Shown here: positions 1 to 64,000 of the stretch, piece by piece
Layout: each line of letters starts with the position of its first letter
How positions within the stretch are numbered: the stretch's first letter is position 1
Origin: Rhodanobacter sp.
GTDB taxonomy: Bacteria > Pseudomonadota > Gammaproteobacteria > Xanthomonadales > Rhodanobacteraceae
Reading direction: 5' to 3'
Assembly (NCBI GenBank): GCA_030148505.1
Contig: JASBTI010000029.1
Location: 1 to 64,000, forward strand
DNA length: 64,000 nt
Notes under the pieces: generated by a model
Told to the model about the DNA's origin: nothing
Databases searched by the model: none
What the model saw: only the letters and a program-made list of their open reading frames with translations
Translations under genes and position numbers: made by a program

Positions 1-62
1 CCGGATAGAGCATCGGCCTTCTAAGCCGACGGTTGCAGGTTCGAGTCCTGTCGGGCGCACCA
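1..62 (+). tRNA. tRNA-Arg (TCT), 5' end cut by the window
   Basis: The anticodon loop CTTCTAA gives anticodon TCT. The T-arm (GGTTCGAGTCC) and the 3' acceptor half with an encoded CCA end are complete. The first bases of the acceptor stem lie before position 1. It is the first member of an Arg-His-Lys tRNA run. Confidence 0.93.
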
Positions 63-76
63 GTTTCAAGATTTAT

Positions 77-154
77 GGTGGGTGTAGCTCAGCTGGTTAG
101 AGTCCCGGATTGTGATTCCGGTTGTCGTGGGTTCGAATCCCATCATCCACCCCA
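77..154 (+). tRNA. tRNA-His (GTG)
   Basis: The anticodon loop reads ATTGTGATT, giving GTG. The 7-bp acceptor stem (78-84 with 144-150) is closed by the histidine-specific extra G at 77 facing C151. CCA is encoded at 152-154. Confidence 0.95.
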
Positions 155-193
155 GTTACAAACCCGCTGGTCGGGTACATACAACCCAGTCAT

Positions 194-269
<76 letters not shown>

Positions 270-275
270 ATAGAG

Positions 276-310
276 AAAACGCCGGTCGCCTGTGCGACCG
301 GCGTTTTTCT
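276..310 (+). terminator. Rho-independent terminator of the tRNA cluster
   Basis: A 14-bp perfect stem (276-289 with 294-307) has a CTGT loop, and its 3' arm ends in a T run. It lies 7 nt after tRNA-Lys. Confidence 0.9.
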
Positions 311-537
311 TTGTAGCCCCTCGTCCCACGTATCGGTGGTGTCGGTGGCGCCTTGGAATCCAGGCGTTCCCTGCTTGTGCTACGAGGCGATGCCCCCGTA
401 AAATGGGTGGCTTTCGGACAAGGGAATCATTGACTTAGACTGTCACGGCATGCGCCTGGTGAGTTCGGTGCCGGCGGTTGTGAACAGGCAAGTACTTGGC
501 CGGTAAAGTGATTGCGTGAGTTTGATGGGCGTGACAG

Positions 538-622
538 GCGAGAGTGGCGGAATTGGTAGACGCACCAGATTTAGGTTCTGGCGGTTAACCCCGTGGGGGT
601 TCGAGTCCCCCCTTTCGCACCA
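538..622 (+). tRNA. tRNA-Leu (TAG)
   Basis: The anticodon loop ATTTAGGT gives TAG. A long variable arm (class II tRNA) is present, the acceptor GCGAGAG pairs with CTTTCGC, and CCA is encoded. It lies 90 nt upstream of the trigger-factor start codon. The stretch 311-537 before it shows no gene. Confidence 0.95.
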
Positions 623-711
623 TGTCCCATGGTTTCTTTGGTTTTGCAAACGGCAAACGCCGCGATGGTGCCTGTGCCAGGCCCCCAACACAGGTAGTAG
701 CAGGAGACGTC

Positions 712-2004
712 ATGCAGGTTTCGGTTGAGAACATTGGCACGCTGGAGCGCAAGCTCACGGTGAAATTCCCCGCTGAGCGTTATGAGGCCCAGGTCAGTGC
801 GCGGATCGCGGAAATGGGGCGTACCGTAAGGTTGAAGGGCTTTCGTCCGGGCAAGGTCCCGGTAACGGTGATCAAGCAGCGATTTGGTGATCAGGTGCGC
901 GGTGAAGTGCTGTCGGATCTGATTGGCAGCACGCTGCGTGAGGCCGTGCAACAGGAAAAACTGCAGCCCATCGCGAGTCCGGCAATTGATACCACCGGCA
1001 AGCCCGAGAATGGCGAAATTGCCTATACGGCCACCTTCGAGGTCATGCCGGAATTTCCCGACGTGGATGTCAGCGTCCTCGATATCCAGCGCCCGGTGGC
1101 CGAAGTGACAGAGGCGGACATCGACAAGATGTTGGAGACCCTGCGTCAGCAGCGTCGCAGCTTCGATGAAGTGGAGCGTGCTTCCGTCGAAGGCGATTTC
1201 GTGATGTTCGAGTATTCGGCCGCGACGTCGGATTATCGGTTTCCCGGTGAAGGCCTGGAGCGTGCCGGCAGCGTGATCGGCTCGGGGAACCTGTTCAAGG
1301 CCTTGGACGAGGCGCTGGTGGGACGAACAGCCGGTGATAGCTTCGACGTCGAGATTGCTTTTCCGGACGATTTTCGCAACGAAAAGCTGGCAGGGCAGGT
1401 TGCGGATGTCCACTTCAGTATCATCAAGGTACAGGAGCCGAAGCTGCCGGAGATCGATGGTGAATTTGCCAAGTTGTTCGGCATCGTCGATGGCGACATG
1501 GAGACCTTCAGGAAAGAAGTTCGTGCGAATCTCGAGCGTGAGCTCAAAGCTGCAATCATGGCCCGCTTGAAATCCGAGGTTGCCGAGAAGCTCGCTGATG
1601 CCCACGGGGGGCTCGAAGTGCCCAGGCAGATGGTGCAGTCGGAGGCTCATGGTCTGGCCGCGGGCAATGTGCCGGAGGGTCAACAGCCGCCACCTGAGTT
1701 GGTGGAAGCGGCATTGCCGTTCGCGCGCAAACGGGTTATCGCCGGTCTGTTGATGGGCGAGATTGCGCGCAAGCAGGATCTGAAGGTGGATCGCAAGCGC
1801 GTCGCCGAGCAGCTGGCGGCAATCGCCTCGACCTACGAGGAGCCGGAAAAGGTCATTGAACTCTACAATGGCGACCCCAAGTTGATGTCCGGGCTGCAGA
1901 ATCGCGTGATGGAAGATCAGGTGGCCGAGTGGGTCGCAGAGCATGCCCGCACGACGCGGCAGGATCTGAGCTTTGATGACGTAATGCGTCCAGCCAATAC
2001 CTGA
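712..2004 (+). CDS. tig: Trigger factor, ribosome-associated chaperone and prolyl isomerase
   Basis: Trigger factor binds the ribosome exit tunnel, shields nascent chains and catalyses prolyl cis-trans isomerisation in the cytosol. The 430-residue product carries the ribosome-binding signature GFRPGKVP at residues 43-50, the same place as in E. coli. An FKBP-like middle domain follows (about residues 150-240) and then the helical C-terminal chaperone domain. The frame is open back to 622 inside tRNA-Leu. The ATG at 712 is preferred because it follows a CAGGAG ribosome-binding site at 701-706 and starts with the conserved MQVSVE. It heads the tig-clpP-clpX-lon run, a conserved proteobacterial order linking nascent-chain folding to proteolysis. 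Confidence 0.97.
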
Positions 2005-2039
2005 GTCACCCGCCAGGTTTACCTACCGGAGAGCTGCAC

Positions 2040-2669
2040 ATGGCCATGGATCAGATCCAGAACCTCAATTTGGTGCCGATGGTCGTCGAGCAGACTGCTC
2101 GCGGCGAGCGCTCCTACGACATCTACTCGCGGCTGCTGAAAGAGCGTGTGATCTTTCTGGTTGGCGAAGTCAACGACCAGGTTTCCAATCTGATCGTTGC
2201 CCAGATGCTGTTTCTTGAGTCGGAAAATCCCGACAAGGATATCCATTTTTATATCAACAGCCCGGGTGGAGCCGTGACCGCCGGCCTGGCAATCTACGAC
2301 ACCATGCAGTTCATCAAGCCGGACATCAGCACGATGTGCATCGGCCAGGCGTGCAGCATGGGTTCGTTCCTGCTGATGGCCGGCACCAAGGGCAAGCGTT
2401 TCGCGCTGCCCAATTCGCGGATCATGATTCATCAGCCTTCGGGCGGTGCGCAGGGTCAAGCCACCGATATCGAAATTCAGGCGCGTGAAATCCTGTATGT
2501 CCGCGAGCGTCTGAACAAATTGTATGTTGAGCACACCGGTCAGCCGTTGGAGAAGATCGAGCTGGACATGGAGCGCGATCGTTTCATGAGCGCGGGTGAC
2601 GCTAAAACTTACGGCCTGATCGATGAAGTGCTGGACAAGCGCGCCGGCGAATCAGTGAAATCAGCCTGA
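2040..2669 (+). CDS. clpP: ATP-dependent Clp protease proteolytic subunit
   Basis: ClpP is the serine peptidase whose tetradecameric barrel degrades proteins unfolded by ClpX or ClpA in the cytosol. The product has 209 residues. The catalytic triad is visible as Ser106 in GQACSMGS, His131 in MIHQPSGG and Asp180 in MERDRF, with the same spacing (25 and 74 residues) as the E. coli triad. It lies 35 nt after tig and 109 nt before clpX, its partner ATPase, with a perfect palindrome in the latter gap. The start ATG follows a CCGGAGAG site. Confidence 0.98.
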
Positions 2670-2702
2670 TTTCCGGCCTTTCCCCCGTCATTGGGATTTG
2701 TG

Positions 2703-2728
2703 CACCATGCCTGCAGGCAGGCATGGTG
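2703..2728. repeat. Perfect palindrome between clpP and clpX
   Basis: Two 12-nt arms (CACCATGCCTGC and its complement) are separated by AG, with no mismatch. No T run follows, so it is unlike a simple terminator. It could be an operator, an attenuating hairpin or an RNA processing site in the clpPX message. Which of these is not decided by the sequence. Confidence 0.6.
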
Positions 2729-2778
2729 GGCTGTGTTATTCTCGCGACGCATCCAGTTTTACCAGTGGGATCCAAAGT

Positions 2779-4071
2779 ATGAGCGACGACCGGCAGGGGC
2801 GTTCCAGCGACAGCGGCAAGATTCTCTATTGCTCCTTCTGTGGCAAGAGCCAGCACGAAGTACGCAAGCTGATCGCGGGCCCGTCCGTGTTCATCTGCGA
2901 CGAGTGCGTAGAGCTTTGCAACGACATTATCCGTGAAGAGTTGGAAGAGAAAGCAGCCTCCGGTCGCACTCAGCTTCCCAAGCCACGGGAGATCCGGGAG
3001 TCTCTGGACCAGTATGTGGTGGGTCAGACGCGTGCCAAAAAAGCGCTTTCGGTAGCGGTCTACAACCACTACAAGCGGATCGAGTCACGACAGAAGAGTG
3101 ACGACATCGAGTTGAGCAAGTCCAACATCCTGCTGATCGGTCCTACCGGTTCGGGCAAGACACTGTTGGCAGAAACGCTGGCGCGCCTGCTCAATGTGCC
3201 GTTCACCATTGCCGATGCGACAACGCTGACAGAGGCCGGCTATGTGGGCGAGGACGTCGAAAACATCATCCAGAAGCTGCTGCAAAAGTGCGATTACGAT
3301 GTCGAGAAGGCGCAATCGGGCATCGTCTACATCGACGAAATCGACAAGATTTCCCGCAAGAGTGAGAATCCCTCGATTACCCGTGATGTGTCCGGCGAAG
3401 GGGTACAGCAGGCGCTGCTCAAGCTGATCGAAGGCACTTTGGCTTCAGTTCCGCCTCAGGGCGGTCGCAAGCATCCCCAGCAAGAGTTTCTGCAGGTAGA
3501 CACCAAGAATATCCTGTTCATCTGCGGCGGTGCGTTTGCCGGTCTTGAAAAGGTTATCCAGCAGCGTTCGGAAAACACCAGTATCGGTTTCTCCGCGGAA
3601 GTCCGCAGCAAGGAACGCACCGAAAATCTGGGCAAGGTCCTGGCCGATGTCGAGCCCGCTGATCTGGTGCGATTTGGACTGATCCCCGAGTTTGTCGGTC
3701 GTCTCCCCGTGGTCGCTACGCTTGATGAGCTGGATGAGGCGGCCCTGGTAAAAATTCTCACCGAGCCCAAGAACGCCGTCACCAAGCAGTTCAAGAAATT
3801 GTTTGAGATGGAGGAGGCAGAACTGGAGTTCCGTCCCGAGGCGCTTCAGGCGATTGCGCGAAAAGCGCTGAAGCGCAAAACTGGGGCGCGAGGGCTACGC
3901 ACCATTATCGAGCAGGTCCTGCTGGAAACCATGTATGAACTGCCTTCGCTTGAGCATGTCAGCAAGGTGGTGGTTGACGACGCCGTGATCGACGGGCAGG
4001 CAGAGCCGTATCTGATCTACCGAGGCAATATGCAGCAGCGCGTAGCCAGCGACGGCAGTGACGCCGCCTGA
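2779..4071 (+). CDS. clpX: ATP-dependent Clp protease ATP-binding subunit ClpX
   Basis: ClpX is the AAA+ unfoldase that recognises tagged substrates and feeds them to ClpP. The product has 430 residues. The N-terminal zinc-binding domain has Cys18, Cys21, Cys40 and Cys43. Walker A is GPTGSGKT (121-128), the pore loop is GYVGED, Walker B is IVYIDEIDK, and the ClpP-contacting loop appears as SIGF. The sensor-2 motif GARGLR is near the C-terminus. The open frame extends upstream to 2698, but the ATG at 2779 gives the conserved MSDD start. It is followed by a strong terminator at 4096-4131, so lon is probably transcribed separately. Confidence 0.98.
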
Positions 4072-4095
4072 TCGGGCCCACCTCCGGCATTGACG

Positions 4096-4131
4096 ACGGC
4101 TCCGGTGTTTCGCCGGGGCCGTTCTTTTTTT
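4096..4131 (+). terminator. Rho-independent terminator of clpX
   Basis: A 10-bp stem (4096-4105 with 4113-4122, one G-T pair) has a 7-nt loop and is followed by TCTTTTTTT. It begins 24 nt after the clpX stop. Confidence 0.92.
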
Positions 4132-4243
4132 ACACACGTCAGGTCTTGAGTGGACAGCAATTGACCTCCACTTGACGTGTAGTGATGCCCGGCGCAGTGT
4201 CGGGACGACCGTTGATCCGATTTTTCGAGGAAACCCTGTTCCG

Positions 4244-6730
4244 ATGGCCAAAAACGCCTCCCTCCCCGACCTGCTGGACGCATTGCCGGTATTGCCATTG
4301 CGCGACGTGGTGGTCTATCCGCACATGGTCATTCCCCTGTTTGTGGGGCGTGACAAATCCATGCGCGCCCTGGAGCGCGCGATGGAGGGCGAGCGTCAGA
4401 TCCTCCTGGTCGCCCAAAAAAGCCCGGACATCGACGATCCGGCGAAAGATGACCTGCACCAGGTCGGTACCCTCGCCGGCGTATTGCAGTTGCTGAAACT
4501 CCCCGATGGCACGGTCAAGGTGTTGGTCGAGGGGCAGTCGCGGGTAACGATCGAGAGCTGCGACGATGCCGACGGGATGCTGACCGCCCGTTCGCGCGTG
4601 ATCGAGCCGATCTACAACGTGAAGGAACGCGAGCTGGATGTAGTTTCGAATACCCTCATCTCGTTGTTCGAGCAGTTGGTCAAACAAAGCCGCAAACTGC
4701 CGCCGGAGGTATTGGCAAGCCTGTCCGGAATCGACGATCCCTCGCGGGTGGCCGATTCGATCGCGGCCCATCTCTCGGTACGCATGGACGACAAGCAGAA
4801 AGTACTTGAGACGGCTGATGTGGGGCAGCGCCTGGAGTTGCTGATCGGCCTGGTCGACGGCGAGATGGATCTGCAGCAGGTCGAAAAGCGCATCCGTGGT
4901 CGGGTGAAGTCGCAGATGGAAAAGAGCCAGCGCGAGTACTACCTCAATGAACAGATGAAGGCGATCCAGAAGGAGCTGGGCGACAACGAGGACGGTGTCA
5001 GCGAGATCGAGGAGCTGCAGGCAAAGATCGATAAGGCGGGCATGCCGAGGGCGGTCTTGTCCAAGGCCAAGCAGGAGTTCAACAAACTCAAGCAGATGTC
5101 ACCGATGTCGGCCGAAGCGACGGTGGTGCGCAACTACCTGGACTGGCTGGTCGGTGTGCCATGGAAAAAGCGCAGCAAGGTACGCAAGGATCTGCAGATG
5201 GCGCAGGAAGTGCTCGACGCCGATCATTTCGGACTTGAAAAAGTCAAGGATCGCATCCTCGAGTACCTTGCCGTCCAGCAGCGGGTGAGCGTGATGAAGG
5301 GACCGATCCTGTGTCTGGTCGGCCCGCCAGGTGTGGGAAAGACGTCGCTGGGGCAGTCGATTGCCAAAGCCACCAATCGCAAATTCGTCCGCATGAGCCT
5401 CGGCGGCGTACGCGATGAGGCGGAAATCCGCGGTCATCGGCGCACCTATATAGGTTCGATGCCCGGTCGTATCGTGCAGAACCTCAACAAGGTGGCTGCC
5501 CGAAACCCGCTATTCGTGCTGGATGAAATCGACAAGATGTCGATGGATTTCCGTGGTGACCCCTCGTCAGCATTGCTGGAGGTTCTTGACCCCGAGCAGA
5601 ATCACGCGTTCAACGACCATTACCTGGAAGTGGATCTGGACCTCTCGGAGGTGATGTGGATTGCCACCGCCAACTCGTTGAACATCCCTGGCCCGCTGCT
5701 CGATCGCATGGAGGTTATTCGTATCCCCGGCTATACCGAAGACGAAAAGCTGGGCATCGCGCAGAAGTACCTGTTGGCCAAGCAGCTCAAGGCCAATGGT
5801 CTGAAGCCCGAAGAACTGACCGTCGACGAAGAAGCGCTGCGAGATATCGTGCGCTACTACACCCGTGAATCGGGGGTGCGCAATCTGGAGCGCGAAATAT
5901 CCAAGATTTGCCGCAAGGTGGTCAAGGAGCTGACCCTGGGCGAGGTGAAGAAGGCCAAGGCTCGTCGCTCCGGCACCGCGACCAAGGCCGCCAAATCCAG
6001 GTCGCGTACAAAACCCGCTGCTGGCGTGGTCAAGGTCAATTCGGGCAATCTCGATCATTACCTGGGTGTGCGTCGATTTGACTTCGGCCGCAAGGAGTTG
6101 CAAAACGAGATTGGTCTGGTCACCGGGCTGGCTTGGACGCAGGTCGGTGGCGAGCTTCTCAGCATCGAAGGTTCGGTCGTTCCCGGCAAGGGTCGGCTGG
6201 TCCACACCGGCCAGCTCGGCGATGTGATGAAAGAGTCGATCCAGGCGGCCTTGTCGGTCGTGCGCGCGCGCGCGGATCAGATGGGTATCGACCCCGAGTT
6301 TCACCAGAAACTCGACATGCATATTCATGTACCGGAGGGTGCAACCCCCAAAGACGGTCCCAGTGCGGGCATTGCGATGTGCACGGCCTTGGTTTCGGTG
6401 TTGACCAAGGTGCCGGTACGATCCGAAGTGGCGATGACCGGTGAAATCACCCTGCGCGGACGTGTGCTGCCTATCGGGGGACTCAAGGAAAAACTGCTGG
6501 CGGCGCATCGTGGGGGCATTACCACCGTAATCATTCCCGACGACAACAAGAAAGATCTCGTCGATATGCCGGCGAATATTACTTCGTCGCTGCAAATTTT
6601 TCCGGTACGCTGGATTGACGAAGTGCTTGATATTGCACTCGAAAGTCCGCTTCGTCCCAATCCGGTGAAGGATGAGGCGTCGTCGACATCCCCCGGCACG
6701 GCATCGGAAGTACACTCGCGTACGCATTGA
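4244..6730 (+). CDS. lon: ATP-dependent protease Lon (La)
   Basis: Lon is a homo-oligomeric AAA+ serine protease that removes misfolded and regulatory proteins in the cytosol. The product has 828 residues: LON substrate-binding domain (about 13-205), coiled coil, and AAA+ with Walker A GPPGVGKT at 360-367 and Walker B LFVLDEIDK. The protease domain has catalytic Ser707 in KDGPSAG and Lys750 in GLKEK, 43 residues apart as in E. coli. Between ATPase and protease domains (about residues 565-597) there is a basic Lys/Arg/Ala-rich linker longer than in E. coli Lon. The start at 4244 gives MAKNASLPDLL and is preferred over the upstream in-frame start at 4172. The only purine-rich stretch (GAGG, 4227-4230) is somewhat distant. 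Confidence 0.97.
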   Translation: MAKNASLPDLLDALPVLPLRDVVVYPHMVIPLFVGRDKSMRALERAMEGERQILLVAQKSPDIDDPAKDDLHQVGTLAGVLQLLKLPDGTVKVLVEGQSRVTIESCDDADGMLTARSRVIEPIYNVKERELDVVSNTLISLFEQLVKQSRKLPPEVLASLSGIDDPSRVADSIAAHLSVRMDDKQKVLETADVGQRLELLIGLVDGEMDLQQVEKRIRGRVKSQMEKSQREYYLNEQMKAIQKELGDNEDGVSEIEELQAKIDKAGMPRAVLSKAKQEFNKLKQMSPMSAEATVVRNYLDWLVGVPWKKRSKVRKDLQMAQEVLDADHFGLEKVKDRILEYLAVQQRVSVMKGPILCLVGPPGVGKTSLGQSIAKATNRKFVRMSLGGVRDEAEIRGHRRTYIGSMPGRIVQNLNKVAARNPLFVLDEIDKMSMDFRGDPSSALLEVLDPEQNHAFNDHYLEVDLDLSEVMWIATANSLNIPGPLLDRMEVIRIPGYTEDEKLGIAQKYLLAKQLKANGLKPEELTVDEEALRDIVRYYTRESGVRNLEREISKICRKVVKELTLGEVKKAKARRSGTATKAAKSRSRTKPAAGVVKVNSGNLDHYLGVRRFDFGRKELQNEIGLVTGLAWTQVGGELLSIEGSVVPGKGRLVHTGQLGDVMKESIQAALSVVRARADQMGIDPEFHQKLDMHIHVPEGATPKDGPSAGIAMCTALVSVLTKVPVRSEVAMTGEITLRGRVLPIGGLKEKLLAAHRGGITTVIIPDDNKKDLVDMPANITSSLQIFPVRWIDEVLDIALESPLRPNPVKDEASSTSPGTASEVHSRTH

Positions 6731-7063
6731 TGGTGCATGATGCACGAGGGGATGGACGAGCATGGCATTGCTCACATTTTCGCTGACAGGGAGATGGCTC
6801 AGGGGTGGAGATTGCCTAGTCTTCTGACGCCTCTTTTGCAAGCAGTTTTTTTCATGGTGTTTCAGTCGCAAGCGTTGCTACAGCTCGTGTTGCGGATTCC
6901 GCCAAGGCACTGGTATAAAGGCGATACCGCAGTCCCGGCGTTGTCCGTCAGCGCAGCGATGCGGGGTTGCGTTACGGTACCTGGCAAGAGCCAACCATCC
7001 ATGCCGGCACAGTCGAGTCCATGACTGATCACGCTGGCCGAAAACCGAGAAGGGAGTTTTTCA
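6731..7063. other. lon-hupB intergenic region
   Basis: No coding frame with recognisable content occurs in these 333 bases. They hold a small palindrome (GTGCAT-G-ATGCAC) just after the lon stop, a likely promoter at 6890-6919 and the hupB leader. Confidence 0.6.
6890..6919 (+). promoter_or_regulatory. Candidate sigma-70 promoter for hupB
   Basis: TTGCGG (6890-6895) and TATAAA (6914-6919) are separated by 18 nt. Transcription would start near 6926, leaving a leader of about 138 nt before hupB. The call rests on consensus match only. Confidence 0.45.
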
Positions 7064-7336
7064 ATGAATAAAACCGATCTGATCAATGCCATCGCCGAAA
7101 AGGCCGAGCTGACCAAGGCTGACGCGGGCCGTGCCCTCGAAGCCTTCTTCGAGACCGTACAGAAGTCGCTGAAGAAGGGTGAGGACGTATCGGTGGTGGG
7201 TTTCGGTACCTTTACCGTGCGTAAGCGTGCGGCCCGTACCGGGCGCAACCCGCGAACCAATGAAGCGATCAAGATCAAGGCCTCGAAGGTCCCGGCGTTC
7301 AAGGCTGGCAAGACCCTGAAGGATGCCCTAAACTAA
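7064..7336 (+). CDS. hupB: DNA-binding protein HU-beta
   Basis: HU is the small basic nucleoid protein that bends and compacts DNA as a dimer. The 90-residue product has the typical [18 protein letters not shown] start, the central VGFGTF strand and the DNA-contacting arm around GRNPRTNE. It lies downstream of lon, the usual place for hupB in gammaproteobacteria, and is followed 20 nt later by tRNA-Val. A clear GAAGGGAG site precedes the ATG. Confidence 0.97.
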
Positions 7337-7356
7337 GCGGCTACTCGCTTGGTTTT

Positions 7357-7431
<75 letters not shown>

Positions 7432-7440
7432 GAAAAATGC

Positions 7441-7517
7441 GGAGCGGTAGTTCAGCTGGTTAGAATGCTGGCCTGTCACGCCGGAGGTCGCGGGTTCGAG
7501 TCCCGTCCGCTCCGCCA
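7441..7517 (+). tRNA. tRNA-Asp (GTC), copy 1
   Basis: The anticodon loop CTGTCAC gives GTC. The acceptor GGAGCGG pairs with CCGCTCC, and CCA is encoded. It is identical over all 77 bases to the minus-strand copy at 18672-18748. Confidence 0.96.
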
Positions 7518-7633
7518 CAGTTCGCAAGGGCGCCCCTGTGGCGCCTTTGTTATTTCAGCCATGCGTATCGGCGTGGTTACCGATCAACGCGCAGCACGCT
7601 CGATGCGCATCAAACCGTTGCAGGAAGAGTTCA

Positions 7634-9538
7634 ATGTTGCAGGCAATGCGTAACAAGATGCACGGGTGGCCAGCCATCATCGTGCTCGGTGTCGCCGTGT
7701 TGGCGATGTCACTTTTCGGCATGGAAAGTTATTTTACGTCGCGTAGCGACTCGTTCGTCGCCAAAGTCGGTAAACATGAAATCAGCCAGCGCGACTATCA
7801 GGATCGAATGAACCAGCTGCGGCAGCAGGCAAGCGCCGAGCAGGGTGACCATTTTGACGCCAGCATCTTCGACCAGCCAGCGATGAAACAGCGTGTGCTC
7901 GATGGCATGATCGACCAGCAATTGTTGCTGCAAGCCAATCACGACTGGGGTATGCGCGTAGCGACCAGTGCCATCCGGGACTACATTGCGGCCATCCCGG
8001 CCTTTCAGTTGAACGGCCAGTTCGACCCCACCACATATCAAGCATGGCTTTCCAGCCAGCGCAAGACACCCGAGATGTTCCAGGACGAGATCCGCTCGTC
8101 ACTGGCGACACAGTTGTTGCCCGATGCCATTGACGCAAGCACCTTTGCCACCGATGCACAGATTGATCAGTTCTTCAGCCTGCTTTATCAGCGTCGGAAC
8201 CTGCGCTATTTCGTGTTGCCGATGCCGGTGCTGGCAGATACCACGGTCACCGACGCGCAGATGCAGGCCTATTACAAGGCTCACCTCGCCGAGTACATGA
8301 ATCCCGAGGAAGTTTCACTGAAATATATTGAGGTCAATGGTGCTGATTTGACCCCGGACCATCCGCCTACCGAGGCCGAGCTGAAGAAGCGCTACGAAGC
8401 CGAGAAGCAGCGCTTTGTGCAGCCGGAGCAGCGCCTGGTGTCGCATATTCTGATCGATGTGCCCGCCAACGCCACGCCTGCCCAGCAAAAGGCGGCGTTG
8501 GCCAAAGCTGACAAGATTGCGGCGGAAGCGACCCCTGCCGATTTCGCCCAATTGGCGAGGAAGGATTCGCAGGATCTGGGGTCGAAACGGCAGGGTGGCG
8601 ATCTCGGTTGGCTTGAAAAAGGTGTAACGGATCCGGCCTTCCAAGCCGCGATGTTTGCTCTGCAGAAGGGCCAGATATCCAAACCCGTTTTGTCGTCGGA
8701 TGGCTATCACATTATCTGGCTGCGGGATATCCGCAGCGGCCAGTCCAAACCTTTTTCGGAGGTGCGTGACCAGTTGGCCAGGGAGGCAACGGCGGCCGAG
8801 CGTGATCGCAAATACAACGAGATCGCCGGCAAGCTGTCCGACAATACCTATCAGAATCCCGCCTCGTTGGAGCCGGCTTCGACCGCGTTGGGTATCCCCA
8901 TCAAAACCACAGCGCTCTTCTCCCGAAAGGGGGGAGAAGGCGTAGCCGCCAACCCCAAGGTAATCGCCGCCGCGTTCAGCGATGACGTCCTGGTACAGGG
9001 TAATAACTCGGGTTTGATTAGCTTGGGAAATGATCATTCCGTAGTGATTCGCGTCGAAAAGCATGTTGCCGCCTTCGCCAAGCCGCTGACTGAAGTGCGC
9101 GCGGACGTGCACCAGAAAATCATCGACGCCCGCATCCATGCGCTGGCGAAAGAGCAGGCGGACAAGGCGCTTGCCCAGTTGCGCGCGGGTAAGTCGATGG
9201 GGACGGTCGCCACTGCCTTCGGTACTACGGTACAGAGCGAAAATGAAGTGATTCGCGGTCGCTCGAAGCTACCTGCTCCGCTTCTTGAGCAGGCATTCCT
9301 GTTGCCACACCCGGTTGCCGGCAAACCGCAGTTCGGGGTGGTAGATATGAAACAGGGGACGTATGCACTGCTGGCGGTCGACAAAGTGCAGGGCGGTGAC
9401 TTGTCCAAAGTATCAGCCGCGCAGCGTCAGGAACTGCGCCGGCAAATGGTCAAGGCCTATGGCACCGAAACGACGCGCGAACTGTTGAATCAACGCCGGG
9501 CAGAGACCAAGATCAAGGTCAACAAGAATCTGCTGTGA
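7634..9538 (+). CDS. ppiD: Peptidyl-prolyl cis-trans isomerase D, periplasmic folding factor
   Basis: PpiD is an inner-membrane-anchored periplasmic chaperone near the Sec translocon. The 634-residue product has one N-terminal membrane anchor (about residues 12-30), a SurA-N-like chaperone region, a parvulin (PpiC) domain at roughly 260-360 beginning near QRLVSHILID, and a long C-terminal chaperone domain ending in a basic tail. The open frame starts at 7538, but AGGAAGAG at 7622-7629 supports the ATG at 7634 (an ATG at 7646 is also possible). Its position after lon, hupB and tRNA genes is conserved in relatives. Confidence 0.95.
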   Translation: MLQAMRNKMHGWPAIIVLGVAVLAMSLFGMESYFTSRSDSFVAKVGKHEISQRDYQDRMNQLRQQASAEQGDHFDASIFDQPAMKQRVLDGMIDQQLLLQANHDWGMRVATSAIRDYIAAIPAFQLNGQFDPTTYQAWLSSQRKTPEMFQDEIRSSLATQLLPDAIDASTFATDAQIDQFFSLLYQRRNLRYFVLPMPVLADTTVTDAQMQAYYKAHLAEYMNPEEVSLKYIEVNGADLTPDHPPTEAELKKRYEAEKQRFVQPEQRLVSHILIDVPANATPAQQKAALAKADKIAAEATPADFAQLARKDSQDLGSKRQGGDLGWLEKGVTDPAFQAAMFALQKGQISKPVLSSDGYHIIWLRDIRSGQSKPFSEVRDQLAREATAAERDRKYNEIAGKLSDNTYQNPASLEPASTALGIPIKTTALFSRKGGEGVAANPKVIAAAFSDDVLVQGNNSGLISLGNDHSVVIRVEKHVAAFAKPLTEVRADVHQKIIDARIHALAKEQADKALAQLRAGKSMGTVATAFGTTVQSENEVIRGRSKLPAPLLEQAFLLPHPVAGKPQFGVVDMKQGTYALLAVDKVQGGDLSKVSAAQRQELRRQMVKAYGTETTRELLNQRRAETKIKVNKNLL

Positions 9539-9564
9539 CTTGGGCCTGACGCGAGCAGTACCGA

Positions 9565-9593
9565 GAAAGGGGTGGCCAGCGGCCACCCCTTTC
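9565..9593. terminator. Bidirectional hairpin between ppiD and mltD
   Basis: A perfect 13-bp stem (GAAAGGGGTGGCC with its complement) has a 3-nt loop. It lies between converging genes. The stem's own A/T ends give short T runs on both strands. Confidence 0.8.
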
Positions 9594-9736
9594 GCCGTGC
9601 AGCGGGCTGACCTGGCACGGGCCGCCTGGCGTTACCGCCGTAGCGGGTGCCCCGCTAACTGAAAGGCATCAGTGCACCCTGCTTGCGGGAGAAGCTCCGC
9701 CAGAGAGAGTGAGGCAGTTACGACGCTGCGACGGCC

Positions 9737-10876
9737 TCATTGCGGTGCACTGATCAGCAAGGTTTGGCCGGCTCTCAGCGCGTCCCCTTGCAGGTGATTC
9801 CAGCGCCGCAGTTGGCTGATTTGCACTGCATACCGCTGGGCGATTTTCCACAGGCTGTCGCCGCGTTTAACCCGATGTGTTGCGGGTTTGGCTGTCCATT
9901 TGATCTCATTATTCTGTAGCGCATTGCGAAGCTGCCGTGCATGGCGCCGCGGAATCAGCAGATACGGTGCCGCGCCGGTATCCACGGTGGCATCGCGAAA
10001 AGCCGAATTGAGGTGCTTCAGCTTTTCTGCGGGCATGCCCACTTGCCTTGCCGCCATGCTGATCGAGATGGGCCGAGTAACTTCAACCTTTACCAGATGC
10101 TGACTTTTCGGCAACGTGGGCAGGCTGACATCGAATCGGCTCGGTTCGCGCACCACGCAGGCAATCGCCATCAATTTGATCAAGTGCGCCCGGGTAACCT
10201 TGGGCACCGGCCAGAGGGGAATCGCCGGTTGTGCAGGAGGCAATCCATATTTGCGGAGGATTCGGCGGACGGCGAATTCGCCAGCATTGTAGGCATAGTC
10301 CGCAATGCGCCAGTCGTGGAATTGGTCGTGGTATTTCAGCAGCAGTTTCATTACCGCATCAGTTGCCGCGGAGACATTCAGGCGGCCGTCGTAGTGACCA
10401 TCGACAATGCGCAAGCCAAGGGCGCCAGCGGTAATTGGCATGATCTGCCACATGCCTGCGGGTCGGTTGTTGCGGGTGGTCACCGGCCTGAAGTGGCTTT
10501 CTACCCACGGCAGCAGCACAAATTCCCCCGCGACCCCATGCCGTACGGCAGCTTGTTGCACATATATCAGGCGTGGCAACACGGCGCGTAATCGACTCTC
10601 GAACTGCTTGGGAGAGCGGGTATAGCGCCTGGCCTGGGCCAGCACCGCCGGACCGCCGTTGCAATCAGCCATGGCGAAAGTTTGGCGCAGCCGATCCCAG
10701 GAGTCGGTTGCTGACGGCGTATGAAGCTGGGCAAGAGCGGGGGCGGGAGCGGGTGGGACAATCTTCGGGACGGATTCGGTGGATGAGGGGAGCGAGCTTC
10801 GCGGTGGCACGCCAGAGCAACCTGCCAGCATGATCAACGTGGAGATCAGTAGCGCTTGAAGTATCCGAACCCTCAT
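9737..10876 (-). CDS. mltD: Membrane-bound lytic murein transglycosylase D, lipoprotein
   Basis: MltD cleaves peptidoglycan glycan strands with formation of 1,6-anhydromuramic acid at the inner face of the outer membrane. The 379-residue product has a lipoprotein signal with lipobox LAGC (Cys20), an SLT domain with catalytic Glu126 in LPWVESHF followed by GMWQIMP and AYNAGE motifs, and a single C-terminal LysM domain (about 333-376). E. coli MltD carries two LysM domains, so this is a shorter version. Its first four bases overlap the end of gloB, so the two form a minus-strand operon, a pairing common in gammaproteobacteria. Confidence 0.94.
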   Translation of the reverse strand: MRVRILQALLISTLIMLAGCSGVPPRSSLPSSTESVPKIVPPAPAPALAQLHTPSATDSWDRLRQTFAMADCNGGPAVLAQARRYTRSPKQFESRLRAVLPRLIYVQQAAVRHGVAGEFVLLPWVESHFRPVTTRNNRPAGMWQIMPITAGALGLRIVDGHYDGRLNVSAATDAVMKLLLKYHDQFHDWRIADYAYNAGEFAVRRILRKYGLPPAQPAIPLWPVPKVTRAHLIKLMAIACVVREPSRFDVSLPTLPKSQHLVKVEVTRPISISMAARQVGMPAEKLKHLNSAFRDATVDTGAAPYLLIPRRHARQLRNALQNNEIKWTAKPATHRVKRGDSLWKIAQRYAVQISQLRRWNHLQGDALRAGQTLLISAPQ

Positions 10877-11643
10877 CCGCGAAACAGGTCTTTGGCGCTA
10901 CGCAGCGCAGCAAAGCGCGACGTGCGATCTCCGCTGGCGCCGTCGTGCTGGACGCGATACCAATCCGTTACGGCAGGGCTGTCCACGCGCAGAAACGGAT
11001 TGGTGGCGAGTTCATTTGCCAACGACACCGGCAGACTGGGGCGGTGAGCCTGGCGCAGCGTGAGGACTTCACGCATACGTTCCTGAAGCGCGCGGTTGTG
11101 CGGGTCGATGAGTTGCGCAAACCGTCCGTTGGCTTCGGTGTATTCGTGCGCTGCACACACCATGCTTTCGTGAGGAAGCGTTGCCAGCCGGTCGAGCGAC
11201 GTCAGCATCTGCGCGGGACTTCCCTCGAACAAGCGGCCGCAGCCGAGGCTGAACAGCGTATCGCCGCAAAGCAGCAGCTCATTTCCTGCATAAGCGATGT
11301 GGCTGAGAGTGTGGCCCGGGATGGCGAGCACCTCAAACTCCAGACAGGGGCCAGCGAGGCTGATCATGTCGCCGTCGTGCACCCTGATCGTCGTTTCGGT
11401 GATGCGTTCGTCATCCGGCCCATAGACCGGCACCGAATGCTTGCTGACCAACTCGGCGACACCGCCGATATGGTCATGATGGTGGTGGGTAAGCAGGATC
11501 GCCGTCAGCGTCAGGTGCCCGTTGTGCAAGGTTTGTTCGACCACGCTAGCCTCGCCCGGGTCGATGACGATAGCCTGGCCTTCCTCATCGTGGACCAGCC
11601 AGATGTAGTTGTCGGTCAGCGCCGGTATCGGAATCAAATGCAA
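10873..11643 (-). CDS. gloB: Hydroxyacylglutathione hydrolase (glyoxalase II)
   Basis: GloB hydrolyses S-lactoylglutathione to lactate and glutathione, the second step of methylglyoxal detoxification, in the cytosol. The product has 256 residues. The metallo-beta-lactamase metal motif THHHHDHIGG spans residues 52-61, and the C-terminal substrate-binding region has the HEYT motif. It is the first gene of a two-gene unit with mltD (4-bp overlap). It is divergent from the methyltransferase-rnhA-dnaQ genes, a conserved neighbourhood. Confidence 0.96.
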   Translation of the reverse strand: MHLIPIPALTDNYIWLVHDEEGQAIVIDPGEASVVEQTLHNGHLTLTAILLTHHHHDHIGGVAELVSKHSVPVYGPDDERITETTIRVHDGDMISLAGPCLEFEVLAIPGHTLSHIAYAGNELLLCGDTLFSLGCGRLFEGSPAQMLTSLDRLATLPHESMVCAAHEYTEANGRFAQLIDPHNRALQERMREVLTLRQAHRPSLPVSLANELATNPFLRVDSPAVTDWYRVQHDGASGDRTSRFAALRSAKDLFRG

Positions 11644-11840
11644 GAGATAAGCCCGGTTGAATCACGAGAGGGTGAATTGCCTCGGCGACTATAAAGAGGC
11701 TCTTCCCGGCGATCGTTAGTCTATTGTTAATACATCCGCTGACTATTCATCTACGGACACTATGCCCGCGTCGTCCGACGCTGATGCCTGAGGGTAACAG
11801 CCGTTACACTGTCTGCACAGATCGCGATCGGCCACCATGC

Positions 11841-12524
11841 ATGCGCTCACTACCTGACATCTATGCCAGTGCGCCACTGAAACGATTGCGCGAAGACCAG
11901 ATGCGTGTGTTGATGCCCGAATTGCAGCGTTGTGCCGGGAATCACGGGTTACTGCTGAGTGCATCCCTCGACGATCAGCCACCGGTACTGCCTTTTCTGG
12001 GTTTCTGGACGCGCTTGTGGGTGAGCCGGGACTGTTATCGAGGGGATCTGTTGGCGGCCAGCGACACGCAGCTTCCGTTTACCGATGACGCCTTTCAGCT
12101 TGTGTTGATGCGGCACGCACAGGAAGTAACTGCGGGGGCATCATTGCTGCTTGCCGAGGCAGTTCGGGTACTTGCACCGGGTGGCACCCTGGTGGTCACC
12201 GGAGTACATCCGTTCAGCGGCTGGGCGCCGTGGTTACGTTGGCGTGCGCGGCATTCACCGCCGGTCATGCACATGCCGCTGCGGCTGCGGCAGATTCTGC
12301 GACAATCGGGATTGCAGATCGTGCGAGGTTGGCGGGTTGGAGGTTTGCTGCCCCATGATACAGCGCTCTCCGCGATCAACATCCGCGCATGCGGCGGCGG
12401 CTATGTATTGATCGCACGCAAGCAGCGGCAATCGGTCGTGCCGCTGCGCAGCACGCGGGCGGCGATCCGCCCTGCTGCAAACGGTCGTCTGTCTCCCAGC
12501 GTGCGGCGTAGTACAGCACTCTGA
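11841..12524 (+). CDS. SAM-dependent methyltransferase-like protein of the YafS type
   Basis: The 227-residue product has the late part of a class I methyltransferase fold: LPFTDDAFQLVLMRH, then a helix and LAPGGTLVVTG, as in the Methyltransf_11 family. The glycine-rich SAM-binding motif I is not recognisable in the N-terminal part, so catalytic activity is uncertain. The position between gloB and rnhA matches the yafS locus of gammaproteobacteria. The frame is open from 11724. The ATG at 11841 is chosen because family similarity begins near RSLPDIYAS, although no strong ribosome-binding site is visible. Its substrate is unknown. Confidence 0.75.
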   Translation: MRSLPDIYASAPLKRLREDQMRVLMPELQRCAGNHGLLLSASLDDQPPVLPFLGFWTRLWVSRDCYRGDLLAASDTQLPFTDDAFQLVLMRHAQEVTAGASLLLAEAVRVLAPGGTLVVTGVHPFSGWAPWLRWRARHSPPVMHMPLRLRQILRQSGLQIVRGWRVGGLLPHDTALSAINIRACGGGYVLIARKQRQSVVPLRSTRAAIRPAANGRLSPSVRRSTAL

Positions 12525-12545
12525 ATTTCAAGGTATGCGTGAAAC

Positions 12546-12989
12546 ATGAGCGAAGTGGAAGCATTCACCGATGGCGCCTGCCTCGGAAATCCCGGGCCTG
12601 GAGGCTGGGCTGCCTTGCTGCGTGCGGGCAGTAACGAACGCATGGTGGCGGGCGGCGATCCAGCCACCACCAACAACCGGATGGAGTTGATGGCGGCGAT
12701 CGCTGCGCTGGAGTCTTTGACGCGCCCGTGCCGGGTTGTGCTTACTACCGACTCTCGTTACGTCATGCAGGGTATCGAGCAATGGGTACCCAAGTGGCGA
12801 TCCAACGGCTGGCGCACGGCAGACAAGAAGCCGGTGAAGAACCAGGACTTGTGGCAAAGGCTGTCTGATGCGGTGAGTCATCACCAGGTGAGTTGGCGCT
12901 GGGTGCGCGGTCACACCGGGCATATCGAAAACGAGCGTGTCGACGAAGCGGCGCGCGAGCAGGCGGAGCGATTGAGGGGCAGAGCATGA
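12546..12989 (+). CDS. rnhA: Ribonuclease HI
   Basis: RNase HI cuts the RNA strand of RNA-DNA hybrids during replication and R-loop removal. The product has 147 residues. The catalytic acidic residues are Asp9 ([11 protein letters not shown]), Glu47 (NNRMEL), Asp69 (TTDS) and Asp133 (ERVDEAA). The stop overlaps the dnaQ start (ATGA), so the two genes are translationally coupled. In E. coli the same genes are adjacent but divergent. Confidence 0.97.
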
Positions 12990-13708
12990 GACAGGTGGTC
13001 CTTGATACCGAGACTACCGGGCTCGACGTTCGCCAGGGCCATCGACTGATCGAGATCGCCTGCATCGAGATGGTGGAACGTCGGCTCACGGGTCGCTACT
13101 ACCAGACCTACCTCAATCCAGATCGGGCGATTGACGAAGGGGCGCGTCAGGTTACCGGGATCGAGGACGATTTCCTTCTCGACAAACCCCGATTTGCCGA
13201 TGTCGTTGACGATTTTCTGGCCTTTGTAGACGGTGCCGAATTAGTCATTCACAACGCCAGCTTCGATGTCGGTTTTCTCGACGCCGAGTTGGCGCGCGTG
13301 GGCCGCAATGTCGGCAAAATCATTGATCGCTGCCGCGTGCTCGATACACTGGTCATGGCGCGCGAGCGCTATCCAGGTCAGCGCAACAGTCTGGATGCGT
13401 TGTGCAAACGGCTCGGTGTCGACAACTCACGCCGCGATCTCCACGGTGGTCTGATCGATGCCCAGTTACTGGCCGACGTCTATCTGGGGATGACCTCGGG
13501 CCAGGTGGCTCTCGATCTCGGTTTCACGCCAGGCGGGGAGGAAGCTCGCGAAAACCTCGGTTCCCTGCCGGTACTCGACGTTCGGCCGGTGGTATTGCGG
13601 GCCTCGGAGGATGAGCTGGCATCGCACGAAAGCCGGCTCGATACGCTCGATGCATCCTGTCGGGGGACCAGCCTGTGGCGGCTGATGCAGAGGGGATCAG
13701 CGGCATGA
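12986..13708 (+). CDS. dnaQ: DNA polymerase III epsilon subunit, 3'-5' proofreading exonuclease
   Basis: DnaQ is the proofreading subunit of the replicative polymerase. The 240-residue product has DEDDh exonuclease motifs: Exo I DTETTGL (Asp7, Glu9), Exo [15 protein letters not shown], and Exo III with [14 protein letters not shown] near residues 152-165. The C-terminal tail, expected to bind the polymerase alpha subunit, follows. The start at 12986 overlaps the rnhA stop. An earlier in-frame start at 12893 lies inside rnhA and is rejected. Confidence 0.97.
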
Positions 13709-13710
13709 TG

Positions 13711-14412
13711 TCAGCGGAGTCTTACCAGTACGGCGGTAATGTTGTCGTCACCGCCGTTGTCCAGCGCGTCAAGCAGCAAATGATCGACGCACTCCTGGGC
13801 AGTCAGGTCGGTGCGGGATACCATGCGCGCCATCGAGGTATCGGAGACATTCTCGCTCAACCCATCGCTGCATATCAGAAACGTCAGGCCGTGATCGCGT
13901 TTCCCACCGGCCATCCCAATATGCAGGCGATCAGTCGCGGTTACTCCGAGAGCCTGGGTCAGGACATTGCGCTGCGGATGTTGCGCGGCCTTGGCCGGAT
14001 CAAGCTGTCCCGCTTCGACCAGCGCCTGCACCAGCGAGTGGTCATGGCTGATCTGACGCAATTTTTGATTGTATAGGTAGATTCTGCTGTCACCCACCCA
14101 GGCAGCCTCGTACTCACGGTCGCTCAGGCGCAGGCCGGCTATCGTCGTGCCCATGGGATATGCGTCGCTGCCTGCATGCGAGCGTTCGGCCAATTCCCTT
14201 GCTGCCTCGCGTATGGCGTCAGCGAGGCTACATCCGCGGGTGACATTGTCCACCACGACATCGCGTGCCAGAGCCGAGGCGACTTCGCCATGTTCGTGGC
14301 CGCCCATACCGTCGGCGACCAGAAACAGGCCAAGCGAGGCATCGGCGTAATAGGTGTCTTCATTGCGCCTGCGGCGCATACCGACGTGCGTGCCGTGTCC
14401 GAACTCGATCAT
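13711..14412 (-). CDS. PP2C-family serine/threonine protein phosphatase
   Basis: This is a metal-dependent phosphatase of the Stp/PrpC type, acting on phospho-Ser/Thr in the cytosol. Motifs include RRRRNEDTYY, VADGMGGHEHGE with a metal-binding Asp, a DHSLVQ motif, ICSDGLSE, and the C-terminal GGDDNITAVLVR. The product has 233 residues from the ATG at 14412, giving the conserved MIEFGHGTHVG. A longer start at 14451 is possible, and neither has a convincing ribosome-binding site. No partner kinase is adjacent. It converges on dnaQ with 2 nt between stops. Confidence 0.88.
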   Translation of the reverse strand: MIEFGHGTHVGMRRRRNEDTYYADASLGLFLVADGMGGHEHGEVASALARDVVVDNVTRGCSLADAIREAARELAERSHAGSDAYPMGTTIAGLRLSDREYEAAWVGDSRIYLYNQKLRQISHDHSLVQALVEAGQLDPAKAAQHPQRNVLTQALGVTATDRLHIGMAGGKRDHGLTFLICSDGLSENVSDTSMARMVSRTDLTAQECVDHLLLDALDNGGDDNITAVLVRLR

Positions 14413-14468
14413 GGGGTGTCTGGTAGGGAGAATGGTCGCAGCATGCCGCATGTAGCCCGCAAATAAAA

Positions 14469-14494
14469 CAAAACGCCCCGACCGGGGCGTTTTG
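14469..14494 (-). terminator. Terminator downstream of tRNA-Ser
   Basis: An 11-bp stem (14469-14479 with 14484-14494) has loop GACC. On the minus strand the 3' arm ends in TTTTG and more T follows. It lies just after tRNA-Ser(CGA) and upstream of the phosphatase gene. Confidence 0.85.
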
Positions 14495-14501
14495 TCTTTT
14501 C

Positions 14502-14591
<90 letters not shown>

Positions 14592-14691
14592 GAAAGGGCT
14601 GCGCGTGGCCCGCGCGAGCCGGCAAGTCTACGCGTTGCACCTCACGGAAACAAGCACGACAGCCAGCGACCGCGTGCGGTGAGCCCGCTTG

Positions 14692-17064
14692 TCAGCCCGC
14701 TTTCTTCTTGGCCAGGCGCAGCCAGGTATCGACCACGGTGTCCGGATTCAGCGAGACCGATTCGATACCCTGTTCCATCAACCATTCGGCCAGATCAGGA
14801 TGGTCGGACGGTCCCTGGCCGCAGATACCGATGTATTTGCCCTTGGCGCGCGCCGCCTGGATTGCCATCGCCAGGAGTTTCTTCACCGCTGGGTTGCGCT
14901 CGTCGAACAGGTTCGCAACGATGCTGGAGTCGCGATCGAGGCCAAGGGTGAGTTGGGTAAGGTCGTTCGAGCCGATCGAGAAGCCATCGAAAATATCGAG
15001 GAACTCGTCCGCCAGGAGGGCATTGGACGGTACCTCGCACATCATGATGACCTTCAGATCGTTTTCGCCCCGTTTCAGCCCATTTTTTGCCAGAACGTCG
15101 ATGACCTTGCGTCCTTCGTCCACCGTGCGTACAAAGGGGATCATCGCCCAGACATTGGTCAGGCCCATCACTTCGCGTACCTGCAGCATGGCCCGGCACT
15201 CGAGCGCAAAGGCCTCGGCGAAGCTCGGGTCCACGTAACGGCTGGCACCGCGAAAGCCGATCATCGGGTTCTCTTCGTGCGGTTCGTAGCGTGTGCCGCC
15301 GATCAGGCCAGCGTATTCGTTCGACTTGAAGTCGGACAGGCGCACGATCACCGGTTTCGGGTAGACCGAGGCGGCGATCGTGGCGATGCCTTCGGCGAGG
15401 CGATCAACGTAGAACGACACTGGGTCGGCGTATCCTGCCATCCGCGCGTCGATCTTGGTCCTGGTGTCGGCATCCTGTTGGCCATATTCAAGCAAGGCTT
15501 TGGGGTGCACGCCGATATGGCTGGCGATGATCATCTCCAGACGGGCCAGGCCGATGCCGGCGTTCGGCAACATGCCGAAGTCGAAGGCCCGCTCCGGATT
15601 GGCCACGTTCATCATGATTTTCAACGGCGCCTCGGGCATCGCGCCCAGATCCGCGGTGACACGTTCGAATTTCAGCAAGCCTTCGTAGATCGTGCCGGTA
15701 TCGCCCTCGGCACACGATACGGTGACGTCGCTACCGTCGGGAATGAGCTCCAGTGCGTTACCTGTGCCGACGACGGCCGGCACGCCAAGTTCGCGGGCGA
15801 TGATTGCGGCATGGCAGGTGCGACCACCGCGGTTGGTCACAATGGCTGCCGCCCGCTTCATCACCGGCTCCCAGTCGGGGTCGGTCATGTCGGCGATCAA
15901 TACGTCGCCATTGCGGACCTTGCTCATATCCGCCAATGAGCGGATGACCCGTGCCTTGCCGGACCCGATTTTCTGCCCGATCGAACGGCCCTCGACCAGG
16001 ATCTTGCCTTGCTCTTGCAGGTGGAAGCGTTCCAATTGGGTGGCATGGGAACGTGATTTCACTGTTTCCGGGCGGGCCTGCACAATGTACAGCTTGCCGG
16101 TATGACCATCTTTGGCCCACTCGATGTCCATCGGGCGGTCGTAATGCTGCTCGATCACCAATGCCTGCTTGGCGAGCTCCTGCACCTCCTCGTCGTCGAG
16201 ACAGAAGCGGCTGCGCTCAGTGGCCGGGGTTTCCTCGATGCGCACCCGCTCGCCGGCTTGGTCCGAATACACCATGCGTTGTTGTTTGGCGCCCAGACTG
16301 CGGCGCAGCACAGCAGGTTTGCCGGCCCTCAGGGTGGGTTTGAAAACATAAAATTCATCGGGATTGACCGCGCCTTGCACCACCAATTCGCCGAGTCCGT
16401 ACGAGCCGGTGACGAAGACCACGTCGCGAAAGCCGGACTCGGTATCCAATGTGAACAGCACCCCTGCAGCGCCGATGTCCGAGCGCACCATCAGCTGGAT
16501 GCCAGCGGAGAGAAATACGTCTTCGTGCTTGAAGCCCTGGTGCACGCGATAGGCAATGGCGCGATCGTTGTACAGCGAGGCGAAGACTTCCTTTACCTTG
16601 TGCAGCACATCGTCGATACCGACCACGTTGAGAAAGGTTTCCTGTTGGCCGGCGAACGAGGCGTCCGGGAGATCCTCGGCGGTGGCTGACGAGCGTACGG
16701 CGACAGCGATGTCGTCGGCACCGGCCTCCTTGCACAATTTGAGGTAGGCATCCCGAATCGCCTGCTCGAGTTCATCGGGCAAGGCTGTGTCGACGATCCA
16801 GCTGCGGATCTGCTTGCCGCATGCGACCAGGGCATCGACGTCGTCGACGTCCAGCGTGGCCAGATGATCCTGGATGCGTTTGGCCAGCCCGCTCTTTTCC
16901 AGATATTGCTGGAACGCGTCAGCAGTGGTTGCAAAGCCGCCAGGCACCGAGACGCCGAGTTTGGCGAGGTTGCCAATCATCTCGCCTAGCGAGGCGTTCT
17001 TGCCGCCGACCTTGCCCAGGTCAGTCATGCGCAGTTGGTCTAGCCAAAGCACCAGATCGTTCAA
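14692..17064 (-). CDS. ppsA: Phosphoenolpyruvate synthase (pyruvate, water dikinase)
   Basis: PpsA makes phosphoenolpyruvate from pyruvate and ATP, releasing AMP and phosphate, for gluconeogenesis. The N-terminal ATP-binding domain begins with [13 protein letters not shown]. The swivelling domain has the phosphohistidine motif [14 protein letters not shown] near residue 420. The C-terminal PEP-binding barrel ends with NDLTQLTLG and [15 protein letters not shown] start at 17064 is preferred because AGGAGA lies 7 nt before it and it yields a 790-residue protein, close to the family's usual 790-800. ATG starts at 17085 or 17172 would add unusual N-termini. It is divergent from its regulator ppsR. 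Confidence 0.95.
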
Positions 17065-17296
17065 GGGGTGTCTCCTCAAGAGCATGGGAAAGGTTGGCGG
17101 GGTCACGCAGCACGCTGGTACGAAGCGGGCTGCAAAGAACTGGTATTGTCCGCTGCCGATGGTGCGAAGCACAAGAAGACCATTGTGGTGTTTGAACGTT
17201 CCAACTGCATACCAGTCAGCTGGTACTCAAGCAGCGACAGTGTTTTACGCTTCGGTTAAGGTGCGGATATGTGCACCTGGATGGCTGGAAATTTCT

Positions 17297-18112
17297 ATGC
17301 AGCGAACGGTTTATTTCATCTCCGACTCCACTGGTATTACCGCGGAGACCATTGGCAACAGCATTCTGACCCAGTTCGAGGGCGTTCATTTCGACAAGCA
17401 CCGATTGCCGTTTACCGATGACGCCAAGAAGGCAGAAGCCGCCGCCTTGAGGATCAAGACGCTCTATGCGAAGACCGGCGAGCGGCCTATCGTGATAAAC
17501 ACCATGACCGATCCGGCCTTGTGCGAAATCGTTGCCGGCAGCGGAGCCTTGATGCTCGACGTATTCGCGCCGTTCATCAGCCCGCTGGAAAAAGAGCTCG
17601 GCGCCAAGCGCTCGGGAGCAGTCAATCTCTCGCATGGCATGGTCGATTTCGAAAAGTACGAGGCGCGTATCAACGCGACCAATTTTGCGTTGACCCACGA
17701 CGACGGCATGGACATGGACTACGGCCATGCCGATCTGATCCTTATCGGCGTGTCACGCTCGGGTAAGACCCCGACCTGCCTCTATATGGCCTTGCATTAC
17801 GGGGTCAGCGCCGCCAACTATCCGCTTACCGACGAAGACCTCGAGCGACTGGAGCTTCCGTCGCGTCTGCTGCCCTACAAGGACCGGCTTTACGGGCTCA
17901 CGATTGAACCCGGGCGACTGGCGCAGATCCGTCAGCAGCGCCGTGCCGGCAGCCGCTATGCAACATTGGAGCAGTGCAACTGGGAATTGCAGCAGGCTGA
18001 CAGGCTGATGCGCCATGCCGGTATTCCCAGCTTGAATACCACGCATGTCTCGATTGAGGAGATTGCGAGCAAGATCTTCGACCGCTTCGGTATCGAGCGG
18101 ACCATGTTCTGA
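17297..18112 (+). CDS. ppsR: PEP synthase regulatory protein, bifunctional kinase/pyrophosphorylase
   Basis: This DUF299 protein inactivates PEP synthase by ADP-dependent threonine phosphorylation and reactivates it by Pi-dependent dephosphorylation. The 271-residue product has the N-terminal FISDSTGITAET motif and the P-loop GVSRSGKT at residues 151-158. The open frame extends to 16874 inside ppsA. The ATG at 17297 gives the family start MQRTVYFISDSTG. Divergent placement from ppsA supports the functional pairing. Confidence 0.95.
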   Translation: MQRTVYFISDSTGITAETIGNSILTQFEGVHFDKHRLPFTDDAKKAEAAALRIKTLYAKTGERPIVINTMTDPALCEIVAGSGALMLDVFAPFISPLEKELGAKRSGAVNLSHGMVDFEKYEARINATNFALTHDDGMDMDYGHADLILIGVSRSGKTPTCLYMALHYGVSAANYPLTDEDLERLELPSRLLPYKDRLYGLTIEPGRLAQIRQQRRAGSRYATLEQCNWELQQADRLMRHAGIPSLNTTHVSIEEIASKIFDRFGIERTMF

Positions 18113-18139
18113 ACCCCTTGCCGGGAGTGTCGATTGCCG

Positions 18140-18601
18140 ATGAATGCTGCCGTATCTGATCGCGCCAACTTGTTGCCAGGTCGCTTCGGCTTTCTGATGG
18201 GGTTGTATGCCGAAAACTATCACCGGCTTGTACGCCTGTTCGAACCCTCGCAGCTGGCTCCGGGCCACTACGTTTCGAACGTGGACGACGGGTTGGAGAT
18301 CCATCTGCATCTGCAGGAGCGCCATCCCTATACCTTGGAGCTCGAACTGACCTACGACTTCGTCGATACGCACACCGGTCGCCGTGCACCGTCGGCACAA
18401 TTGCGGATGTATACCGATGCGCATGTCGCCGAGGCGTTGCATTGCCATCCAGGGCGTCACTTATGGCAGGTACTGGGCCCCTTTCCGCCGGCCCATACGG
18501 TGTTCCAGCATCGGTTGCGGATGAATGGCTTTCTGTCGCGCTGGCTTGAGTATCTGGCCGAGCAGGGGCATTCGATCGGAACGATCGAGCCGAGGAAATG
18601 A
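18140..18601 (+). CDS. DUF1249 family protein (YqiB-like)
   Basis: The 153-residue cytosolic protein has no signal peptide. The motif series MGLYAENYHRL, LEIHLHLQERHPYT, TYDF and LRMYTDAHVAE matches the DUF1249/YqiB family of proteobacteria, whose function is not established. It follows ppsR by 27 nt and probably shares its transcript. GGGAGTG at 18123-18129 serves the ATG at 18140; a TTG two codons upstream is an alternative. Confidence 0.85.
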   Translation: MNAAVSDRANLLPGRFGFLMGLYAENYHRLVRLFEPSQLAPGHYVSNVDDGLEIHLHLQERHPYTLELELTYDFVDTHTGRRAPSAQLRMYTDAHVAEALHCHPGRHLWQVLGPFPPAHTVFQHRLRMNGFLSRWLEYLAEQGHSIGTIEPRK

Positions 18602-18638
18602 TCAATTCACCGCCGTGTTGTGCCTGATACCGCACAAC

Positions 18639-18663
18639 AAAAAACCCGCACAAGGCGGGCTTT
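18639..18663 (-). terminator. Terminator of the Ala-Glu-Asp tRNA transcript
   Basis: On the minus strand GCCCGCC, loop TTGT and GCGGGTTTTTT form a short stem with a six-T run, just after tRNA-Asp. The core pairing is only 5 bp, but base composition and place fit. Confidence 0.7.
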
Positions 18664-18671
18664 CCGTTGAG

Positions 18672-18748
18672 TGGCGGAGCGGACGGGACTCGAACCCGCG
18701 ACCTCCGGCGTGACAGGCCAGCATTCTAACCAGCTGAACTACCGCTCC
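18672..18748 (-). tRNA. tRNA-Asp (GTC), copy 2
   Basis: The anticodon is GTC and CCA is encoded. The 77 bases are identical to the plus-strand copy at 7441-7517. It is the last gene of a minus-strand Ala-Glu-Asp run. Confidence 0.96.
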
Positions 18749-18778
18749 ACATACATTTTCCAGCTCGGCGGACCAACT

Positions 18779-18854
18779 TGGCGTCCCCACGGGGATTCGA
18801 ACCCCGGTCGCCACCGTGAAAGGGTGGTGTCCTAGGCCTCTAGACGATGGGGAC
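18779..18854 (-). tRNA. tRNA-Glu (TTC)
   Basis: On the minus strand the anticodon loop CTTTCAC gives TTC. The acceptor GTCCCCA pairs with TGGGGAC, and CCA is encoded. Confidence 0.95.
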
Positions 18855-18863
18855 AATTCAAGT

Positions 18864-18939
18864 TGGTGGAGCCAGGCGGGATCGAACCGCCGACCTCCTG
18901 CATGCCATGCAGGCGCTCTCCCAGCTGAGCTATGGCCCC
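18864..18939 (-). tRNA. tRNA-Ala (GGC)
   Basis: On the minus strand the anticodon loop reads ATGGCAT, giving GGC. The acceptor GGGGCCA pairs with TGGCTCC (one wobble), and CCA is encoded. Confidence 0.95.
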
Positions 18940-19105
18940 GCCGCTGGAAGCCCGGAAGAATAGGTCCGAGTCGCATATCCGTCAAGCTTTTTTTGAATGG
19001 CCTGCCGATCTCCCCCGTCGCTTGAGACGCGCTTCGCGGTCATCACGGCAACACGGCAGCGGTTCGACTAAGCTGCCAGTGTCCCCGGCCGTCGAAGACC
19101 AAGGC

Positions 19106-20872
19106 ATGCACGAAATCGGCTTCATTAGGGATCTTGCCATGGTGATGATGGTCGCCGGGGCCACCACGATCCTTTTCCAACGTCTGCGTCAGCCGGTATT
19201 GCTGGGCTACATCCTGGCCGGTGTGTTGATCGGTCCTCACATGCCCACCATGCTGGTGGCCGACCCCCGCGCCATTGATGACATCTCCAATCTCGGCGTC
19301 GTCCTGCTGATGTTTACGCTGGGACTCGAATTCAGCGTGCGCAAGTTACGGGACGTGGGCATCGGTGTGCTGGTTGCGGCGCTGGCCGAAGTCGGTTTGA
19401 TGTTGTGGATCGGTGTGGGTATCGGCGGTCTGTTCGGCTGGAAGGGGATGGATGCGCTTTTCCTCGGTGGCATCGTCGCCTTGTCTTCGACGATGGTGGC
19501 GACGCGGACGCTGTCTGAAAACGGCCAACGCGATCAACCCTTCGCCAAGCTGGTAGTCGGCCTGCTGGTAGCCGAGGATCTGCTCGCCATTGTCATGTTG
19601 ACGCTGTTGACGGCGGTGGCAATCGGTGGCTCGGTGCAAGCGCAAACGGCGTTCACCCTGATCGGTCATCTCGGCCTGTTTGTGGTGGTGGGGATGATCC
19701 TCGGTCTGCTGCTGCTACCGCGGCTGGTTGACTATGTGGCTCGGTTTGAGCGTGATGAGACGTTGCTGGTCAGCGTCCTGGGGATCTGTTTCGGTGCCAG
19801 TCTGCTGGCTGCCTGGATGGACTTCAGTGTGGCGCTGGGCGCTTTCTTGGCCGGTGCCGTCGTCGCCGAGTCGCGCAGCGTCGACCGTGTGATGCGGCTG
19901 GTCGAGCCGTTGCGCGATATGTTTGCCGCGCTGTTTTTTGTGGCAATCGGTCTGAAAATCGATCCGTCGACGTTGCTGGAGTATGCGTTGCCGGCGGTGC
20001 TGATTGCGTTAGTGGTGATCATCGGCAAGACACTGACATGCAGCCTCGGGATTTTTCTGGTCGGCCATGAACCGCGTACCGCGCTGCGTTCGGGTCTGGG
20101 CATGGCGCAGATCGGCGAATTTTCGTTCGTGATCGCCACGCTGGGCTTGTCGCTGGGGGTGGTCAGTGATTTCATTTACCCGATCGCCGTGTCGGTTTCG
20201 GTATTGTGCATGGCCTCGTCGCCCTATCTGGTGCGTTCGGCGGATGGGCTGGCGAATGGCTTGCAAAGGGTTACGCCACAGGCAATCCGTTTCCTGGCAG
20301 CCAGCTATAGCGGCTGGCTGGAAAACCTCAGGCCGGTCAATGAAAACGCGGTGATTGCGGCGATGTTCCGTCGCCTGCTTTGGCATATCGCGGTCAATGT
20401 ATTGCTGGTGGTTACCCTGTTTATGATCGGCGCGTATGTAAATGCCCACGGCTGGAGCCGGTTTTCCGCTTTGGGTATCGATCGGGAACTGCGTCACACC
20501 TTGATCTGGGCGGTCGCCTTGTTCATGTCCCTACCGATGCTGATTGCGGTCTATCGCAAGGCGGAGGCGTTGGGCATGTTGCTGGCCGAAATCGGCATTC
20601 GCGAGCGATTTGCCGGTTCCTACACCCGGGCAATGCGGAATGTGCTGGCGCGGGTTATCCCGCTGGCAACCTTGTTGGTATTGGCCTTGCTGGTTAGTGC
20701 GCTGGGGTCGGCGATCCTGCCGCCGCGAGGAATCGCCGTGTCGCTTGCCCTGTTGGGGATTGTGGTGGCAGTAGTGCTGTGGCGGGGGCTTGTGCAACTG
20801 CATGCGCGGTTGCAAGCTACGCTGAAGGATACCCTGACCAAGCCGCTGCCTCCGGGCGGTGGGGCTTCTTGA
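19106..20872 (+). CDS. CPA2-family monovalent cation:proton antiporter
   Basis: This inner-membrane antiporter is probably for K+ or Na+ against protons. The 588-residue product has about 12 hydrophobic segments over residues 1-390 and the family motifs LGYILAGVLIGP, LLMFTLGLEFS and FVAIGLKID. Further C-terminal membrane spans run to about residue 575. There is no RCK/TrkA-N regulatory domain, unlike KefB or KefC, so glutathione gating is not indicated. The frame is open from 18932 inside tRNA-Ala. The ATG at 19106 gives a plausible first helix, although no clear ribosome-binding site is seen. Confidence 0.88.
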   Translation: MHEIGFIRDLAMVMMVAGATTILFQRLRQPVLLGYILAGVLIGPHMPTMLVADPRAIDDISNLGVVLLMFTLGLEFSVRKLRDVGIGVLVAALAEVGLMLWIGVGIGGLFGWKGMDALFLGGIVALSSTMVATRTLSENGQRDQPFAKLVVGLLVAEDLLAIVMLTLLTAVAIGGSVQAQTAFTLIGHLGLFVVVGMILGLLLLPRLVDYVARFERDETLLVSVLGICFGASLLAAWMDFSVALGAFLAGAVVAESRSVDRVMRLVEPLRDMFAALFFVAIGLKIDPSTLLEYALPAVLIALVVIIGKTLTCSLGIFLVGHEPRTALRSGLGMAQIGEFSFVIATLGLSLGVVSDFIYPIAVSVSVLCMASSPYLVRSADGLANGLQRVTPQAIRFLAASYSGWLENLRPVNENAVIAAMFRRLLWHIAVNVLLVVTLFMIGAYVNAHGWSRFSALGIDRELRHTLIWAVALFMSLPMLIAVYRKAEALGMLLAEIGIRERFAGSYTRAMRNVLARVIPLATLLVLALLVSALGSAILPPRGIAVSLALLGIVVAVVLWRGLVQLHARLQATLKDTLTKPLPPGGGAS

Positions 20873-21031
20873 GGGAGTAACGGCAGCGGCGATGAACCTT
20901 TATCCTGACTAACGGTCTGAAATTTGCGTCGTTGCCAAAGAGCAGACAAGCACAGCACAATGCGCAGCCTGCCTCCATTGGGGAGGCCCGGTGAGGCAAC
21001 GCCGGCATATCCAAACACGAGGGAGTTTCGA

Positions 21032-21778
21032 ATGAAGCAATTTCTGCGTCCCACGCTGACAGCGGCCACCATGGCCGTTGCACTGGGCATGACTGCGAAC
21101 GTGTACGCCGCTCAAGCTACAAAGGGCACTGGCACGGTCGACAAAGCCAAGGCCAGCTATGTGGTGGGTTGGGAGATTGCTTCCCAGGTGCCGCCGATCA
21201 TGCGTGACGAGCTGGATCCCACGGCGGTGGCAAATGCGGTGAAGGCAGCGCTGTCTGGCCAGAAGCCGAGCATGAGCGATGCCGAAGCCAAAAAGGTGAA
21301 CGAAGCCTTCATGGCCAAGATCAAAGCCAAGTACCAGGCTGAAATGACCAAGCTGGCGGCGAAGAACAAGGCCGAGGGCGAGGCTTTTCTGGCCAAGAAC
21401 AAGAAGGCTCCCGGGGTGAAGACCACCGCTTCGGGCCTGCAGTACAAGGTGATCAGCCAGGGCAAGGGCGCCCGTCCGGGTCCGAAGGACACGGTGGAGA
21501 TCAACTACACCGGCACCTTTATCAACGGCCAGGTGTTTGATGCCAGCGCCAAGCACAATCCGCCGGGTCCGGCCAAGATTCCGCTGGAAGGCGTGATTCC
21601 CGGTTTCCGGGAGGGGCTGCAATTGATGCAAGTGGGCAGCCACTACAAGTTCTACATTCCGTCGTCGCTGGCCTACGGCTCCGAGCCGCGTCCGCCGATG
21701 CCGCCGAATGCCACGCTGATCTTCGATGTGACCTTGCTCAAGACCGGCCCGACACCGGCTTCTGCTGCTGCCAAGTAA
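21032..21778 (+). CDS. FKBP-type peptidyl-prolyl isomerase, exported
   Basis: This is a periplasmic prolyl isomerase and chaperone of the Mip/FkpA type. The 248-residue product has a signal peptide (about residues 1-26, ending VYAAQ), a helical FKBP-N dimerisation region rich in Lys and Ala (about 35-130), and a C-terminal FKBP domain. The domain motifs are VEINYTGTF, GQVFDAS, VIPGFREGLQLM and IPSSLAYG. GAGGGAG precedes the ATG at 21032. A strong terminator follows at 21804. Confidence 0.93.
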   Translation: MKQFLRPTLTAATMAVALGMTANVYAAQATKGTGTVDKAKASYVVGWEIASQVPPIMRDELDPTAVANAVKAALSGQKPSMSDAEAKKVNEAFMAKIKAKYQAEMTKLAAKNKAEGEAFLAKNKKAPGVKTTASGLQYKVISQGKGARPGPKDTVEINYTGTFINGQVFDASAKHNPPGPAKIPLEGVIPGFREGLQLMQVGSHYKFYIPSSLAYGSEPRPPMPPNATLIFDVTLLKTGPTPASAAAK

Positions 21779-21803
21779 CGTCGATACGCTGTAGTGACCC
21801 ACC

Positions 21804-21833
21804 AAAAGGGCGCGAAGTAATTCGCGCCCTTTT
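21804..21833 (+). terminator. Rho-independent terminator of the FKBP gene
   Basis: A perfect 13-bp stem (21804-21816 with 21821-21833) has loop GTAA, and the 3' arm ends in TTTT. It lies 25 nt after the stop. Confidence 0.9.
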
Positions 21834-21941
21834 ACATTCCGGGCAGGCGTCGATGGCCAGCCGCGTGACCGGAGATGCGGTGCCGCAAGTGTGGCGAGGT
21901 TACAATGGGCGGCTTACGCTTTACTTGGGTGCGCCGCAACG

Positions 21942-23288
21942 ATGATTAAAGTCACTATCTTCGGTACGGGCTATGTCGGGCTGGTTACCGGTGCCTGTCT
22001 GGCTGAAATGGGCAATCACGTAGTTTGCGTCGATGTCGATGCGGGCAAGGTGGAGCGCTTGAAGCGCGGCGAAGTCCCGATCTACGAGCCTGGGCTGGAG
22101 CCCCTGGTGCGTCGTAACCACGGAAACGGCCAACTCAATTTCACCACCGATGCCGCATCGTCGATCGCCCACGGCGAGGTCATTTTCATCGCGGTCGGTA
22201 CTCCGCCGGACGAGGACGGCAGCGCGGACCTGAAGTACGTTCTGGAAGTGGCCAGGACCGTCGGCCGCCATCTGGATCGCGCGACGGTGATCGTCAACAA
22301 ATCAACCGTTCCGGTGGGCACGGCCGATCGGGTGCGCGACGCGATTGCCGCAGAGCTGGCCGGGCGTGGTGTTGCCATTCCATTCGACGTGGCGTCCAAC
22401 CCGGAATTTCTCAAGGAAGGAGCGGCGGTCGAGGACTGCCTGCGTCCAGATCGCATTATCGTCGGCTCCTCCAGCGAGCGCGCCGTGAATCTGTTGCGCA
22501 AACTCTACGCGCCATTCAATCGCAACCATGACCGTATGGTCGTGATGGACCCGCGCAGCGCCGAGCTGACGAAATATGCGGCCAATGCGATGTTGGCCAC
22601 CAAGATCAGTTTCATGAACGAGATCGCCAATATCGCCGAACGAGTGGGCGCGGATGTCGAGTTGGTGCGCCAGGGCATCGGATCGGACCCCCGCATTGGC
22701 CACCACTTCATTTATCCCGGTGCGGGCTACGGTGGCTCGTGTTTCCCCAAGGACGTGCGGGCCCTCGCGCACACGGCGCGAAATCATGGCTACGACGCGC
22801 AACTGCTAGCTGCCGTCGAAGCGGTGAACGAGCGACAGAAAACCAAGTTGTTCGAGTTGATATCCCGCCATTTCCAAGGTCGTCTGGCGGGCAAGACGGT
22901 GACATTGTGGGGATTGGCTTTCAAGCCGAATACCGATGACATGCGAGAAGCTTCCAGTCGCCACCTGATGGAGGCACTGTGGGCTGCGGGCGCCAGGGTG
23001 CAGGCCTTTGATCCGGAGGCCGGCGAGGAAACACGCCGCCTTTACGGTGAGCGTAAAGATCTGGCGCTGTTTGAGCAGCCCTACGAGGCCCTGCAGGGTG
23101 CGGACGTACTGGCCGTGGTGACGGAATGGAAGGCATTCCGCAGCCCTGATCTGGCACGTATTCACGCGGCCTTGGGTCAACCGGCAATTTTCGACGGCCG
23201 CAATCTGTATGATCCGGTGACGGTGGAACAGGCCGGCATTGCCTATTATGGCATTGGCCGTGGGCGCACTCTGGCGGTGGCGACATGA
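21942..23288 (+). CDS. ugd: UDP-glucose 6-dehydrogenase
   Basis: The enzyme oxidises UDP-glucose to UDP-glucuronate with two NAD+, feeding polysaccharide or lipid A modification. The 448-residue product has the N-terminal Rossmann motif [28 protein letters not shown], catalytic Cys267 in YGGSCFPKD, and the C-terminal [15 protein letters not shown]. The ATG at 21942 gives the canonical [13 protein letters not shown]. It overlaps slyX by 4 bp. No polysaccharide genes are next to it in this window. Confidence 0.96.
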
Positions 23289-23509
23289 CGTCGGCAGACG
23301 ACAAACTGCAGGAGCGGCTGGCCGAGCTGGAGGTGAAGCTCACCTTCATCGACGAGACCGTGCAGGGGCTGGCTACAGCGGACGCCAGCCAGGCGGTGCG
23401 AATCGCTGCGTTGGAACACGCGTTGCGCACGTTGCGCGGCGAGCTGTCATCGATGCGGTCCACCCTGGTGGACGATGCCCGTAATGAGCCACCGCCACCG
23501 CATTACTAA
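23285..23509 (+). CDS. slyX: SlyX family protein
   Basis: This small acidic coiled-coil protein has unknown biochemical role. The 74 residues show the family pattern [18 protein letters not shown] near the start and the tail PPPPHY. It overlaps the ugd stop by four bases (ATGA), so it is translated by coupling. Family members often sit beside FKBP genes, and here an FKBP gene lies two genes upstream. Confidence 0.87.
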
Positions 23510-23540
23510 CTCACAAAAACGTCGATTAGGGACTAGGATC

Positions 23541-24113
23541 ATGGCAGATTCCCTGCGCGATCAGCTGCTCAAGAGCGGTATCGTCAAACAGGTTCGCGAT
23601 GAAAAGCGTGTGGCTGCGCCAGCCGCCGGCAAGCTGGGCGGCCAAGGCGGCAAATCGCGTCACGCCCCCAGTGCTGCCAGGCACGGTCGCGGCGAAAAAG
23701 ACCAGGAAAGCATCGATCTGGCCCGGGCCTATGCGATACGTGCGCAGGCTGAGGCCCGCGAACGCAAGCGCGCCGAGCAGGAGGCCGCCGAGCAGTCGCG
23801 TCTGCGTCGCGAACGGAAGCAGAAACTCCAGAAATTGCTTGAAGGAAATGCGTTGAACAAGGCCGACGCCGACCAGCCACGCAATTTCGAGTATGGCGGC
23901 AAGATTCGTCGTGTCCATGTCGATGCCCAGCAGTTGGTTGCGCTCAACACGGGCGCCCTGGGCGTCGTGCAGCACGCCGGTCGGTACCTGCTGGTTCGAC
24001 GCGAGATTGCCGAGCAGGTGCGTGACATCGAGCCTCGTCAACTGGCGCTGTTGGTCACGCCGGGCGCCAACGGCACCGATGATGACGGCGTACCCGACGA
24101 TTTGATGTGGTAG
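23541..24113 (+). CDS. DUF2058 family protein (YaiL-like)
   Basis: The 190-residue protein is highly charged and cytosolic. It begins with the family signature MADSLRDQLLKSGIVKQ, then a Lys/Arg/Glu/Ala-rich helical stretch (about 60-110, likely coiled coil) and a globular C-terminal half with GGKIRRVHVDAQQ. Members are annotated as nucleoprotein or polysaccharide-associated without firm evidence. It follows slyX by 31 nt and is probably in the same transcript. The ATG at 23541 is chosen over an in-frame start at 23475 inside slyX. Confidence 0.85.
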   Translation: MADSLRDQLLKSGIVKQVRDEKRVAAPAAGKLGGQGGKSRHAPSAARHGRGEKDQESIDLARAYAIRAQAEARERKRAEQEAAEQSRLRRERKQKLQKLLEGNALNKADADQPRNFEYGGKIRRVHVDAQQLVALNTGALGVVQHAGRYLLVRREIAEQVRDIEPRQLALLVTPGANGTDDDGVPDDLMW

Positions 24114-24211
24114 CGCGAGGGTGTGACGTCTAACGGCTTGGAGGGCATGCGAGGGCAGACACGGTAGCGCCCGTGTTGCATCGTGCTCCCGGGAGGCGGT
24201 GCCGCAATGAG

Positions 24212-26281
24212 CTAAATCGGCTGGTCGGAGCTGTTCGGTGCCAGCGCCGGATGATCCCAGCCATGCCGCGGCCGGAAGCGTTCGCCGTATTGCTTGGCCA
24301 GTTGCTCCAGCCGCTGCCGGGTTGCGTCGATACCCGCGCTGCGGGCGTACTGGATCGGACCGCCGCGGAAAGGTGCGAAGCCGGTGCCGAATATTACCCC
24401 GGCATCGAGCAGGTCGGCGTCATCTACGACCCCGTCGGCAAGGCAGGCCACGGCTTCGTTGACCATCGGCAGAATCATCCTGTCTTGAAGATCGGCCGGC
24501 ATCACGTAGTCCTTGTCTACTTCCGGCTTTTGCGCTTTGCCGTCATGCCATACGTATAGCCCCTGACCATCCTTCTTGCCGCGTTTGCCGCTTTCGAGTT
24601 TTTCCCCCAGCGTTGTGGGCACGTCCAGTTTGAGAAAGGGCGCGAGTTCCTTGCCGACCGAGGCGCAGACATCCAGCCCAACCGTATCGGCCAGTTCGAT
24701 CGGTCCCATTGGCATACCGAATTTCTTTGCCTCGCGGTCCAGCACCGGGCCCGGAACGCCTTCACCGTAAAGGCGCAAGGCTTCCAGCAGGTATGGCATC
24801 AAGATACGGTTGACCAGAAAACCGGGTGTGCCCTTGACCGCCACGGGCAGTTTGCCGAGAGCCTTGCAGAAAGCCATCACCCGCTTTTCGACGGCAGGAT
24901 CGAGTTGGTCATGACGCACCACTTCGACCAGTGGCATCTGTGCCACCGGATTGAAGAAATGCAGGCCGAGAAACCGTTGCGGTGCCTTGAGGTCGGTACG
25001 CAATGCATCCAGGGGAATGCTGGAGGTATTGCTGGCAAGGATTTCGCTGGCCTGGAACTGCGGCTCGAGCTTCGCGTAAAGCGTCCGCTTGGCATCGGCA
25101 TCCTCGTAGATCGCCTCGATCAGGAGGTCGGCGCTAGCCGCACCGTTGCCCTCGACGTCAGGTTGCAGCCGGCGCAGCGCTTCGTCGACCCGGACTGCCG
25201 ATTTCAATTTCTTTTCATACAGCTGGCGCGCACGATCCAGGGCGGGCTGGATGTATTTCAGCTCGCGATCCTGCAAGGTCACCTCAAAGCCCTTGAACGC
25301 GGCCCAGGCGGCGATATCACCGCCCATTACGCCGGCGCCCACCACATGAACTTGACGGATCTCCGCGGCGGTACCAGCCCCCTGTCCCTTCAGGCGCTCT
25401 TGCAGAAAGAAGACCCGGATCAGGTTCCGCGCCGTGGACGTCTGCGCCAAAGTCGCTACCGAGCGCGCCTCCAGCCGCAGTCGCTGTTGCATGTGGGAAC
25501 CGCCGCGGCGCCACACCTCGATCATCGCGAAGGGAGCCGGGTAGTGTTCCTTGCGCACCTTGGCGGCGGTCTGCCTGCGCACCATGGGGGCGAGGAGTTG
25601 CCGGGCGGGCCAGGTATTGCTGGCCCATGCCTGGAGGCGACGCACGAACGGGGCGGTCCTGGGGCGGCGCAACAGGTGCTTGGCTTCTATCAGCAACACC
25701 TCTGGGGCGGCGAGGCGGTCGACGACCCCCAATCTCAGGGCGCGTCGTGCCGATAATGACCTTCCCGTCAGCATCAGCTGTAGTGCCTGGGTCGCGCCGA
25801 TCATGCGTGGCAGCCGTGCGCTCCCGCCCCAGCCGGGGTGAATGCCTAGCATGATCTCGGGTAAGGCAATTCGGGTTTTCTCGTCGTCTACCGCAATGCG
25901 CTGCTGACAGGCCAGAATCAACTCGGTACCGCCGCCCATGCAGATGCCATGCACCGCGGCTACGGTCGGGCAGGGCAACCTTGCCAGCGCCTCATAGACC
26001 TGCTGGCCGTGCTCGATGTTCTCCAAAACGCTGTCCTGGCGGGCGTATTCAACAAATTCCTTGATGTCGGCACCGACCGCAAACCCGGATGGTTTTGCCG
26101 AATGGAGAATGACACCCGCCGGTTTTTCGATCGCCAGGCGCTCGACGATTTGTGCCAGTTCGTCCAGCATGCTGCGGGAAATCGCGTTGACACTGCTACC
26201 AGCGCGATCCAGCGTCAACGTGACAATGCCGTCGTCGTCTTCACCGGTATTCCAGTGATTGAAGCGCAGTCCTTCGAACAT
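24212..26281 (-). CDS. Bifunctional enoyl-CoA hydratase / 3-hydroxyacyl-CoA dehydrogenase
   Basis: This is the FadB/FadJ-type alpha subunit of fatty-acid beta-oxidation. The N-terminal hydratase domain (about 1-190) has the oxyanion-hole segments GFAVGADIKEF and HGICMGGGTELILAC. The middle has the NAD motif VVGAGVMGGDIA (about 310). The dehydrogenase C-domain has FFNPVAQMPLVEVV and GFLVNRIL. The 689-residue length fits the family. The start at 26281 gives MFEGLRF, the conserved opening in relatives. An upstream ATG at 26320 has a somewhat better purine-rich leader and cannot be excluded. No thiolase gene is adjacent here, so assignment between fadB and fadJ is left open. Confidence 0.9.
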   Translation of the reverse strand: MFEGLRFNHWNTGEDDDGIVTLTLDRAGSSVNAISRSMLDELAQIVERLAIEKPAGVILHSAKPSGFAVGADIKEFVEYARQDSVLENIEHGQQVYEALARLPCPTVAAVHGICMGGGTELILACQQRIAVDDEKTRIALPEIMLGIHPGWGGSARLPRMIGATQALQLMLTGRSLSARRALRLGVVDRLAAPEVLLIEAKHLLRRPRTAPFVRRLQAWASNTWPARQLLAPMVRRQTAAKVRKEHYPAPFAMIEVWRRGGSHMQQRLRLEARSVATLAQTSTARNLIRVFFLQERLKGQGAGTAAEIRQVHVVGAGVMGGDIAAWAAFKGFEVTLQDRELKYIQPALDRARQLYEKKLKSAVRVDEALRRLQPDVEGNGAASADLLIEAIYEDADAKRTLYAKLEPQFQASEILASNTSSIPLDALRTDLKAPQRFLGLHFFNPVAQMPLVEVVRHDQLDPAVEKRVMAFCKALGKLPVAVKGTPGFLVNRILMPYLLEALRLYGEGVPGPVLDREAKKFGMPMGPIELADTVGLDVCASVGKELAPFLKLDVPTTLGEKLESGKRGKKDGQGLYVWHDGKAQKPEVDKDYVMPADLQDRMILPMVNEAVACLADGVVDDADLLDAGVIFGTGFAPFRGGPIQYARSAGIDATRQRLEQLAKQYGERFRPRHGWDHPALAPNSSDQPI

Positions 26282-26594
26282 GAGGTGGCTACATGGCGTG
26301 GTTGAGATGAATCGAACCATACCGTTCCATCCGCTCGATTGCGAGATGTGATCCACTCGCTTGACCGCAGCGTGATGCGGGTGTGAAATCAAGCGTCTAC
26401 GTCACGTGACGTCTCGCTTGGCGGTGGGACCGGTAACTGGCACAGCAGCGATCGAATCGGGCTCGAGGAACCTCCGCCATGCCGCTACCCCATGATCGTT
26501 CAGTAAACGGGCAGGTCGGACCACACTGCGCGCCACGGACGGGCGTACCACGGTTGGTCAAGATGTTTTTCGCGGCTTACACGAGGGAGGCGCA

Positions 26595-27089
26595 ATGAAT
26601 TTCGGAATGGCCTGCGCCCCGGGGTCGGTGGGCAACGAGATTCTGGAGAAGATTCTGGCGGCGCCCAGTGGATTGGTGATCCTCGAATGCAGGGATATCC
26701 GCGCCCTGGTCGAGCAGCTCACGCTGGGCGCAAGGCATAGCGGGCAGGCGGTCTATTTGTGGCAACCCGATACCGGCCTGGGCAGCCTGCGCGAGGCGCA
26801 TTTGCGGGTTCCAGACTGCCAGCGACTGGGAAACGCCTTGCGTTACATGCAGCAGAGCATGCATTTCGGTGTCTACCTGCTAGTGGGTCTCGAATTGCCG
26901 TTGTCGGCGATGGATGCCACTTTGTTGCGACAGCTAGCCAGGCCACCGAAGGACTATCTGCGGCGCATTGTGTTGATTGATGTGCCTGCAGCCCTGACCG
27001 AACATCTTGGTGATCTGGCCGTGCGAATAGACAGTGAAGACGCTCAGCCGCCACGCTTGCGTTTGCGGGATGGGCGCTGGCTGACATGA
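26595..27089 (+). CDS. Uncharacterised protein coupled to a GGDEF/EAL protein
   Basis: The family of this 164-residue protein is not recognised. It has no signal peptide or membrane segment. Alternating short hydrophobic strands and helices are visible (SGLVILECRDIRALVEQL, QAVYLWQ, FGVYLLVGLEL, RRIVLIDVP), suggesting an alpha/beta fold that may resemble a P-loop-less RecA-like or receiver-like domain. ATGA overlap with the next gene (27086) shows translational coupling to a cyclic-di-GMP enzyme, so a sensory or regulatory role there is inferred. GAGGGAGG precedes the ATG. Confidence 0.65.
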   Translation: MNFGMACAPGSVGNEILEKILAAPSGLVILECRDIRALVEQLTLGARHSGQAVYLWQPDTGLGSLREAHLRVPDCQRLGNALRYMQQSMHFGVYLLVGLELPLSAMDATLLRQLARPPKDYLRRIVLIDVPAALTEHLGDLAVRIDSEDAQPPRLRLRDGRWLT

Positions 27090-29644
27090 AACCGCTTTCC
27101 CCGAATTCCGGCATCCTGGTGGTCGCAGCGCAACGCGAGTTGCGCCGTAGTCTGTTCGACGTGCTCGATCAAGCCGGGTATGCACATATCCACAGTGCGC
27201 GTGACGCAACGCATGCCGCGATTCTTCTGGAGGGTCGGGAGCCACTATCGCTGATGGTCGCCGAGCTGGATGGCGATCTGCGTCAGGCCCAGCAGTCATG
27301 CGAGAAGCTGAGGTGTCTGCCCGGCGCCGCCGATGTACCGTTGATAGCGATTCTCACCGCGCAGGCCAGCTTCAATCCAGCCGAGTTGGCCACTGATATC
27401 GATGCGTGGATGTATGCGTCGCAAATCCAGGCCGAACTGTTGGCACGCTGGACATGCCTTCAGAGCCGCGGGCTCAGGCCACGCCAGCCTCGCAGCGTCG
27501 ATCCTGAAGACTACCGTTACCTGTACGAGGAGGGCGACGCCGAGTGGTTGATCGTTGACCCCGCTACCGCGTGTGTCGTCGAAGTGAGTCCCGCTGTCGC
27601 AAGGCATAGCCGGACTCCCGCAAGCCAATGGTTCAACTTGCCGTTGGCCGAGGCGCTAAAATTCGAAGGAATTACCGTCGACAAGATCCTGCTTGAGGCC
27701 GATCGACGCTGGCATCCGTGTCAGCGCAAGTCATCCCAGGGAGTCGATATCGGTCAGGCCAGTGCGCGCCGCTTACGTCATGACAACGGCGAAGTCGTCG
27801 CGTTGATGTTTCGCAGTGATCGCGCCGACCTGCGAGCCGAGGCCGCGTTGTCGTTGTTGCCGCGCTTGTTTGCCTCCAGCAGCGGGGTCGACGCAAAGGG
27901 AGTGGCAGCCCAACTTCTGTTTGATGAGTTGAGTCTTGACTACCTTGCCGTCTGGTCCGCACGGCGCGACGGTGCGGATGCGCCGTCGCGGCTGCTGCAA
28001 CTTTGGAATGGCGGGGACCGAGCATGGCCCCCGGCTTCCGCGCAAGCCTCATTGCAATTGGTATTGGCAGGCAAGTCCGTCATGTATCGGGTCGATGCAC
28101 AGCGTCTGGCGCCGATGGACCCTTTGCTTGGGCAGTTGGAACTTGCCGGTTTCGCCGCGTTGCCGTTGTTTGACGAACGTCACACCGTCATCGGTGCCAT
28201 GCTCGCCGGGTGCCGGCGGGGGTTCGGCGAGATGAGCATCATCGAGCCGGTGCTGCGCTGTGCCGCAGCGCGGTTCGCGCAGGTGATCGAGTTGAGCCGA
28301 ACCCGGGAGCAGGGCCGTGCGGAGGGTCTCGTCGACGGACTTACCGGATTGCCCAACCGACTGCTTTTCAACGATCGGCTGGACACGATCATTCGCGAGG
28401 CAACGCGCAATGGCGAATGCTTTGCCGTGCTGTTTGTCGACCTCGATCGCTTCAAGGCGATCAATGACACCCATGGCCATGCTGCCGGCGATCAGGTCCT
28501 GCGAGTGGTTACCCAGCGTTTGTGCAGCAGCATCCGCGCTTCCGACACGGTGGCGCGTTACGCGGGCGACGAATTCACCGTAGTCCTTAGGCACATCGTG
28601 AAGAATGACGACGTCACGCGCGTTGCCGAAAAGATCGTGCAGGTCATGGAGTCGCCGCTGCACCTCGATGACGGTACCGAGCTGCAGGTCACCGCGTCGA
28701 TGGGCCTGAGCTTCTTTCCGGACGATGCCGGTGATGCCGAAACCTTGCTGAAGCATGCCGACGAAGCGATGTATTCGGCCAAGCACAAGGGACGCAACAA
28801 CTTTCAGATCTACGAAGTGAGCCCCGAATACGCCAAGCAGCACGGTACTGTCTTGCGCTCCCGGTTGCGTCACGCCGAGGGCAATGCCGAGTTGCGGGTG
28901 GTGTATCAACCTCAGGTCAATACGGCGAGCGAGGATATCGTCGGCATGGAGGCCCTGGTGCGCTGGGATCACCCGGAGCTTGGGCTGATCAGTCCGGCGG
29001 TATTCATCCCCCTGGCGGAGGAAACCGGCTTGATTGTATCGATCGGAGAATGGGTGATGCGGACCGCCTGCCATCAGGCCAGGGAATGGGAGCAACGTTA
29101 CGGATTGCGTCTGCGCCTTGGTGTGAACCTGTCGGCGGTACAGTTGATGGAGCCGACCCTGCTGGACATGGTGACCCGGGTATTGCAGGAGACAGGCCTG
29201 GACCCGGGCCTGCTCGAGCTGGAGATTACCGAGAGCGTCTCGATCAAGGAAGCACCCAACCTGGTCGAGAATCTGCAGGCGCTGCATCACCTTGGTTGCC
29301 ATATCGCCATCGATGACTTTGGCACCGGCGCGGCGTCCTTGGACTATTTGCGCAGACTGCCGGCCGATCGGATCAAGATCGACCAGAGTTTCGTGCGCAA
29401 TATCGGTGTCGACCCTGACGATGAGGCCATTGTGCGCGCGACCATCGACATGGCTCACCGGCTCAAGCGTGCGGTGGTGGCGGAAGGGGTCGAAACCGAG
29501 CAGCACCTCGAGTTCCTTCGTGACCATCAATGCGACGAATTGCAGGGTTATCTTTTCTGCCGGCCGTTGCAGACGGTAAGTTTCGACAAATTGTTGGCCG
29601 AGCGTCAGCGGTTGCTGGACGTGCGTGCGACCGCGACGGCTTGA
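27086..29644 (+). CDS. GGDEF and EAL domain cyclic-di-GMP signalling protein with receiver-like N-terminus
   Basis: The 852-residue soluble protein probably makes or breaks cyclic di-GMP. In order: a receiver-like domain (about 8-125) lacking the usual acidic phosphorylation site arrangement, a PAS-like region (about 150-260), a GAF-like region (about 265-405), a GGDEF domain and an EAL domain. The GGDEF motif is AGDEF (493-497) with the inhibitory I-site RASD five residues before it (484-487). The EAL motif is intact at 622-624 (MEALVRW), with IDDFGTG later, so phosphodiesterase activity is likely. The AGDEF variant is often still a cyclase. Which activity dominates cannot be read from sequence. 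Confidence 0.92.
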   Translation: MKPLSPNSGILVVAAQRELRRSLFDVLDQAGYAHIHSARDATHAAILLEGREPLSLMVAELDGDLRQAQQSCEKLRCLPGAADVPLIAILTAQASFNPAELATDIDAWMYASQIQAELLARWTCLQSRGLRPRQPRSVDPEDYRYLYEEGDAEWLIVDPATACVVEVSPAVARHSRTPASQWFNLPLAEALKFEGITVDKILLEADRRWHPCQRKSSQGVDIGQASARRLRHDNGEVVALMFRSDRADLRAEAALSLLPRLFASSSGVDAKGVAAQLLFDELSLDYLAVWSARRDGADAPSRLLQLWNGGDRAWPPASAQASLQLVLAGKSVMYRVDAQRLAPMDPLLGQLELAGFAALPLFDERHTVIGAMLAGCRRGFGEMSIIEPVLRCAAARFAQVIELSRTREQGRAEGLVDGLTGLPNRLLFNDRLDTIIREATRNGECFAVLFVDLDRFKAINDTHGHAAGDQVLRVVTQRLCSSIRASDTVARYAGDEFTVVLRHIVKNDDVTRVAEKIVQVMESPLHLDDGTELQVTASMGLSFFPDDAGDAETLLKHADEAMYSAKHKGRNNFQIYEVSPEYAKQHGTVLRSRLRHAEGNAELRVVYQPQVNTASEDIVGMEALVRWDHPELGLISPAVFIPLAEETGLIVSIGEWVMRTACHQAREWEQRYGLRLRLGVNLSAVQLMEPTLLDMVTRVLQETGLDPGLLELEITESVSIKEAPNLVENLQALHHLGCHIAIDDFGTGAASLDYLRRLPADRIKIDQSFVRNIGVDPDDEAIVRATIDMAHRLKRAVVAEGVETEQHLEFLRDHQCDELQGYLFCRPLQTVSFDKLLAERQRLLDVRATATA

Positions 29645-29771
29645 GCCGATGGCAAATGACCCCATAACTGGCATTTGTCCCGGTACTGCCAGGCAGCAGA
29701 TCGACGGTGGTGTATGACAACCAGCGCAACGGGTTGCGCGTTAAGCTGCCGGCAGCAGATGATTTGGATGC

Positions 29772-29799
29772 TGAACTCGCCCGTCTGCGTGTGGTCAGA
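29772..29799 (+). promoter_or_regulatory. Candidate sigma-E promoter upstream of rpoE
   Basis: TGAACTC (29772-29778), a 16-nt spacer and TCAGA (29795-29799) resemble the extracytoplasmic sigma-E consensus GGAACTT-N16-TCNNA. A start near 29806 would leave a leader of about 30 nt before rpoE. Autoregulation of rpoE operons is well established in other gammaproteobacteria. The match here is by eye only. Confidence 0.4.
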
Positions 29800-29835
29800 G
29801 CGGCGCGTTCAGTTCGACACAAGTACCCGCAGCGG

Positions 29836-30459
29836 ATGACGGCATTGACAACGGATACGGCCCGGACGGGCGAAAACGAGCTGGATCGTACCTTGGTCGA
29901 GCGGGTTCAGAACGGAGACAAGCGTGCTTTCGACTTGCTAGTGCGCAAGTATCAGCACAAGCTGATCGGCCTGATTTCCCGTTATGTGAAAAGCCATGCG
30001 GAATGCGAAGACATCGCCCAGGAGTCCTTCATTCGCGCATGGCGGGCTATTGGCTCGTTTCGTGGCGACAGCGCGTTCTATACCTGGCTCTACAAAATTG
30101 CGGTAAACACCGCTAAAAACCACCTGGTGTCGATGGGGCGGCGCCCGCCGGCTGACGATGTCGATGCCGAGGATGCCCTCTTCATGGCGGGCGCCGAGCG
30201 CATGCATGACAATGCCACGCCCGAACGCGAAATGATGCGTCAGGAGATTGAACAATCCGTGTTTTCCACTGTCCAAGCGTTGCCCGAGGAGCTGAGGACG
30301 GCCATTACGCTGCGCGAAGTGGATGGTCTCAGTTACGATGAAATCGCCGACGCGATGGGCTGCCCGATTGGTACGGTGCGTTCGCGCATTTTTAGGGCAC
30401 GCGAGGCAATCGACGAGAAACTGCGGCCTTTGTTGTCGGGCCATGAGGAACAGACATGA
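29836..30459 (+). CDS. rpoE: RNA polymerase sigma-E factor (envelope stress)
   Basis: This ECF sigma factor controls the envelope-stress regulon. The 207-residue product has region 2 (FDLLVRKYQHKL, CEDIAQESFIRAWRAIGSFRGDSAFYTWLYKIAVNTAKN) and region 4 (LREVDGLSYDEIADAMGCPIGTVRSRIFRAREAI). The ATG at 29836 gives a start comparable to E. coli RpoE (LVERVQNGDKRAF near the front). The open frame upstream to 29707 has no support. It overlaps rseA by 4 bp, and degP follows, the classical sigma-E cluster. Confidence 0.95.
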   Translation: MTALTTDTARTGENELDRTLVERVQNGDKRAFDLLVRKYQHKLIGLISRYVKSHAECEDIAQESFIRAWRAIGSFRGDSAFYTWLYKIAVNTAKNHLVSMGRRPPADDVDAEDALFMAGAERMHDNATPEREMMRQEIEQSVFSTVQALPEELRTAITLREVDGLSYDEIADAMGCPIGTVRSRIFRAREAIDEKLRPLLSGHEEQT

Positions 30460-31127
30460 ATCAGGCAGACATGAATCTGGACGCCCGGGAAAGCCTTTCG
30501 GCCGGCATTGATGGCGAGCTGAGGCGAGAAGAGTTGCGCTTCATGTTACGACGGCTTGACCACGACGTCTCACTGCAACAGGCATGGGGAAATTATCACC
30601 TTGCTCGCGATGGCCTGCGGCGTGAGCTGCCGGCGATGGCAAGCAGCGGGTTTGCGGCCAGGGTAATGCAGGCGATCGAGCAGGAGACCATCCCCGCAGT
30701 CAGTCCGGCCCGACGAAATCACTGGTTACGCTGGTCGGCGGGCGGCGCGATTGCCGCCAGTGTGGCTGCGGCGGCCTTGATGATCGGGCAGCCGATGGGC
30801 GACGCCGAACAGACTGCCGTCAATGCGTCGCATCAGGCCAGCGCGCTTGCCAGTGCGGCGCGGCACCCGGTTGCTCCTACCAAGGCGTCAGGCATGCCGG
30901 CGGTAGTGCCGCCGTGGCTGAGTGGCAATGCGGCTGGCATGCTGAGCCAGCGAGCCTCGTTCGGCGAGGATCAGTCCAGCAACCCGGGGCGGATTGCCGC
31001 GTATCCGTCCTTGCGCCGTTACCGCACGCTGGACAACAACGATGGCACCTACTTGCTGTTGTTGAATCAGCAGCAACCTTCCGTTGAGCAAACCGTTCCG
31101 CAACAGGCGACGATCTCCGCACAGTAG
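30456..31127 (+). CDS. rseA: Anti-sigma-E factor RseA
   Basis: This inner-membrane anti-sigma factor holds sigma-E inactive until proteolysed under envelope stress. The 223-residue product has an N-terminal cytoplasmic RseA domain (LSAGIDGELRREELRFMLRRL, then WGNYHLARDGLRREL), one transmembrane helix at about 94-112, and a low-complexity Ala/Gln-rich periplasmic part. Translation is coupled to rpoE by the ATGA overlap. No rseB is present; degP follows directly after 157 nt. Confidence 0.9.
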   Translation: MNQADMNLDARESLSAGIDGELRREELRFMLRRLDHDVSLQQAWGNYHLARDGLRRELPAMASSGFAARVMQAIEQETIPAVSPARRNHWLRWSAGGAIAASVAAAALMIGQPMGDAEQTAVNASHQASALASAARHPVAPTKASGMPAVVPPWLSGNAAGMLSQRASFGEDQSSNPGRIAAYPSLRRYRTLDNNDGTYLLLLNQQQPSVEQTVPQQATISAQ

Positions 31128-31284
31128 TTTTGCCCGCGTGAGAGTCCGCGCGTGAACCCGCTAATTTTCTGACAGTGCCCAGTCATGCGGTTGCATGGTC
31201 AGCGTTGCGGAACGCGTGTGGAAGACGATAACCCCAACCCCAGGGCCGCCGGGTCCGGTCCGAACTCAAACTTGAGGAGCAGTC

Positions 31285-32739
31285 ATGAGTCATTCCATCT
31301 TGCGCACCCTCGCATGTTCCGCGTTGCTGGGTATTGCGACAGTCAGCGGCGTGCAGGCGCAGACCGCCTCGAGCGCCAGCTCCCTACCGGATTTTACCGG
31401 GATCGTGCAAAAGAACGCGCCAGCCGTCGTACACGTCGAAGCCAAATACAGCGGCAACAGCCCAGCACAATCCATGCAGCCTGGCCAACAGCTGGCGCCC
31501 GGTGATCCTCAGGCGGAGATTTTGCGTCGCTTCTTCGGGATGCCGATGATTCCCTCTCCGCAGGAGCAGGCCCATATTTCCGTTGGTTCAGGGTTCATCA
31601 TTTCCCGCGACGGCTACATTCTTACCAACAATCACGTGGTGGCAGGAGCCGATTCGGTCACCGTGCGATTGCAGGATCGACGAACCTTCACCGCCAAGGT
31701 GGTCGGTACCGACCCGAAATACGATATCGCCTTGCTCAAGGTGAAAGACGGCGACAACTTGCCAACCGTGACCATCGGTGATTCGCGCAGCCTCAAGGCC
31801 GGGCAGTGGGTGCTGGCGATCGGTTCGCCGTTTGGCTTTGATTACACGGTCACCCAAGGCATCGTCAGTGCAGTGGGACGCAATCTAGGAAGCGGCGACC
31901 AGCCCTATACATCGTTCATCCAGACCGATGTGCCGATCAATCGCGGCAATTCCGGTGGTCCGCTGTTCAACATGAAGGGACAAGTGGTCGGCATCAATTC
32001 CCAGATTTATTCCAATACCGGGGGTTATCTGGGCGTGGCGTTCTCGATCCCGATTGATGTGGCGATGAACGCGGTGCAACAGCTCAAGACCAAGGGTTAT
32101 GTCACCCGTGGACAGCTTGGCGTCAGTGTCCAGACGGTCAGCGATGCCATGGTCAAGGCGCTCAAGCTGGCAGACGGAACCGGTGCGGCCGTAGCCTCCG
32201 TGTCGGCGGATTCCGGGGCCGAAAAAGCCGGCATCCAGCCAGGCGACATCATTCTCGCCTACAACGGCCAGACCCTGCGTCAGGCGTCGGATCTGCCGCC
32301 ACTGGTTGGCATGACCAAGCCGGGGACCAAGGTGCCGGTCGAGATCTTGCGCGATGGCAAGAAAATCACCCTGATGGTAACCATCGGCGAAATGCCCAGG
32401 GACCAGAGCGGTGTAGACAATCACCAAGGCACGGCGGCATCTGAAACCGGTTCCGCGGCCCTGGGGCTGAGCGTGAAGTCGATGGACAGCGATACGCGTC
32501 AGCAGTTGGGCTTGAAATCCGGCCAAGGCGTGATCATCAGCAACATCAGCGGCGCGGTGGCCGCCCAGGCCGGTTTGCAGCAGGGCGATGTGATCCTGAT
32601 GGTCAACCAGCAGAAGATCGGCAGCGTGGCGGCGTTCCGCAAGGCGACCGAAGGCGTGAAAGCCGGCAGTACGGTGCTGTTGCTAGTGCGTCACGGAGAT
32701 CAGAGCGGCTTTGTCGCCCTGACGGTGCCGAAGAAGTAG
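31285..32739 (+). CDS. Periplasmic Do-type serine protease (DegP/MucD)
   Basis: This HtrA-family protease and chaperone clears misfolded envelope proteins. The 484-residue product has a signal peptide (about 1-25), a trypsin-like domain with catalytic His117 (TNNHVV), Asp147 (YDIALLK) and Ser223 (GNSGGP), and two PDZ domains (about 275-370 and 390-480). GAGGAGC precedes the ATG. Placement after rpoE-rseA matches the mucD/degP position. The exact orthologue (degP or mucD) is not resolved, so no symbol is given. Confidence 0.95.
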   Translation: MSHSILRTLACSALLGIATVSGVQAQTASSASSLPDFTGIVQKNAPAVVHVEAKYSGNSPAQSMQPGQQLAPGDPQAEILRRFFGMPMIPSPQEQAHISVGSGFIISRDGYILTNNHVVAGADSVTVRLQDRRTFTAKVVGTDPKYDIALLKVKDGDNLPTVTIGDSRSLKAGQWVLAIGSPFGFDYTVTQGIVSAVGRNLGSGDQPYTSFIQTDVPINRGNSGGPLFNMKGQVVGINSQIYSNTGGYLGVAFSIPIDVAMNAVQQLKTKGYVTRGQLGVSVQTVSDAMVKALKLADGTGAAVASVSADSGAEKAGIQPGDIILAYNGQTLRQASDLPPLVGMTKPGTKVPVEILRDGKKITLMVTIGEMPRDQSGVDNHQGTAASETGSAALGLSVKSMDSDTRQQLGLKSGQGVIISNISGAVAAQAGLQQGDVILMVNQQKIGSVAAFRKATEGVKAGSTVLLLVRHGDQSGFVALTVPKK

Positions 32740-32763
32740 TCGCCGATTTTCGCTGTCATGTGC

Positions 32764-32801
32764 GCGCCAGGAGGGCATCCCCGCGGATGCTCTCCTGGCG
32801 C
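32764..32801 (+). terminator. Hairpin downstream of degP
   Basis: A 17-bp stem (one G-T pair) with a 4-nt loop begins 24 nt after the stop. It lacks a following T run, so it may act as a transcript stabiliser or factor-dependent terminator rather than a classical one. Confidence 0.55.
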
Positions 32802-32956
32802 CGTGTGATGGTCGTCCGCGATAGCCATGGGTACGGCAAGGCGACGGCCCCTCGGTTACATGCGACAATGCCGGGTTCGCATTACCATTCCGGTGATGCG
32901 CCGCCAGCTGCTGACGCAAGGCGGTCACCCCCAGTCCGACAGGCCGCCAGCGCTCC

Positions 32957-34759
32957 ATGGAATTGATCCGCAACTTCTCCATCATTGCCCATATCGACCA
33001 TGGCAAATCCACCCTGGCGGACCGGATCATCCAGATTTGCGGTGGCCTGGCCGAGCGCGAAATGGAAGCTCAGGTGCTTGACACCAATCCGATCGAGCGA
33101 GAGCGCGGGATCACCATCAAGGCACAGTCGGTATCGCTGCCGTACACTGCGCGCGACGGCAAGACCTACCAGCTCAACTTCATCGACACCCCCGGTCACG
33201 TGGACTTTTCCTATGAGGTCAGCCGCTCGCTGGCGGCCTGCGAAGGCGCGCTGCTGGTGGTCGATGCGGCGCAGGGGGTCGAGGCGCAGTCGGTGGCCAA
33301 CTGTTACACCGCCGTGGAGCAGGGGCTGGAAGTGGTACCGGTACTGAACAAGATCGATTTGCCGACCGCCGATATCGACAAGGTGAAGGGCGAGATCGAG
33401 GCGGTGATCGGTATCGACGCTACCGACGCGGTGGCGATCAGCGCCAAGACCGGCCTCAACGTGGTCGAGGTGCTGGAGGCGATCATCGCCCGCATCCCGC
33501 CGCCCAAGCCACGCGACAGCGACCGGCTGCAGGCGCTGATCATCGATTCCTGGTTCGACAATTACCTCGGTGTCGTCTCGTTGGTGCGAGTGATGCAGGG
33601 TGAGATCAAGCCCGGCGACAAGCTGTTGGTGATGTCCACCGGACGCACCCACGATGTCGGCGAGGTCGGCGTGTTCACCCCCAAGCGCAAGAAGCTGGAG
33701 AAACTCGGAGCCGGCGAGGTGGGCTGGATCAATGCCTCGATCAAGAATGTGCATGGTGCGCCGGTTGGCGACACCTTGACGCACGCTGGCAAGCCGGCCG
33801 ACAAGCCCTTGCCCGGTTTTCAGCAGATGCAGCCGCGCGTGTTTTCAGGCCTTTTTCCGGTGTCCTCGGACGACTACCCCGCGCTGCGTGAGGCGCTGGA
33901 CAAATTGCGGCTCAACGATGCTGCGCTTTTTTTCGAACCGGAGTCGTCCGAAGCCATGGGTTTCGGTTTCCGTTGCGGCTTCCTCGGCATGCTGCACATG
34001 GAGATCGTGCAGGAGCGGCTGGAGCGCGAGTACGGCCTGGACCTGATCACCACCGCACCGACCGTGGTCTATGAGGTGCTGAAAAGCGACGGTACGACGA
34101 TGCTGCTGGACAATCCGGCCAAGCTGCCGACGAACTCCAGCCTGGTGCAAGAGATCCGCGAGCCGATCATTGTCGCTAACATCTTGGTGCCGAAAGAACC
34201 GCCAGAACATGTGGGTGCCGTGATCAAACTCTGCCAGGAGAAGCGCGGTGTACAGCGCTCGATCCAGTATCTGGCGACGCAAGTGCAGATCAGCTATGAA
34301 ATGCCGTTGGCCGAAGTGGTGATGGATTTCTTCGATCGCCTGAAGTCGGTGTCGCGCGGCTATGCGTCGATGGATTACCACTTCGACCGTTTCGAGGCCG
34401 GCCCGTTCGTACGGACCGATGTGCTGATCAACGGTGACCGCGTCGACGCATTGAGCTTGATCATGCACCGCAGCCACGCCGAGCGCCGTGGCCGCGAGCT
34501 GGTCGAACGGATGAAGGAGCTGATTCCACGTCAGCAGTTCGACGTGGCGATCCAGGCTGCTATCGGTGCGCAGATCATCGCGCGTTCCACCGTCAAGGCG
34601 TTGCGCAAGAACGTTCTGGCGAAATGCTATGGCGGCGATGTCAGTCGCAAAAAGAAATTGCTGGAAAAGCAGAAAGAAGGCAAGAAACGCATGAAGCAGG
34701 TCGGTCGGGTGGAAATTCCACAGGAAGCCTTCCTTGCCGTGCTGAAAGCCGATAAATAA
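32957..34759 (+). CDS. lepA: Elongation factor 4 (back-translocase)
   Basis: EF4/LepA is a ribosome-associated GTPase affecting elongation and initiation fidelity. The 600-residue product has GTPase motifs AHIDHGKST (11-19), [14 protein letters not shown] and NKIDLP, EF-G-like domains, and the LepA-specific basic C-terminus with [26 protein letters not shown]. The start ATG gives [14 protein letters not shown]. Its position directly before lepB is the classical lep operon. Confidence 0.97.
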
Positions 34760-34782
34760 CGAAGGCGATCTGGAGTCAGGGC

Positions 34783-35694
34783 ATGGAATTTGATTTTGCG
34801 GCGATTTTGCTTGGCCTTACCGTGTTGTTCGGCCTGGTATGGGGGCTGGATCGGCTGGTTTTCTACAAGCGGCGCAAGGCGCGTCTGGACGCTGCTGGCG
34901 TGGACTACAGCGATCCGGTGGCCGTGGACTGGGCACGGTCGCTGTTCCCCGTCGTGCTGGTGGTCTTGCTGTTGCGCTCGTTCGTGGCGGAGCCGTTCCG
35001 GATTCCCTCCGGATCGATGATGCCGACCTTGGACGTAGGCGATTTCATTCTGGTCAACAAATTCGCCTATGGACTGCGACTGCCCGTGTTCAACACCAAG
35101 ATTCTCGACCTGGGTGAACCCAAACGGGGCGATGTGGTGGTATTTCGTTTTCCGGGCTACCTGTGCCGTGACGGCGGCAAACTGGTACGTAGCGGCGACA
35201 TGACCTGCGACAATCCGCATGAGCCGGTGAAAAAAGAAAACTGGATCAAGCGGGTGATCGGATTACCGGGCGACACCATCCAATCGCATGGCTCCGAGTT
35301 GTTCATCAACGGCAAGTTGGTCACTGCCGATGAGATAGGCCCCTACCAGGGCAATCCTAAGCGTAGCGTCGACCAGATGATGCTCGCGATGGGTGCAACA
35401 GTATGGAACGAGCACCTGCCACGCCCCGATGGCAGCACGGTCAACCATATGATCGCGCGGATGCCTGCCTACACCATGCCCAATTCGATTCCCAACGACA
35501 AAGTGCCGTCCAAGGTGCCGCCGGGTTGCTACCTGGTCATGGGCGACAACCGCAACGACAGCCTGGATGGTCGCTGGTGGGGCTGCATGCCGGAGAAAAA
35601 CCTGGCCGGCAAGGCGTTTCTGATCTGGATGAGCTGGAAAGGCTGGGGCACCGGCGGGGTCGACTTCTCCCGCATCGGAACCGTGATTCATTAA
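34783..35694 (+). CDS. lepB: Signal peptidase I
   Basis: This leader peptidase releases Sec-exported proteins at the outer face of the inner membrane. The 303-residue product has two N-terminal membrane helices (about 5-26 and 54-68) and the Ser/Lys dyad Ser78 (PSGSMMPT) and Lys156 (WIKRVIGLPGD). Box E is MGDNRNDSLDGRWWG. It is 23 nt downstream of lepA. Two Cys residues in the periplasmic part (131-142 region) resemble the disulphide-bearing loop of other gammaproteobacterial enzymes. Confidence 0.96.
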   Translation: MEFDFAAILLGLTVLFGLVWGLDRLVFYKRRKARLDAAGVDYSDPVAVDWARSLFPVVLVVLLLRSFVAEPFRIPSGSMMPTLDVGDFILVNKFAYGLRLPVFNTKILDLGEPKRGDVVVFRFPGYLCRDGGKLVRSGDMTCDNPHEPVKKENWIKRVIGLPGDTIQSHGSELFINGKLVTADEIGPYQGNPKRSVDQMMLAMGATVWNEHLPRPDGSTVNHMIARMPAYTMPNSIPNDKVPSKVPPGCYLVMGDNRNDSLDGRWWGCMPEKNLAGKAFLIWMSWKGWGTGGVDFSRIGTVIH

Positions 35695-35860
35695 TCAGAA
35701 TGAGGCGCGGCAATCTGAATCGGGCAGGGTGTCGCGGACAAGGTCCGGAGGCCACTGGCATAATCGGTCGGAAAGTCGGTGTGTCGGGCCATCGGACGCA
35801 AGGCATACACACGGTCTTTCACAGGTGATTACGCCGCGCAAGCGGCATAGCGAGGGGACT

Positions 35861-36244
35861 ATGAAATCGAAGCAGTCGGGCATCACCTTGATCGGGTTTC
35901 TGATCGTCATGGTCGTCGTGGGTTTCTTCGGCTTCACGGCGATGAAACTGGTGCCTTCATATTCCGAGTACTTGGGTGTGGTCAAGGCGATGAAGCAGAT
36001 TTCCAGCAGTGGCACCAATGGAAAGTCGCTGGATGAAATTCGTCGGGAACTGATGTTCAAGATGAGTTTCCAGTATGTTGACGATTCGACCATCAGACCT
36101 TCCGACATCACCATCGACCGAAACTCAGGAGGCGCCAGCAGCCTGCATGTCGTCTACGACAAGAAAATTCCATTCATGTACAACATCGACTTCCTGCTGC
36201 ACTTCGACAAGAGCGTGCCCTTGCAGGGCAATGTAGGTCAGTAA
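35861..36244 (+). CDS. DUF4845 family protein with a pilin-like N-terminus
   Basis: The 127-residue protein begins MKSKQSGITLIGFLIVMVVVG, resembling a type IV prepilin leader (charged start, Gly before a hydrophobic helix), followed by a small periplasmic domain. This matches the DUF4845 family, regularly found between lepB and rnc in proteobacteria. Its function is unknown. GAGGGG precedes the ATG at 35861. It is 3 nt upstream of the rnc start, so coupling to rnc is likely. Confidence 0.87.
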   Translation: MKSKQSGITLIGFLIVMVVVGFFGFTAMKLVPSYSEYLGVVKAMKQISSSGTNGKSLDEIRRELMFKMSFQYVDDSTIRPSDITIDRNSGGASSLHVVYDKKIPFMYNIDFLLHFDKSVPLQGNVGQ

Positions 36245-36247
36245 GCT

Positions 36248-36907
36248 TTGAGTCTTTCTTACCGTTTCAGCGACCCGGGGTTGCGTGAACTGGCTTTGAC
36301 CCACCGTAGCGTCGGCAAGCCCAACAACGAGCGGCTGGAATTTCTGGGGGATGCTCTGCTTGGTGCGATCATCGCCGAGATGCTTTACGAAGTGCATCCC
36401 AAGGCCAGTGAAGGAGAGTTGTCGCGTTTGCGCGCGCAGCTGGTCAACGGGCAGGCACTGGCCTGCACAGCGCGCGAGCTGGCGCTTGGCGATGAGCTGA
36501 AGCTCGGCTCGGGCGAGCTCAAGACTGGTGGCTTCCGGCGTGATTCGATTCTCGCCGATGCCTTTGAAGCCATGGTTGCCGCGGTCTATCTGGACGGTGG
36601 CTTTGATGCCTGTCGGCAGAGCGTGCGCGAGCTGTTCGGTGAGCAGATTGCCGCGTTGCGGCGATCCTCCAAGGATGCCAAGACGCGCCTGCAGGAGTGG
36701 TTGCAAGCGGGAGGCTGGCCGTTGCCGCAATACCAGCTGACGGCCAGTCACGGAGAGGATCACGCCAAGACCTTCGATGTCAGCTGCAGCATCGGCGAGC
36801 CGCATCCGATACAAGCCCATGCCAGCGGCAGCAGCCGCCGCAACGCGGAGCAGGACGCGGCCGAAAGCGTGCTCAACCAGCTACTGGAGCGGCATCGCCG
36901 CCCCTGA
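36248..36907 (+). CDS. rnc: Ribonuclease III
   Basis: RNase III cleaves double-stranded RNA, including rRNA precursors. The 219-residue product has the catalytic domain signature [13 protein letters not shown] with acidic residues, then [13 protein letters not shown], and a C-terminal dsRNA-binding domain (KTRLQEWLQ to [14 protein letters not shown]). The only suitable start is TTG at 36248, three bases after the preceding stop, giving [12 protein letters not shown]. This suggests translational coupling and a low initiation rate. Confidence 0.95.
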
Positions 36908-37058
36908 ACCCCGCCGCACACGGCACTTTGGCGCCCCCGCTTGGACTGTCACTGCGGTCGTGTCATACCGATTCGGCGTGATGACCAACGTGGTCGGTCT
37001 GCCTGCCATGGCCAGCGACCCATTACACTTGCTCCCCGACCAGTCGAGTAGTTCACCC

Positions 37059-38000
37059 ATGAATGACCCCCAGGAATCCGCTGCTGAACACGACGACAGT
37101 CTGCCCCATGCCGACTTCCGTTGCGGCCTGGTGGCCCTGGCCGGGCGCCCGAACGTAGGCAAGTCAACCTTGCTCAATGCGTTGATCGGTTACCGCCTGT
37201 CGATCGTCAGCCCGCGGCCGCAGACTACCCGTCATCGCATCCTGGGCATCGCCAGCAGTGAGGCGGGCCAAATCCTGTATGTCGACACGCCGGGTCTGCA
37301 TCGGGGCGCCAAGCGGGCGATGAACCGCAGTCTGAACCGCGCCGCACGTTCCGCCATCAGCGACGTCGAGCTGGTCGTTCAGGTGATCGAGGCCGGCCGC
37401 TGGACCGACGAGGACGAGGCGCTCTACGCCGCTCTGGTCGAGCAGGGAACGGCGCGGGTACTGGTGATCAACAAGGTCGATCTGAGCAAGGACAAGACTG
37501 CCATGCTGCCGTTTGTGGCTGAACTGACCAGTCGTCACAGCTACGACGAAATCCACTATGTCAGTGCACTCAAGAAACAAGGGCTGAAGGCGCTCGAGCA
37601 GGCATTGCTCAAGCGTCTGCCGATACGGGCGCCTGCATACGGCGAGGATGAAATCACCGATCGCAGCGAGCGTTTTCTTGCTGCCGAAATGGTCCGCGAG
37701 CAACTGATGCTGCGACTGGATCAGGAACTGCCGTATGCCACCACCGTCGAGATCGAGCAGTTCGGTGACCGGCCGGACGGGATTGCCGAAATCCACGCCG
37801 TGATCTGGGTTGAGCGCGATGGTCAGAAAGCCATCGTGATCGGCCACGGTGGCGCCCAGCTCAAGGCCATTGGCATGGGTGCCCGGCGTCATATGGAGCG
37901 CATGTTCGACCGCAAGGTGTTTCTCAAACTATGGGTCAAGGTGCGAGAGGGCTGGGCCGACGACGAAAACATGCTGAAGAAATTCGGCTATACGGATTAG
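37059..38000 (+). CDS. era: GTPase Era, 16S rRNA maturation factor
   Basis: Era binds the 3' end of 16S rRNA during small-subunit assembly. The 313-residue product has GTPase motifs [15 protein letters not shown] and NKVD, and a C-terminal KH domain with [13 protein letters not shown]. The frame is open from 36777, overlapping rnc. The ATG at 37059 gives [10 protein letters not shown] before the G domain. An ATG at 36981 is possible, and neither has a clear ribosome-binding site. The rnc-era-recO order is conserved. Confidence 0.95.
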
Positions 38001-38109
38001 AGCGAGGAGTGAGAAAGGAGGAATGAGAAACGAGAGAAAGGCAGAGATTGCGGATGCCTTCCCGCTTCTCTCTCATTTCTCACTCATCTCACCTCACTTC
38101 TGATTTTCC
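38001..38109. repeat. GTGAG/CTCAC hairpin element, copy 1
   Basis: The whole era-recO gap is a purine-rich arm (GAGGAGTGAGAAAGGAGG and on) followed by a pyrimidine-rich arm (CTTCTCTCTCATTTCTCACT and on) that can fold back imperfectly. Its last 17 bases, CTCACTTCTGATTTTCC (38093-38109), recur exactly at 43984-43999 in a second element. It abuts the recO start codon. Confidence 0.7.
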
Positions 38110-38817
38110 ATGCGCATCGAACAGCAGCCCGCCTATGTCCTTCATGCTCGTCCCTACCGGGAGACGTCCCTGCTGCTGGAGTGTCTAAGCCGCGAGCACG
38201 GCCGCATCGGCGTGGTCGCACGAGGAGTACGCGGTGAGCGCTCGCGGCTGCGTCGGGCCTTGCTCGAACCGTTCCAGCGGTTGGCGATGGACCTGCTGCT
38301 GCGTGGCGAACTGGCTACCCTGGTCGCTGTGGAGGCGGTGGGCACTACCCCTCGCCTGACCGGCAACGCAGCCTTGGCCGGACTCTACCTGAATGAACTG
38401 GTGGTGCGCCTGAGTGCCCGTCAGGATCCCATGCCGGCGCTGTTCGACGCCTATGCGCAGGTGCTCCCTGACCTGGTGTCGGGAACTTCGCTGGGTTGGA
38501 GCCTGCGACGTTTCGAGCGCGACCTGCTCGAGATTCTGGGTTACGGCTTGCAGTTGCATGGCGAAGCGCATACCGACGAACCGCTGGACTCGGAGGCAAG
38601 CTATCGCTACCAGGTCGAGCAGGGTGCCGTACGCTGCAGTGAAACCGATGCGCGGGCAGTACATGGTCGCGACCTGCTTGCCTTGCAGCACGATACGATG
38701 CCGGACAAGCCTGGCTTGAAGGCGCTGCGTGAAATGATGCGTGATGTCATCCGATTCCACCTTGGCGGCGGTGAATTGCGTGCATGGCGGGTTCTCGGCA
38801 TGGCGCTATCGCGCTGA
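38110..38817 (+). CDS. recO: DNA repair protein RecO
   Basis: RecO works with RecR and RecF to load RecA on SSB-coated gaps. The 235-residue product has an N-terminal OB-fold (AYVLHARPYRETSLLLECLSREHGRIGVVARG) and a helical C-terminal domain including the LNELVVRL and GLKALREMMRDVIRFHLG segments. The zinc-binding cysteines of some RecO proteins are absent. It follows era, the usual position. The element at 38001-38109 occupies the ribosome-binding region, and no Shine-Dalgarno sequence is seen. Confidence 0.93.
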   Translation: MRIEQQPAYVLHARPYRETSLLLECLSREHGRIGVVARGVRGERSRLRRALLEPFQRLAMDLLLRGELATLVAVEAVGTTPRLTGNAALAGLYLNELVVRLSARQDPMPALFDAYAQVLPDLVSGTSLGWSLRRFERDLLEILGYGLQLHGEAHTDEPLDSEASYRYQVEQGAVRCSETDARAVHGRDLLALQHDTMPDKPGLKALREMMRDVIRFHLGGGELRAWRVLGMALSR

Positions 38818-38825
38818 CCCGCGGC

Positions 38826-39584
38826 TCAGGAGGCCAGCGCCCGCACCGTTTGCTGAAGGGCATTGCGGAAACAGCTCAGGTCGGGTACCCGGGATTCCGC
38901 GCGATCGAGTTGTTGCTGCAGCCGTACGGTCTGTGCGGAAAGTGCGGCGGCGCCGCAAAACCCGCACGACGACCGCAGGCGATGCAGACGTTCACGCAGG
39001 TTTTCCCGGTCATGACTCAGACTGTCCAGTTCCCGATCGAGCAGAATCAGTTCTTGCCGCAGCAGCGTGCGCAGCGCCTGCAGGGTCTGCGGGTCGCCAC
39101 TGCTGAGCATACCTGCGGTATCGTCGAGCATGGATGTCGCGTAGTGTCCGGTGGACACCAGCGCCAGCACCTGTAACAAGTCCTTCAGCGTACAGGGCTT
39201 TATCAGGATATGGCAGAAGCCGGCGGCCAGCAGGCGTTGGTCGTCGTGCAGCAGCGGGTCGGCGGTAGTGGCCACCGCCATGGTGTTTTTCGAGGCTGCA
39301 TCATGGGTGTGGCGTAGCTCGGCAAGCAGCGGAAGCGCCCCGCCCCCTGGCATGCGGCAGTCCAGCAACAGCAGGTCGAATGGTTCGATCCGGGCTCGCT
39401 CCAGCGCACTGACGCCATGCGCGCAGAGTTCAGGAATCGCACCAAATTGCCGCAATCCGTCGCCGATGAAGTGGCGGCTGGTAGCATCATCGTCGGCTAC
39501 CAATACGCGCAACGGCGCCGTTTGGGTAGTGTCGGTGGCACGATTTCCGGGTTGCGGCAGCATGACCCCATCCTTGTCGTTCAT
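38826..39584 (-). CDS. Response regulator with C-terminal Hpt-like domain
   Basis: The 252-residue cytosolic protein has a receiver domain (about 24-143) with VADDD, phospho-acceptor Asp in LLLLDCRMPGGG and the conserved Lys in ILIKPC. A helical C-terminal half contains ERLHRLRSSCGFCGAAAL, which resembles the histidine phosphotransfer motif HxLKGSxxxxGA. This arrangement fits a phosphorelay intermediate. No DNA-binding domain and no adjacent kinase are present. A second ATG eight codons in (MLPQPGN) is an alternative start. It converges on recO with 8 nt between stops. Confidence 0.8.
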   Translation of the reverse strand: MNDKDGVMLPQPGNRATDTTQTAPLRVLVADDDATSRHFIGDGLRQFGAIPELCAHGVSALERARIEPFDLLLLDCRMPGGGALPLLAELRHTHDAASKNTMAVATTADPLLHDDQRLLAAGFCHILIKPCTLKDLLQVLALVSTGHYATSMLDDTAGMLSSGDPQTLQALRTLLRQELILLDRELDSLSHDRENLRERLHRLRSSCGFCGAAALSAQTVRLQQQLDRAESRVPDLSCFRNALQQTVRALAS

Positions 39585-39608
39585 CTTTATTTGGCAGAAT
39601 GGCGCTAC

Positions 39609-41630
39609 ATGCGATTTACATCAAGCCATCTTTTGCTGTGTTGCTGCCTGTTGCTGGGATTGATTCCGGCCATGCCAGCGCAGGCTGACGTGCATTTGAA
39701 AGCCGGCACGATCAGCATGAAGGGTGTTAGGCTGCAGGCAGTCACGCTCGATATCAGCGACCAACCCACCGGTGGTATCCAATTGAAAATGCAGGCTGGC
39801 CAGGTTGCCGTGGCGTCGTTGGGTTGGCGGCGGGTGGGCCTGAATCTCGATGGCACGGTGCAGCGGGATGCCGAGCTGCGCTGGATTTTCGATGGTACGC
39901 TGCGCGCCGTCGGTGCGCCGGGCGGGGCGCTCAACCAGACCCATGTGCGCTTCGAAGTAAGCCGTGCCGCCAACACCTTGCTGCTGGATCTGCAGCAAAA
40001 CAAGGCGCAAGCCCATATTGCGATGCCGCTGGACCAGACCAGCCACGCGCAGGTGAATCTGCAGAAGTTTCCGCTGGCGTGGCTGCAGGGCTTGCTCAGT
40101 AACGTATGGTCTGGACGACTTTCCACGGGTCGGGTGGACGCCGAGCTGGCGGTGGATGTGCGTGATGCCGGCTTACAGTCCTCCGGGCAGTTCAGCCTCG
40201 CCGGTGCCGGCTTCGACACCCCCGCGGGCACCCTGGCCGGTCAGGCCTTGCGTGGCAGCGGGCGCTTCAGTGTCGATACCACGGACGGGCCGGCACGGAT
40301 CGATCTGGACAGCAATCTGCGCGGGGGCGAGCTCCTGCTTGGCTCGATCTACGCCAAGCTCCCCAAACATTCGGTGCGCTTGAGCCTGCATGCCCGCGTG
40401 CACCGTGGGGCAGTCGAGCTCAGTCGTTTGCGGATCAACGACCCCGATGCCTTGCAGGTCAACGGCACCCTGGCTTTCGATGCCAAGGGTAACCTCAGGA
40501 GGCTGAGACTGGAGCATTTCAATGCGAATTTTCCGGCTGCCTATCGACGTTATGGTCAGGCCTGGCTGAGCACGCTAGGTCTGCGCAAACTCAGCATCGA
40601 CGGGCAGTTGAGCGGCAGCGTGGACCTGCTGGGCGGCGAACCACGCAGCTTTGCTTTCACCACCAGCGGCCTGGATTTCTCCGAAGCCGACGGTCGTATC
40701 GCGGCCAGTGGTTTGCGCGGTGGTCTGGACTGGTCCGCACAGGGCAATCGTCCGGCCACCACGCTGAGCTGGGACAGGCTCCAGTTCTACCGGGTACCCA
40801 ACGGGGCTGCACACTCGCGGTGGCAGAGCAGCGGCGGCATGCTGAGTCTGCTGCAGCCGATCGATATCCCGGTGCTCAAAGGCCAGTGGCGCATTGCCAA
40901 ACTCGACTGGCGCCCAGCCGCCCAAAAAGGACAGCGGCTGGATACCTCGATGGCGATTAGCGGTGTCGACATGGCCGCCTTCAGCCATGCCATGGGCTGG
41001 CCCGCCTTTCCGGGTACCCTGGGCGGCGCTATTCCCTCGCTGCGCTGGGTCGACAATCGGTTCGAGTTGCAAGGCGGCTTGACCGCCAACGTGTTCGGGG
41101 GCTTTCTCGACATCACCCAACTCTCGCTGGAGCAACCGTTCGGCCCGGCACCGGCACTCACCGCGGACATCCGCCTGAAGCAGCTGAATCTCGGCGCGAT
41201 CACCAGCGTGTTTGATTTCGGCAGCATTAGCGGGCGACTGGACGGCACGATCGACAACCTACGGCTGGTCAACTGGAGTCCGGTCGCATTCAAGGCGAGC
41301 CTGCTGGCCAACAGTGGCGGTCGTATCAGCCAACGTGCGGTCAACAACCTAACCGCGGTGGGCGGTGGCGGCATTGCGGCGGGTCTGCAAGGCGTTGTGC
41401 TGAAGCTGTTCAAGACCTTCAGCTATAGTCGGATCGGCCTCAGTTGCACCCTGAAGGGGTCGGTCTGCCAGATGGGTGGCCTGGACAACGGCAGCGGCGG
41501 CTACACTATCGTCGAAGGCAACGGTTTGCCGCGATTGCAGGTGATAGGCCACCAAACGCAGGTCGACTGGCCGACTCTGGTGCGACGGTTGGAAGCCACC
41601 ATTCACGGCGCCGCACCGCAAGTTCGCTGA
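39609..41630 (+). CDS. YdbH-like AsmA-family envelope protein
   Basis: The 673-residue exported protein has an N-terminal hydrophobic signal or anchor (about 5-26, ending MPAQADV) and long beta-rich repeats (GSGRFSVDTTDG, VNGTLAFDAKGN, GQLSGSVDLLGGE, GRLDGTIDNLRL). The C-terminal DUF748/YdbH-like segment is NSGGRISQRAVNNLTAVGGGG. In E. coli YdbH acts redundantly with TamB and YhdP in moving phospholipids to the outer membrane. The downstream YdbL-like lipoprotein supports this assignment. The ATG at 39609 is chosen because it starts the signal sequence; the frame is open from 39417. Confidence 0.82.
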   Translation: MRFTSSHLLLCCCLLLGLIPAMPAQADVHLKAGTISMKGVRLQAVTLDISDQPTGGIQLKMQAGQVAVASLGWRRVGLNLDGTVQRDAELRWIFDGTLRAVGAPGGALNQTHVRFEVSRAANTLLLDLQQNKAQAHIAMPLDQTSHAQVNLQKFPLAWLQGLLSNVWSGRLSTGRVDAELAVDVRDAGLQSSGQFSLAGAGFDTPAGTLAGQALRGSGRFSVDTTDGPARIDLDSNLRGGELLLGSIYAKLPKHSVRLSLHARVHRGAVELSRLRINDPDALQVNGTLAFDAKGNLRRLRLEHFNANFPAAYRRYGQAWLSTLGLRKLSIDGQLSGSVDLLGGEPRSFAFTTSGLDFSEADGRIAASGLRGGLDWSAQGNRPATTLSWDRLQFYRVPNGAAHSRWQSSGGMLSLLQPIDIPVLKGQWRIAKLDWRPAAQKGQRLDTSMAISGVDMAAFSHAMGWPAFPGTLGGAIPSLRWVDNRFELQGGLTANVFGGFLDITQLSLEQPFGPAPALTADIRLKQLNLGAITSVFDFGSISGRLDGTIDNLRLVNWSPVAFKASLLANSGGRISQRAVNNLTAVGGGGIAAGLQGVVLKLFKTFSYSRIGLSCTLKGSVCQMGGLDNGSGGYTIVEGNGLPRLQVIGHQTQVDWPTLVRRLEATIHGAAPQVR

Positions 41631-41714
41631 TCATCGGGGGAGGCCAAATGGGAGATTCGGCCGAATTCGTGTTTCCCCCAATCGTGTTTTCACCCCGATC
41701 AACTGGAGTACTCC

Positions 41715-42326
41715 ATGCGCAAGCTCGTCTACCTCGTCCTGACTACCCTGGCCGTGGCGCTGGTTGGCTGCGTCACGATCAATGTCTACTTTCCCGAGGC
41801 GGCGGCGCAGAAGGCAGCTGACCAGTTCATCGGCAATGTGATCAATGGCGCCGCCTCCCATGCCCCGGCACCGGCGCCGAAGAATCCCCCGCCGAGCGCT
41901 GGCGAGCCGGGCCAGCAACCCTCGGCGATGCTGCTGGATCTACTGATTCCGGCCGCGCATGCCGCGACCGAGCCGAACATACGCGTGCAGACCAGCGCCA
42001 CCGAGGCGATTAGGGCGCGCATGCAGCAGCGCTTCCAGGGCCCGCTTGGTGCCTTGCTGGACAGCGGTGCCGTCGGCTTCACCCACGATGGCATGGTAGC
42101 CATGCGGGACGCCGGCAAAGTGCCCTTGAGTCAGCGGGCGCAGGCCAACGCTCTGGTGGCCGAGGAAAATCGCGACCGCGCCGCGCTATACCGTGAAATT
42201 GCCAATGCCAACAACCATCCGGAGTGGGAGCCGCAGATCCGCGCGACCTTCGCCAAGGGTTGGATCGCGCGGGCCAAGGCAGGCTGGTACTACCAGAACG
42301 CTTCCGGTGCCTGGCTGCAAAAATAA
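41715..42326 (+). CDS. DUF1318 (YdbL-like) lipoprotein
   Basis: The 203-residue product has a lipoprotein signal with lipobox VGC (Cys19) followed by VTINVYFPEAAAQKAAD, a Pro/Ala-rich linker (about 53-80) and a DUF1318 domain (QARMQQR-like region, then KVPLSQRAQANALVAEENRDRAALYREIA). E. coli has separate YnbE lipoprotein and YdbL; here a lipidated N-terminus and the DUF1318 domain are on one chain. It lies 84 nt after the ydbH-like gene. GGAGTACTCC precedes the ATG. Confidence 0.84.
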   Translation: MRKLVYLVLTTLAVALVGCVTINVYFPEAAAQKAADQFIGNVINGAASHAPAPAPKNPPPSAGEPGQQPSAMLLDLLIPAAHAATEPNIRVQTSATEAIRARMQQRFQGPLGALLDSGAVGFTHDGMVAMRDAGKVPLSQRAQANALVAEENRDRAALYREIANANNHPEWEPQIRATFAKGWIARAKAGWYYQNASGAWLQK

Positions 42327-42335
42327 GCCGCGTCA

Positions 42336-42375
42336 ACTGTAGGAGCGCACCCTGTGCGCGAACGCTCTTGGTGCG
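42336..42375 (+). repeat. REP-like palindromic element, copy 1
   Basis: The sequence TGTAGGAGCGCACCCTGTGC continues with GCGAACGCTCTTG, and the core GCGCACCCTGTGCGC is a near palindrome. The same core occurs twice between hpt and the thioinosine phosphorylase gene. It resembles the GTAGGAGC-type repetitive extragenic palindromes of pseudomonads and xanthomonads. Confidence 0.75.
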
Positions 42376-42510
42376 CGAACGCTCTTTGCTGACATCCGAA
42401 CCAAAAGCCTTCGTGCACAGCTATTGCCGCACCACGCGATATCGTCAGCATTCGGCGCCGCCCCGGCCGATCTGTGATAATCGGCGGCCAGCCTTTGCCA
42501 TTTGTGCGCC

Positions 42511-43848
42511 ATGTCCCGATCCAATACCGTTTCTTCCAAGACCTTCGAGGCCGAAATCACCGCCTTGAGCCATGATGGCCGCGGGGTAACCCGTGTCGAC
42601 GGCAAGACGGTGTTCGTCAGCGGTGCGTTACTGGGTGAAAAGGCATTGTTGCGGTTGCGCCGGCGTCATCGCCATTTCGACGAGGCTGAGGTGGTCGAGC
42701 TGATCACCCGCTCGCCGCATCGGGTCGAACCACGTTGTCGCCATTTCGACGCGTGCAGCGGCTGTGCGTTGCAACATCTGGATGCCGCCGCGCAGATCGA
42801 GAGCAAGCAGCGGGTGCTGGCGGAAAACTTCGACCGCATCGGCAAGGTGATGCCTACGTCGTGGCTGCCGCCGCTGGTCGATGCCTCCTGGGGTTACCGT
42901 CGCAAGGGCCGTTTGTCGGTGCGCAACGTGCTCAAGAAAGGACGCGTGCTGGTGGGTTTTCGCGAAGAGTCCAACCCGCGATTCGTCGCCGATATCCAGC
43001 ACTGCGACGTAATGCACCCGGACCTCGGTCCGAAGGTCGGCCTGCTCGCCGACCTGATCGGTGGCATGGAGGCGGCCAACGACATTCCGCAGATCGAATT
43101 TGCCGCCGGTGACGACATCATGGCGCTGGTGTTCCGCCACATGCAGCCGCTGAGCGCACCGGACCTGGCGGCGCTGAAGGCTTTCGGCCAACAACACAAG
43201 CTGGCGATCTACCTGCAGCCTGGCGGCAACAGCAGCGTACATCCGCTCTGGCCGGACCAGCCGCGACTGGCGTTTCGCATGCTCAGCGACGACAGCCGCT
43301 TCGACGATGTCGAGCTGGAATTCGAACCGCTCGATTTCGTCCAAGTCAACGCCGGCCTGAACCAGCGGATGATGACGCGGACCCTGGAGCTGCTCGATTT
43401 GCAGCCCGGCGATCGCGTACTCGACCTGTTCTGCGGCCTCGGCAACTTCACCTTGCCGATCGCGCGTCGGGTCGCCGAGGTAGTCGGTGTAGAAGGTGAG
43501 CACGCCCTGGTCGAGCGGGCGGCGAAAAACGCCGCACGCAACGATCTCGGCAACGCGCGCTTCCAGGTCGCCAACCTGTTCGAGGACCAACGCGACGCCG
43601 ACTGGGCGCGGCAACCCTGGGACAAGGTGCTGCTGGATCCGCCGCGCGCCGGTGCCGACCAGCTGCTGGCCTACCTCCCGCACAAGCAAACCCGGCGCAT
43701 CGTGTATGTCTCCTGCCATCCCGCCTCGCTGGCGCGCGATGCCGGCATCCTGGTCAACCAGCATGGTTTCAGGCTGGCGTCAGCCGGGGTAATGGACATG
43801 TTCCCGCACACGGCGCATGTGGAATCCATCGCGCTGTTCGAACGATGA
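42511..43848 (+). CDS. rlmD: 23S rRNA (uracil-1939-C5)-methyltransferase
   Basis: RlmD methylates U1939 of 23S rRNA using SAM. The 445-residue product has an N-terminal TRAM domain (about 8-66), an iron-sulphur cluster motif with Cys76, Cys82 and Cys85 (CRHFDACSGC) plus a later Cys in HCDVMHP, the SAM motif DLFCGLGNFTLP, and the nucleophile Cys402 in VYVSCHPASLARD. The start ATG at 42511 follows a few codons of open frame. The gene stands between two kinds of repeat elements. Confidence 0.95.
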   Translation: MSRSNTVSSKTFEAEITALSHDGRGVTRVDGKTVFVSGALLGEKALLRLRRRHRHFDEAEVVELITRSPHRVEPRCRHFDACSGCALQHLDAAAQIESKQRVLAENFDRIGKVMPTSWLPPLVDASWGYRRKGRLSVRNVLKKGRVLVGFREESNPRFVADIQHCDVMHPDLGPKVGLLADLIGGMEAANDIPQIEFAAGDDIMALVFRHMQPLSAPDLAALKAFGQQHKLAIYLQPGGNSSVHPLWPDQPRLAFRMLSDDSRFDDVELEFEPLDFVQVNAGLNQRMMTRTLELLDLQPGDRVLDLFCGLGNFTLPIARRVAEVVGVEGEHALVERAAKNAARNDLGNARFQVANLFEDQRDADWARQPWDKVLLDPPRAGADQLLAYLPHKQTRRIVYVSCHPASLARDAGILVNQHGFRLASAGVMDMFPHTAHVESIALFER

Positions 43849-43856
43849 CTGGGCAG

Positions 43857-44004
43857 GAGTGAGTGGTGAGGAGTGAGAAGTGAGAGAGAGCCAAAACCAA
43901 ACAACATCGTCCGGTCCCATCGTGGTGACTAGCTTGGCGCCACCGGACTCCCACGCTCTCTCTCACTTCTCACTTCTCGTTTCTCACTTCTGATTTTCCC
44001 CTCC
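43857..44004. repeat. GTGAG/CTCAC hairpin element, copy 2
   Basis: The left arm (about 43866-43891, AGTGAGAAGTGAGAGAGAGC) and right arm (about 43955-43978) are perfect complements for about 20 bp. They enclose a 60-nt spacer containing a second small hairpin (GGTCC...). The tail CTCACTTCTGATTTTCC at 43984-43999 is identical to copy 1. It lies between rlmD and the CYTH gene. Confidence 0.75.
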
Positions 44005-44034
44005 TTCCCTCATTCCTCCAGCTGACCAGACCCC

Positions 44035-44556
44035 ATGGGCATCGAGATCGAACGAAAATTCCTGCTGCGCAACGACGATTGGCGTCACGAGATCGAGCGC
44101 AGCGAGCGTATCGCTCAGGGTTACCTGGTGGGCGCGCAGGCGCTGCACAGCGGCGCGGCAAAAGCATCGGTGCGGGCGCGGATCAGCGGCGAGCAGGCAT
44201 GGTTGAACATCAAGGCGGCGACACCAGGCATCGCCCGCGCCGAGTTCGACTACGCGATTCCGTCAGCCGACGCGCAGGTCTTGCTGGCCACGCTGTGTGA
44301 CCGGGTGATGGAAAAGCTCCGTCACCATGTCCGCGTCGACGGCATGCTTTTCGAGATCGACGAATTCCTAGGCGACAATGCCGGTCTCACCGTAGCCGAG
44401 ATCGAATTGGTGGCGGTCGATGCCTCGTTCCCCCGACCTCCCTGGCTCGGCGCCGAGGTGAGTGCCCTGGGCCGCTACTACAACGTCCATCTGATCGACC
44501 ATCCGTACTGCGCCTGGTCGCCTGAGGAGCGCGCGGCGGGAGACACCCCATGTTGA
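44035..44556 (+). CDS. CYTH domain protein, probable inorganic triphosphatase
   Basis: The 173-residue protein has the CYTH signature EIERKF at residues 3-8 and basic/acidic strands lining a triphosphate tunnel (VRARISGEQAWLNIK, EKLRHHV, FEIDEF, VAEIEL). Bacterial members hydrolyse inorganic triphosphate or organic triphosphates; the native substrate here is unknown. The last codons overlap nagZ by 7 bases. The start ATG at 44035 gives the canonical MGIEIERKFLL. Confidence 0.88.
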   Translation: MGIEIERKFLLRNDDWRHEIERSERIAQGYLVGAQALHSGAAKASVRARISGEQAWLNIKAATPGIARAEFDYAIPSADAQVLLATLCDRVMEKLRHHVRVDGMLFEIDEFLGDNAGLTVAEIELVAVDASFPRPPWLGAEVSALGRYYNVHLIDHPYCAWSPEERAAGDTPC

Positions 44557-45566
44557 TGATCGGGGTAACCGGCGAGACGCTGCTCGCCCATGAGCAGGAC
44601 TGGCTGCGTCGGCCGGAGGTGGCCGGGGTACTGTTGTTTTCACGCAACTACCGGTCCCCGGAGCAATTGCTGGTGCTGTGCGAGTCGATCCGCGAGGCGG
44701 GTGGCGAGGCGCTGCTGATCGCCGTCGACCAGGAAGGCGGGCCGGTACAGCGCTTCCGCCACGGCTTCACCCGCCTGCCGGCACTGGCGACGCTCGGCGC
44801 GGCCTACGACCGCGATCCCGACGCTGCGGTACAACTGGCCGAGGAACACGCCTGGGTAATGGCCAGCGAGCTGCGTGCCAGCGGCGTCGATTTCAGCTTT
44901 GCACCGGTGCTCGACCTGGCCCGCGGCAGCGCCGCCATCGGTGCGCGTGCGTTCCATGCCGATCCGCAGGTCGTCGCGGAGCTGGGCCAGGCCTATCTGC
45001 GCGGCATGCATCTTGCGGGCATGGCGGCGGTGCTCAAGCACTTCCCCGGGCACGGCTCCGTGGCTGCCGATACGCACAAGGCAACGGCGATCGATCCACG
45101 CCCACTGGCGGTCATCCGTCAGGACGACCTGACGCCTTTCGCAGCGTGCATCGAGGCCCGGGTCGAGGCGGTGATGATGGCGCACGTCACCTATCCGGCG
45201 GTGGACAACCAGCCGGCGGGTTACTCGAAGGCATGGATCGAAGGCATCCTGCGCGGCGAGCTGGGCTTTGCCGGCGCGGTGATCAGCGACGACATCAGTA
45301 TGGCGGCGGCCGGCGCGGCCGGTACCGTCGCCGAGCGCGTGCAGGCGCACCGGGCCGCGGGTTGCGATCTGGTGCTGGCATGTTTCCCCGAGGTAGTTGA
45401 CGCCGCGCTGGCGGCGCTGGGGCCTGGCACGGGCCTACCGTCATCCCGTTTGACCGCGTTGCGTGGCGCGCTGGGCGCCAGCTGGGCCAGCCTCACCGAC
45501 AACCCTCAGCGCGATCGTTTCGTCGCGCGCATTACCGCGTTGAACCCCGACCGAGGCACCGCATGA
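44550..45566 (+). CDS. nagZ: Beta-N-acetylhexosaminidase NagZ
   Basis: NagZ removes N-acetylglucosamine from anhydromuropeptides in cytosolic peptidoglycan recycling and so affects beta-lactamase induction signals. The 338-residue GH3 product shows the substrate motif KHFPGHGSVAADTHK with catalytic His, and the nucleophile Asp in ISDDISMAAA. It overlaps hpt by 4 bp. Together with MltD in this window it covers two steps of wall turnover. Confidence 0.95.
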   Translation: MLMIGVTGETLLAHEQDWLRRPEVAGVLLFSRNYRSPEQLLVLCESIREAGGEALLIAVDQEGGPVQRFRHGFTRLPALATLGAAYDRDPDAAVQLAEEHAWVMASELRASGVDFSFAPVLDLARGSAAIGARAFHADPQVVAELGQAYLRGMHLAGMAAVLKHFPGHGSVAADTHKATAIDPRPLAVIRQDDLTPFAACIEARVEAVMMAHVTYPAVDNQPAGYSKAWIEGILRGELGFAGAVISDDISMAAAGAAGTVAERVQAHRAAGCDLVLACFPEVVDAALAALGPGTGLPSSRLTALRGALGASWASLTDNPQRDRFVARITALNPDRGTA

Positions 45567-46126
45567 CCACTCCTACAACTTCGCTGGCCGCTGCGCTGGC
45601 GCAATCGGACCTGCTGCACGGGCGCGCTGAACTGGACACGGTGATCGCCGCCATGGGTCAGCGCATCGACGCCGCGCTCGATGGCGAGCGGGCAGTCTTT
45701 CTCACCGTGATGAACGGGGCGCTGATCTTTGCCGGCCAGCTGGCGCTGGCGATTCCCACGGATATGGAGTTCGACTACGTACACGCTACCCGTTACCGCG
45801 GCGCCACCGCCGGCCGCGAGCTGCACTGGCTGCGCGAGCCGATGGTATCGCTGCAGGATCGCGTGGTGCTGCTGGTCGACGACATCCTCGACGAAGGTCA
45901 CACACTGAAGGCTGTGCGCGAGGATTGCTACCGGCGCGGCGCAAAAAAGGTGCTGATCGTCAGCTTGTGCACCAAGCGGCACGAACGCCTGGTCGACGGT
46001 ATCGTTTCCGATTTCAACGGTATCGAATTGCCCGACCGCTACGTGTTCGGCTTCGGCATGGACTACCACGAGCAGGGCCGCAACCTGCCCGGCATCTATG
46101 CGTTGAGGGAAACCAACACATTGTAG
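45563..46126 (+). CDS. hpt: Hypoxanthine-guanine phosphoribosyltransferase
   Basis: This enzyme salvages hypoxanthine (and guanine) to nucleotides with PRPP. The 187-residue product has the PRPP-binding motif VVLLVDDILDEGHTL at about 94-108 and the substrate loop around MNGALIFAGQL. It is coupled to nagZ by ATGA. It precedes methylthioinosine phosphorylase, whose product is hypoxanthine, giving a plausible metabolic link. Confidence 0.93.
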   Translation: MTTPTTSLAAALAQSDLLHGRAELDTVIAAMGQRIDAALDGERAVFLTVMNGALIFAGQLALAIPTDMEFDYVHATRYRGATAGRELHWLREPMVSLQDRVVLLVDDILDEGHTLKAVREDCYRRGAKKVLIVSLCTKRHERLVDGIVSDFNGIELPDRYVFGFGMDYHEQGRNLPGIYALRETNTL

Positions 46127-46251
46127 GAGCGCACCCTGTCCCAAAAGGGGACTCCCTCGGGCGTGCGCGATGCCTTTTGCCCCAGCTCCTGAGCACACGC
46201 CCTGCCTCCCCCAATCAAGCAAGAGCATCGCGCACAGGGTGCGCTCCTACA
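46122..46251. repeat. Inverted pair of REP-like elements (copies 2 and 3)
   Basis: TGTAGGAGCGCACCCTGT at 46122-46139 (overlapping the hpt stop) and its exact complement at 46234-46251 flank about 94 nt. The right-hand copy, read on the minus strand, continues GCGCGATGCTCTTG, matching the tail of copy 1 (42336). The pair can form a long hairpin between hpt and the next gene. Confidence 0.8.
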
Positions 46252-46317
46252 GTAGGGCAGCAATGATTTGCGGTACTACCGGCGCTCCTGACCACCATCT
46301 GCAGACGGATCATAACG

Positions 46318-47079
46318 ATGTCTCTTCTTGAGCCAACCCCTATCGACCTGGCCGTGATCGGCGGCAGCGGCCTGTACGCCTTCCCAGGCCTGGACAACAC
46401 CACGCGCCACACGCCGGACACGCCGTTTGGCGCAGCCTCGGGCGACGTGGTGATCGGCGATTTCGCCGGCATGCGGGTGGCGTTTCTGGCGCGTCATGGC
46501 GAAAGCCACAGCGTGCCGCCGCACCGGGTCAACTACCGCGCCAACCTGTGGGCATTGCACAGCTTGGGCGCGCGCCGGGTGGTCGGCGTCAACGCCGTAG
46601 GTGGTATCCGCAGCGACATGGGGCCGCGCGTCATCGTGGTGCCCGATCAACTGATCGACTACACCTACGGCCGGCTCACCAGCTTTTGCGATGTCGACGG
46701 TGCCGAGGTGAAGCACATCGATTTCAGCGAGCCGTATACCGCCTCGCTGCGTCAGCGGTTATTGACCGCGGCACGGCAGGCGGGCATCGCGGTCATCGAT
46801 GGCGGGTGCTACGGCGCCACCCAGGGGCCGCGTCTGGAAACCCGGGCCGAGATCACCCGGATGAAGCGCGACGGCTGCGACCTGGTCGGCATGACCGGCA
46901 TGCCGGAGGCCGCGCTGGCCCGTGAATTGTCGCTCGACTACGCCTGCCTGGCCCTGGTGGCCAACTTCGCCGCCGGCTGTGGCGACGAAGCGGAAATCAG
47001 TATCGAGGAAATCTTCGCGCATCTTGCGGCGGCGACCGCCGAAGTGCCCCGTCTGCTTGCGGCAATGCCGCAAAAGTGA
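46318..47079 (+). CDS. S-methyl-5'-thioinosine phosphorylase (MTAP/PNP family)
   Basis: The enzyme cleaves methylthioinosine (or methylthioadenosine) with phosphate, recycling the polyamine by-product. The 253-residue product has family motifs IGGSGLYAFPGL, the phosphate-binding RHG (LARHGESHSVPPHRVNYRAN), and VGMTGMPEAALARELSLDYACLALVANFAAG. Association with nagZ and hpt resembles the Pseudomonas locus of the characterised thioinosine phosphorylase, which supports specificity for the inosine form. Closely related adenosine phosphorylases cannot be excluded by eye. Confidence 0.87.
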   Translation: MSLLEPTPIDLAVIGGSGLYAFPGLDNTTRHTPDTPFGAASGDVVIGDFAGMRVAFLARHGESHSVPPHRVNYRANLWALHSLGARRVVGVNAVGGIRSDMGPRVIVVPDQLIDYTYGRLTSFCDVDGAEVKHIDFSEPYTASLRQRLLTAARQAGIAVIDGGCYGATQGPRLETRAEITRMKRDGCDLVGMTGMPEAALARELSLDYACLALVANFAAGCGDEAEISIEEIFAHLAAATAEVPRLLAAMPQK

Positions 47080-47231
47080 GCGTCAAATCCCTCGATCGGT
47101 TGAATGGGTAGTTTTTCGTATTGCACTGCGCGGTCACATCTTGCTACTTTTCCCTGGCTAGGGGAGGGGGCGCGCTGGGGGGAGTCGCACCACACTGGCA
47201 AACCATATCCATGGATCCAGAGGTTCACGCA

Positions 47232-47444
47232 ATGAGTTTTGGTACGGTCAAATGGTTCAACGACGCCAAGGGTTTCGGTTTCATCGCACCTGAGGACGGG
47301 AGTGCGGACGTGTTCGTGCATTTTTCGGCAATCACCAGCAAGGGTTTTCGCAGCTTGCAGGAAGGCCAGCGGGTAAAGTTCGAAGTGACCCAGGGGCCTA
47401 AGGGCGCGCAGGCGTCTTCGGTCGAGGCGGCCGAGGCCACCTGA
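47232..47444 (+). CDS. Cold-shock domain protein (CspA family)
   Basis: This is a single-stranded nucleic-acid-binding chaperone of 70 residues. RNP1 appears as KGFGFI and RNP2 as VFVHF, with the usual [17 protein letters not shown] start. A leader of about 150 nt lies after the preceding gene, and cold-shock genes commonly carry regulatory leaders. A strong terminator follows at 47479. The ATG at 47232 is chosen over upstream in-frame starts. Confidence 0.95.
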
Positions 47445-47478
47445 TCGTCGGGCGGAGACTTCCAATCCCGTGACAACG

Positions 47479-47505
47479 AACCCCGCACTCTGTGCGGGGT
47501 TTTTT
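47479..47505 (+). terminator. Rho-independent terminator of the cold-shock gene
   Basis: The 8-bp GC stem CCCCGCAC/GTGCGGGG has a 3-nt loop and is followed by six T. Confidence 0.93.
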
Positions 47506-47655
47506 CGTCTGCGCCACCGCATGGGGTAGCTGGCGCCCCGTCGGCCCTGCGGCCTGCACGGGTTGGAGAGCGATCCCGCAGACCCTACGGCAGCGCATGG
47601 CTGCCCGCTTGGTTAAGATAAGGGATTGCCCCTAACCAGCAGCAGGTGTCATCGA

Positions 47656-48858
47656 GTGATCATCAAGCCCAGAGTGCGCGGATTCATCTGTATCACGGCC
47701 CATCCGGTCGGTTGCGAGCACAACGTGCTGGACCAGATCAAGGTCACCCAGGCCACTGGCCACGACAAGGCCAAGGGGCCCAAGCGAGTGCTGGTGATCG
47801 GCGCCTCTACCGGCTACGGCCTGGCCTCGCGCATCACCGCCGCGTTCGGCTATGGCGCCGCCACGCTCGGCGTGTTCTTCGAAAAGCCCAGCAGCCATGA
47901 AAAAACCGGCACCGCGGGCTGGTACAACGCCGCCGCCTTCGACAAGGCCGCCAAGCAGGCCGGCCTGATCGCCAAGTCGATCAACGGCGACGCGTTCTCC
48001 CACGAGACCCGCGCCAAGGCCATCGAGATCATCAAGAACGACCTCGGCGGCCCGATCGATCTGGTCGTGTACTCGCTGGCCTCACCCGTACGCAAGCTGC
48101 CCGACACCGGCGAAGTGGTGCGCTCGGCGCTCAAGACCATCGGCGAAACCTTCACCAACACCTCGGTCGACACCAACAAAGACACCGTGATCGAAGCCAG
48201 CATCGAGCCGGCTACCGAGCAGGAAATCAAGGACACCGTCACCGTCATGGGCGGCGAAGACTGGGCGCTGTGGATCGACGCGCTCAGCGCCGCCGGCGTG
48301 CTGGCCGAGCATGCCAAGACCATCGCCTACAGCTACATCGGCACCGAGATCACCTGGCCGATGTACTGGCACGGCACCCTCGGTCAGGCCAAGCAGCATC
48401 TGGACAACACCGCCAAGCAACTGCGCAGCCGCCACCCAGGTCTCGAAGCCTACGTCGGCGTGATGAAGTCCGTCGTCACCCAAGCCAGCGCCGCGATCCC
48501 GGTGATTCCGCTGTACGTGTCCATCGCCTTCAAGATCATGAAGGAGAAAGGCACCCACGAAGGCCCGATCGAGCAGGCCAACCGCCTGTTCCACGACCGG
48601 CTGTACCGCGCCGACGGCGCCGCGCCGGCGACCGACGACGAAGGGCGTTTGCGGTTGGATGACTGGGAGCTGCGCGACGAGGTGCAGGACGCTTGCAAGA
48701 CGCTCTGGCCCACCGTCACCACCGAGAACCTGCGCGAGATCACCGATTACGCCGGCTACAAGCACGAGTTTTTGCAGTTGTTCGGGTTTGATCGCTCGGA
48801 TGTGGATTACGAGGCCGAGGTTGAGGCGGATCGGCGGTTTGATTGTGTGGAGGGGTGA
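47656..48858 (+). CDS. fabV: Trans-2-enoyl-ACP/CoA reductase FabV
   Basis: FabV is the NADH-dependent enoyl reductase of type II fatty-acid synthesis, an alternative to the triclosan-sensitive FabI. The 400-residue product begins with the family's [11 protein letters not shown]. It has the NADH-binding segment [17 protein letters not shown] and the catalytic Tyr-X8-Lys motif in [10 protein letters not shown]. The start is GTG at 47656, since no ATG gives the conserved N-terminus. The 211-nt gap before it holds only the cold-shock terminator. Confidence 0.96.
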
Positions 48859-48942
48859 GGGGCTTGGTGGTCACTGAAGCTGCAGGCTCGGTGGCTGCTG
48901 CTTACGATTCTCTAAACACGTTGCCCCTGGATTTTGTGCTTC

Positions 48943-49062
48943 TATCCCAGGAGCGAACAGCTCAGCCTGACGCCAGCTCAGAAAGTGGCGTTTCGTAGAA
49001 TCATCGAGCCGTGGAGGTCATCGTGGACGCCAAAGATTTTGCCATCCTCTTCGAAAGCGTGA
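48943..49062 (+). pseudogene. Remnant of a RelE-type toxin C-terminus (copy A)
   Basis: The frame reads YPRSEQLSLTPAQKVAFRRIIEPW, like the C-terminal tail of RelE/HigB-type toxins (typically YAKNE..DLSPAQRK). No N-terminal part precedes it, so the toxin is destroyed. Bases 48943-49044 match 56259-56360 at about 90 of 102 positions without gaps. The antitoxin remnant at 49011 overlaps its end. Confidence 0.6.
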
Positions 49063-49190
49063 GCCAGATGGACGAGATCGTTCACGGCGTGCGAGAGCCA
49101 TCGCGCGAAATCCATATCGATGCCATCCGGGTTACCGATATCCGAAAAGCCACCGGACTGTTGCCGGCGGAACAAGTAATTCGCGCTTGA
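49011..49190 (+). pseudogene. Truncated HigA-type antitoxin remnant
   Basis: From a GTG at 49011 a 59-residue frame reads VDAKDFAILFESVSQMDEIVHG, then REPSREIHIDAIRVTDIRKATG. This is the N-terminal half of the HigA-type XRE antitoxins that follow RelE-type toxins. It stops at LLPAEQVIRA, where the helix-turn-helix should begin, so the DNA-binding part is lost. An inverted repeat (CCCTCTCCCC/GGGGAGAGGG, 49192-49214) follows at the break point. Confidence 0.6.
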
Positions 49191-49191
49191 A

Positions 49192-49214
49192 CCCTCTCCC
49201 CGCCGGGGAGAGGG
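49192..49214. repeat. CCCTCTCCCC hairpin
   Basis: Perfect 10-bp arms are separated by GCC, directly after the truncated antitoxin. This type of CCCTCTCCC/GGGAGAGGG palindrome is scattered between genes in many proteobacteria. No T run follows. Confidence 0.6.
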
Positions 49215-49299
49215 CAGGGTGAGGGGCCGGGCGCTAGCACGCACAGTTTGGGCTGTTCCGACTTTGGCCGTACTATCAACGCAACGCCGAGGTAACCCC

Positions 49300-49506
49300 A
49301 TGACCGAAATCGTGTTCCTTGTTGAAGATGCCGCCGAAGGGGGGCTTGTTGCCCGGGCACTCGGGCATTCCATCCACACCGATGCCGACAGCTACGATGA
49401 ATTGCGCCAGCAGGTGCGCGATGCAGTGCAGTGCCATTTCGACGCCAGCGAACGTCCGACCATGATCCGGCTGCACTACGTCAAGGATGAAGTCCTCGCC
49501 GCATGA
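49300..49506 (+). CDS. HicB-like antitoxin-family protein, orphan
   Basis: The 68-residue protein has the HicB-type partial RNase H fold: MTEIVFLVEDAAEGGLVARAL, HSIHTDADSYDELRQQVRDAV and PTMIRLHYVKDEVL. Related proteins are normally followed by a HicA mRNA-interferase overlapping by ATGA. An ATGA overlap is present at 49503, but the frame that starts there runs only 35 codons and does not resemble HicA, so the partner appears lost. The ATG at 49300 is chosen because it starts the conserved strand. The neighbours are other toxin-antitoxin debris. Confidence 0.7.
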   Translation: MTEIVFLVEDAAEGGLVARALGHSIHTDADSYDELRQQVRDAVQCHFDASERPTMIRLHYVKDEVLAA

Positions 49507-49627
49507 AATCGCCGTCGACCGAAGAGGAAATTGTCGGCCAGTCGCTGGTCGGCGGCCACGTATCCGGAGAGGGGCACCCGATGGGGAAGCGGCCCGGGTT
49601 CGAGGTTTGAAGAACACAAAGGCGGGG

Positions 49628-49651
49628 ATTTAACTTCCTCCGTCCCGGTTT
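49628..49651 (-). repeat. Module-boundary repeat, copy a (minus orientation)
   Basis: On the minus strand the sequence is AAACCGGGACGGAGGAAGTT followed by AAAT. Related copies are at 51329-51350, 51432-51455 and 56913-56934 (plus) and 51543-51565 (minus). This copy faces the left edge of the HipA-like kinase unit. Confidence 0.65.
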
Positions 49652-49669
49652 CACCACAGGGGAGTCAGG

Positions 49670-50437
49670 ATGCCGCAGATTCAACGCGGGATACTTACAT
49701 CGGTTCTAGGGCCTGCTGATGAGGGCATCCGAGGTTCCGTGCGTGGACTCGTATTCCTTGGAACATCGAGTGTGGAAGCTTACGTCAAGCAAATTGAGCC
49801 GCGAGAAATTCTCGTCGAGTGCATTTGTGCTCTGCTAGCACGCCAGCTCAGTTTGGAGGCGCCCGAGCCCTTAGTTGTATTTGTTCCTGGAGCTCTTAAC
49901 CAGACCGGTGCAGATGCGTTGGCTTTTGGAAGCATTGCCGTTTCGCATGGGAACTTGCGACCTTGGTTAACCCAGCTTGGCGATGCTGCGGTGTTGCGCC
50001 GATTGCGCGAGTGGGCTGACATTATCCCTGCGGCGTGCTTTGATGAGTGGATCGCCAACAATGACCGGCATGGTGGCAACATCCTTTACGACGGAAAGGA
50101 CACTTTCTGGCTCATTGATCACGGTATGGCCATTGCTGCCAACCTGACAGCTGATGAAGCGGTGCGCAATCTCCTTTTTAGTGCGGCTACTGATGGCCTG
50201 GGAGAGGCAGATTTGTTGTTGATGAAGCCCAAGGCGCTAGGGGTGATGGACGATTACGTGGAGCGAGCCGTCCAGCCGGTCATGGATCAAATTCCTTCTG
50301 GCATATGGGCCGAAGAGTGGCTGAACGCGATTAGTGAATGGCTTGAAGCGCGACAGACTCACCTTGTGAGATTGGCTGACTCTAGAGTGCCGGCCCGCCA
50401 AGGAAACTTGCTGTTGGGAGGCGGTAATGGATCTTAA
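49670..50437 (+). CDS. HipA-like kinase domain protein
   Basis: The 255-residue protein is a compact HipA-like kinase (HipA_2 type), far shorter than classical HipA (about 440). Lys40 in AYVKQIEPREILVE fits the ATP-contacting lysine. The catalytic loop is WIANNDRHGGNILY (Asp132, Asn137), and the metal-binding Asp is Asp150 in WLIDHG. The gene has AGGGGAGTCAGG before its ATG and overlaps the next gene by 11 bases. Classical HipA phosphorylates glutamyl-tRNA synthetase and is held by HipB; no HipB-like gene is here, so the partner may be the downstream protein. Base composition is less GC-rich than the core genome, suggesting acquisition. Confidence 0.78.
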   Translation: MPQIQRGILTSVLGPADEGIRGSVRGLVFLGTSSVEAYVKQIEPREILVECICALLARQLSLEAPEPLVVFVPGALNQTGADALAFGSIAVSHGNLRPWLTQLGDAAVLRRLREWADIIPAACFDEWIANNDRHGGNILYDGKDTFWLIDHGMAIAANLTADEAVRNLLFSAATDGLGEADLLLMKPKALGVMDDYVERAVQPVMDQIPSGIWAEEWLNAISEWLEARQTHLVRLADSRVPARQGNLLLGGGNGS

Positions 50438-51317
50438 GCATATGTTTCCGTCCCCTCCATCGGTGAGTGCTGAATGGGCGCCCGTCTACATTGAGCCCTT
50501 GCATGGGAGTGGAGAGCGCTTCGTGGTTGCCGTCGTCTGCCGCGATGACGGTGGCCGTGGTGAAGCGAAGTTGGCCGTTCGCGCCTCAGTTTTGAAATGC
50601 ATGTATGGAGAGCAAGCTGGCTACGTACTTGGCTTAGCTGAACTCACCATTGAATCATTCCACGATCATTTGATGTCTGGCGGCAACATTTGCACCTGGG
50701 TGCCCCCATCCAAAAACTGCCATATGGGGGTGATTCGCGTTGCTTATGGGGAAAGTCTGGATTCCATCCTAAATCAGGGCGTCCGATTGACGGCGAGCCT
50801 TGCGGGAGATGTTTCCATGGAGTTGCCCGCGCAGGAAGGTAATGGCGAGGTGTCCGCGATGCAGGTGGACCGTTTTGTCCAGCAAGTGAAAGCGACAGTA
50901 AAGCTGCGAGTGCAAGATTTCGAATCACGGTTCAATCGAACGGTGGTGGTTCGCCAGGGCGCAGAGCCAACGTCCATTGGCTATCTTGGTGTGCAAATTG
51001 CCGCCAACTTCGATGTACTCATTCCAGATTACTCGCTTACGAAAAAACGCACGCGAGCAAAAGCAAAGTTACTCGACTTGCAGGCGCTTAAGGACCAGGT
51101 GGATTTGGCTGGAGGCCGGCATGCCTATGAGCTGATGCTCTGGGTGCCTCCGCAAAGCAGTCCTCTTTACTCAGAGGCCGACTTTCGTAAGAGTGAGTCG
51201 GTGTTCGTGGAGCTCCAGGAAATCGGCGATAAGCACAGTCTTCGAGTGGAAAAGATGGATTCGCCCGAGCAGGCCGCACGACGTATTTTTTCCGCGGAGG
51301 GGATTGGAACTGGCTAG
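50427..51317 (+). CDS. Uncharacterised protein paired with the HipA-like kinase
   Basis: The family of this 296-residue protein is not recognised. It is soluble with no signal or membrane segment. The N-terminal half (to about residue 125) reads as a globular alpha/beta domain (RFVVAVVCRDDGGRGEAKLAVRAS); the second half includes a basic helical stretch (LTKKRTRAKAKLLDLQALKDQVDLAGG). The start overlaps the kinase gene by 11 bases after GGGAGGCGG, so the two are one unit. Its place is analogous to DUF3037 proteins that accompany HipA-like kinases, but similarity to DUF3037 could not be established by eye. A neutralising or substrate role is inferred. Confidence 0.6.
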   Translation: MDLKHMFPSPPSVSAEWAPVYIEPLHGSGERFVVAVVCRDDGGRGEAKLAVRASVLKCMYGEQAGYVLGLAELTIESFHDHLMSGGNICTWVPPSKNCHMGVIRVAYGESLDSILNQGVRLTASLAGDVSMELPAQEGNGEVSAMQVDRFVQQVKATVKLRVQDFESRFNRTVVVRQGAEPTSIGYLGVQIAANFDVLIPDYSLTKKRTRAKAKLLDLQALKDQVDLAGGRHAYELMLWVPPQSSPLYSEADFRKSESVFVELQEIGDKHSLRVEKMDSPEQAARRIFSAEGIGTG

Positions 51318-51328
51318 TTCGTCCGCGG

Positions 51329-51350
51329 AAACCGGAACGGAGGAAGTTCA
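51329..51350 (+). repeat. Module-boundary repeat, copy b
   Basis: AAACCGGAACGGAGGAAGTT plus CA lies 11 nt after the stop of the kinase partner gene. It is inverted relative to copy a at 49628, so the two-gene unit is bracketed. Confidence 0.6.
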
Positions 51351-51431
51351 CCGCAGTCGAAGCTGTTTTCGGCTCGCTCAGGCCAAGCAGATCTTCATGT
51401 GCTTACCTAGCAGCCGGGTAAACCGCCGGGT

Positions 51432-51455
51432 AAACCGGGACGGAGGACGTTAAAT
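51432..51455 (+). repeat. Module-boundary repeat, copy c
   Basis: AAACCGGGACGGAGGACGTT plus AAAT lies about 100 nt after copy b. The two copies are followed by partly similar sequence (TTCATGTGCT at 51395 and 51497), suggesting a tandem duplication of an element end. Confidence 0.6.
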
Positions 51456-51542
51456 GCTGGAGGGGGTATTTCGATACGATCCTGCCGCCCAAGCCTTCAT
51501 GTGCTCACCGGGCGGCCCAAGGTCTTTCTGACTTAGTTCGCC

Positions 51543-51565
51543 TAACTTTCTCTGTCCCGATTTCG
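51543..51565 (-). repeat. Module-boundary repeat, copy d (diverged)
   Basis: On the minus strand it reads AAATCGGGACAGAGAAAGTT plus AGG. It lies 16 nt before the start of the AT-rich nuclease-ATPase gene and has the opposite orientation to copies b and c. Confidence 0.5.
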
Positions 51566-51580
51566 GACTATTTTAGAAAT

Positions 51581-53059
51581 ATGACAAAAACTATCAACCT
51601 CCTGTCCCTAATACAATCTAAGAGACACCTCGACCAAAGCGAATACGAGAAATACGCTGCCCGCCATGGGATTGAGATACGAGCCAATGAGGTTGATGAC
51701 TTATATTCGTTAGCGGAGACATTGCGAGGCAATAACCCCGATGACCGCCTATTCGATCGACATTACGTTGGTTATCGGATTCCTCAGATCGGGAAGGAGT
51801 TTGACTTACTACGATTCGGCGAGAACTACCATGTCAATATCGAGATTAAGGCCGATTGCGAAATCGCTAAGATGCAGCGACAACTCCGTAGGAACAAGTA
51901 TTATCTAGGTTATCTTGGGAATAGCATATTTTACGTATCGTATTCCTCCCTGACACAGCAGTTCTTTATGCTTAATAATGACGACAACCTGGATGAGGTG
52001 ACAAGAGAGGAAGTAAGAGATCTGTTGGTATCTCAAGTCATCGAAGAAACCACGCCGATAGATGATAGGTTCAATCCATCAAATTACCTTGTTTCACCCT
52101 TCAACTCTCCCAGTAAATTCTTACTTGGACACTATTTTTTGACGTCTCAGCAAGAGGATGTAAAGCACCAGATAATGACATTGCTTGGGAGTGGCGCGCT
52201 AAGTGTATTTGTTTCCCTAACAGGAGCCGCAGGCACAGGTAAGACGTTGCTTGCATACGATATAGTTGCGGACCTAACGCGCGCGGGTCGGACGCCACTT
52301 ATTGTTCATTGCGGAAAACTCAATGACGGCCACCAAGCGTTGATTGATGCTGGATGGAAAATTATTTCGATAAGAGACGTGGCGCGTCAAGATTTGAGGA
52401 GCTTTGGTCCCATCTTGCTTGATGAGGCTCAACGCATTCGACCTCATCAATTCGTTGACGTAGTGGCACGCATCACTTCAAGTGTTGGCCAGTGCATCTT
52501 CTCGTACGATCGATCCCAGACACTTGATGATCAAGAGACTAGAAATGATATTGGTGCTCAGATTACGGCTATTCCTGGAATATCCAGCTTCTCCCTCTCT
52601 GAAAAAATACGCACCAATAAGGAAATAGCTAATTTCATTAAATCTTTTGTAAACAATAATAGAGGAATAAATGTCAAAGACACAGGTAATATAGAGCTCG
52701 TCTATTTCAGTAGCTCGGAGGACGCAATTCAGCATTTAGGCTCACTGGACACGACCAAGTGGAAGGTTATCAGGTTCACCCCGTCGCAATATCAAAGAGA
52801 ACACCACGAGACCTACTCGGCGGGAATATCGAGCACCTCGCACGATGTCATTGGGCAAGAGTTCGATGGCGTGGCTGTTATTGTTGATCAGTTTTTTTCT
52901 TACAATCATCAAGGCAACCTTGTCTATACGGGTCGCGCATATTATCAACCTGCAAAAATGTTGTTTCAGAACATGACTAGGGCCAGAGCCAGACTGCGGC
53001 TGATAATCATCAACAATCCCATAATTCTCAACGCCTGTATGAAAATTTTTGACAGCTAA
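51581..53059 (+). CDS. PD-(D/E)XK-like nuclease fused to an SF1/DUF2075-like ATPase
   Basis: In this 492-residue soluble protein, residues 60-125 carry EFD (73-75) and EIK (88-90), the spacing of a PD-(D/E)XK nuclease core. The rest is a helicase-type P-loop ATPase: Walker A GAAGTGKT (215-222), Walker B LLDEAQ (280-285), a SF1-like SHDVIGQEFDGVAVIVD segment near 425-440, and a terminal TRARARLRLI motif. This matches the DUF2075/Schlafen-like ATPase plan with an added nuclease. The gene is clearly AT-richer than all neighbours, with AGA, ATA and AAT codons common, and is a lone gene in a toxin-antitoxin-rich zone. A phage-defence role is inferred, not shown. Confidence 0.72.
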   Translation: MTKTINLLSLIQSKRHLDQSEYEKYAARHGIEIRANEVDDLYSLAETLRGNNPDDRLFDRHYVGYRIPQIGKEFDLLRFGENYHVNIEIKADCEIAKMQRQLRRNKYYLGYLGNSIFYVSYSSLTQQFFMLNNDDNLDEVTREEVRDLLVSQVIEETTPIDDRFNPSNYLVSPFNSPSKFLLGHYFLTSQQEDVKHQIMTLLGSGALSVFVSLTGAAGTGKTLLAYDIVADLTRAGRTPLIVHCGKLNDGHQALIDAGWKIISIRDVARQDLRSFGPILLDEAQRIRPHQFVDVVARITSSVGQCIFSYDRSQTLDDQETRNDIGAQITAIPGISSFSLSEKIRTNKEIANFIKSFVNNNRGINVKDTGNIELVYFSSSEDAIQHLGSLDTTKWKVIRFTPSQYQREHHETYSAGISSTSHDVIGQEFDGVAVIVDQFFSYNHQGNLVYTGRAYYQPAKMLFQNMTRARARLRLIIINNPIILNACMKIFDS

Positions 53060-53114
53060 CCGGGTCACCATTTTGCCGCCTGGGTGTCCAAAAAAGGTGT
53101 CACAAAAAAGGTGT

Positions 53115-53132
53115 CAGGGACAATTTCTGACA
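53115..53132 (+). repeat. 18-bp direct repeat A, first copy
   Basis: CAGGGACAATTTCTGACA is repeated exactly at 54033-54050. Both copies are preceded by an A-rich tract and a GTGTCAGGG-like phrase. Confidence 0.75.
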
Positions 53133-53314
53133 AGAGATGGGCTCTTTGCATGAGGGGAAGACGCGGCTCGCGCTGATCGTTGAAGGACGAGTGCTGCGTG
53201 AACCTGTCGGGCGTGGCCCGACTTACACGATTTGATCTTGCCAGGGTTTCGCCGTCGTGGTGCAGCGGGGCAAGTGCAATCCCGTTCAAAGGTGTCCGTC
53301 AAACCAGGGCCATC

Positions 53315-53335
53315 TCAGGTCTAGCTTCGCAGCAT
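53315..53335 (+). repeat. 21-bp direct repeat B, first copy
   Basis: TCAGGTCTAGCTTCG followed by CAGCAT recurs at 54129-54149 with one mismatch (C to T). The A-to-B distance is about 200 nt here and about 96 nt in the second set. Confidence 0.7.
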
Positions 53336-54032
53336 TGCGATACATCCTGTTTATGATTGGCGGCTGTGCTGTAGAGAAATGGTGTCGGGTGAGGGGTTCC
53401 GGAGAAGGAAGTGGTCTATGCCTACCTCTTTTGTCATTCAATAATTGCCTGGTTCAACAGCTTTCGTGCGCTGTTGGCGCGCGAGTGACTTTCTCTTGCG
53501 TGGTCAAGATAAAGTCACCAAAGAGAAAGCCCCCCCCCCTCGGCGCTTGCCGGGCTGTGCCCGACAAGTCCGTGAGTCGCGGCCGGGCTTTTCGACAGCA
53601 CATCCGTGCCTTGGCGAAAAGGAGCCGACATTAATGTCGACTCCCCTGCGGGCCTGTCGTCCACGACTCACCGCCTCACAAGGAATTGAAGATCAAAGGC
53701 AACAGCAACAGCTTTGGCGCGCGCAAGCGTGCTGCCTTTGACGTTCACTCCCCTCTGCAGCGGCGGGCGGGCGTAGGAAAGGCCCGCAGGGTGAGCGGCA
53801 TGGATGCCGGTCAGTTTGTCGTCAGTCCATGGACGGACTGCCGACAAACCCCCGGAGCCCGACCGCGTACTTTTCGGGCGGCAAGCCCGGAAAGCGCGGA
53901 AGCGGGGTGGCCTCTCTTTGGGTTACGTTTCTCTGGCCATGCAGAGAAAGGTGACTCGCCCTCCGCAGGAGGACGAAAGCTCTTGAACCTAGAGAATGGT
54001 GTCAGGGTCATCGGACTGCGCAAAAGGCGCCA

Positions 54033-54050
54033 GGGACAATTTCTGACATG
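54033..54050 (+). repeat. 18-bp direct repeat A, second copy
   Basis: The copy is identical to 53115-53132. Confidence 0.75.
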
Positions 54051-54128
54051 CGGGAGCTGGTTGCAATCTAGCTATCTAGGTCGGAGCCCCTTAAACCCGT
54101 CCCTTTTTGCGCGAGCAACGAGCAAGCG

Positions 54129-54149
54129 TCAGGTCTAGCTTCGTAGCAT
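54129..54149 (+). repeat. 21-bp direct repeat B, second copy
   Basis: The copy matches 53315-53335 with one substitution. Confidence 0.7.
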
Positions 54150-54186
54150 CCAAGGCCGTGGCAGAAGGCGATCAAGGGCTACAAAG

Positions 54187-54432
54187 CTACACTTTATCGT
54201 GTGCTCGCTTGAGCCCGGAAGCCGGCTCCAGCAGATGCGCAGGACTCACCTTCAGGGCTTTTGCAAGCCTATAAATGTTCAGTAGCGCAATGTTGCGCTG
54301 ACCGCGCTCGACGCCCCCGAGATAGCTGCGGGCGAGCCCGCTTTCGAGTGCAAGGCTCTCCTGGGAGAAACCCTTTGCCTTGCGGACTTCTGCCAAGCGC
54401 TGGCCGAAGATTGTTCTGGGATCTATGGCCAT
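54187..54432 (-). CDS. XRE-family HTH transcriptional regulator
   Basis: The 81-residue protein is almost entirely a lambda-repressor-like helix-turn-helix: FGQRLAEVRKAKGFSQESLALESGLARSYLGGVERGQRNIALLNIYRLAKALKVSPAHLL. This single-domain form is typical of small repressors and antitoxin-like regulators. It is transcribed away from the XAC0095-like gene, with TATAAGT repeats in the intergenic region that could be its operator. No toxin is adjacent on its own strand. Confidence 0.9.
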   Translation of the reverse strand: MAIDPRTIFGQRLAEVRKAKGFSQESLALESGLARSYLGGVERGQRNIALLNIYRLAKALKVSPAHLLEPASGLKRAHDKV

Positions 54433-54492
54433 CGTGCGCTGTCCTCGGTCGTCGTAGGCCAGCCTAGGGAGGGCGGCGCTATGAGGCCACGT

Positions 54493-54519
54493 CTTATAAG
54501 TTCACTCTCTATAAGTGAC
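54493..54519. promoter_or_regulatory. TATAAGT direct repeats between divergent genes
   Basis: TATAAGTTCAC and TATAAGTGACA recur 15 nt apart, and the pair also contains the inverted CTTATA...TATAAG. Position between the XRE gene and the XAC0095-like gene suggests a repressor site or overlapping promoters. Confidence 0.4.
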
Positions 54520-54687
54520 AAATTGAGCAAGGCGTACTAGGATCGAGTCTGGGAGATAGCTGTGGTTGCTGGGGGCATGAACCGATGCGATACCCGTGTC
54601 GAAATACACCCGCCAGATGCTAGCGATTTCGAACCTCCCGACTTCCTGTCCGCGTGGACGGGCATTTCATTGGACGAGGAGGCGAGC

Positions 54688-55362
54688 ATGTCGACGAGCG
54701 AATCGGATGATCTGGAAACGACCGGCTATTTCCTGCCGGAGGACAGCCAGTTCCGGCTGAAGAAGGCGGGCGAGTATGTGGAGTTTCTGGCCAACCTGGC
54801 GCGACCGCGCATGGCAGACGAGGCCATGGAGTGTTTCGCGGAGATTCGCCCGGGCGAAGTGGCGATCTGTCTGGAACTGCTGCAGGAGCAGATCGCTCAG
54901 GTACTGGGCGAACTCTCCTGGCCGGCAGCGCGTCGCAATCGGGCGGCAGCATGCGGGGGCGCTGCGGACGCGGAGGCTGACACCGAAGCTGCGGAACCGA
55001 ATGCCGCCGAGCCGGTGATGTATGAGGCAGGCGAGCGCTACGTGGCCGGCGTCACCCTGGATCAAATCGATGAGATCAAACTGCTGCTGAGCAGCCTCCG
55101 AGCCCTTGGCAATGTGGTGACCTGCAGCGATCACGCCGAGTTATCCGACGTCACGCTATCGATCATGGGGGATGCCATCGTCCGCGACACGGAGAAGCTG
55201 CGCGACATCATCCGTGACATCTATGGCGAGCAGCGGCTGCAACCGCCACACGGTACTGAAACCGGCGTGCGCGAAGAGTGGGCCAGCTACCTCGCACTAC
55301 CTGCGCGCTTGGGCGCGGGAGGCCCATGGCATGTCGTGCCGCAGCACCGGACATGTCATTAG
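54688..55362 (+). CDS. XAC0095-like domain protein
   Basis: The 224-residue acidic protein has the N-terminal signature GYFLPEDSQFRLKKAGEYVEFLANLARPR, matching the XAC0095-like domain found in Xanthomonadales proteins of unknown function. A Glu/Ala-rich linker follows (about 90-110), then a helical second half (TLDQIDEIKLLLSSLRALGNVV). The ATG at 54688 has GAGGAGG six bases upstream, which decides against longer starts at 54562 and 54577. The gene is divergent from the XRE regulator. Function is unknown. Confidence 0.72.
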   Translation: MSTSESDDLETTGYFLPEDSQFRLKKAGEYVEFLANLARPRMADEAMECFAEIRPGEVAICLELLQEQIAQVLGELSWPAARRNRAAACGGAADAEADTEAAEPNAAEPVMYEAGERYVAGVTLDQIDEIKLLLSSLRALGNVVTCSDHAELSDVTLSIMGDAIVRDTEKLRDIIRDIYGEQRLQPPHGTETGVREEWASYLALPARLGAGGPWHVVPQHRTCH

Positions 55363-55631
55363 CCGGGAGTCATGGCGATCGCCTGCCAGCCGGCGTGTTA
55401 CGCAGGGGCGGGCGCCGTGGGCGGCGCCCCGATTGAACAAAAGCGGTCTCGGCTTCACGCGCAGCTGCTTGAATTTGGAAGGAACCGGGAAGGCGTGTCC
55501 CGGTTTTCCCAAAAAACGCATCGCTGGGCGAACGGCGTCTTGAGGCCGTCTAGGGCACCTTTGCCTATGATTTGCCCCGGTCGCTGAATTGCGCCAATAT
55601 GTATCGCAATTGCAGCGCATCAGGAGTTGCT

Positions 55632-55901
55632 ATGAAAACTGCGACCATTCCTTCGTTGCGGGTGGAACCGGCTCTGCGTGAGGCTGCAGAAGAGCTCTTG
55701 CGTGACGGCGAAAGTCTGTCTGGCTTTGTCGAGTCCGCGTTGCGCGCACAAATTCAGCAGCGTCAGCAGCAGGCGGCCTTCATTGCCCGTGGCCTGGCTT
55801 CGCGTGAACAGGCCAAGGCGACCGGCGTGTACTTTTCTTCTGCTGCGGTGCTGAAGAAGCTTGAAGCTCGATTGGCCAAGGCAAAGAAAGCCTCGGTATG
55901 A
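55632..55901 (+). CDS. Antitoxin-like protein of the YlcI/YnfO-CopG type
   Basis: The 89-residue protein has a ribbon-helix-helix-like N-terminus (ATIPSLRVEPALREAAEELL, then ESLSGFVESALRAQI) and a basic, partly disordered C-terminus (KKLEARLAKAKKASV) of the kind that wraps a toxin. It overlaps the ParE-like toxin gene by ATGA. CAGGAG precedes the ATG. It is likely the antitoxin and autorepressor of this pair. Confidence 0.82.
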   Translation: MKTATIPSLRVEPALREAAEELLRDGESLSGFVESALRAQIQQRQQQAAFIARGLASREQAKATGVYFSSAAVLKKLEARLAKAKKASV

Positions 55902-56206
55902 CCTTCAAGGTCCGCTTCACGGAGGAGGCGCTGGCCGACATTGAGCGGTTGTATGAGTTTGCCGTCATCCGGGACGAGGGTGACTGGGCCACGGCCGAGC
56001 GAGCATTGGAGGCTATTCGCAACGGCGTGGGTTTGTTGGGCAGTTCACCATTCAGTTGCAGAAAGGCCGTGCCCGGTAACACCTTCCTGCGCGAGTTGAT
56101 CATTGCCTTCGGCGCATCAGGCTACGTTGCGCTGTTCGAAATCGATGATGCCAAAACCGTCACCGTGCTGGCCGTACGGCATCAGCGTGAGGACGATTAT
56201 CACTGA
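55898..56206 (+). CDS. RelE/ParE-family toxin
   Basis: The 102-residue toxin-fold protein has FKVRFTEEALADIERLYEFA at the front and LRELIIAFGASGYVALFEIDDAKTVTVLAVRHQREDDY at the end, the ParE pattern in which the final strand ends RHxxEDxY. ParE members poison gyrase, while RelE members cut mRNA; the RHQREDDY tail favours ParE. The reading frame is intact and coupled to the antitoxin upstream. Remnants of another module begin about 25 nt after its stop. Confidence 0.87.
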   Translation: MTFKVRFTEEALADIERLYEFAVIRDEGDWATAERALEAIRNGVGLLGSSPFSCRKAVPGNTFLRELIIAFGASGYVALFEIDDAKTVTVLAVRHQREDDYH

Positions 56207-56230
56207 GCGGAGGCATTACCCCTTTGTGTC

Positions 56231-56362
56231 TGCCTGGCGCATCGGCCTGCTGTTCGTGTATCCCAAGGACGAACAGGTCAGCCTGACGCCCGCTCAGAAA
56301 GTGGCGCTTGGTAAAATTATCGAGCCGTGGAGGTCATCGTGGATGCCAAAAATTTTGCCAGC
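56231..56362 (+). pseudogene. Remnant of a RelE-type toxin C-terminus (copy B)
   Basis: The frame reads RIGLLFVYPKDEQVSLTPAQ, then KVALGKIIEPW, the same toxin tail as copy A at 48943. The similarity to copy A ends at 56360, immediately after the first codons of the antitoxin frame (VDAKNFA). Beyond this the sequence joins the middle of a different toxin gene. The start of the toxin is missing. Confidence 0.6.
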
Positions 56363-56614
56363 CTGCGCGATATCCGCGCCAAGGTACGGATCGCGGTACG
56401 ACTTGATCGTGTCGCCGAGGGAAACTTTGGCGACTTCTAAGCGGGTAGGCGGTGGAATCAGCGAACTACGGATCGACTAGGGACCCGGTTACCGGGTCTA
56501 CTTCATGCAACGCGGCTCGGTGCTGGTGGTGGTGCTGGTGGGTGGCGACAAGCGCAGACAGCAGATCGACATCAAGGCGGCTCAGCGCGTGGCAGCCGAG
56601 TGGGAGCGTGGATC

Positions 56615-56618
<4 letters not shown>
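56357..56618 (+). pseudogene. HigB-like (Gp49/DUF891 type) toxin pseudogene
   Basis: The text of a second toxin family is visible in pieces: LRDIRAKVRIAVRLDRVAEGNFGD, then after a frameshift near 56435 KRVGGGISELRID, a TAG stop at 56478-56480 where the family has Tyr, and GPGYRVYFMQRGSVLVVVLVGGDK to the end. The N-terminus has been replaced by the other module's sequence. Its stop overlaps the next gene's ATG (ATGA), the normal arrangement with its antitoxin. Confidence 0.72.
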
Positions 56619-58059
<1,441 letters not shown>

Positions 58060-58110
58060 CGGGCCATCCAACAAGAAGTGGCGGGGATGAGTTTCTGAAA
58101 AGGACTAGTC

Positions 58111-58749
58111 ATGCAAGGCAAATATCTGCTCACCTTGCTGGTGGCGGCGTCGCCCTGCTGGGCAGCGGCGACAAGCCATGCCGCGTGGTACGACAACCGC
58201 AGCTTGCGAACCCACCTCGACGAGGCTATCGACGGCTTTTTTGGCCGCATGCATGGCAATTGGGTGGTGCCGCGAGGGAAATACAGGCCTCTGAAATCTA
58301 CGCGAAATCTTTCCCGCCAGTTCAAGGAGGTGTTTGATGGCGTGCCAGGGCAGAGCTACCCAACCAGCAGCGGCCACATCCTTTACAGCGGTTGCCAAGC
58401 GCACAACTGCGGTGTCGCCGCGGCGGTCCTTACCGACCCGGGCGATTCCCGCATCAATGCAGCGGCGCTTATCCATTGGAAATGCGCCGGGAAGGATCTG
58501 CCGCGCGATCGCCGGGCGGAACCGGGGACAGTTGCGCGCGCGGGTGGGTGCGATGCACCGGGTTTCCCCACGCTCACTCTCTTTTTCCGGGATAAGTCCC
58601 GCATCGATGCGGCGATGAGCCGGGATCTCCGGCAATGGGCCCGGGCCCGGTTACGCACCGACCGGCTGTTCAAGCACCTTGCAGTCGTCGTTACGACCCT
58701 TTCTCCATTCTCCAGAAACCGGCACGGAGGGAAGGCAACTCCACGCTGA
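58111..58749 (+). CDS. Secreted protein with an Ivy-like cysteine motif
   Basis: The 212-residue product has a signal peptide (about 1-24, ending SHAAW). The mature part contains a segment (about 82-125) with SGHILYSGCQAHNCGVAAAV and a later Cys in IHWKC. The CxxHxCG arrangement resembles CKPHDCG of Ivy, the periplasmic inhibitor of vertebrate lysozyme. The remaining Arg-rich C-terminal 90 residues have no match known to me and exceed Ivy's usual length (about 155), so a frameshift or unrelated fold is possible. GAAAAGGAC precedes the ATG. Confidence 0.5.
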   Translation: MQGKYLLTLLVAASPCWAAATSHAAWYDNRSLRTHLDEAIDGFFGRMHGNWVVPRGKYRPLKSTRNLSRQFKEVFDGVPGQSYPTSSGHILYSGCQAHNCGVAAAVLTDPGDSRINAAALIHWKCAGKDLPRDRRAEPGTVARAGGCDAPGFPTLTLFFRDKSRIDAAMSRDLRQWARARLRTDRLFKHLAVVVTTLSPFSRNRHGGKATPR

Positions 58750-58883
58750 TGGGTTCTGCAGGCGAATGCCCATTGCCATCAAGAGGGATTCGTAGCGCTC
58801 AAAGTGTCGAAAAACCTTACATTTTCCGGGTTTTCCGCCAAGCCATTCATAGAAAATGGAGGAAAAACGGAAGCTTGAGACAT

Positions 58884-58899
58884 TGGCATCCTACTTGCT
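58884..58899 (+). promoter_or_regulatory. Sigma-54 (-24/-12) promoter of a PEP-CTERM gene
   Basis: TGGCATCCTACTTGCT fits the RpoN consensus TGGCAY-N5-TTGCW at every fixed position, with GG and GC separated by 10 nt. It ends 93 nt before the ATG at 58993. A similar element stands before the second PEP-CTERM gene at the same distance. Confidence 0.75.
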
Positions 58900-58992
58900 T
58901 CACAAACAGTACTAAATCGTGGCAATAAGGGTTTCAGCCAAACCGATCCCTGCCTCCATCGACACGAAGCAAGCAACGCACGAGTGAGCCTG

Positions 58993-59706
58993 ATGAAAAA
59001 ATTCCTGGTACTGAGTGGTTTGGCGCTGGCGGCAGCAATGGCGATGCCTGCGCTAGCCTTCGGCTCTCCCACCACGATAAGCGCCACCATGAACCTGGAC
59101 ACGGTTTTTACCGGCAGCATTCCAGACGGTAGCGCGCCCTGGCTGACGGCGGATTTTACGTCGGACGTGGGTTCCAGCCGTGGAACACTGACATTGACTT
59201 CGCACCTGAGCGGTCCGGATTTTGTGCAGGGTTTGAGCAGCAGTAGGTCGACCATCGGTTGGGCCTTCTATCTCGATCAGGCAGTTAGCGGAAGCATCAG
59301 CTGCACCTCGGGGACCTGTGCGGACAACGCGTTGTGGAACGCGGGCGGTTTCAATAGCGGCCCGGTACGCAGCGTGTTCAATCTTGCCTTCGGCTGGTCA
59401 TCGGGCAATCGGTTCCAAAGCGGCAGTTCGGCTGTCTATGATCTTGCATTCGCCAAAGCATTGACGGGCAACCCGTTTGCGGCCAACCGAAGCGACTGGC
59501 TGTCGGTGGCGCATGTACAGGGAATTACCGGCGGTTGCAGTGGCTGGATTGTGTCGGGGTCCGGAGATGCTCAAGGTGGATCGCCCTGCACCCTGACGCC
59601 GCTGGTACCTCCGCAGACGGTGCCGGAACCTGGGGAGCTGGGCCTGTTCGGTCTTGGCCTGTTGGCGATTGGCTTGTTCGTAGGCCTGCGTCGGCGCTAC
59701 CGCTGA
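58993..59706 (+). CDS. PEP-CTERM sorting domain protein
   Basis: This exported surface or exopolysaccharide-associated protein is processed by exosortase. The 237-residue product has a signal peptide (about 1-23, ending ALAFG), a Ser/Gly/Thr-rich beta-type body with two Cys pairs (around SCTSGTC and GGCSGW...SPC), and the C-terminal sorting signal VPEPGELGLFGLGLLAIG with basic RRRYR end (210-237). It is one of two such genes here; no exosortase gene lies in the window. The ATG at 58993 is used; a GTG three codons upstream is possible. Confidence 0.88.
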   Translation: MKKFLVLSGLALAAAMAMPALAFGSPTTISATMNLDTVFTGSIPDGSAPWLTADFTSDVGSSRGTLTLTSHLSGPDFVQGLSSSRSTIGWAFYLDQAVSGSISCTSGTCADNALWNAGGFNSGPVRSVFNLAFGWSSGNRFQSGSSAVYDLAFAKALTGNPFAANRSDWLSVAHVQGITGGCSGWIVSGSGDAQGGSPCTLTPLVPPQTVPEPGELGLFGLGLLAIGLFVGLRRRYR

Positions 59707-60185
59707 GGGAATTTCTTCCCCCTTCCTCAAGGCATGGCGGCAAGATGGCGCAGGAAAGTTGATTCCTGAGTCAGGAGCGGGCTTGGTCCGACCTGTCCCC
59801 AACCCTCGATACAACCGCATAGAAGGTGAGCTTCTCCGCGTTTTCATGCGGGCGCTGGCAATGGATCGAGCAGGTTGATGCTTTGAGCGTCGGCGTGGCC
59901 CGGTGGGTGCTTCCTCCACCTTGCCGATGCTTGGCGCCCCGGCTTTCCCCTGACGTTTCTGATGGCCAAGGGTCGCTGTCGCCGCTGGAGTAGCACAAAA
60001 GACGGCAGCTACCAAAATCTCCACTTTCGAGTGGTATCGGGTAGGGATTTTGATCGGAAAACGCATCCAGTCTCGGACGCGGCGGGACGCTTGCGGCGGA
60101 GTCTGGGTCTTCGTGGAAATCGCGGAGAGGAAAAAAACGGCGAACTGGAAGTCCGCCGTTCGTATCGTTGGACTGATTTCGGACT
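59707..60185. other. Gap between the two converging PEP-CTERM genes
   Basis: These 479 bases show no recognisable gene. They hold the minus-strand terminator at 60131-60160 and the short GGGAATTTCTTCCC palindrome directly after the first gene. Confidence 0.55.
60131..60160 (-). terminator. Terminator of the minus-strand PEP-CTERM gene
   Basis: On the minus strand AACGGCG, an 11-nt loop, CGCCGTT and a T run (seven in total) follow the gene's stop by about 25 nt. Confidence 0.75.
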
Positions 60186-60782
60186 TTATGCGGACTTGCG
60201 GCGCCACGCCAGCCAGCCCATCCCCAGCAGGCCGAGTCCAAACATGGGGAGTATCGATGGCTCCGGGACGTTGTTCGAAACAACCGGCGGGGAAGAGAGG
60301 TTAATCGACTCTTCCAGGGAAAAATAGGTAAATGCCCCATCTGCAAGCCCACCCCAAAAATTCACCGTGCCTGAATCCCTGCTTGGAGAGATATTGGTGA
60401 AGTAAGCCAGGGGACCACCATAGCCGGTGTTGTCGGGATTGCCTGTGACGGGCGGCGTCACGTAGGCATTAATGCCGTCGCCCTCGAAGCCGAAGAGATT
60501 GTAGCCGCTGATATTGAACGAGTTCAGAACCTGCCCGCTATTGTTGAGCACGCCGATCAAGGCGTCATCACCACCGTCGTAGTTTGTTTGCGGCCCCGTA
60601 GAGGTGGCGATGCTCCCGCCCGATCCAAAGGTGAGCAGCAGGTTGCAGTCGCTGGCGGAGCCCGCGGACGGGCAAACGCCGAGTTGAGCCAATGTGGCCT
60701 GGGCCGGGGTGACGGCGGTCCCCAGCCAACCCGCGATGGCAAGCGTCATGGCGCGGGTAGCAAACTTTGTGAAAAATTTCAT
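60186..60782 (-). CDS. PEP-CTERM sorting domain protein
   Basis: The 198-residue exported protein has a signal peptide (about 1-29, ending PAQAT), a body rich in Gly, Asn and Ser with one Cys pair (GVCPSAGSASDCN), and the C-terminal signal VPEPSILPMFGLGLLGMG with end WRRKSA (172-198). It differs in sequence from the first PEP-CTERM protein but shares the sorting signal and the same type of promoter. GAGGGGAAC precedes the ATG. The body may form a small beta domain with LLLTFGSGGS and NSFNISGYNLFGFEG strands. Confidence 0.88.
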   Translation of the reverse strand: MKFFTKFATRAMTLAIAGWLGTAVTPAQATLAQLGVCPSAGSASDCNLLLTFGSGGSIATSTGPQTNYDGGDDALIGVLNNSGQVLNSFNISGYNLFGFEGDGINAYVTPPVTGNPDNTGYGGPLAYFTNISPSRDSGTVNFWGGLADGAFTYFSLEESINLSSPPVVSNNVPEPSILPMFGLGLLGMGWLAWRRKSA

Positions 60783-60874
60783 GGAAGTTCCCCTCTGGTC
60801 TGTGGGTGGTGTTGAAGGTGTGCCCGTTTTTTTTGCGGGATCTGCTTGCGCAACATATTGAGCACATGTCTTTC

Positions 60875-60890
60875 AGCATACTTCGTGCCA
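60875..60890 (-). promoter_or_regulatory. Sigma-54 (-24/-12) promoter of the second PEP-CTERM gene
   Basis: On the minus strand TGGCACGAAGTATGCT fits TGGCAC-N5-TTGCW with one mismatch (A for T). It ends 92 nt before the ATG at 60782, nearly the same distance as in the plus-strand gene. Confidence 0.7.
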
Positions 60891-61181
60891 TCGTTCTGGA
60901 TGCTATTTCTATCAAGGGGTTACGTTTATCCAACACCTGGTTTTGAGCGCTTTTTGTAAAGCTTTTCGACACTTCCGCGGGTTACCGTCGAGGTCTGCGC
61001 TTGGCGGCTCCCCAGTCCGTAGCAAATAGCCGTCCAGAGGGCTGAGTTGCCGGTCCACTCGGTAGTGGCGCGAGCCTGGGACCGCGCAAGCTACCGCCAC
61101 CTGCAGTCATTCAGGTGGCGCCGCACTGAGCGCCGAGGTGTCCGGGAGGACTCGGCACTCCCCTCTGCGGCTCAAGGAAAA
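60891..61181. other. Gap between PEP-CTERM and PepSY-like genes
   Basis: Nothing recognisable is seen beyond the two regulatory sites at its ends. An enhancer site for a sigma-54 activator would be expected here but was not identified. Confidence 0.45.
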
Positions 61182-61206
61182 GGCCCGGCACCCATCGTGC
61201 CGGGCC
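61182..61206 (-). terminator. Terminator of the PepSY-like gene
   Basis: The perfect 10-bp stem GGCCCGGCAC/GTGCCGGGCC has a 5-nt loop. On the minus strand TTTT follows it, 28 nt after the stop. Confidence 0.88.
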
Positions 61207-61234
61207 CTTCGGGGAGCATGGCAAATGCCGCGCT

Positions 61235-61741
61235 TTAATCGTGTGACTTGGCCACCACGCTGCCATCGTCCGGATCGACCAGCAGCTTGACGTCCTCACC
61301 CTGCGGCGTTTTGGCCTCAGCACTCCACAGGCCTTCGTCGAAATCCACGTCCTTGACGTTCTGATAGCCGGCGGCCGCCAGCTTGGCGCTGATCTCGTCA
61401 GCATTGAGTTTGGACGGGGCATCGGCTGGATAGACCTTGCCGTTGACCGGGCCGACGGAGAGCTTGACCCACTTCTTGTTCCCGCCACGGGCTTTGCTGC
61501 GCCACACACCATCCTCGAACTCCAGACCTTTGACTTCCTTGTAGCCGGCGGTGGCGATCGCTCCCTCGATGGCATGCTGGCTCAGCGCACCGGCGGGTTG
61601 CTGGCTTGACCACGACGAGGTTACCGTGGTCGTGGTCTGGGTGGCTCGGGTCACTGCTTGTCCTTCGGCCGGCGTGTCCTGCGCAAAGGCGGCACCGCAA
61701 ACCGACAGTCCAATCAATAGGGGAAGCATGTGCTTGATCAT
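61235..61741 (-). CDS. Exported protein with two PepSY-like repeats
   Basis: The 168-residue product has a signal peptide (about 1-20, ending AAFAQD) and a Thr/Gln-rich stretch. Two internally similar domains follow, each with AxxAGYxxVKxxxFxxGxW, then a charged strand and GxV (about 55-105 and 112-165). This is the pattern of PepSY-type small periplasmic domains. Such proteins are suggested to modulate peptidases or bind cations; the actual role is unknown. AAGGAG precedes the ATG at 61741. The long upstream frame to 62005 lacks support. Confidence 0.8.
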   Translation of the reverse strand: MIKHMLPLLIGLSVCGAAFAQDTPAEGQAVTRATQTTTTVTSSWSSQQPAGALSQHAIEGAIATAGYKEVKGLEFEDGVWRSKARGGNKKWVKLSVGPVNGKVYPADAPSKLNADEISAKLAAAGYQNVKDVDFDEGLWSAEAKTPQGEDVKLLVDPDDGSVVAKSHD

Positions 61742-62448
61742 GGTGAACTCCTTGGCTGGTGTTGGCAGCGGATGGTGAGGCAACACTAGGGTCGCCAACT
61801 TGCGCAGGTATCGTTCATTCCCGTGGCATCCGCACCTGACGCTTGGTGCTGACTCAGGCGGCCGATATCGGACCACGGTGTCTGGAATAGCCGCGTGAAA
61901 AGCGCGCGTCTCCGGCTTCGCCTGGACGCGCCAAGGCCGAGTGGGCTGAGCGGAGATCGGAGCGAAATGGAGGTGTTGCGGCAGCTGGGACGCCAGCAGG
62001 ATCACCGGCTTCAGGGATAGATGACGTCGGGTTGACTCCGTGCCTAGATCGCACGATCAGGCTTTTGCCACGACCATGGCGACCAAATTCGCCTGCACTC
62101 GTATCCATCTGTCCATGACTAATGGCCAGTCGCTGCGCCGCCGTGGGGCCCACACGCCTTCATCTGACCGCTTGCCATCACGCCAGCATCGCGCGACTCA
62201 TTGATGATGAGCATGTGGAGCATGGCGGGCGATACCGGTTCACGGCGCCGTGCTGGGGCCGGAGGCCCGGGGTTGGCAAGTGCGATGGTAGTGGGATGAT
62301 GGCGGCACTGATTCATGGGCGCTCCGACGATACGTCAGGTGATTCTTCTCATGGCGATACCCCCCCTTATCTTGCCGCCCACGGGCACTTGAAAAAGGTC
62401 GACCCATCCACATAGTGTAATTTACATATAGGTATGGAGAACATTGAT
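61742..62448. other. Long non-coding gap before the aldolase operon
   Basis: These 707 bases contain several open frames of unusual composition but none with a recognisable family or ribosome-binding site. The right end carries the operon promoter and a palindrome. Confidence 0.5.
62389..62426 (+). promoter_or_regulatory. Promoter and palindrome of the aldolase-PadR operon
   Basis: TTGAAA (62389) and TAGTGT (62413) are 18 nt apart. The -10 region overlaps the palindrome TGTAA-T-TTACA (62416-62426), which resembles sites bound by PadR-type repressors. A PadR gene is the second gene of the operon, so autorepression is a reasonable inference. Confidence 0.45.
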
Positions 62449-63108
62449 ATGTCCAAACAGGAACTCGAACAACAACTGATCCACACCGCGCAGGCGCTAC
62501 GCGAGCGAGGCCTTCTGTTTCTGGGGGCGCATGCCAATCTTTCCGCACGTGCGGGCGACCAGATCCTGATCACCCGTGGCGGTTCGATGGCGGACTTGGG
62601 CAGCGCTGACTTGGCCTGGCTGGATGTACAGGCCGACCCGCAACAAGTCGAAGGCTTTTCCCCGGTATTTCGGGAAATTCTCGCCATGCACACCCGGCTC
62701 TACCGCCAGCGCGGCGATATCGGGGCGCTGGTGCATTGCCATCCACGCCACAGCACGGCCTTTGCCGTGGCCCAGCGGGCGATCCCGGCGGTCTATGAGC
62801 CCCTGCTGAGGCAGGGCATACAGGCCGATGTGCCGGTGGTGTCCTGGGCGCCACGTGGCTCCGAGGCCTCCGTGAACGGTATTCTCGACGCATTCGCCAG
62901 CCCGTCCACGGTAGCTGTACTGCTCGCCAACCACGGCGTACTGGTGGGTGGTGGCGATCTGGCCGAGGCACTGGGCCGGCTGACGGCGATGGAGGAGGCG
63001 GCGGAACTGGTCCTGCATGCTCAGGCCTTGGGTAGCGCAAAACCCCTGCCTGCGGCAGCGTACGCTGAGGTGAGCGAGCGCATGCAGCAGTTTCAGAAAG
63101 CTTCGTGA
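62449..63108 (+). CDS. Class II aldolase/adducin family protein
   Basis: This is a zinc-dependent aldolase, epimerase or decarboxylase-type enzyme of unknown substrate. The 219-residue product has AHANLSAR and ITRGGS near the front, the metal-binding HCHPRHS motif (HxH) and a later His in LLANHGVLVGG. GGAGA at 62436-62440 supports the ATG at 62449 rather than the upstream ATG at 62434. It overlaps the PadR gene by 4 bp, so it is the head of a three-gene unit. Confidence 0.88.
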   Translation: MSKQELEQQLIHTAQALRERGLLFLGAHANLSARAGDQILITRGGSMADLGSADLAWLDVQADPQQVEGFSPVFREILAMHTRLYRQRGDIGALVHCHPRHSTAFAVAQRAIPAVYEPLLRQGIQADVPVVSWAPRGSEASVNGILDAFASPSTVAVLLANHGVLVGGGDLAEALGRLTAMEEAAELVLHAQALGSAKPLPAAAYAEVSERMQQFQKAS

Positions 63109-63491
63109 GTGAGGCGGCGAGCCGGCGCAGCGGTCGCCATCTGGCGGCCTTCGCGCTGCTTGAGCTGGCTCGGAACGGCCCACTGCACGGCCTCGGTCTG
63201 CAGCGCGTGATCAACGACCTGCTGCCCGATGCCTTGCAAGTGGATGCCGGCAATCTCTACCGCGTGCTGCGGGAAATGGAGGGTCGCGACGTGGTGAGAT
63301 CGAGCTGGGACACGGCGGCGTCCGGACCGGCCCGACGCATGTATGCGATCACGCCCGCAGGCCGGCGTGAACTGAAAAGCTGGGCCGAAGACATTCGCCA
63401 GCGCCGGGCGGCCTTCGATATCTTTCTCGAACAATGTGAGCAGCTGGACTCCGGCGCGTCGGGTCCGGCCAAGGAGAGGACCCATGGCTGA
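63105..63491 (+). CDS. PadR-family transcriptional regulator
   Basis: The 128-residue protein has a winged helix-turn-helix of the PadR type (HLAAFALLELARNGPLHGLGLQRVI, VDAGNLYRVLREMEGRDVVRS, RMYAITPAGRRELKSWAEDI). PadR proteins are usually repressors responding to phenolic acids or drugs. The start is GTG at 63105, overlapping the aldolase stop. It probably controls its own operon through the palindrome at 62416. Confidence 0.88.
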   Translation: MSEAASRRSGRHLAAFALLELARNGPLHGLGLQRVINDLLPDALQVDAGNLYRVLREMEGRDVVRSSWDTAASGPARRMYAITPAGRRELKSWAEDIRQRRAAFDIFLEQCEQLDSGASGPAKERTHG

Positions 63492-63864
63492 AGCCGCCTG
63501 GAAACAACGCTATATCGATCTGTTCGGTTACCTTCCGCCGCACGTGCAGGCACGTATCGACCTGGCCGCCAGCGCGGATCGGATGCCAGCCCTGGATGCC
63601 ATCGAAACCTTGCGCGACGAGCTGATCCACCACAATCCCTTGGAGCGCAAGGTCCAGCAGATGATCCACCTGGGCATGCTATTGGTGCTCGGTCACCGGG
63701 AGCCAGCACGTCTGCATGCCCAGGCTGCCGTCAAGGCCGGCGCCAGCGCGGCCGAGTTGCACGGGGTTTGCGAGACGGCTGCGATCGTCGGCGGGATGCC
63801 GGCGTTCAGCCTGGGTGTGCAAGTCGTCACCGCTGCGCTCGGTGACGCAGGCGGTGGAAGTTAA
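63484..63864 (+). CDS. Carboxymuconolactone decarboxylase-like protein
   Basis: The 126-residue protein has the CMD/AhpD-like helical fold: IETLRDELIHHNPLERKVQQMIHLGMLLVLGHREPARLHAQAAVKAGASAAELHGVCETAAIVGGMPAF. The redox CxxC pair of AhpD is absent, so a decarboxylase or lactonase-type or non-enzymatic role is more likely. It overlaps the PadR gene by 8 bp and completes the operon. The ATG at 63484 is used. Confidence 0.83.
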   Translation: MAEAAWKQRYIDLFGYLPPHVQARIDLAASADRMPALDAIETLRDELIHHNPLERKVQQMIHLGMLLVLGHREPARLHAQAAVKAGASAAELHGVCETAAIVGGMPAFSLGVQVVTAALGDAGGGS

Positions 63865-63905
63865 GCCGACTCGATTTTCCCCGTCCCCTTTTCGACTTTT
63901 CGCCG

Positions 63906-64000
63906 ATGATCGATCCCTTGCCGCTGCTTTACAGCTTTCGCCGCTGTCCCTACGCCATGAGGGCACGGATGGCGATGCTGCAGGCCGGGCGGGTGTTCCA
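63906..64000 (+). CDS. Glutathione S-transferase-like protein, 3' part outside window
   Basis: Only the first 31 codons are present: MIDPLPLLYSFRRCPYAMRARMAML and AGRVF. The SFRRCPYAMRAR segment is the start of a thioredoxin-fold GST N-domain. The downstream part is cut by the window end. It begins 41 nt after the decarboxylase-like gene and may belong to the same operon. Confidence 0.75.
   Translation, partial: MIDPLPLLYSFRRCPYAMRARMAMLQAGRVF

Follow-up and report, generated by a model that had tools for sequence, protein, structure and literature searches.

The PEP-CTERM box of a Rhodanobacter genome: a known element with a possibly helix-phased spacer and a positioned IHF-like site

The PEP-CTERM box was published in 2006 and was suggested at that time to be where PrsR, an activator acting with RpoN, binds (Haft et al., PMC1569441). 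In that description, a 17-nt motif ending in TTTACA (motif 1) is followed by a spacer of 62.8 nt on average (SD 10.6, range 32-92 nt) and a sigma-54 motif (motif 2), the latter being located on average 71 nt (range 23-221 nt) from the start codon. Of 167 proteobacterial PEP-CTERM genes, 99 were preceded by the box, and PrsK, PrsR and PrsT were named from a phylogenetic profile which points to PrsR (PMC1569441). A word search of the text of this paper, as far as it was covered, turned up neither helical phasing nor IHF.

Related systems have been described in other organisms. In Aquincola tertiaricarbonis RN12, pepA has a -24/-12 promoter with a mapped start, depends on RpoN1 and has a predicted enhancer upstream (PMC9850573). 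DAP-chip placed a regulator of Desulfovibrio vulgaris on five predicted PEP-CTERM targets (PMC3333781), and DVUA0057 and DVU0110 of Desulfovibrio are reported to have a binding motif in common (PMC4641369). With regard to geometry, helical phasing is described as less important for NtrC at glnA, and a two-site NtrC system as face-of-helix dependent (PMC7408454).

PEP-CTERM genes and boxes in the window and its genome

The window, by which we mean the whole 64,000-nt stretch of Rhodanobacter DNA analyzed here, contains two convergent PEP-CTERM genes. Gene 1 (58993..59706, plus strand) encodes 237 aa from an ATG at 58993, a GTG at 58984 also being possible, and gene 2 (60186..60782, minus strand) encodes 198 aa from an ATG at 60782. 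Sorting domains were detected at 59620..59697 (plus) and 60195..60269 (minus), respectively. In profile searches, TIGR02595 (cut-off 16) gave 20.8-25.1 bits for gene 1 and 23.6-27.6 bits for gene 2, and PF07589 (cut-off 20.7) gave 16.3-19.2 bits, under the cut-off, for gene 1 and 29.3-33.2 bits, over it, for gene 2. An earlier note on this DNA had described two proteins unlike in body with a common sorting signal, which agrees with an identity of 59 of 186 aligned residues (alignment score 28) and with both TIGR02595 scores. Assignment of the two proteins to flocculation protein PepA (NF033554; 19.2 and 30.2 bits, far under the cut-off of 80) or to the THxN family of PEP-CTERM proteins (NF038125; 23.5 and 21.3 bits, far under the cut-off of 85) was rejected.

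Each gene is preceded by a sigma-54 type -24/-12 pattern match, TGGCATCCTACTTGCT (58884..58899, plus) for gene 1 and TGGCACGAAGTATGCT (60875..60890, minus) for gene 2, both found where the earlier note had placed them. The mismatch counts given there, none and one, depend on the consensus: TGGCACG-N4-TTGCW gives 2 and 1, and GG-N10-GC gives none in either. The distances of 92-93 nt to the start codon are correct, as 93 nt separate promoter and ATG in gene 1 (58900-58992) and 92 nt in gene 2 (60783-60874). However, the equality of these distances, which had been taken as a signal, is a coincidence, because the distances vary and lack a period: the other two PEP-CTERM genes of the genome have 66 and 45 nt from promoter to first ATG, and the motif 2-to-ATG distance had a vector strength of 0.147 in 23 boxes chosen since their targets looked PEP-like. 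The measure that is nearly constant is the spacer between motif 1 and the promoter, with 62 nt (gene 1), 64 nt (gene 2), 63 nt (the PEP-CTERM gene on contig C25) and 74 nt (that on contig C26).

Motif 1 is represented in the window by two nearly identical 17-mers upstream of the promoters, TGTCGAAAAACCTTACA at 58805..58821 (plus) and TGTCGAAAAGCTTTACA at 60955..60971 (minus), both candidate PrsR sites. The longer element formed by the 17-nt motif and the promoter was overlooked in the earlier note and is the PEP-CTERM box, known since 2006. Between motif 1 and the promoter, gene 2 has an IHF-like site, TAACCCCTTGATA (60910..60922, minus), in the minus-19 register with 0 mismatches to the consensus used, and gene 1 has a weak and doubtful one, AAACGGAAGCTTG (58865..58877, plus), in the plus-6 register with 2 mismatches.

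We searched the draft genome (3,684,554 bases, 49 contigs) with a composite pattern, GTCGN7TTACA-N58-88-TGGCN8TGC. It occurred at exactly four places, at the four PEP-CTERM genes of the genome, and the reversed control at 0. Widening the spacers to 32-92 left the count at four, and a slightly stricter composite with spacers of 78-138 added no places in the genome. The number of PEP-CTERM genes was assessed by PF07589 at E<=1, which gave four matches (three over the cut-off), and by TIGR02595, which gave those four genes and a fifth match just over the cut-off (C11:7482-7553, 17.1 bits, cut-off 16). The fifth match was rejected because it lies on the opposite strand of a long ORF, presumably encoding an HflK-like protein, and is not C-terminal.

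Both elements are thus also carried by the two PEP-CTERM genes on contigs C25 and C26. Motif 1 ends in TTTACA in three of the four boxes and in CTTACA in gene 1; it starts with CGT, not TGT, in the C26 gene, and N11 is found in all four. The 17-mer was absent within 100 nt of all 27 other strict -24/-12 matches examined (of 39 genome places, 30 had loci, 3 of these PEP-CTERM). When mismatches were allowed, no boxes beyond the four were found around prsKRT, xrtA, the C25 and C26 genes and rpoN, or in the window. In addition, both motifs are conserved in an orthologue of gene 1 (identical at 150 of 231 residues) and in two orthologues of the C25 gene, with much of the spacer having diverged. The earlier note had named PEP-CTERM genes lacking the motif as a refutation; both elements are present at all four, and the composite occurs nowhere else in the draft genome. 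Two promoter matches alone would not imply a regulon; the upstream 17-mer common to the sites does, and the sigma-54-type PEP-CTERM regulon suggested in that note, with its predicted RpoN dependence, is therefore supported. RpoN dependence has been demonstrated for Aquincola pepA (PMC9850573).

The genes expected for such a regulon were over their curated cut-offs, as the earlier note had proposed to check for exosortase, PrsK and PrsR. PrsK (TIGR02916, 704.7 bits, cut-off 300), PrsR (TIGR02915, 665.2 bits, cut-off 502.6) and PrsT (TIGR02917, 599.1 bits, cut-off 312.2) are encoded side by side on contig C16, and the exosortase XrtA (TIGR03109, 283.2 bits, cut-off 208) at C25:17570-18325. A single rpoN match, over the cut-off at 469.8 bits, was found in the genome, on contig C41. 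The 13 nearest PrsR proteins (78-91% identical) come from records labelled Rhodanobacter, Oleiagrimonas, Rhodanobacteraceae, Lysobacteraceae or Lysobacterales, or less precisely, the next ones being at most 61% identical, and the xanthomonad-type lineage had thus been recognized correctly.

Spacer length and the IHF-like site across genomes

Occurrence of the box was compared with that of PrsR in 369 class genomes. Both were detected in 75, the box only in 18, PrsR only in 31 and neither in 245; that is, no PrsR was detected in 18 of 93 box-bearing genomes and the strict box was missing from 31 of 106 PrsR-positive ones. In the family sample, in which the strict pattern will miss some boxes, it matched in 27 of 147 genomes. 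We accepted 9 matches as true boxes on the basis of a PEP-CTERM-like ORF downstream; within the genus, a true box was accepted in 2 of 11 genomes. Reversed controls gave 12 matches in the family sample (42 places listed), 9 in the class sample (at least 150 places) and 7 in the phylum sample, indicating that the patterns also match by chance.

A spacer was considered in phase if it was within 2.5 bp of 63+11k, for which the chance expectation is 5/11. This register was derived from the class and family samples, and the phylum and long-range samples came later. In the family sample, 19 of 42 places lacking GTCGR..YTTACA were left out of the spacing counts; in the class sample (at least 150 places), 7 such places were dropped from the first counts and all 150 were used in the PrsR-split analysis. 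Removal of places already in the class sample left 70 in the phylum sample.

Spacers of the 166 class and family places with a good motif 1, among the matches listed, clustered at 51-53, 61-65, 72-77 and 81-87, and few fell between these groups. Among the matches listed for PrsR-positive class genomes, 121 of 131 places were in phase, with a vector strength of 0.717 at 11 bp. The best period was 10.98 bp, and bootstrapping over 54 genomes gave a mean of 10.97 (10.77-11.13), again among the matches listed. A period of 10.5 bp fitted slightly worse (vector strength 0.676 vs 0.717) and lies beyond the bootstrap range. By sample, the best period was 11.88 for the family alone (n=23), 11.12 for the class, 11.18 for the phylum and 10.90 for all combined. 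Helical repeats of 10.95-11.60 were fitted for LacR loops in living E. coli (PMC1762422), with which the spacing period agrees.

The phylum replicate of 70 other places had a vector strength of 0.57, with 56 of 70 in phase; it was weaker (29 of 39) without family f213, which has an additional spacing group at 43. Phasing followed motif quality in the family sample: where motif 1 was good, 22 of 23 places were in phase, and where it was poor, 8 of 19, about chance. Places in PrsR-negative class genomes were also in phase (15 of 19, among the matches listed), and therefore PrsR detection or specificity is incomplete; perhaps some of these genomes hold an undetected system. Beyond 92 bp, six PrsR-negative places were out of phase (vector strength 0.136).

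With 100 further stretches and the earlier loci, 170 distinct boxes were collected, 154 of which were in phase. These 154 yielded 123 complete target ORFs (21 ran off the stretch and 10 were too short). THxN, the most frequent PEP-CTERM family model, matched 67 of them, TIGR02595 matched 62 (E<=0.01), and a regular expression found a PEP-like or VPxP-like tail in 81 of 123. Remaining targets include a GGDEF protein, DUF3135, DUF5658 and a lytic transglycosylase, and some of these other ORFs are probably wrong picks.

The same boxes were analyzed for an IHF-like site, using the IHF consensus WATCARNNNNTTR. A site was regarded as in register if, in reverse orientation, it ended 17-20 nt before TGG or, in forward orientation, 5-7 nt before it; these registers were chosen on the first 61 in-phase boxes, and 93 in-phase boxes were fetched afterwards. 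An in-register site with at most one mismatch was present in 72 of the 154 in-phase boxes (mean 1.81 and maximum 6 in 200 composition-preserving shuffles) and a site with 0 mismatches in 26 (0.06 in shuffles), a good in-register site being missing in 82. Of the 93 later boxes, 47 had a site with at most one mismatch (1.04 on average and no more than 5 in shuffles) and 17 a site with 0 mismatches (0.07 in shuffles). Out-of-phase boxes had an in-register site in 3 of 16 cases. The site is not confined to the spacer: irrespective of register, sites with at most one mismatch were found in 86 of 154 spacers and in 18 of 154 stretches of 63 nt preceding motif 1. When similar spacers were harshly collapsed, 31 of 60 kept the in-register site (against 0.53). 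In the genome studied here, the boxes have 2 (gene 1), 0 (gene 2), 1 (C25) and 0 (C26) mismatches.

Alternative explanations

The -24/-12 sites might be chance matches to a short consensus. The two strict matches in the window compare with 0.37 expected, and 5 of 100 shuffles of the window reach two; a fuller consensus with 2 mismatches allowed gave 9 matches in the window, fewer than the 15.5 in shuffles. Whole-genome searches gave 39 strict matches (5 with the reversed pattern), one of which, C25:45408, was taken as chance since it sits within a long coding frame, possibly that of an aldehyde dehydrogenase. Two -24/-12 matches in 64 kb, taken alone, are weak evidence and only mildly unusual. 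Nevertheless, the restriction of the composite to the four PEP-CTERM genes and the conservation of both motifs in orthologues with largely diverged spacers make chance an extremely improbable explanation. Quantised spacing could also reflect shared ancestry of a few promoters rather than a helical-face constraint: the sample includes related genomes, and the f213 classes at 43 and 65, each seen in more than one genome, could represent orthologous promoters. Several observations argue against it. Random draws of a single place from each of 28 families still gave a median vector strength of 0.754, and the value was 0.65 (n=69) with the main spacing group removed and 0.665 (n=27) for spacers over 92 bp in PrsR-positive genomes, all among the matches listed. 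Harsh collapsing of similar spacers, by a redundancy filter that is over-strict in its gapped alignment of AT-rich spacers, left 51 of 53 in phase, and the motif 2-to-ATG distance lacks a period. Ancestry thus appears quite unlikely as the source of the spacing.

It is also conceivable, though we regard it as unlikely, that the promoters are RpoN-dependent and driven by an NtrC-type activator other than PrsR. This genome encodes other NtrC-family regulators, seen as nine additional long matches to the PrsR model, the box occurs without detectable PrsR in the 18 genomes mentioned above, and DVUA0057 and DVU0110 have a motif in common in Desulfovibrio (PMC4641369). On the other hand, no match besides PrsR exceeded the equivalog cut-off, co-occurrence of box and PrsR is strong (Fisher p 1.3e-35 over 369 class genomes, with kinship ignored), and the published phylogenetic profile favors PrsR (PMC1569441). 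More room is left for the possibility that the positioned element is a site for a non-IHF protein or a DNA-curvature feature, a reading that we hold to be doubtful but of real weight. A good match to the IHF consensus was present in about half of the boxes only. An IHF site is nevertheless favored by the observation that both orientations of the 13-mer match, each peaking at a single offset (19 and 6), and by a consensus-free 5-mer search, which recovered TTGAT at -25 and AATCA at -19 and so arrived at the IHF-like site de novo. In addition, only 2 of the 27 further -24/-12 matches that were examined in this genome were accompanied by the positioned element.

Proposed mechanism and comparison with known systems

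Taken together, we consider the window genes to be members of a four-gene PEP-CTERM regulon that would be controlled by PrsK, PrsR and RpoN, usually via an IHF-type bend, with a probability of about 0.88. PrsK would sense a signal and phosphorylate PrsR, which would bind the 17-nt TGT-N11-ACA motif centred approximately 97 bp above the predicted transcription start, placed 12 nt from the -12 element. From a fixed face of the helix, PrsR may then contact RpoN-RNA polymerase at -24/-12, usually across an IHF-type bend and in a short bent loop, such that whole helical turns would work best. The closed RpoN-polymerase complex would subsequently open and the exosortase substrate would be made. In this scheme, we infer PrsR binding and phosphorylation, RpoN dependence, IHF binding and XrtA sorting. 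For the window, this provides a complete regulon of four exosortase-substrate genes, with its predicted regulatory parts in place, in a genome of Rhodanobacter type.

Beyond this genome, the PEP-CTERM box could well be a tripartite, helix-phased enhancer, in which PrsR acts from one face and an IHF-type bend often occupies one of two registers; on balance, the natural sequences favor this model. Confinement of PrsR to one DNA face would keep the spacers mostly near 43, 52, 63, 74, 85, 96, 107 and 118 bp. The spacers would then measure the helical repeat in living cells, at ~11 bp for each turn (10.98 as fitted to the PrsR-positive class genomes, among the matches listed) and without experiment, near the 10.95-11.60 of LacR loops in E. 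coli (PMC1762422). By analogy, strict phasing for a single close site would be plausible because the two-site NtrC system is face-dependent, though glnA is less so (PMC7408454).

The box, the promoter and the Prs genes were already known, and the quantised spacing and positioned IHF-like site were not found in print. In the open PMC literature, which leaves subscription journals largely outside and thus provides no proof, no report of helical phasing or IHF was found for the PEP-CTERM box, and no paper contained PEP-CTERM and the abbreviation IHF together as whole words; three papers matched when IHF was spelled out. Sigma-54 enhancers are often described as working from variable distances, whereas the comparison of more than 100 natural promoters suggests that one activator would tolerate mainly whole helical turns, with the bend site in a fixed register. 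Given phased spacing and a fixed bend register, activator-polymerase geometry, the part played by IHF and the helical repeat in living cells become testable.

In NifA, XylR and NtrC systems, an upstream activator site and an IHF bend precede a -24/-12 sigma-54 promoter. The present boxes resemble these enhancers in having an upstream activator motif and a -24/-12 promoter, and may share the DNA bend. The NifA site is TGT-N10-ACA (PMC6296734), whereas the motif here is TGT-N11-ACA, and the spacing here is phased, compared to the NtrC sites of glnA, where phasing is described as less important (PMC7408454). The DVUA0057 regulon of Desulfovibrio vulgaris likewise has an NtrC-type response regulator at PEP-CTERM promoters; it belongs to a distant lineage, and helical spacing is no topic in the parts of the two reports covered (PMC3333781, PMC4641369). 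Similar to Aquincola pepA, the PEP-CTERM genes here have a -24/-12 promoter and an upstream candidate enhancer; however, pepA adjoins prsT, and the genes here are on three contigs, none beside prsT (PMC9850573). The window proteins are also unlike PepA, as their scores on the PepA model indicate. The closest match is the box of Haft et al.: the four boxes have spacers of 62, 64, 63 and 74 nt followed by -24(GG)/-12(GC), start distances of 93, 92, 66 and 45 nt, and PrsK, PrsR, PrsT and an exosortase in the same genome, and they differ in that the gene 1 motif ends in CTTACA, not TTTACA (PMC1569441). Judged by its sequence, the window is a textbook case of the PEP-CTERM box.

Distribution of the box in the host family

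Occurrence of the PEP-CTERM box (17-nt motif 1, the proposed PrsR site, followed by a spacer and a -24/-12 sigma-54 promoter) was assessed across 147 genomes of the host family. With the strict pattern, boxes followed by a PEP-CTERM-like ORF were detected in 9 of these genomes, and in 2 of 11 genomes of the same genus as the host. Given these counts, the predicted PEP-CTERM regulon is patchy in its distribution across the family, as judged by the strict pattern.

Neighboring ORFs in the window and on contig C26

Directly upstream of the PEP-CTERM gene at 58993..59706 (plus strand) is a secreted-looking ORF of 212 aa (58111-58749, plus strand), for which profile searches gave no family match of weight. 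Its CQAHNC stretch is reminiscent of the lysozyme inhibitor Ivy. Small ORFs resembling a ParE/RelE-type toxin and an antitoxin, as well as a HigA-like helix-turn-helix antitoxin candidate, were recognized by eye at 55572-56932. The fourth PEP-CTERM gene is carried by contig C26, whose end (positions 1-130 of stretch L047) resembles, by eye, the 5' part of a gene for an IS3-type transposase.

Boxes in other lineages

In genus g171 (family f145), complete boxes with spacers of 61-62 were present in two stretches, L108 and L110. The box in L108 is upstream of a GGDEF diguanylate cyclase gene, and the downstream product in L110 appears, judged from the N-terminus, to be a homologue of the L108 protein, suggesting that PrsR may also control c-di-GMP in this genus.

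In family f213, which lies outside the class, spacers near 43 and near 65 were repeatedly found in several genomes (L131-L147). The ORF chosen downstream of most of these boxes lacked a PEP-CTERM tail; however, such a tail was present in L137.

Tandem copies of motif 1

Motif 1 occurred as two near copies in tandem, approximately 22 bp (two helical turns) apart, in one genome of the comparison sample (G432, contig C468, 588-736). Repeats in R. rubrum were noted by Haft et al. (PMC1569441).
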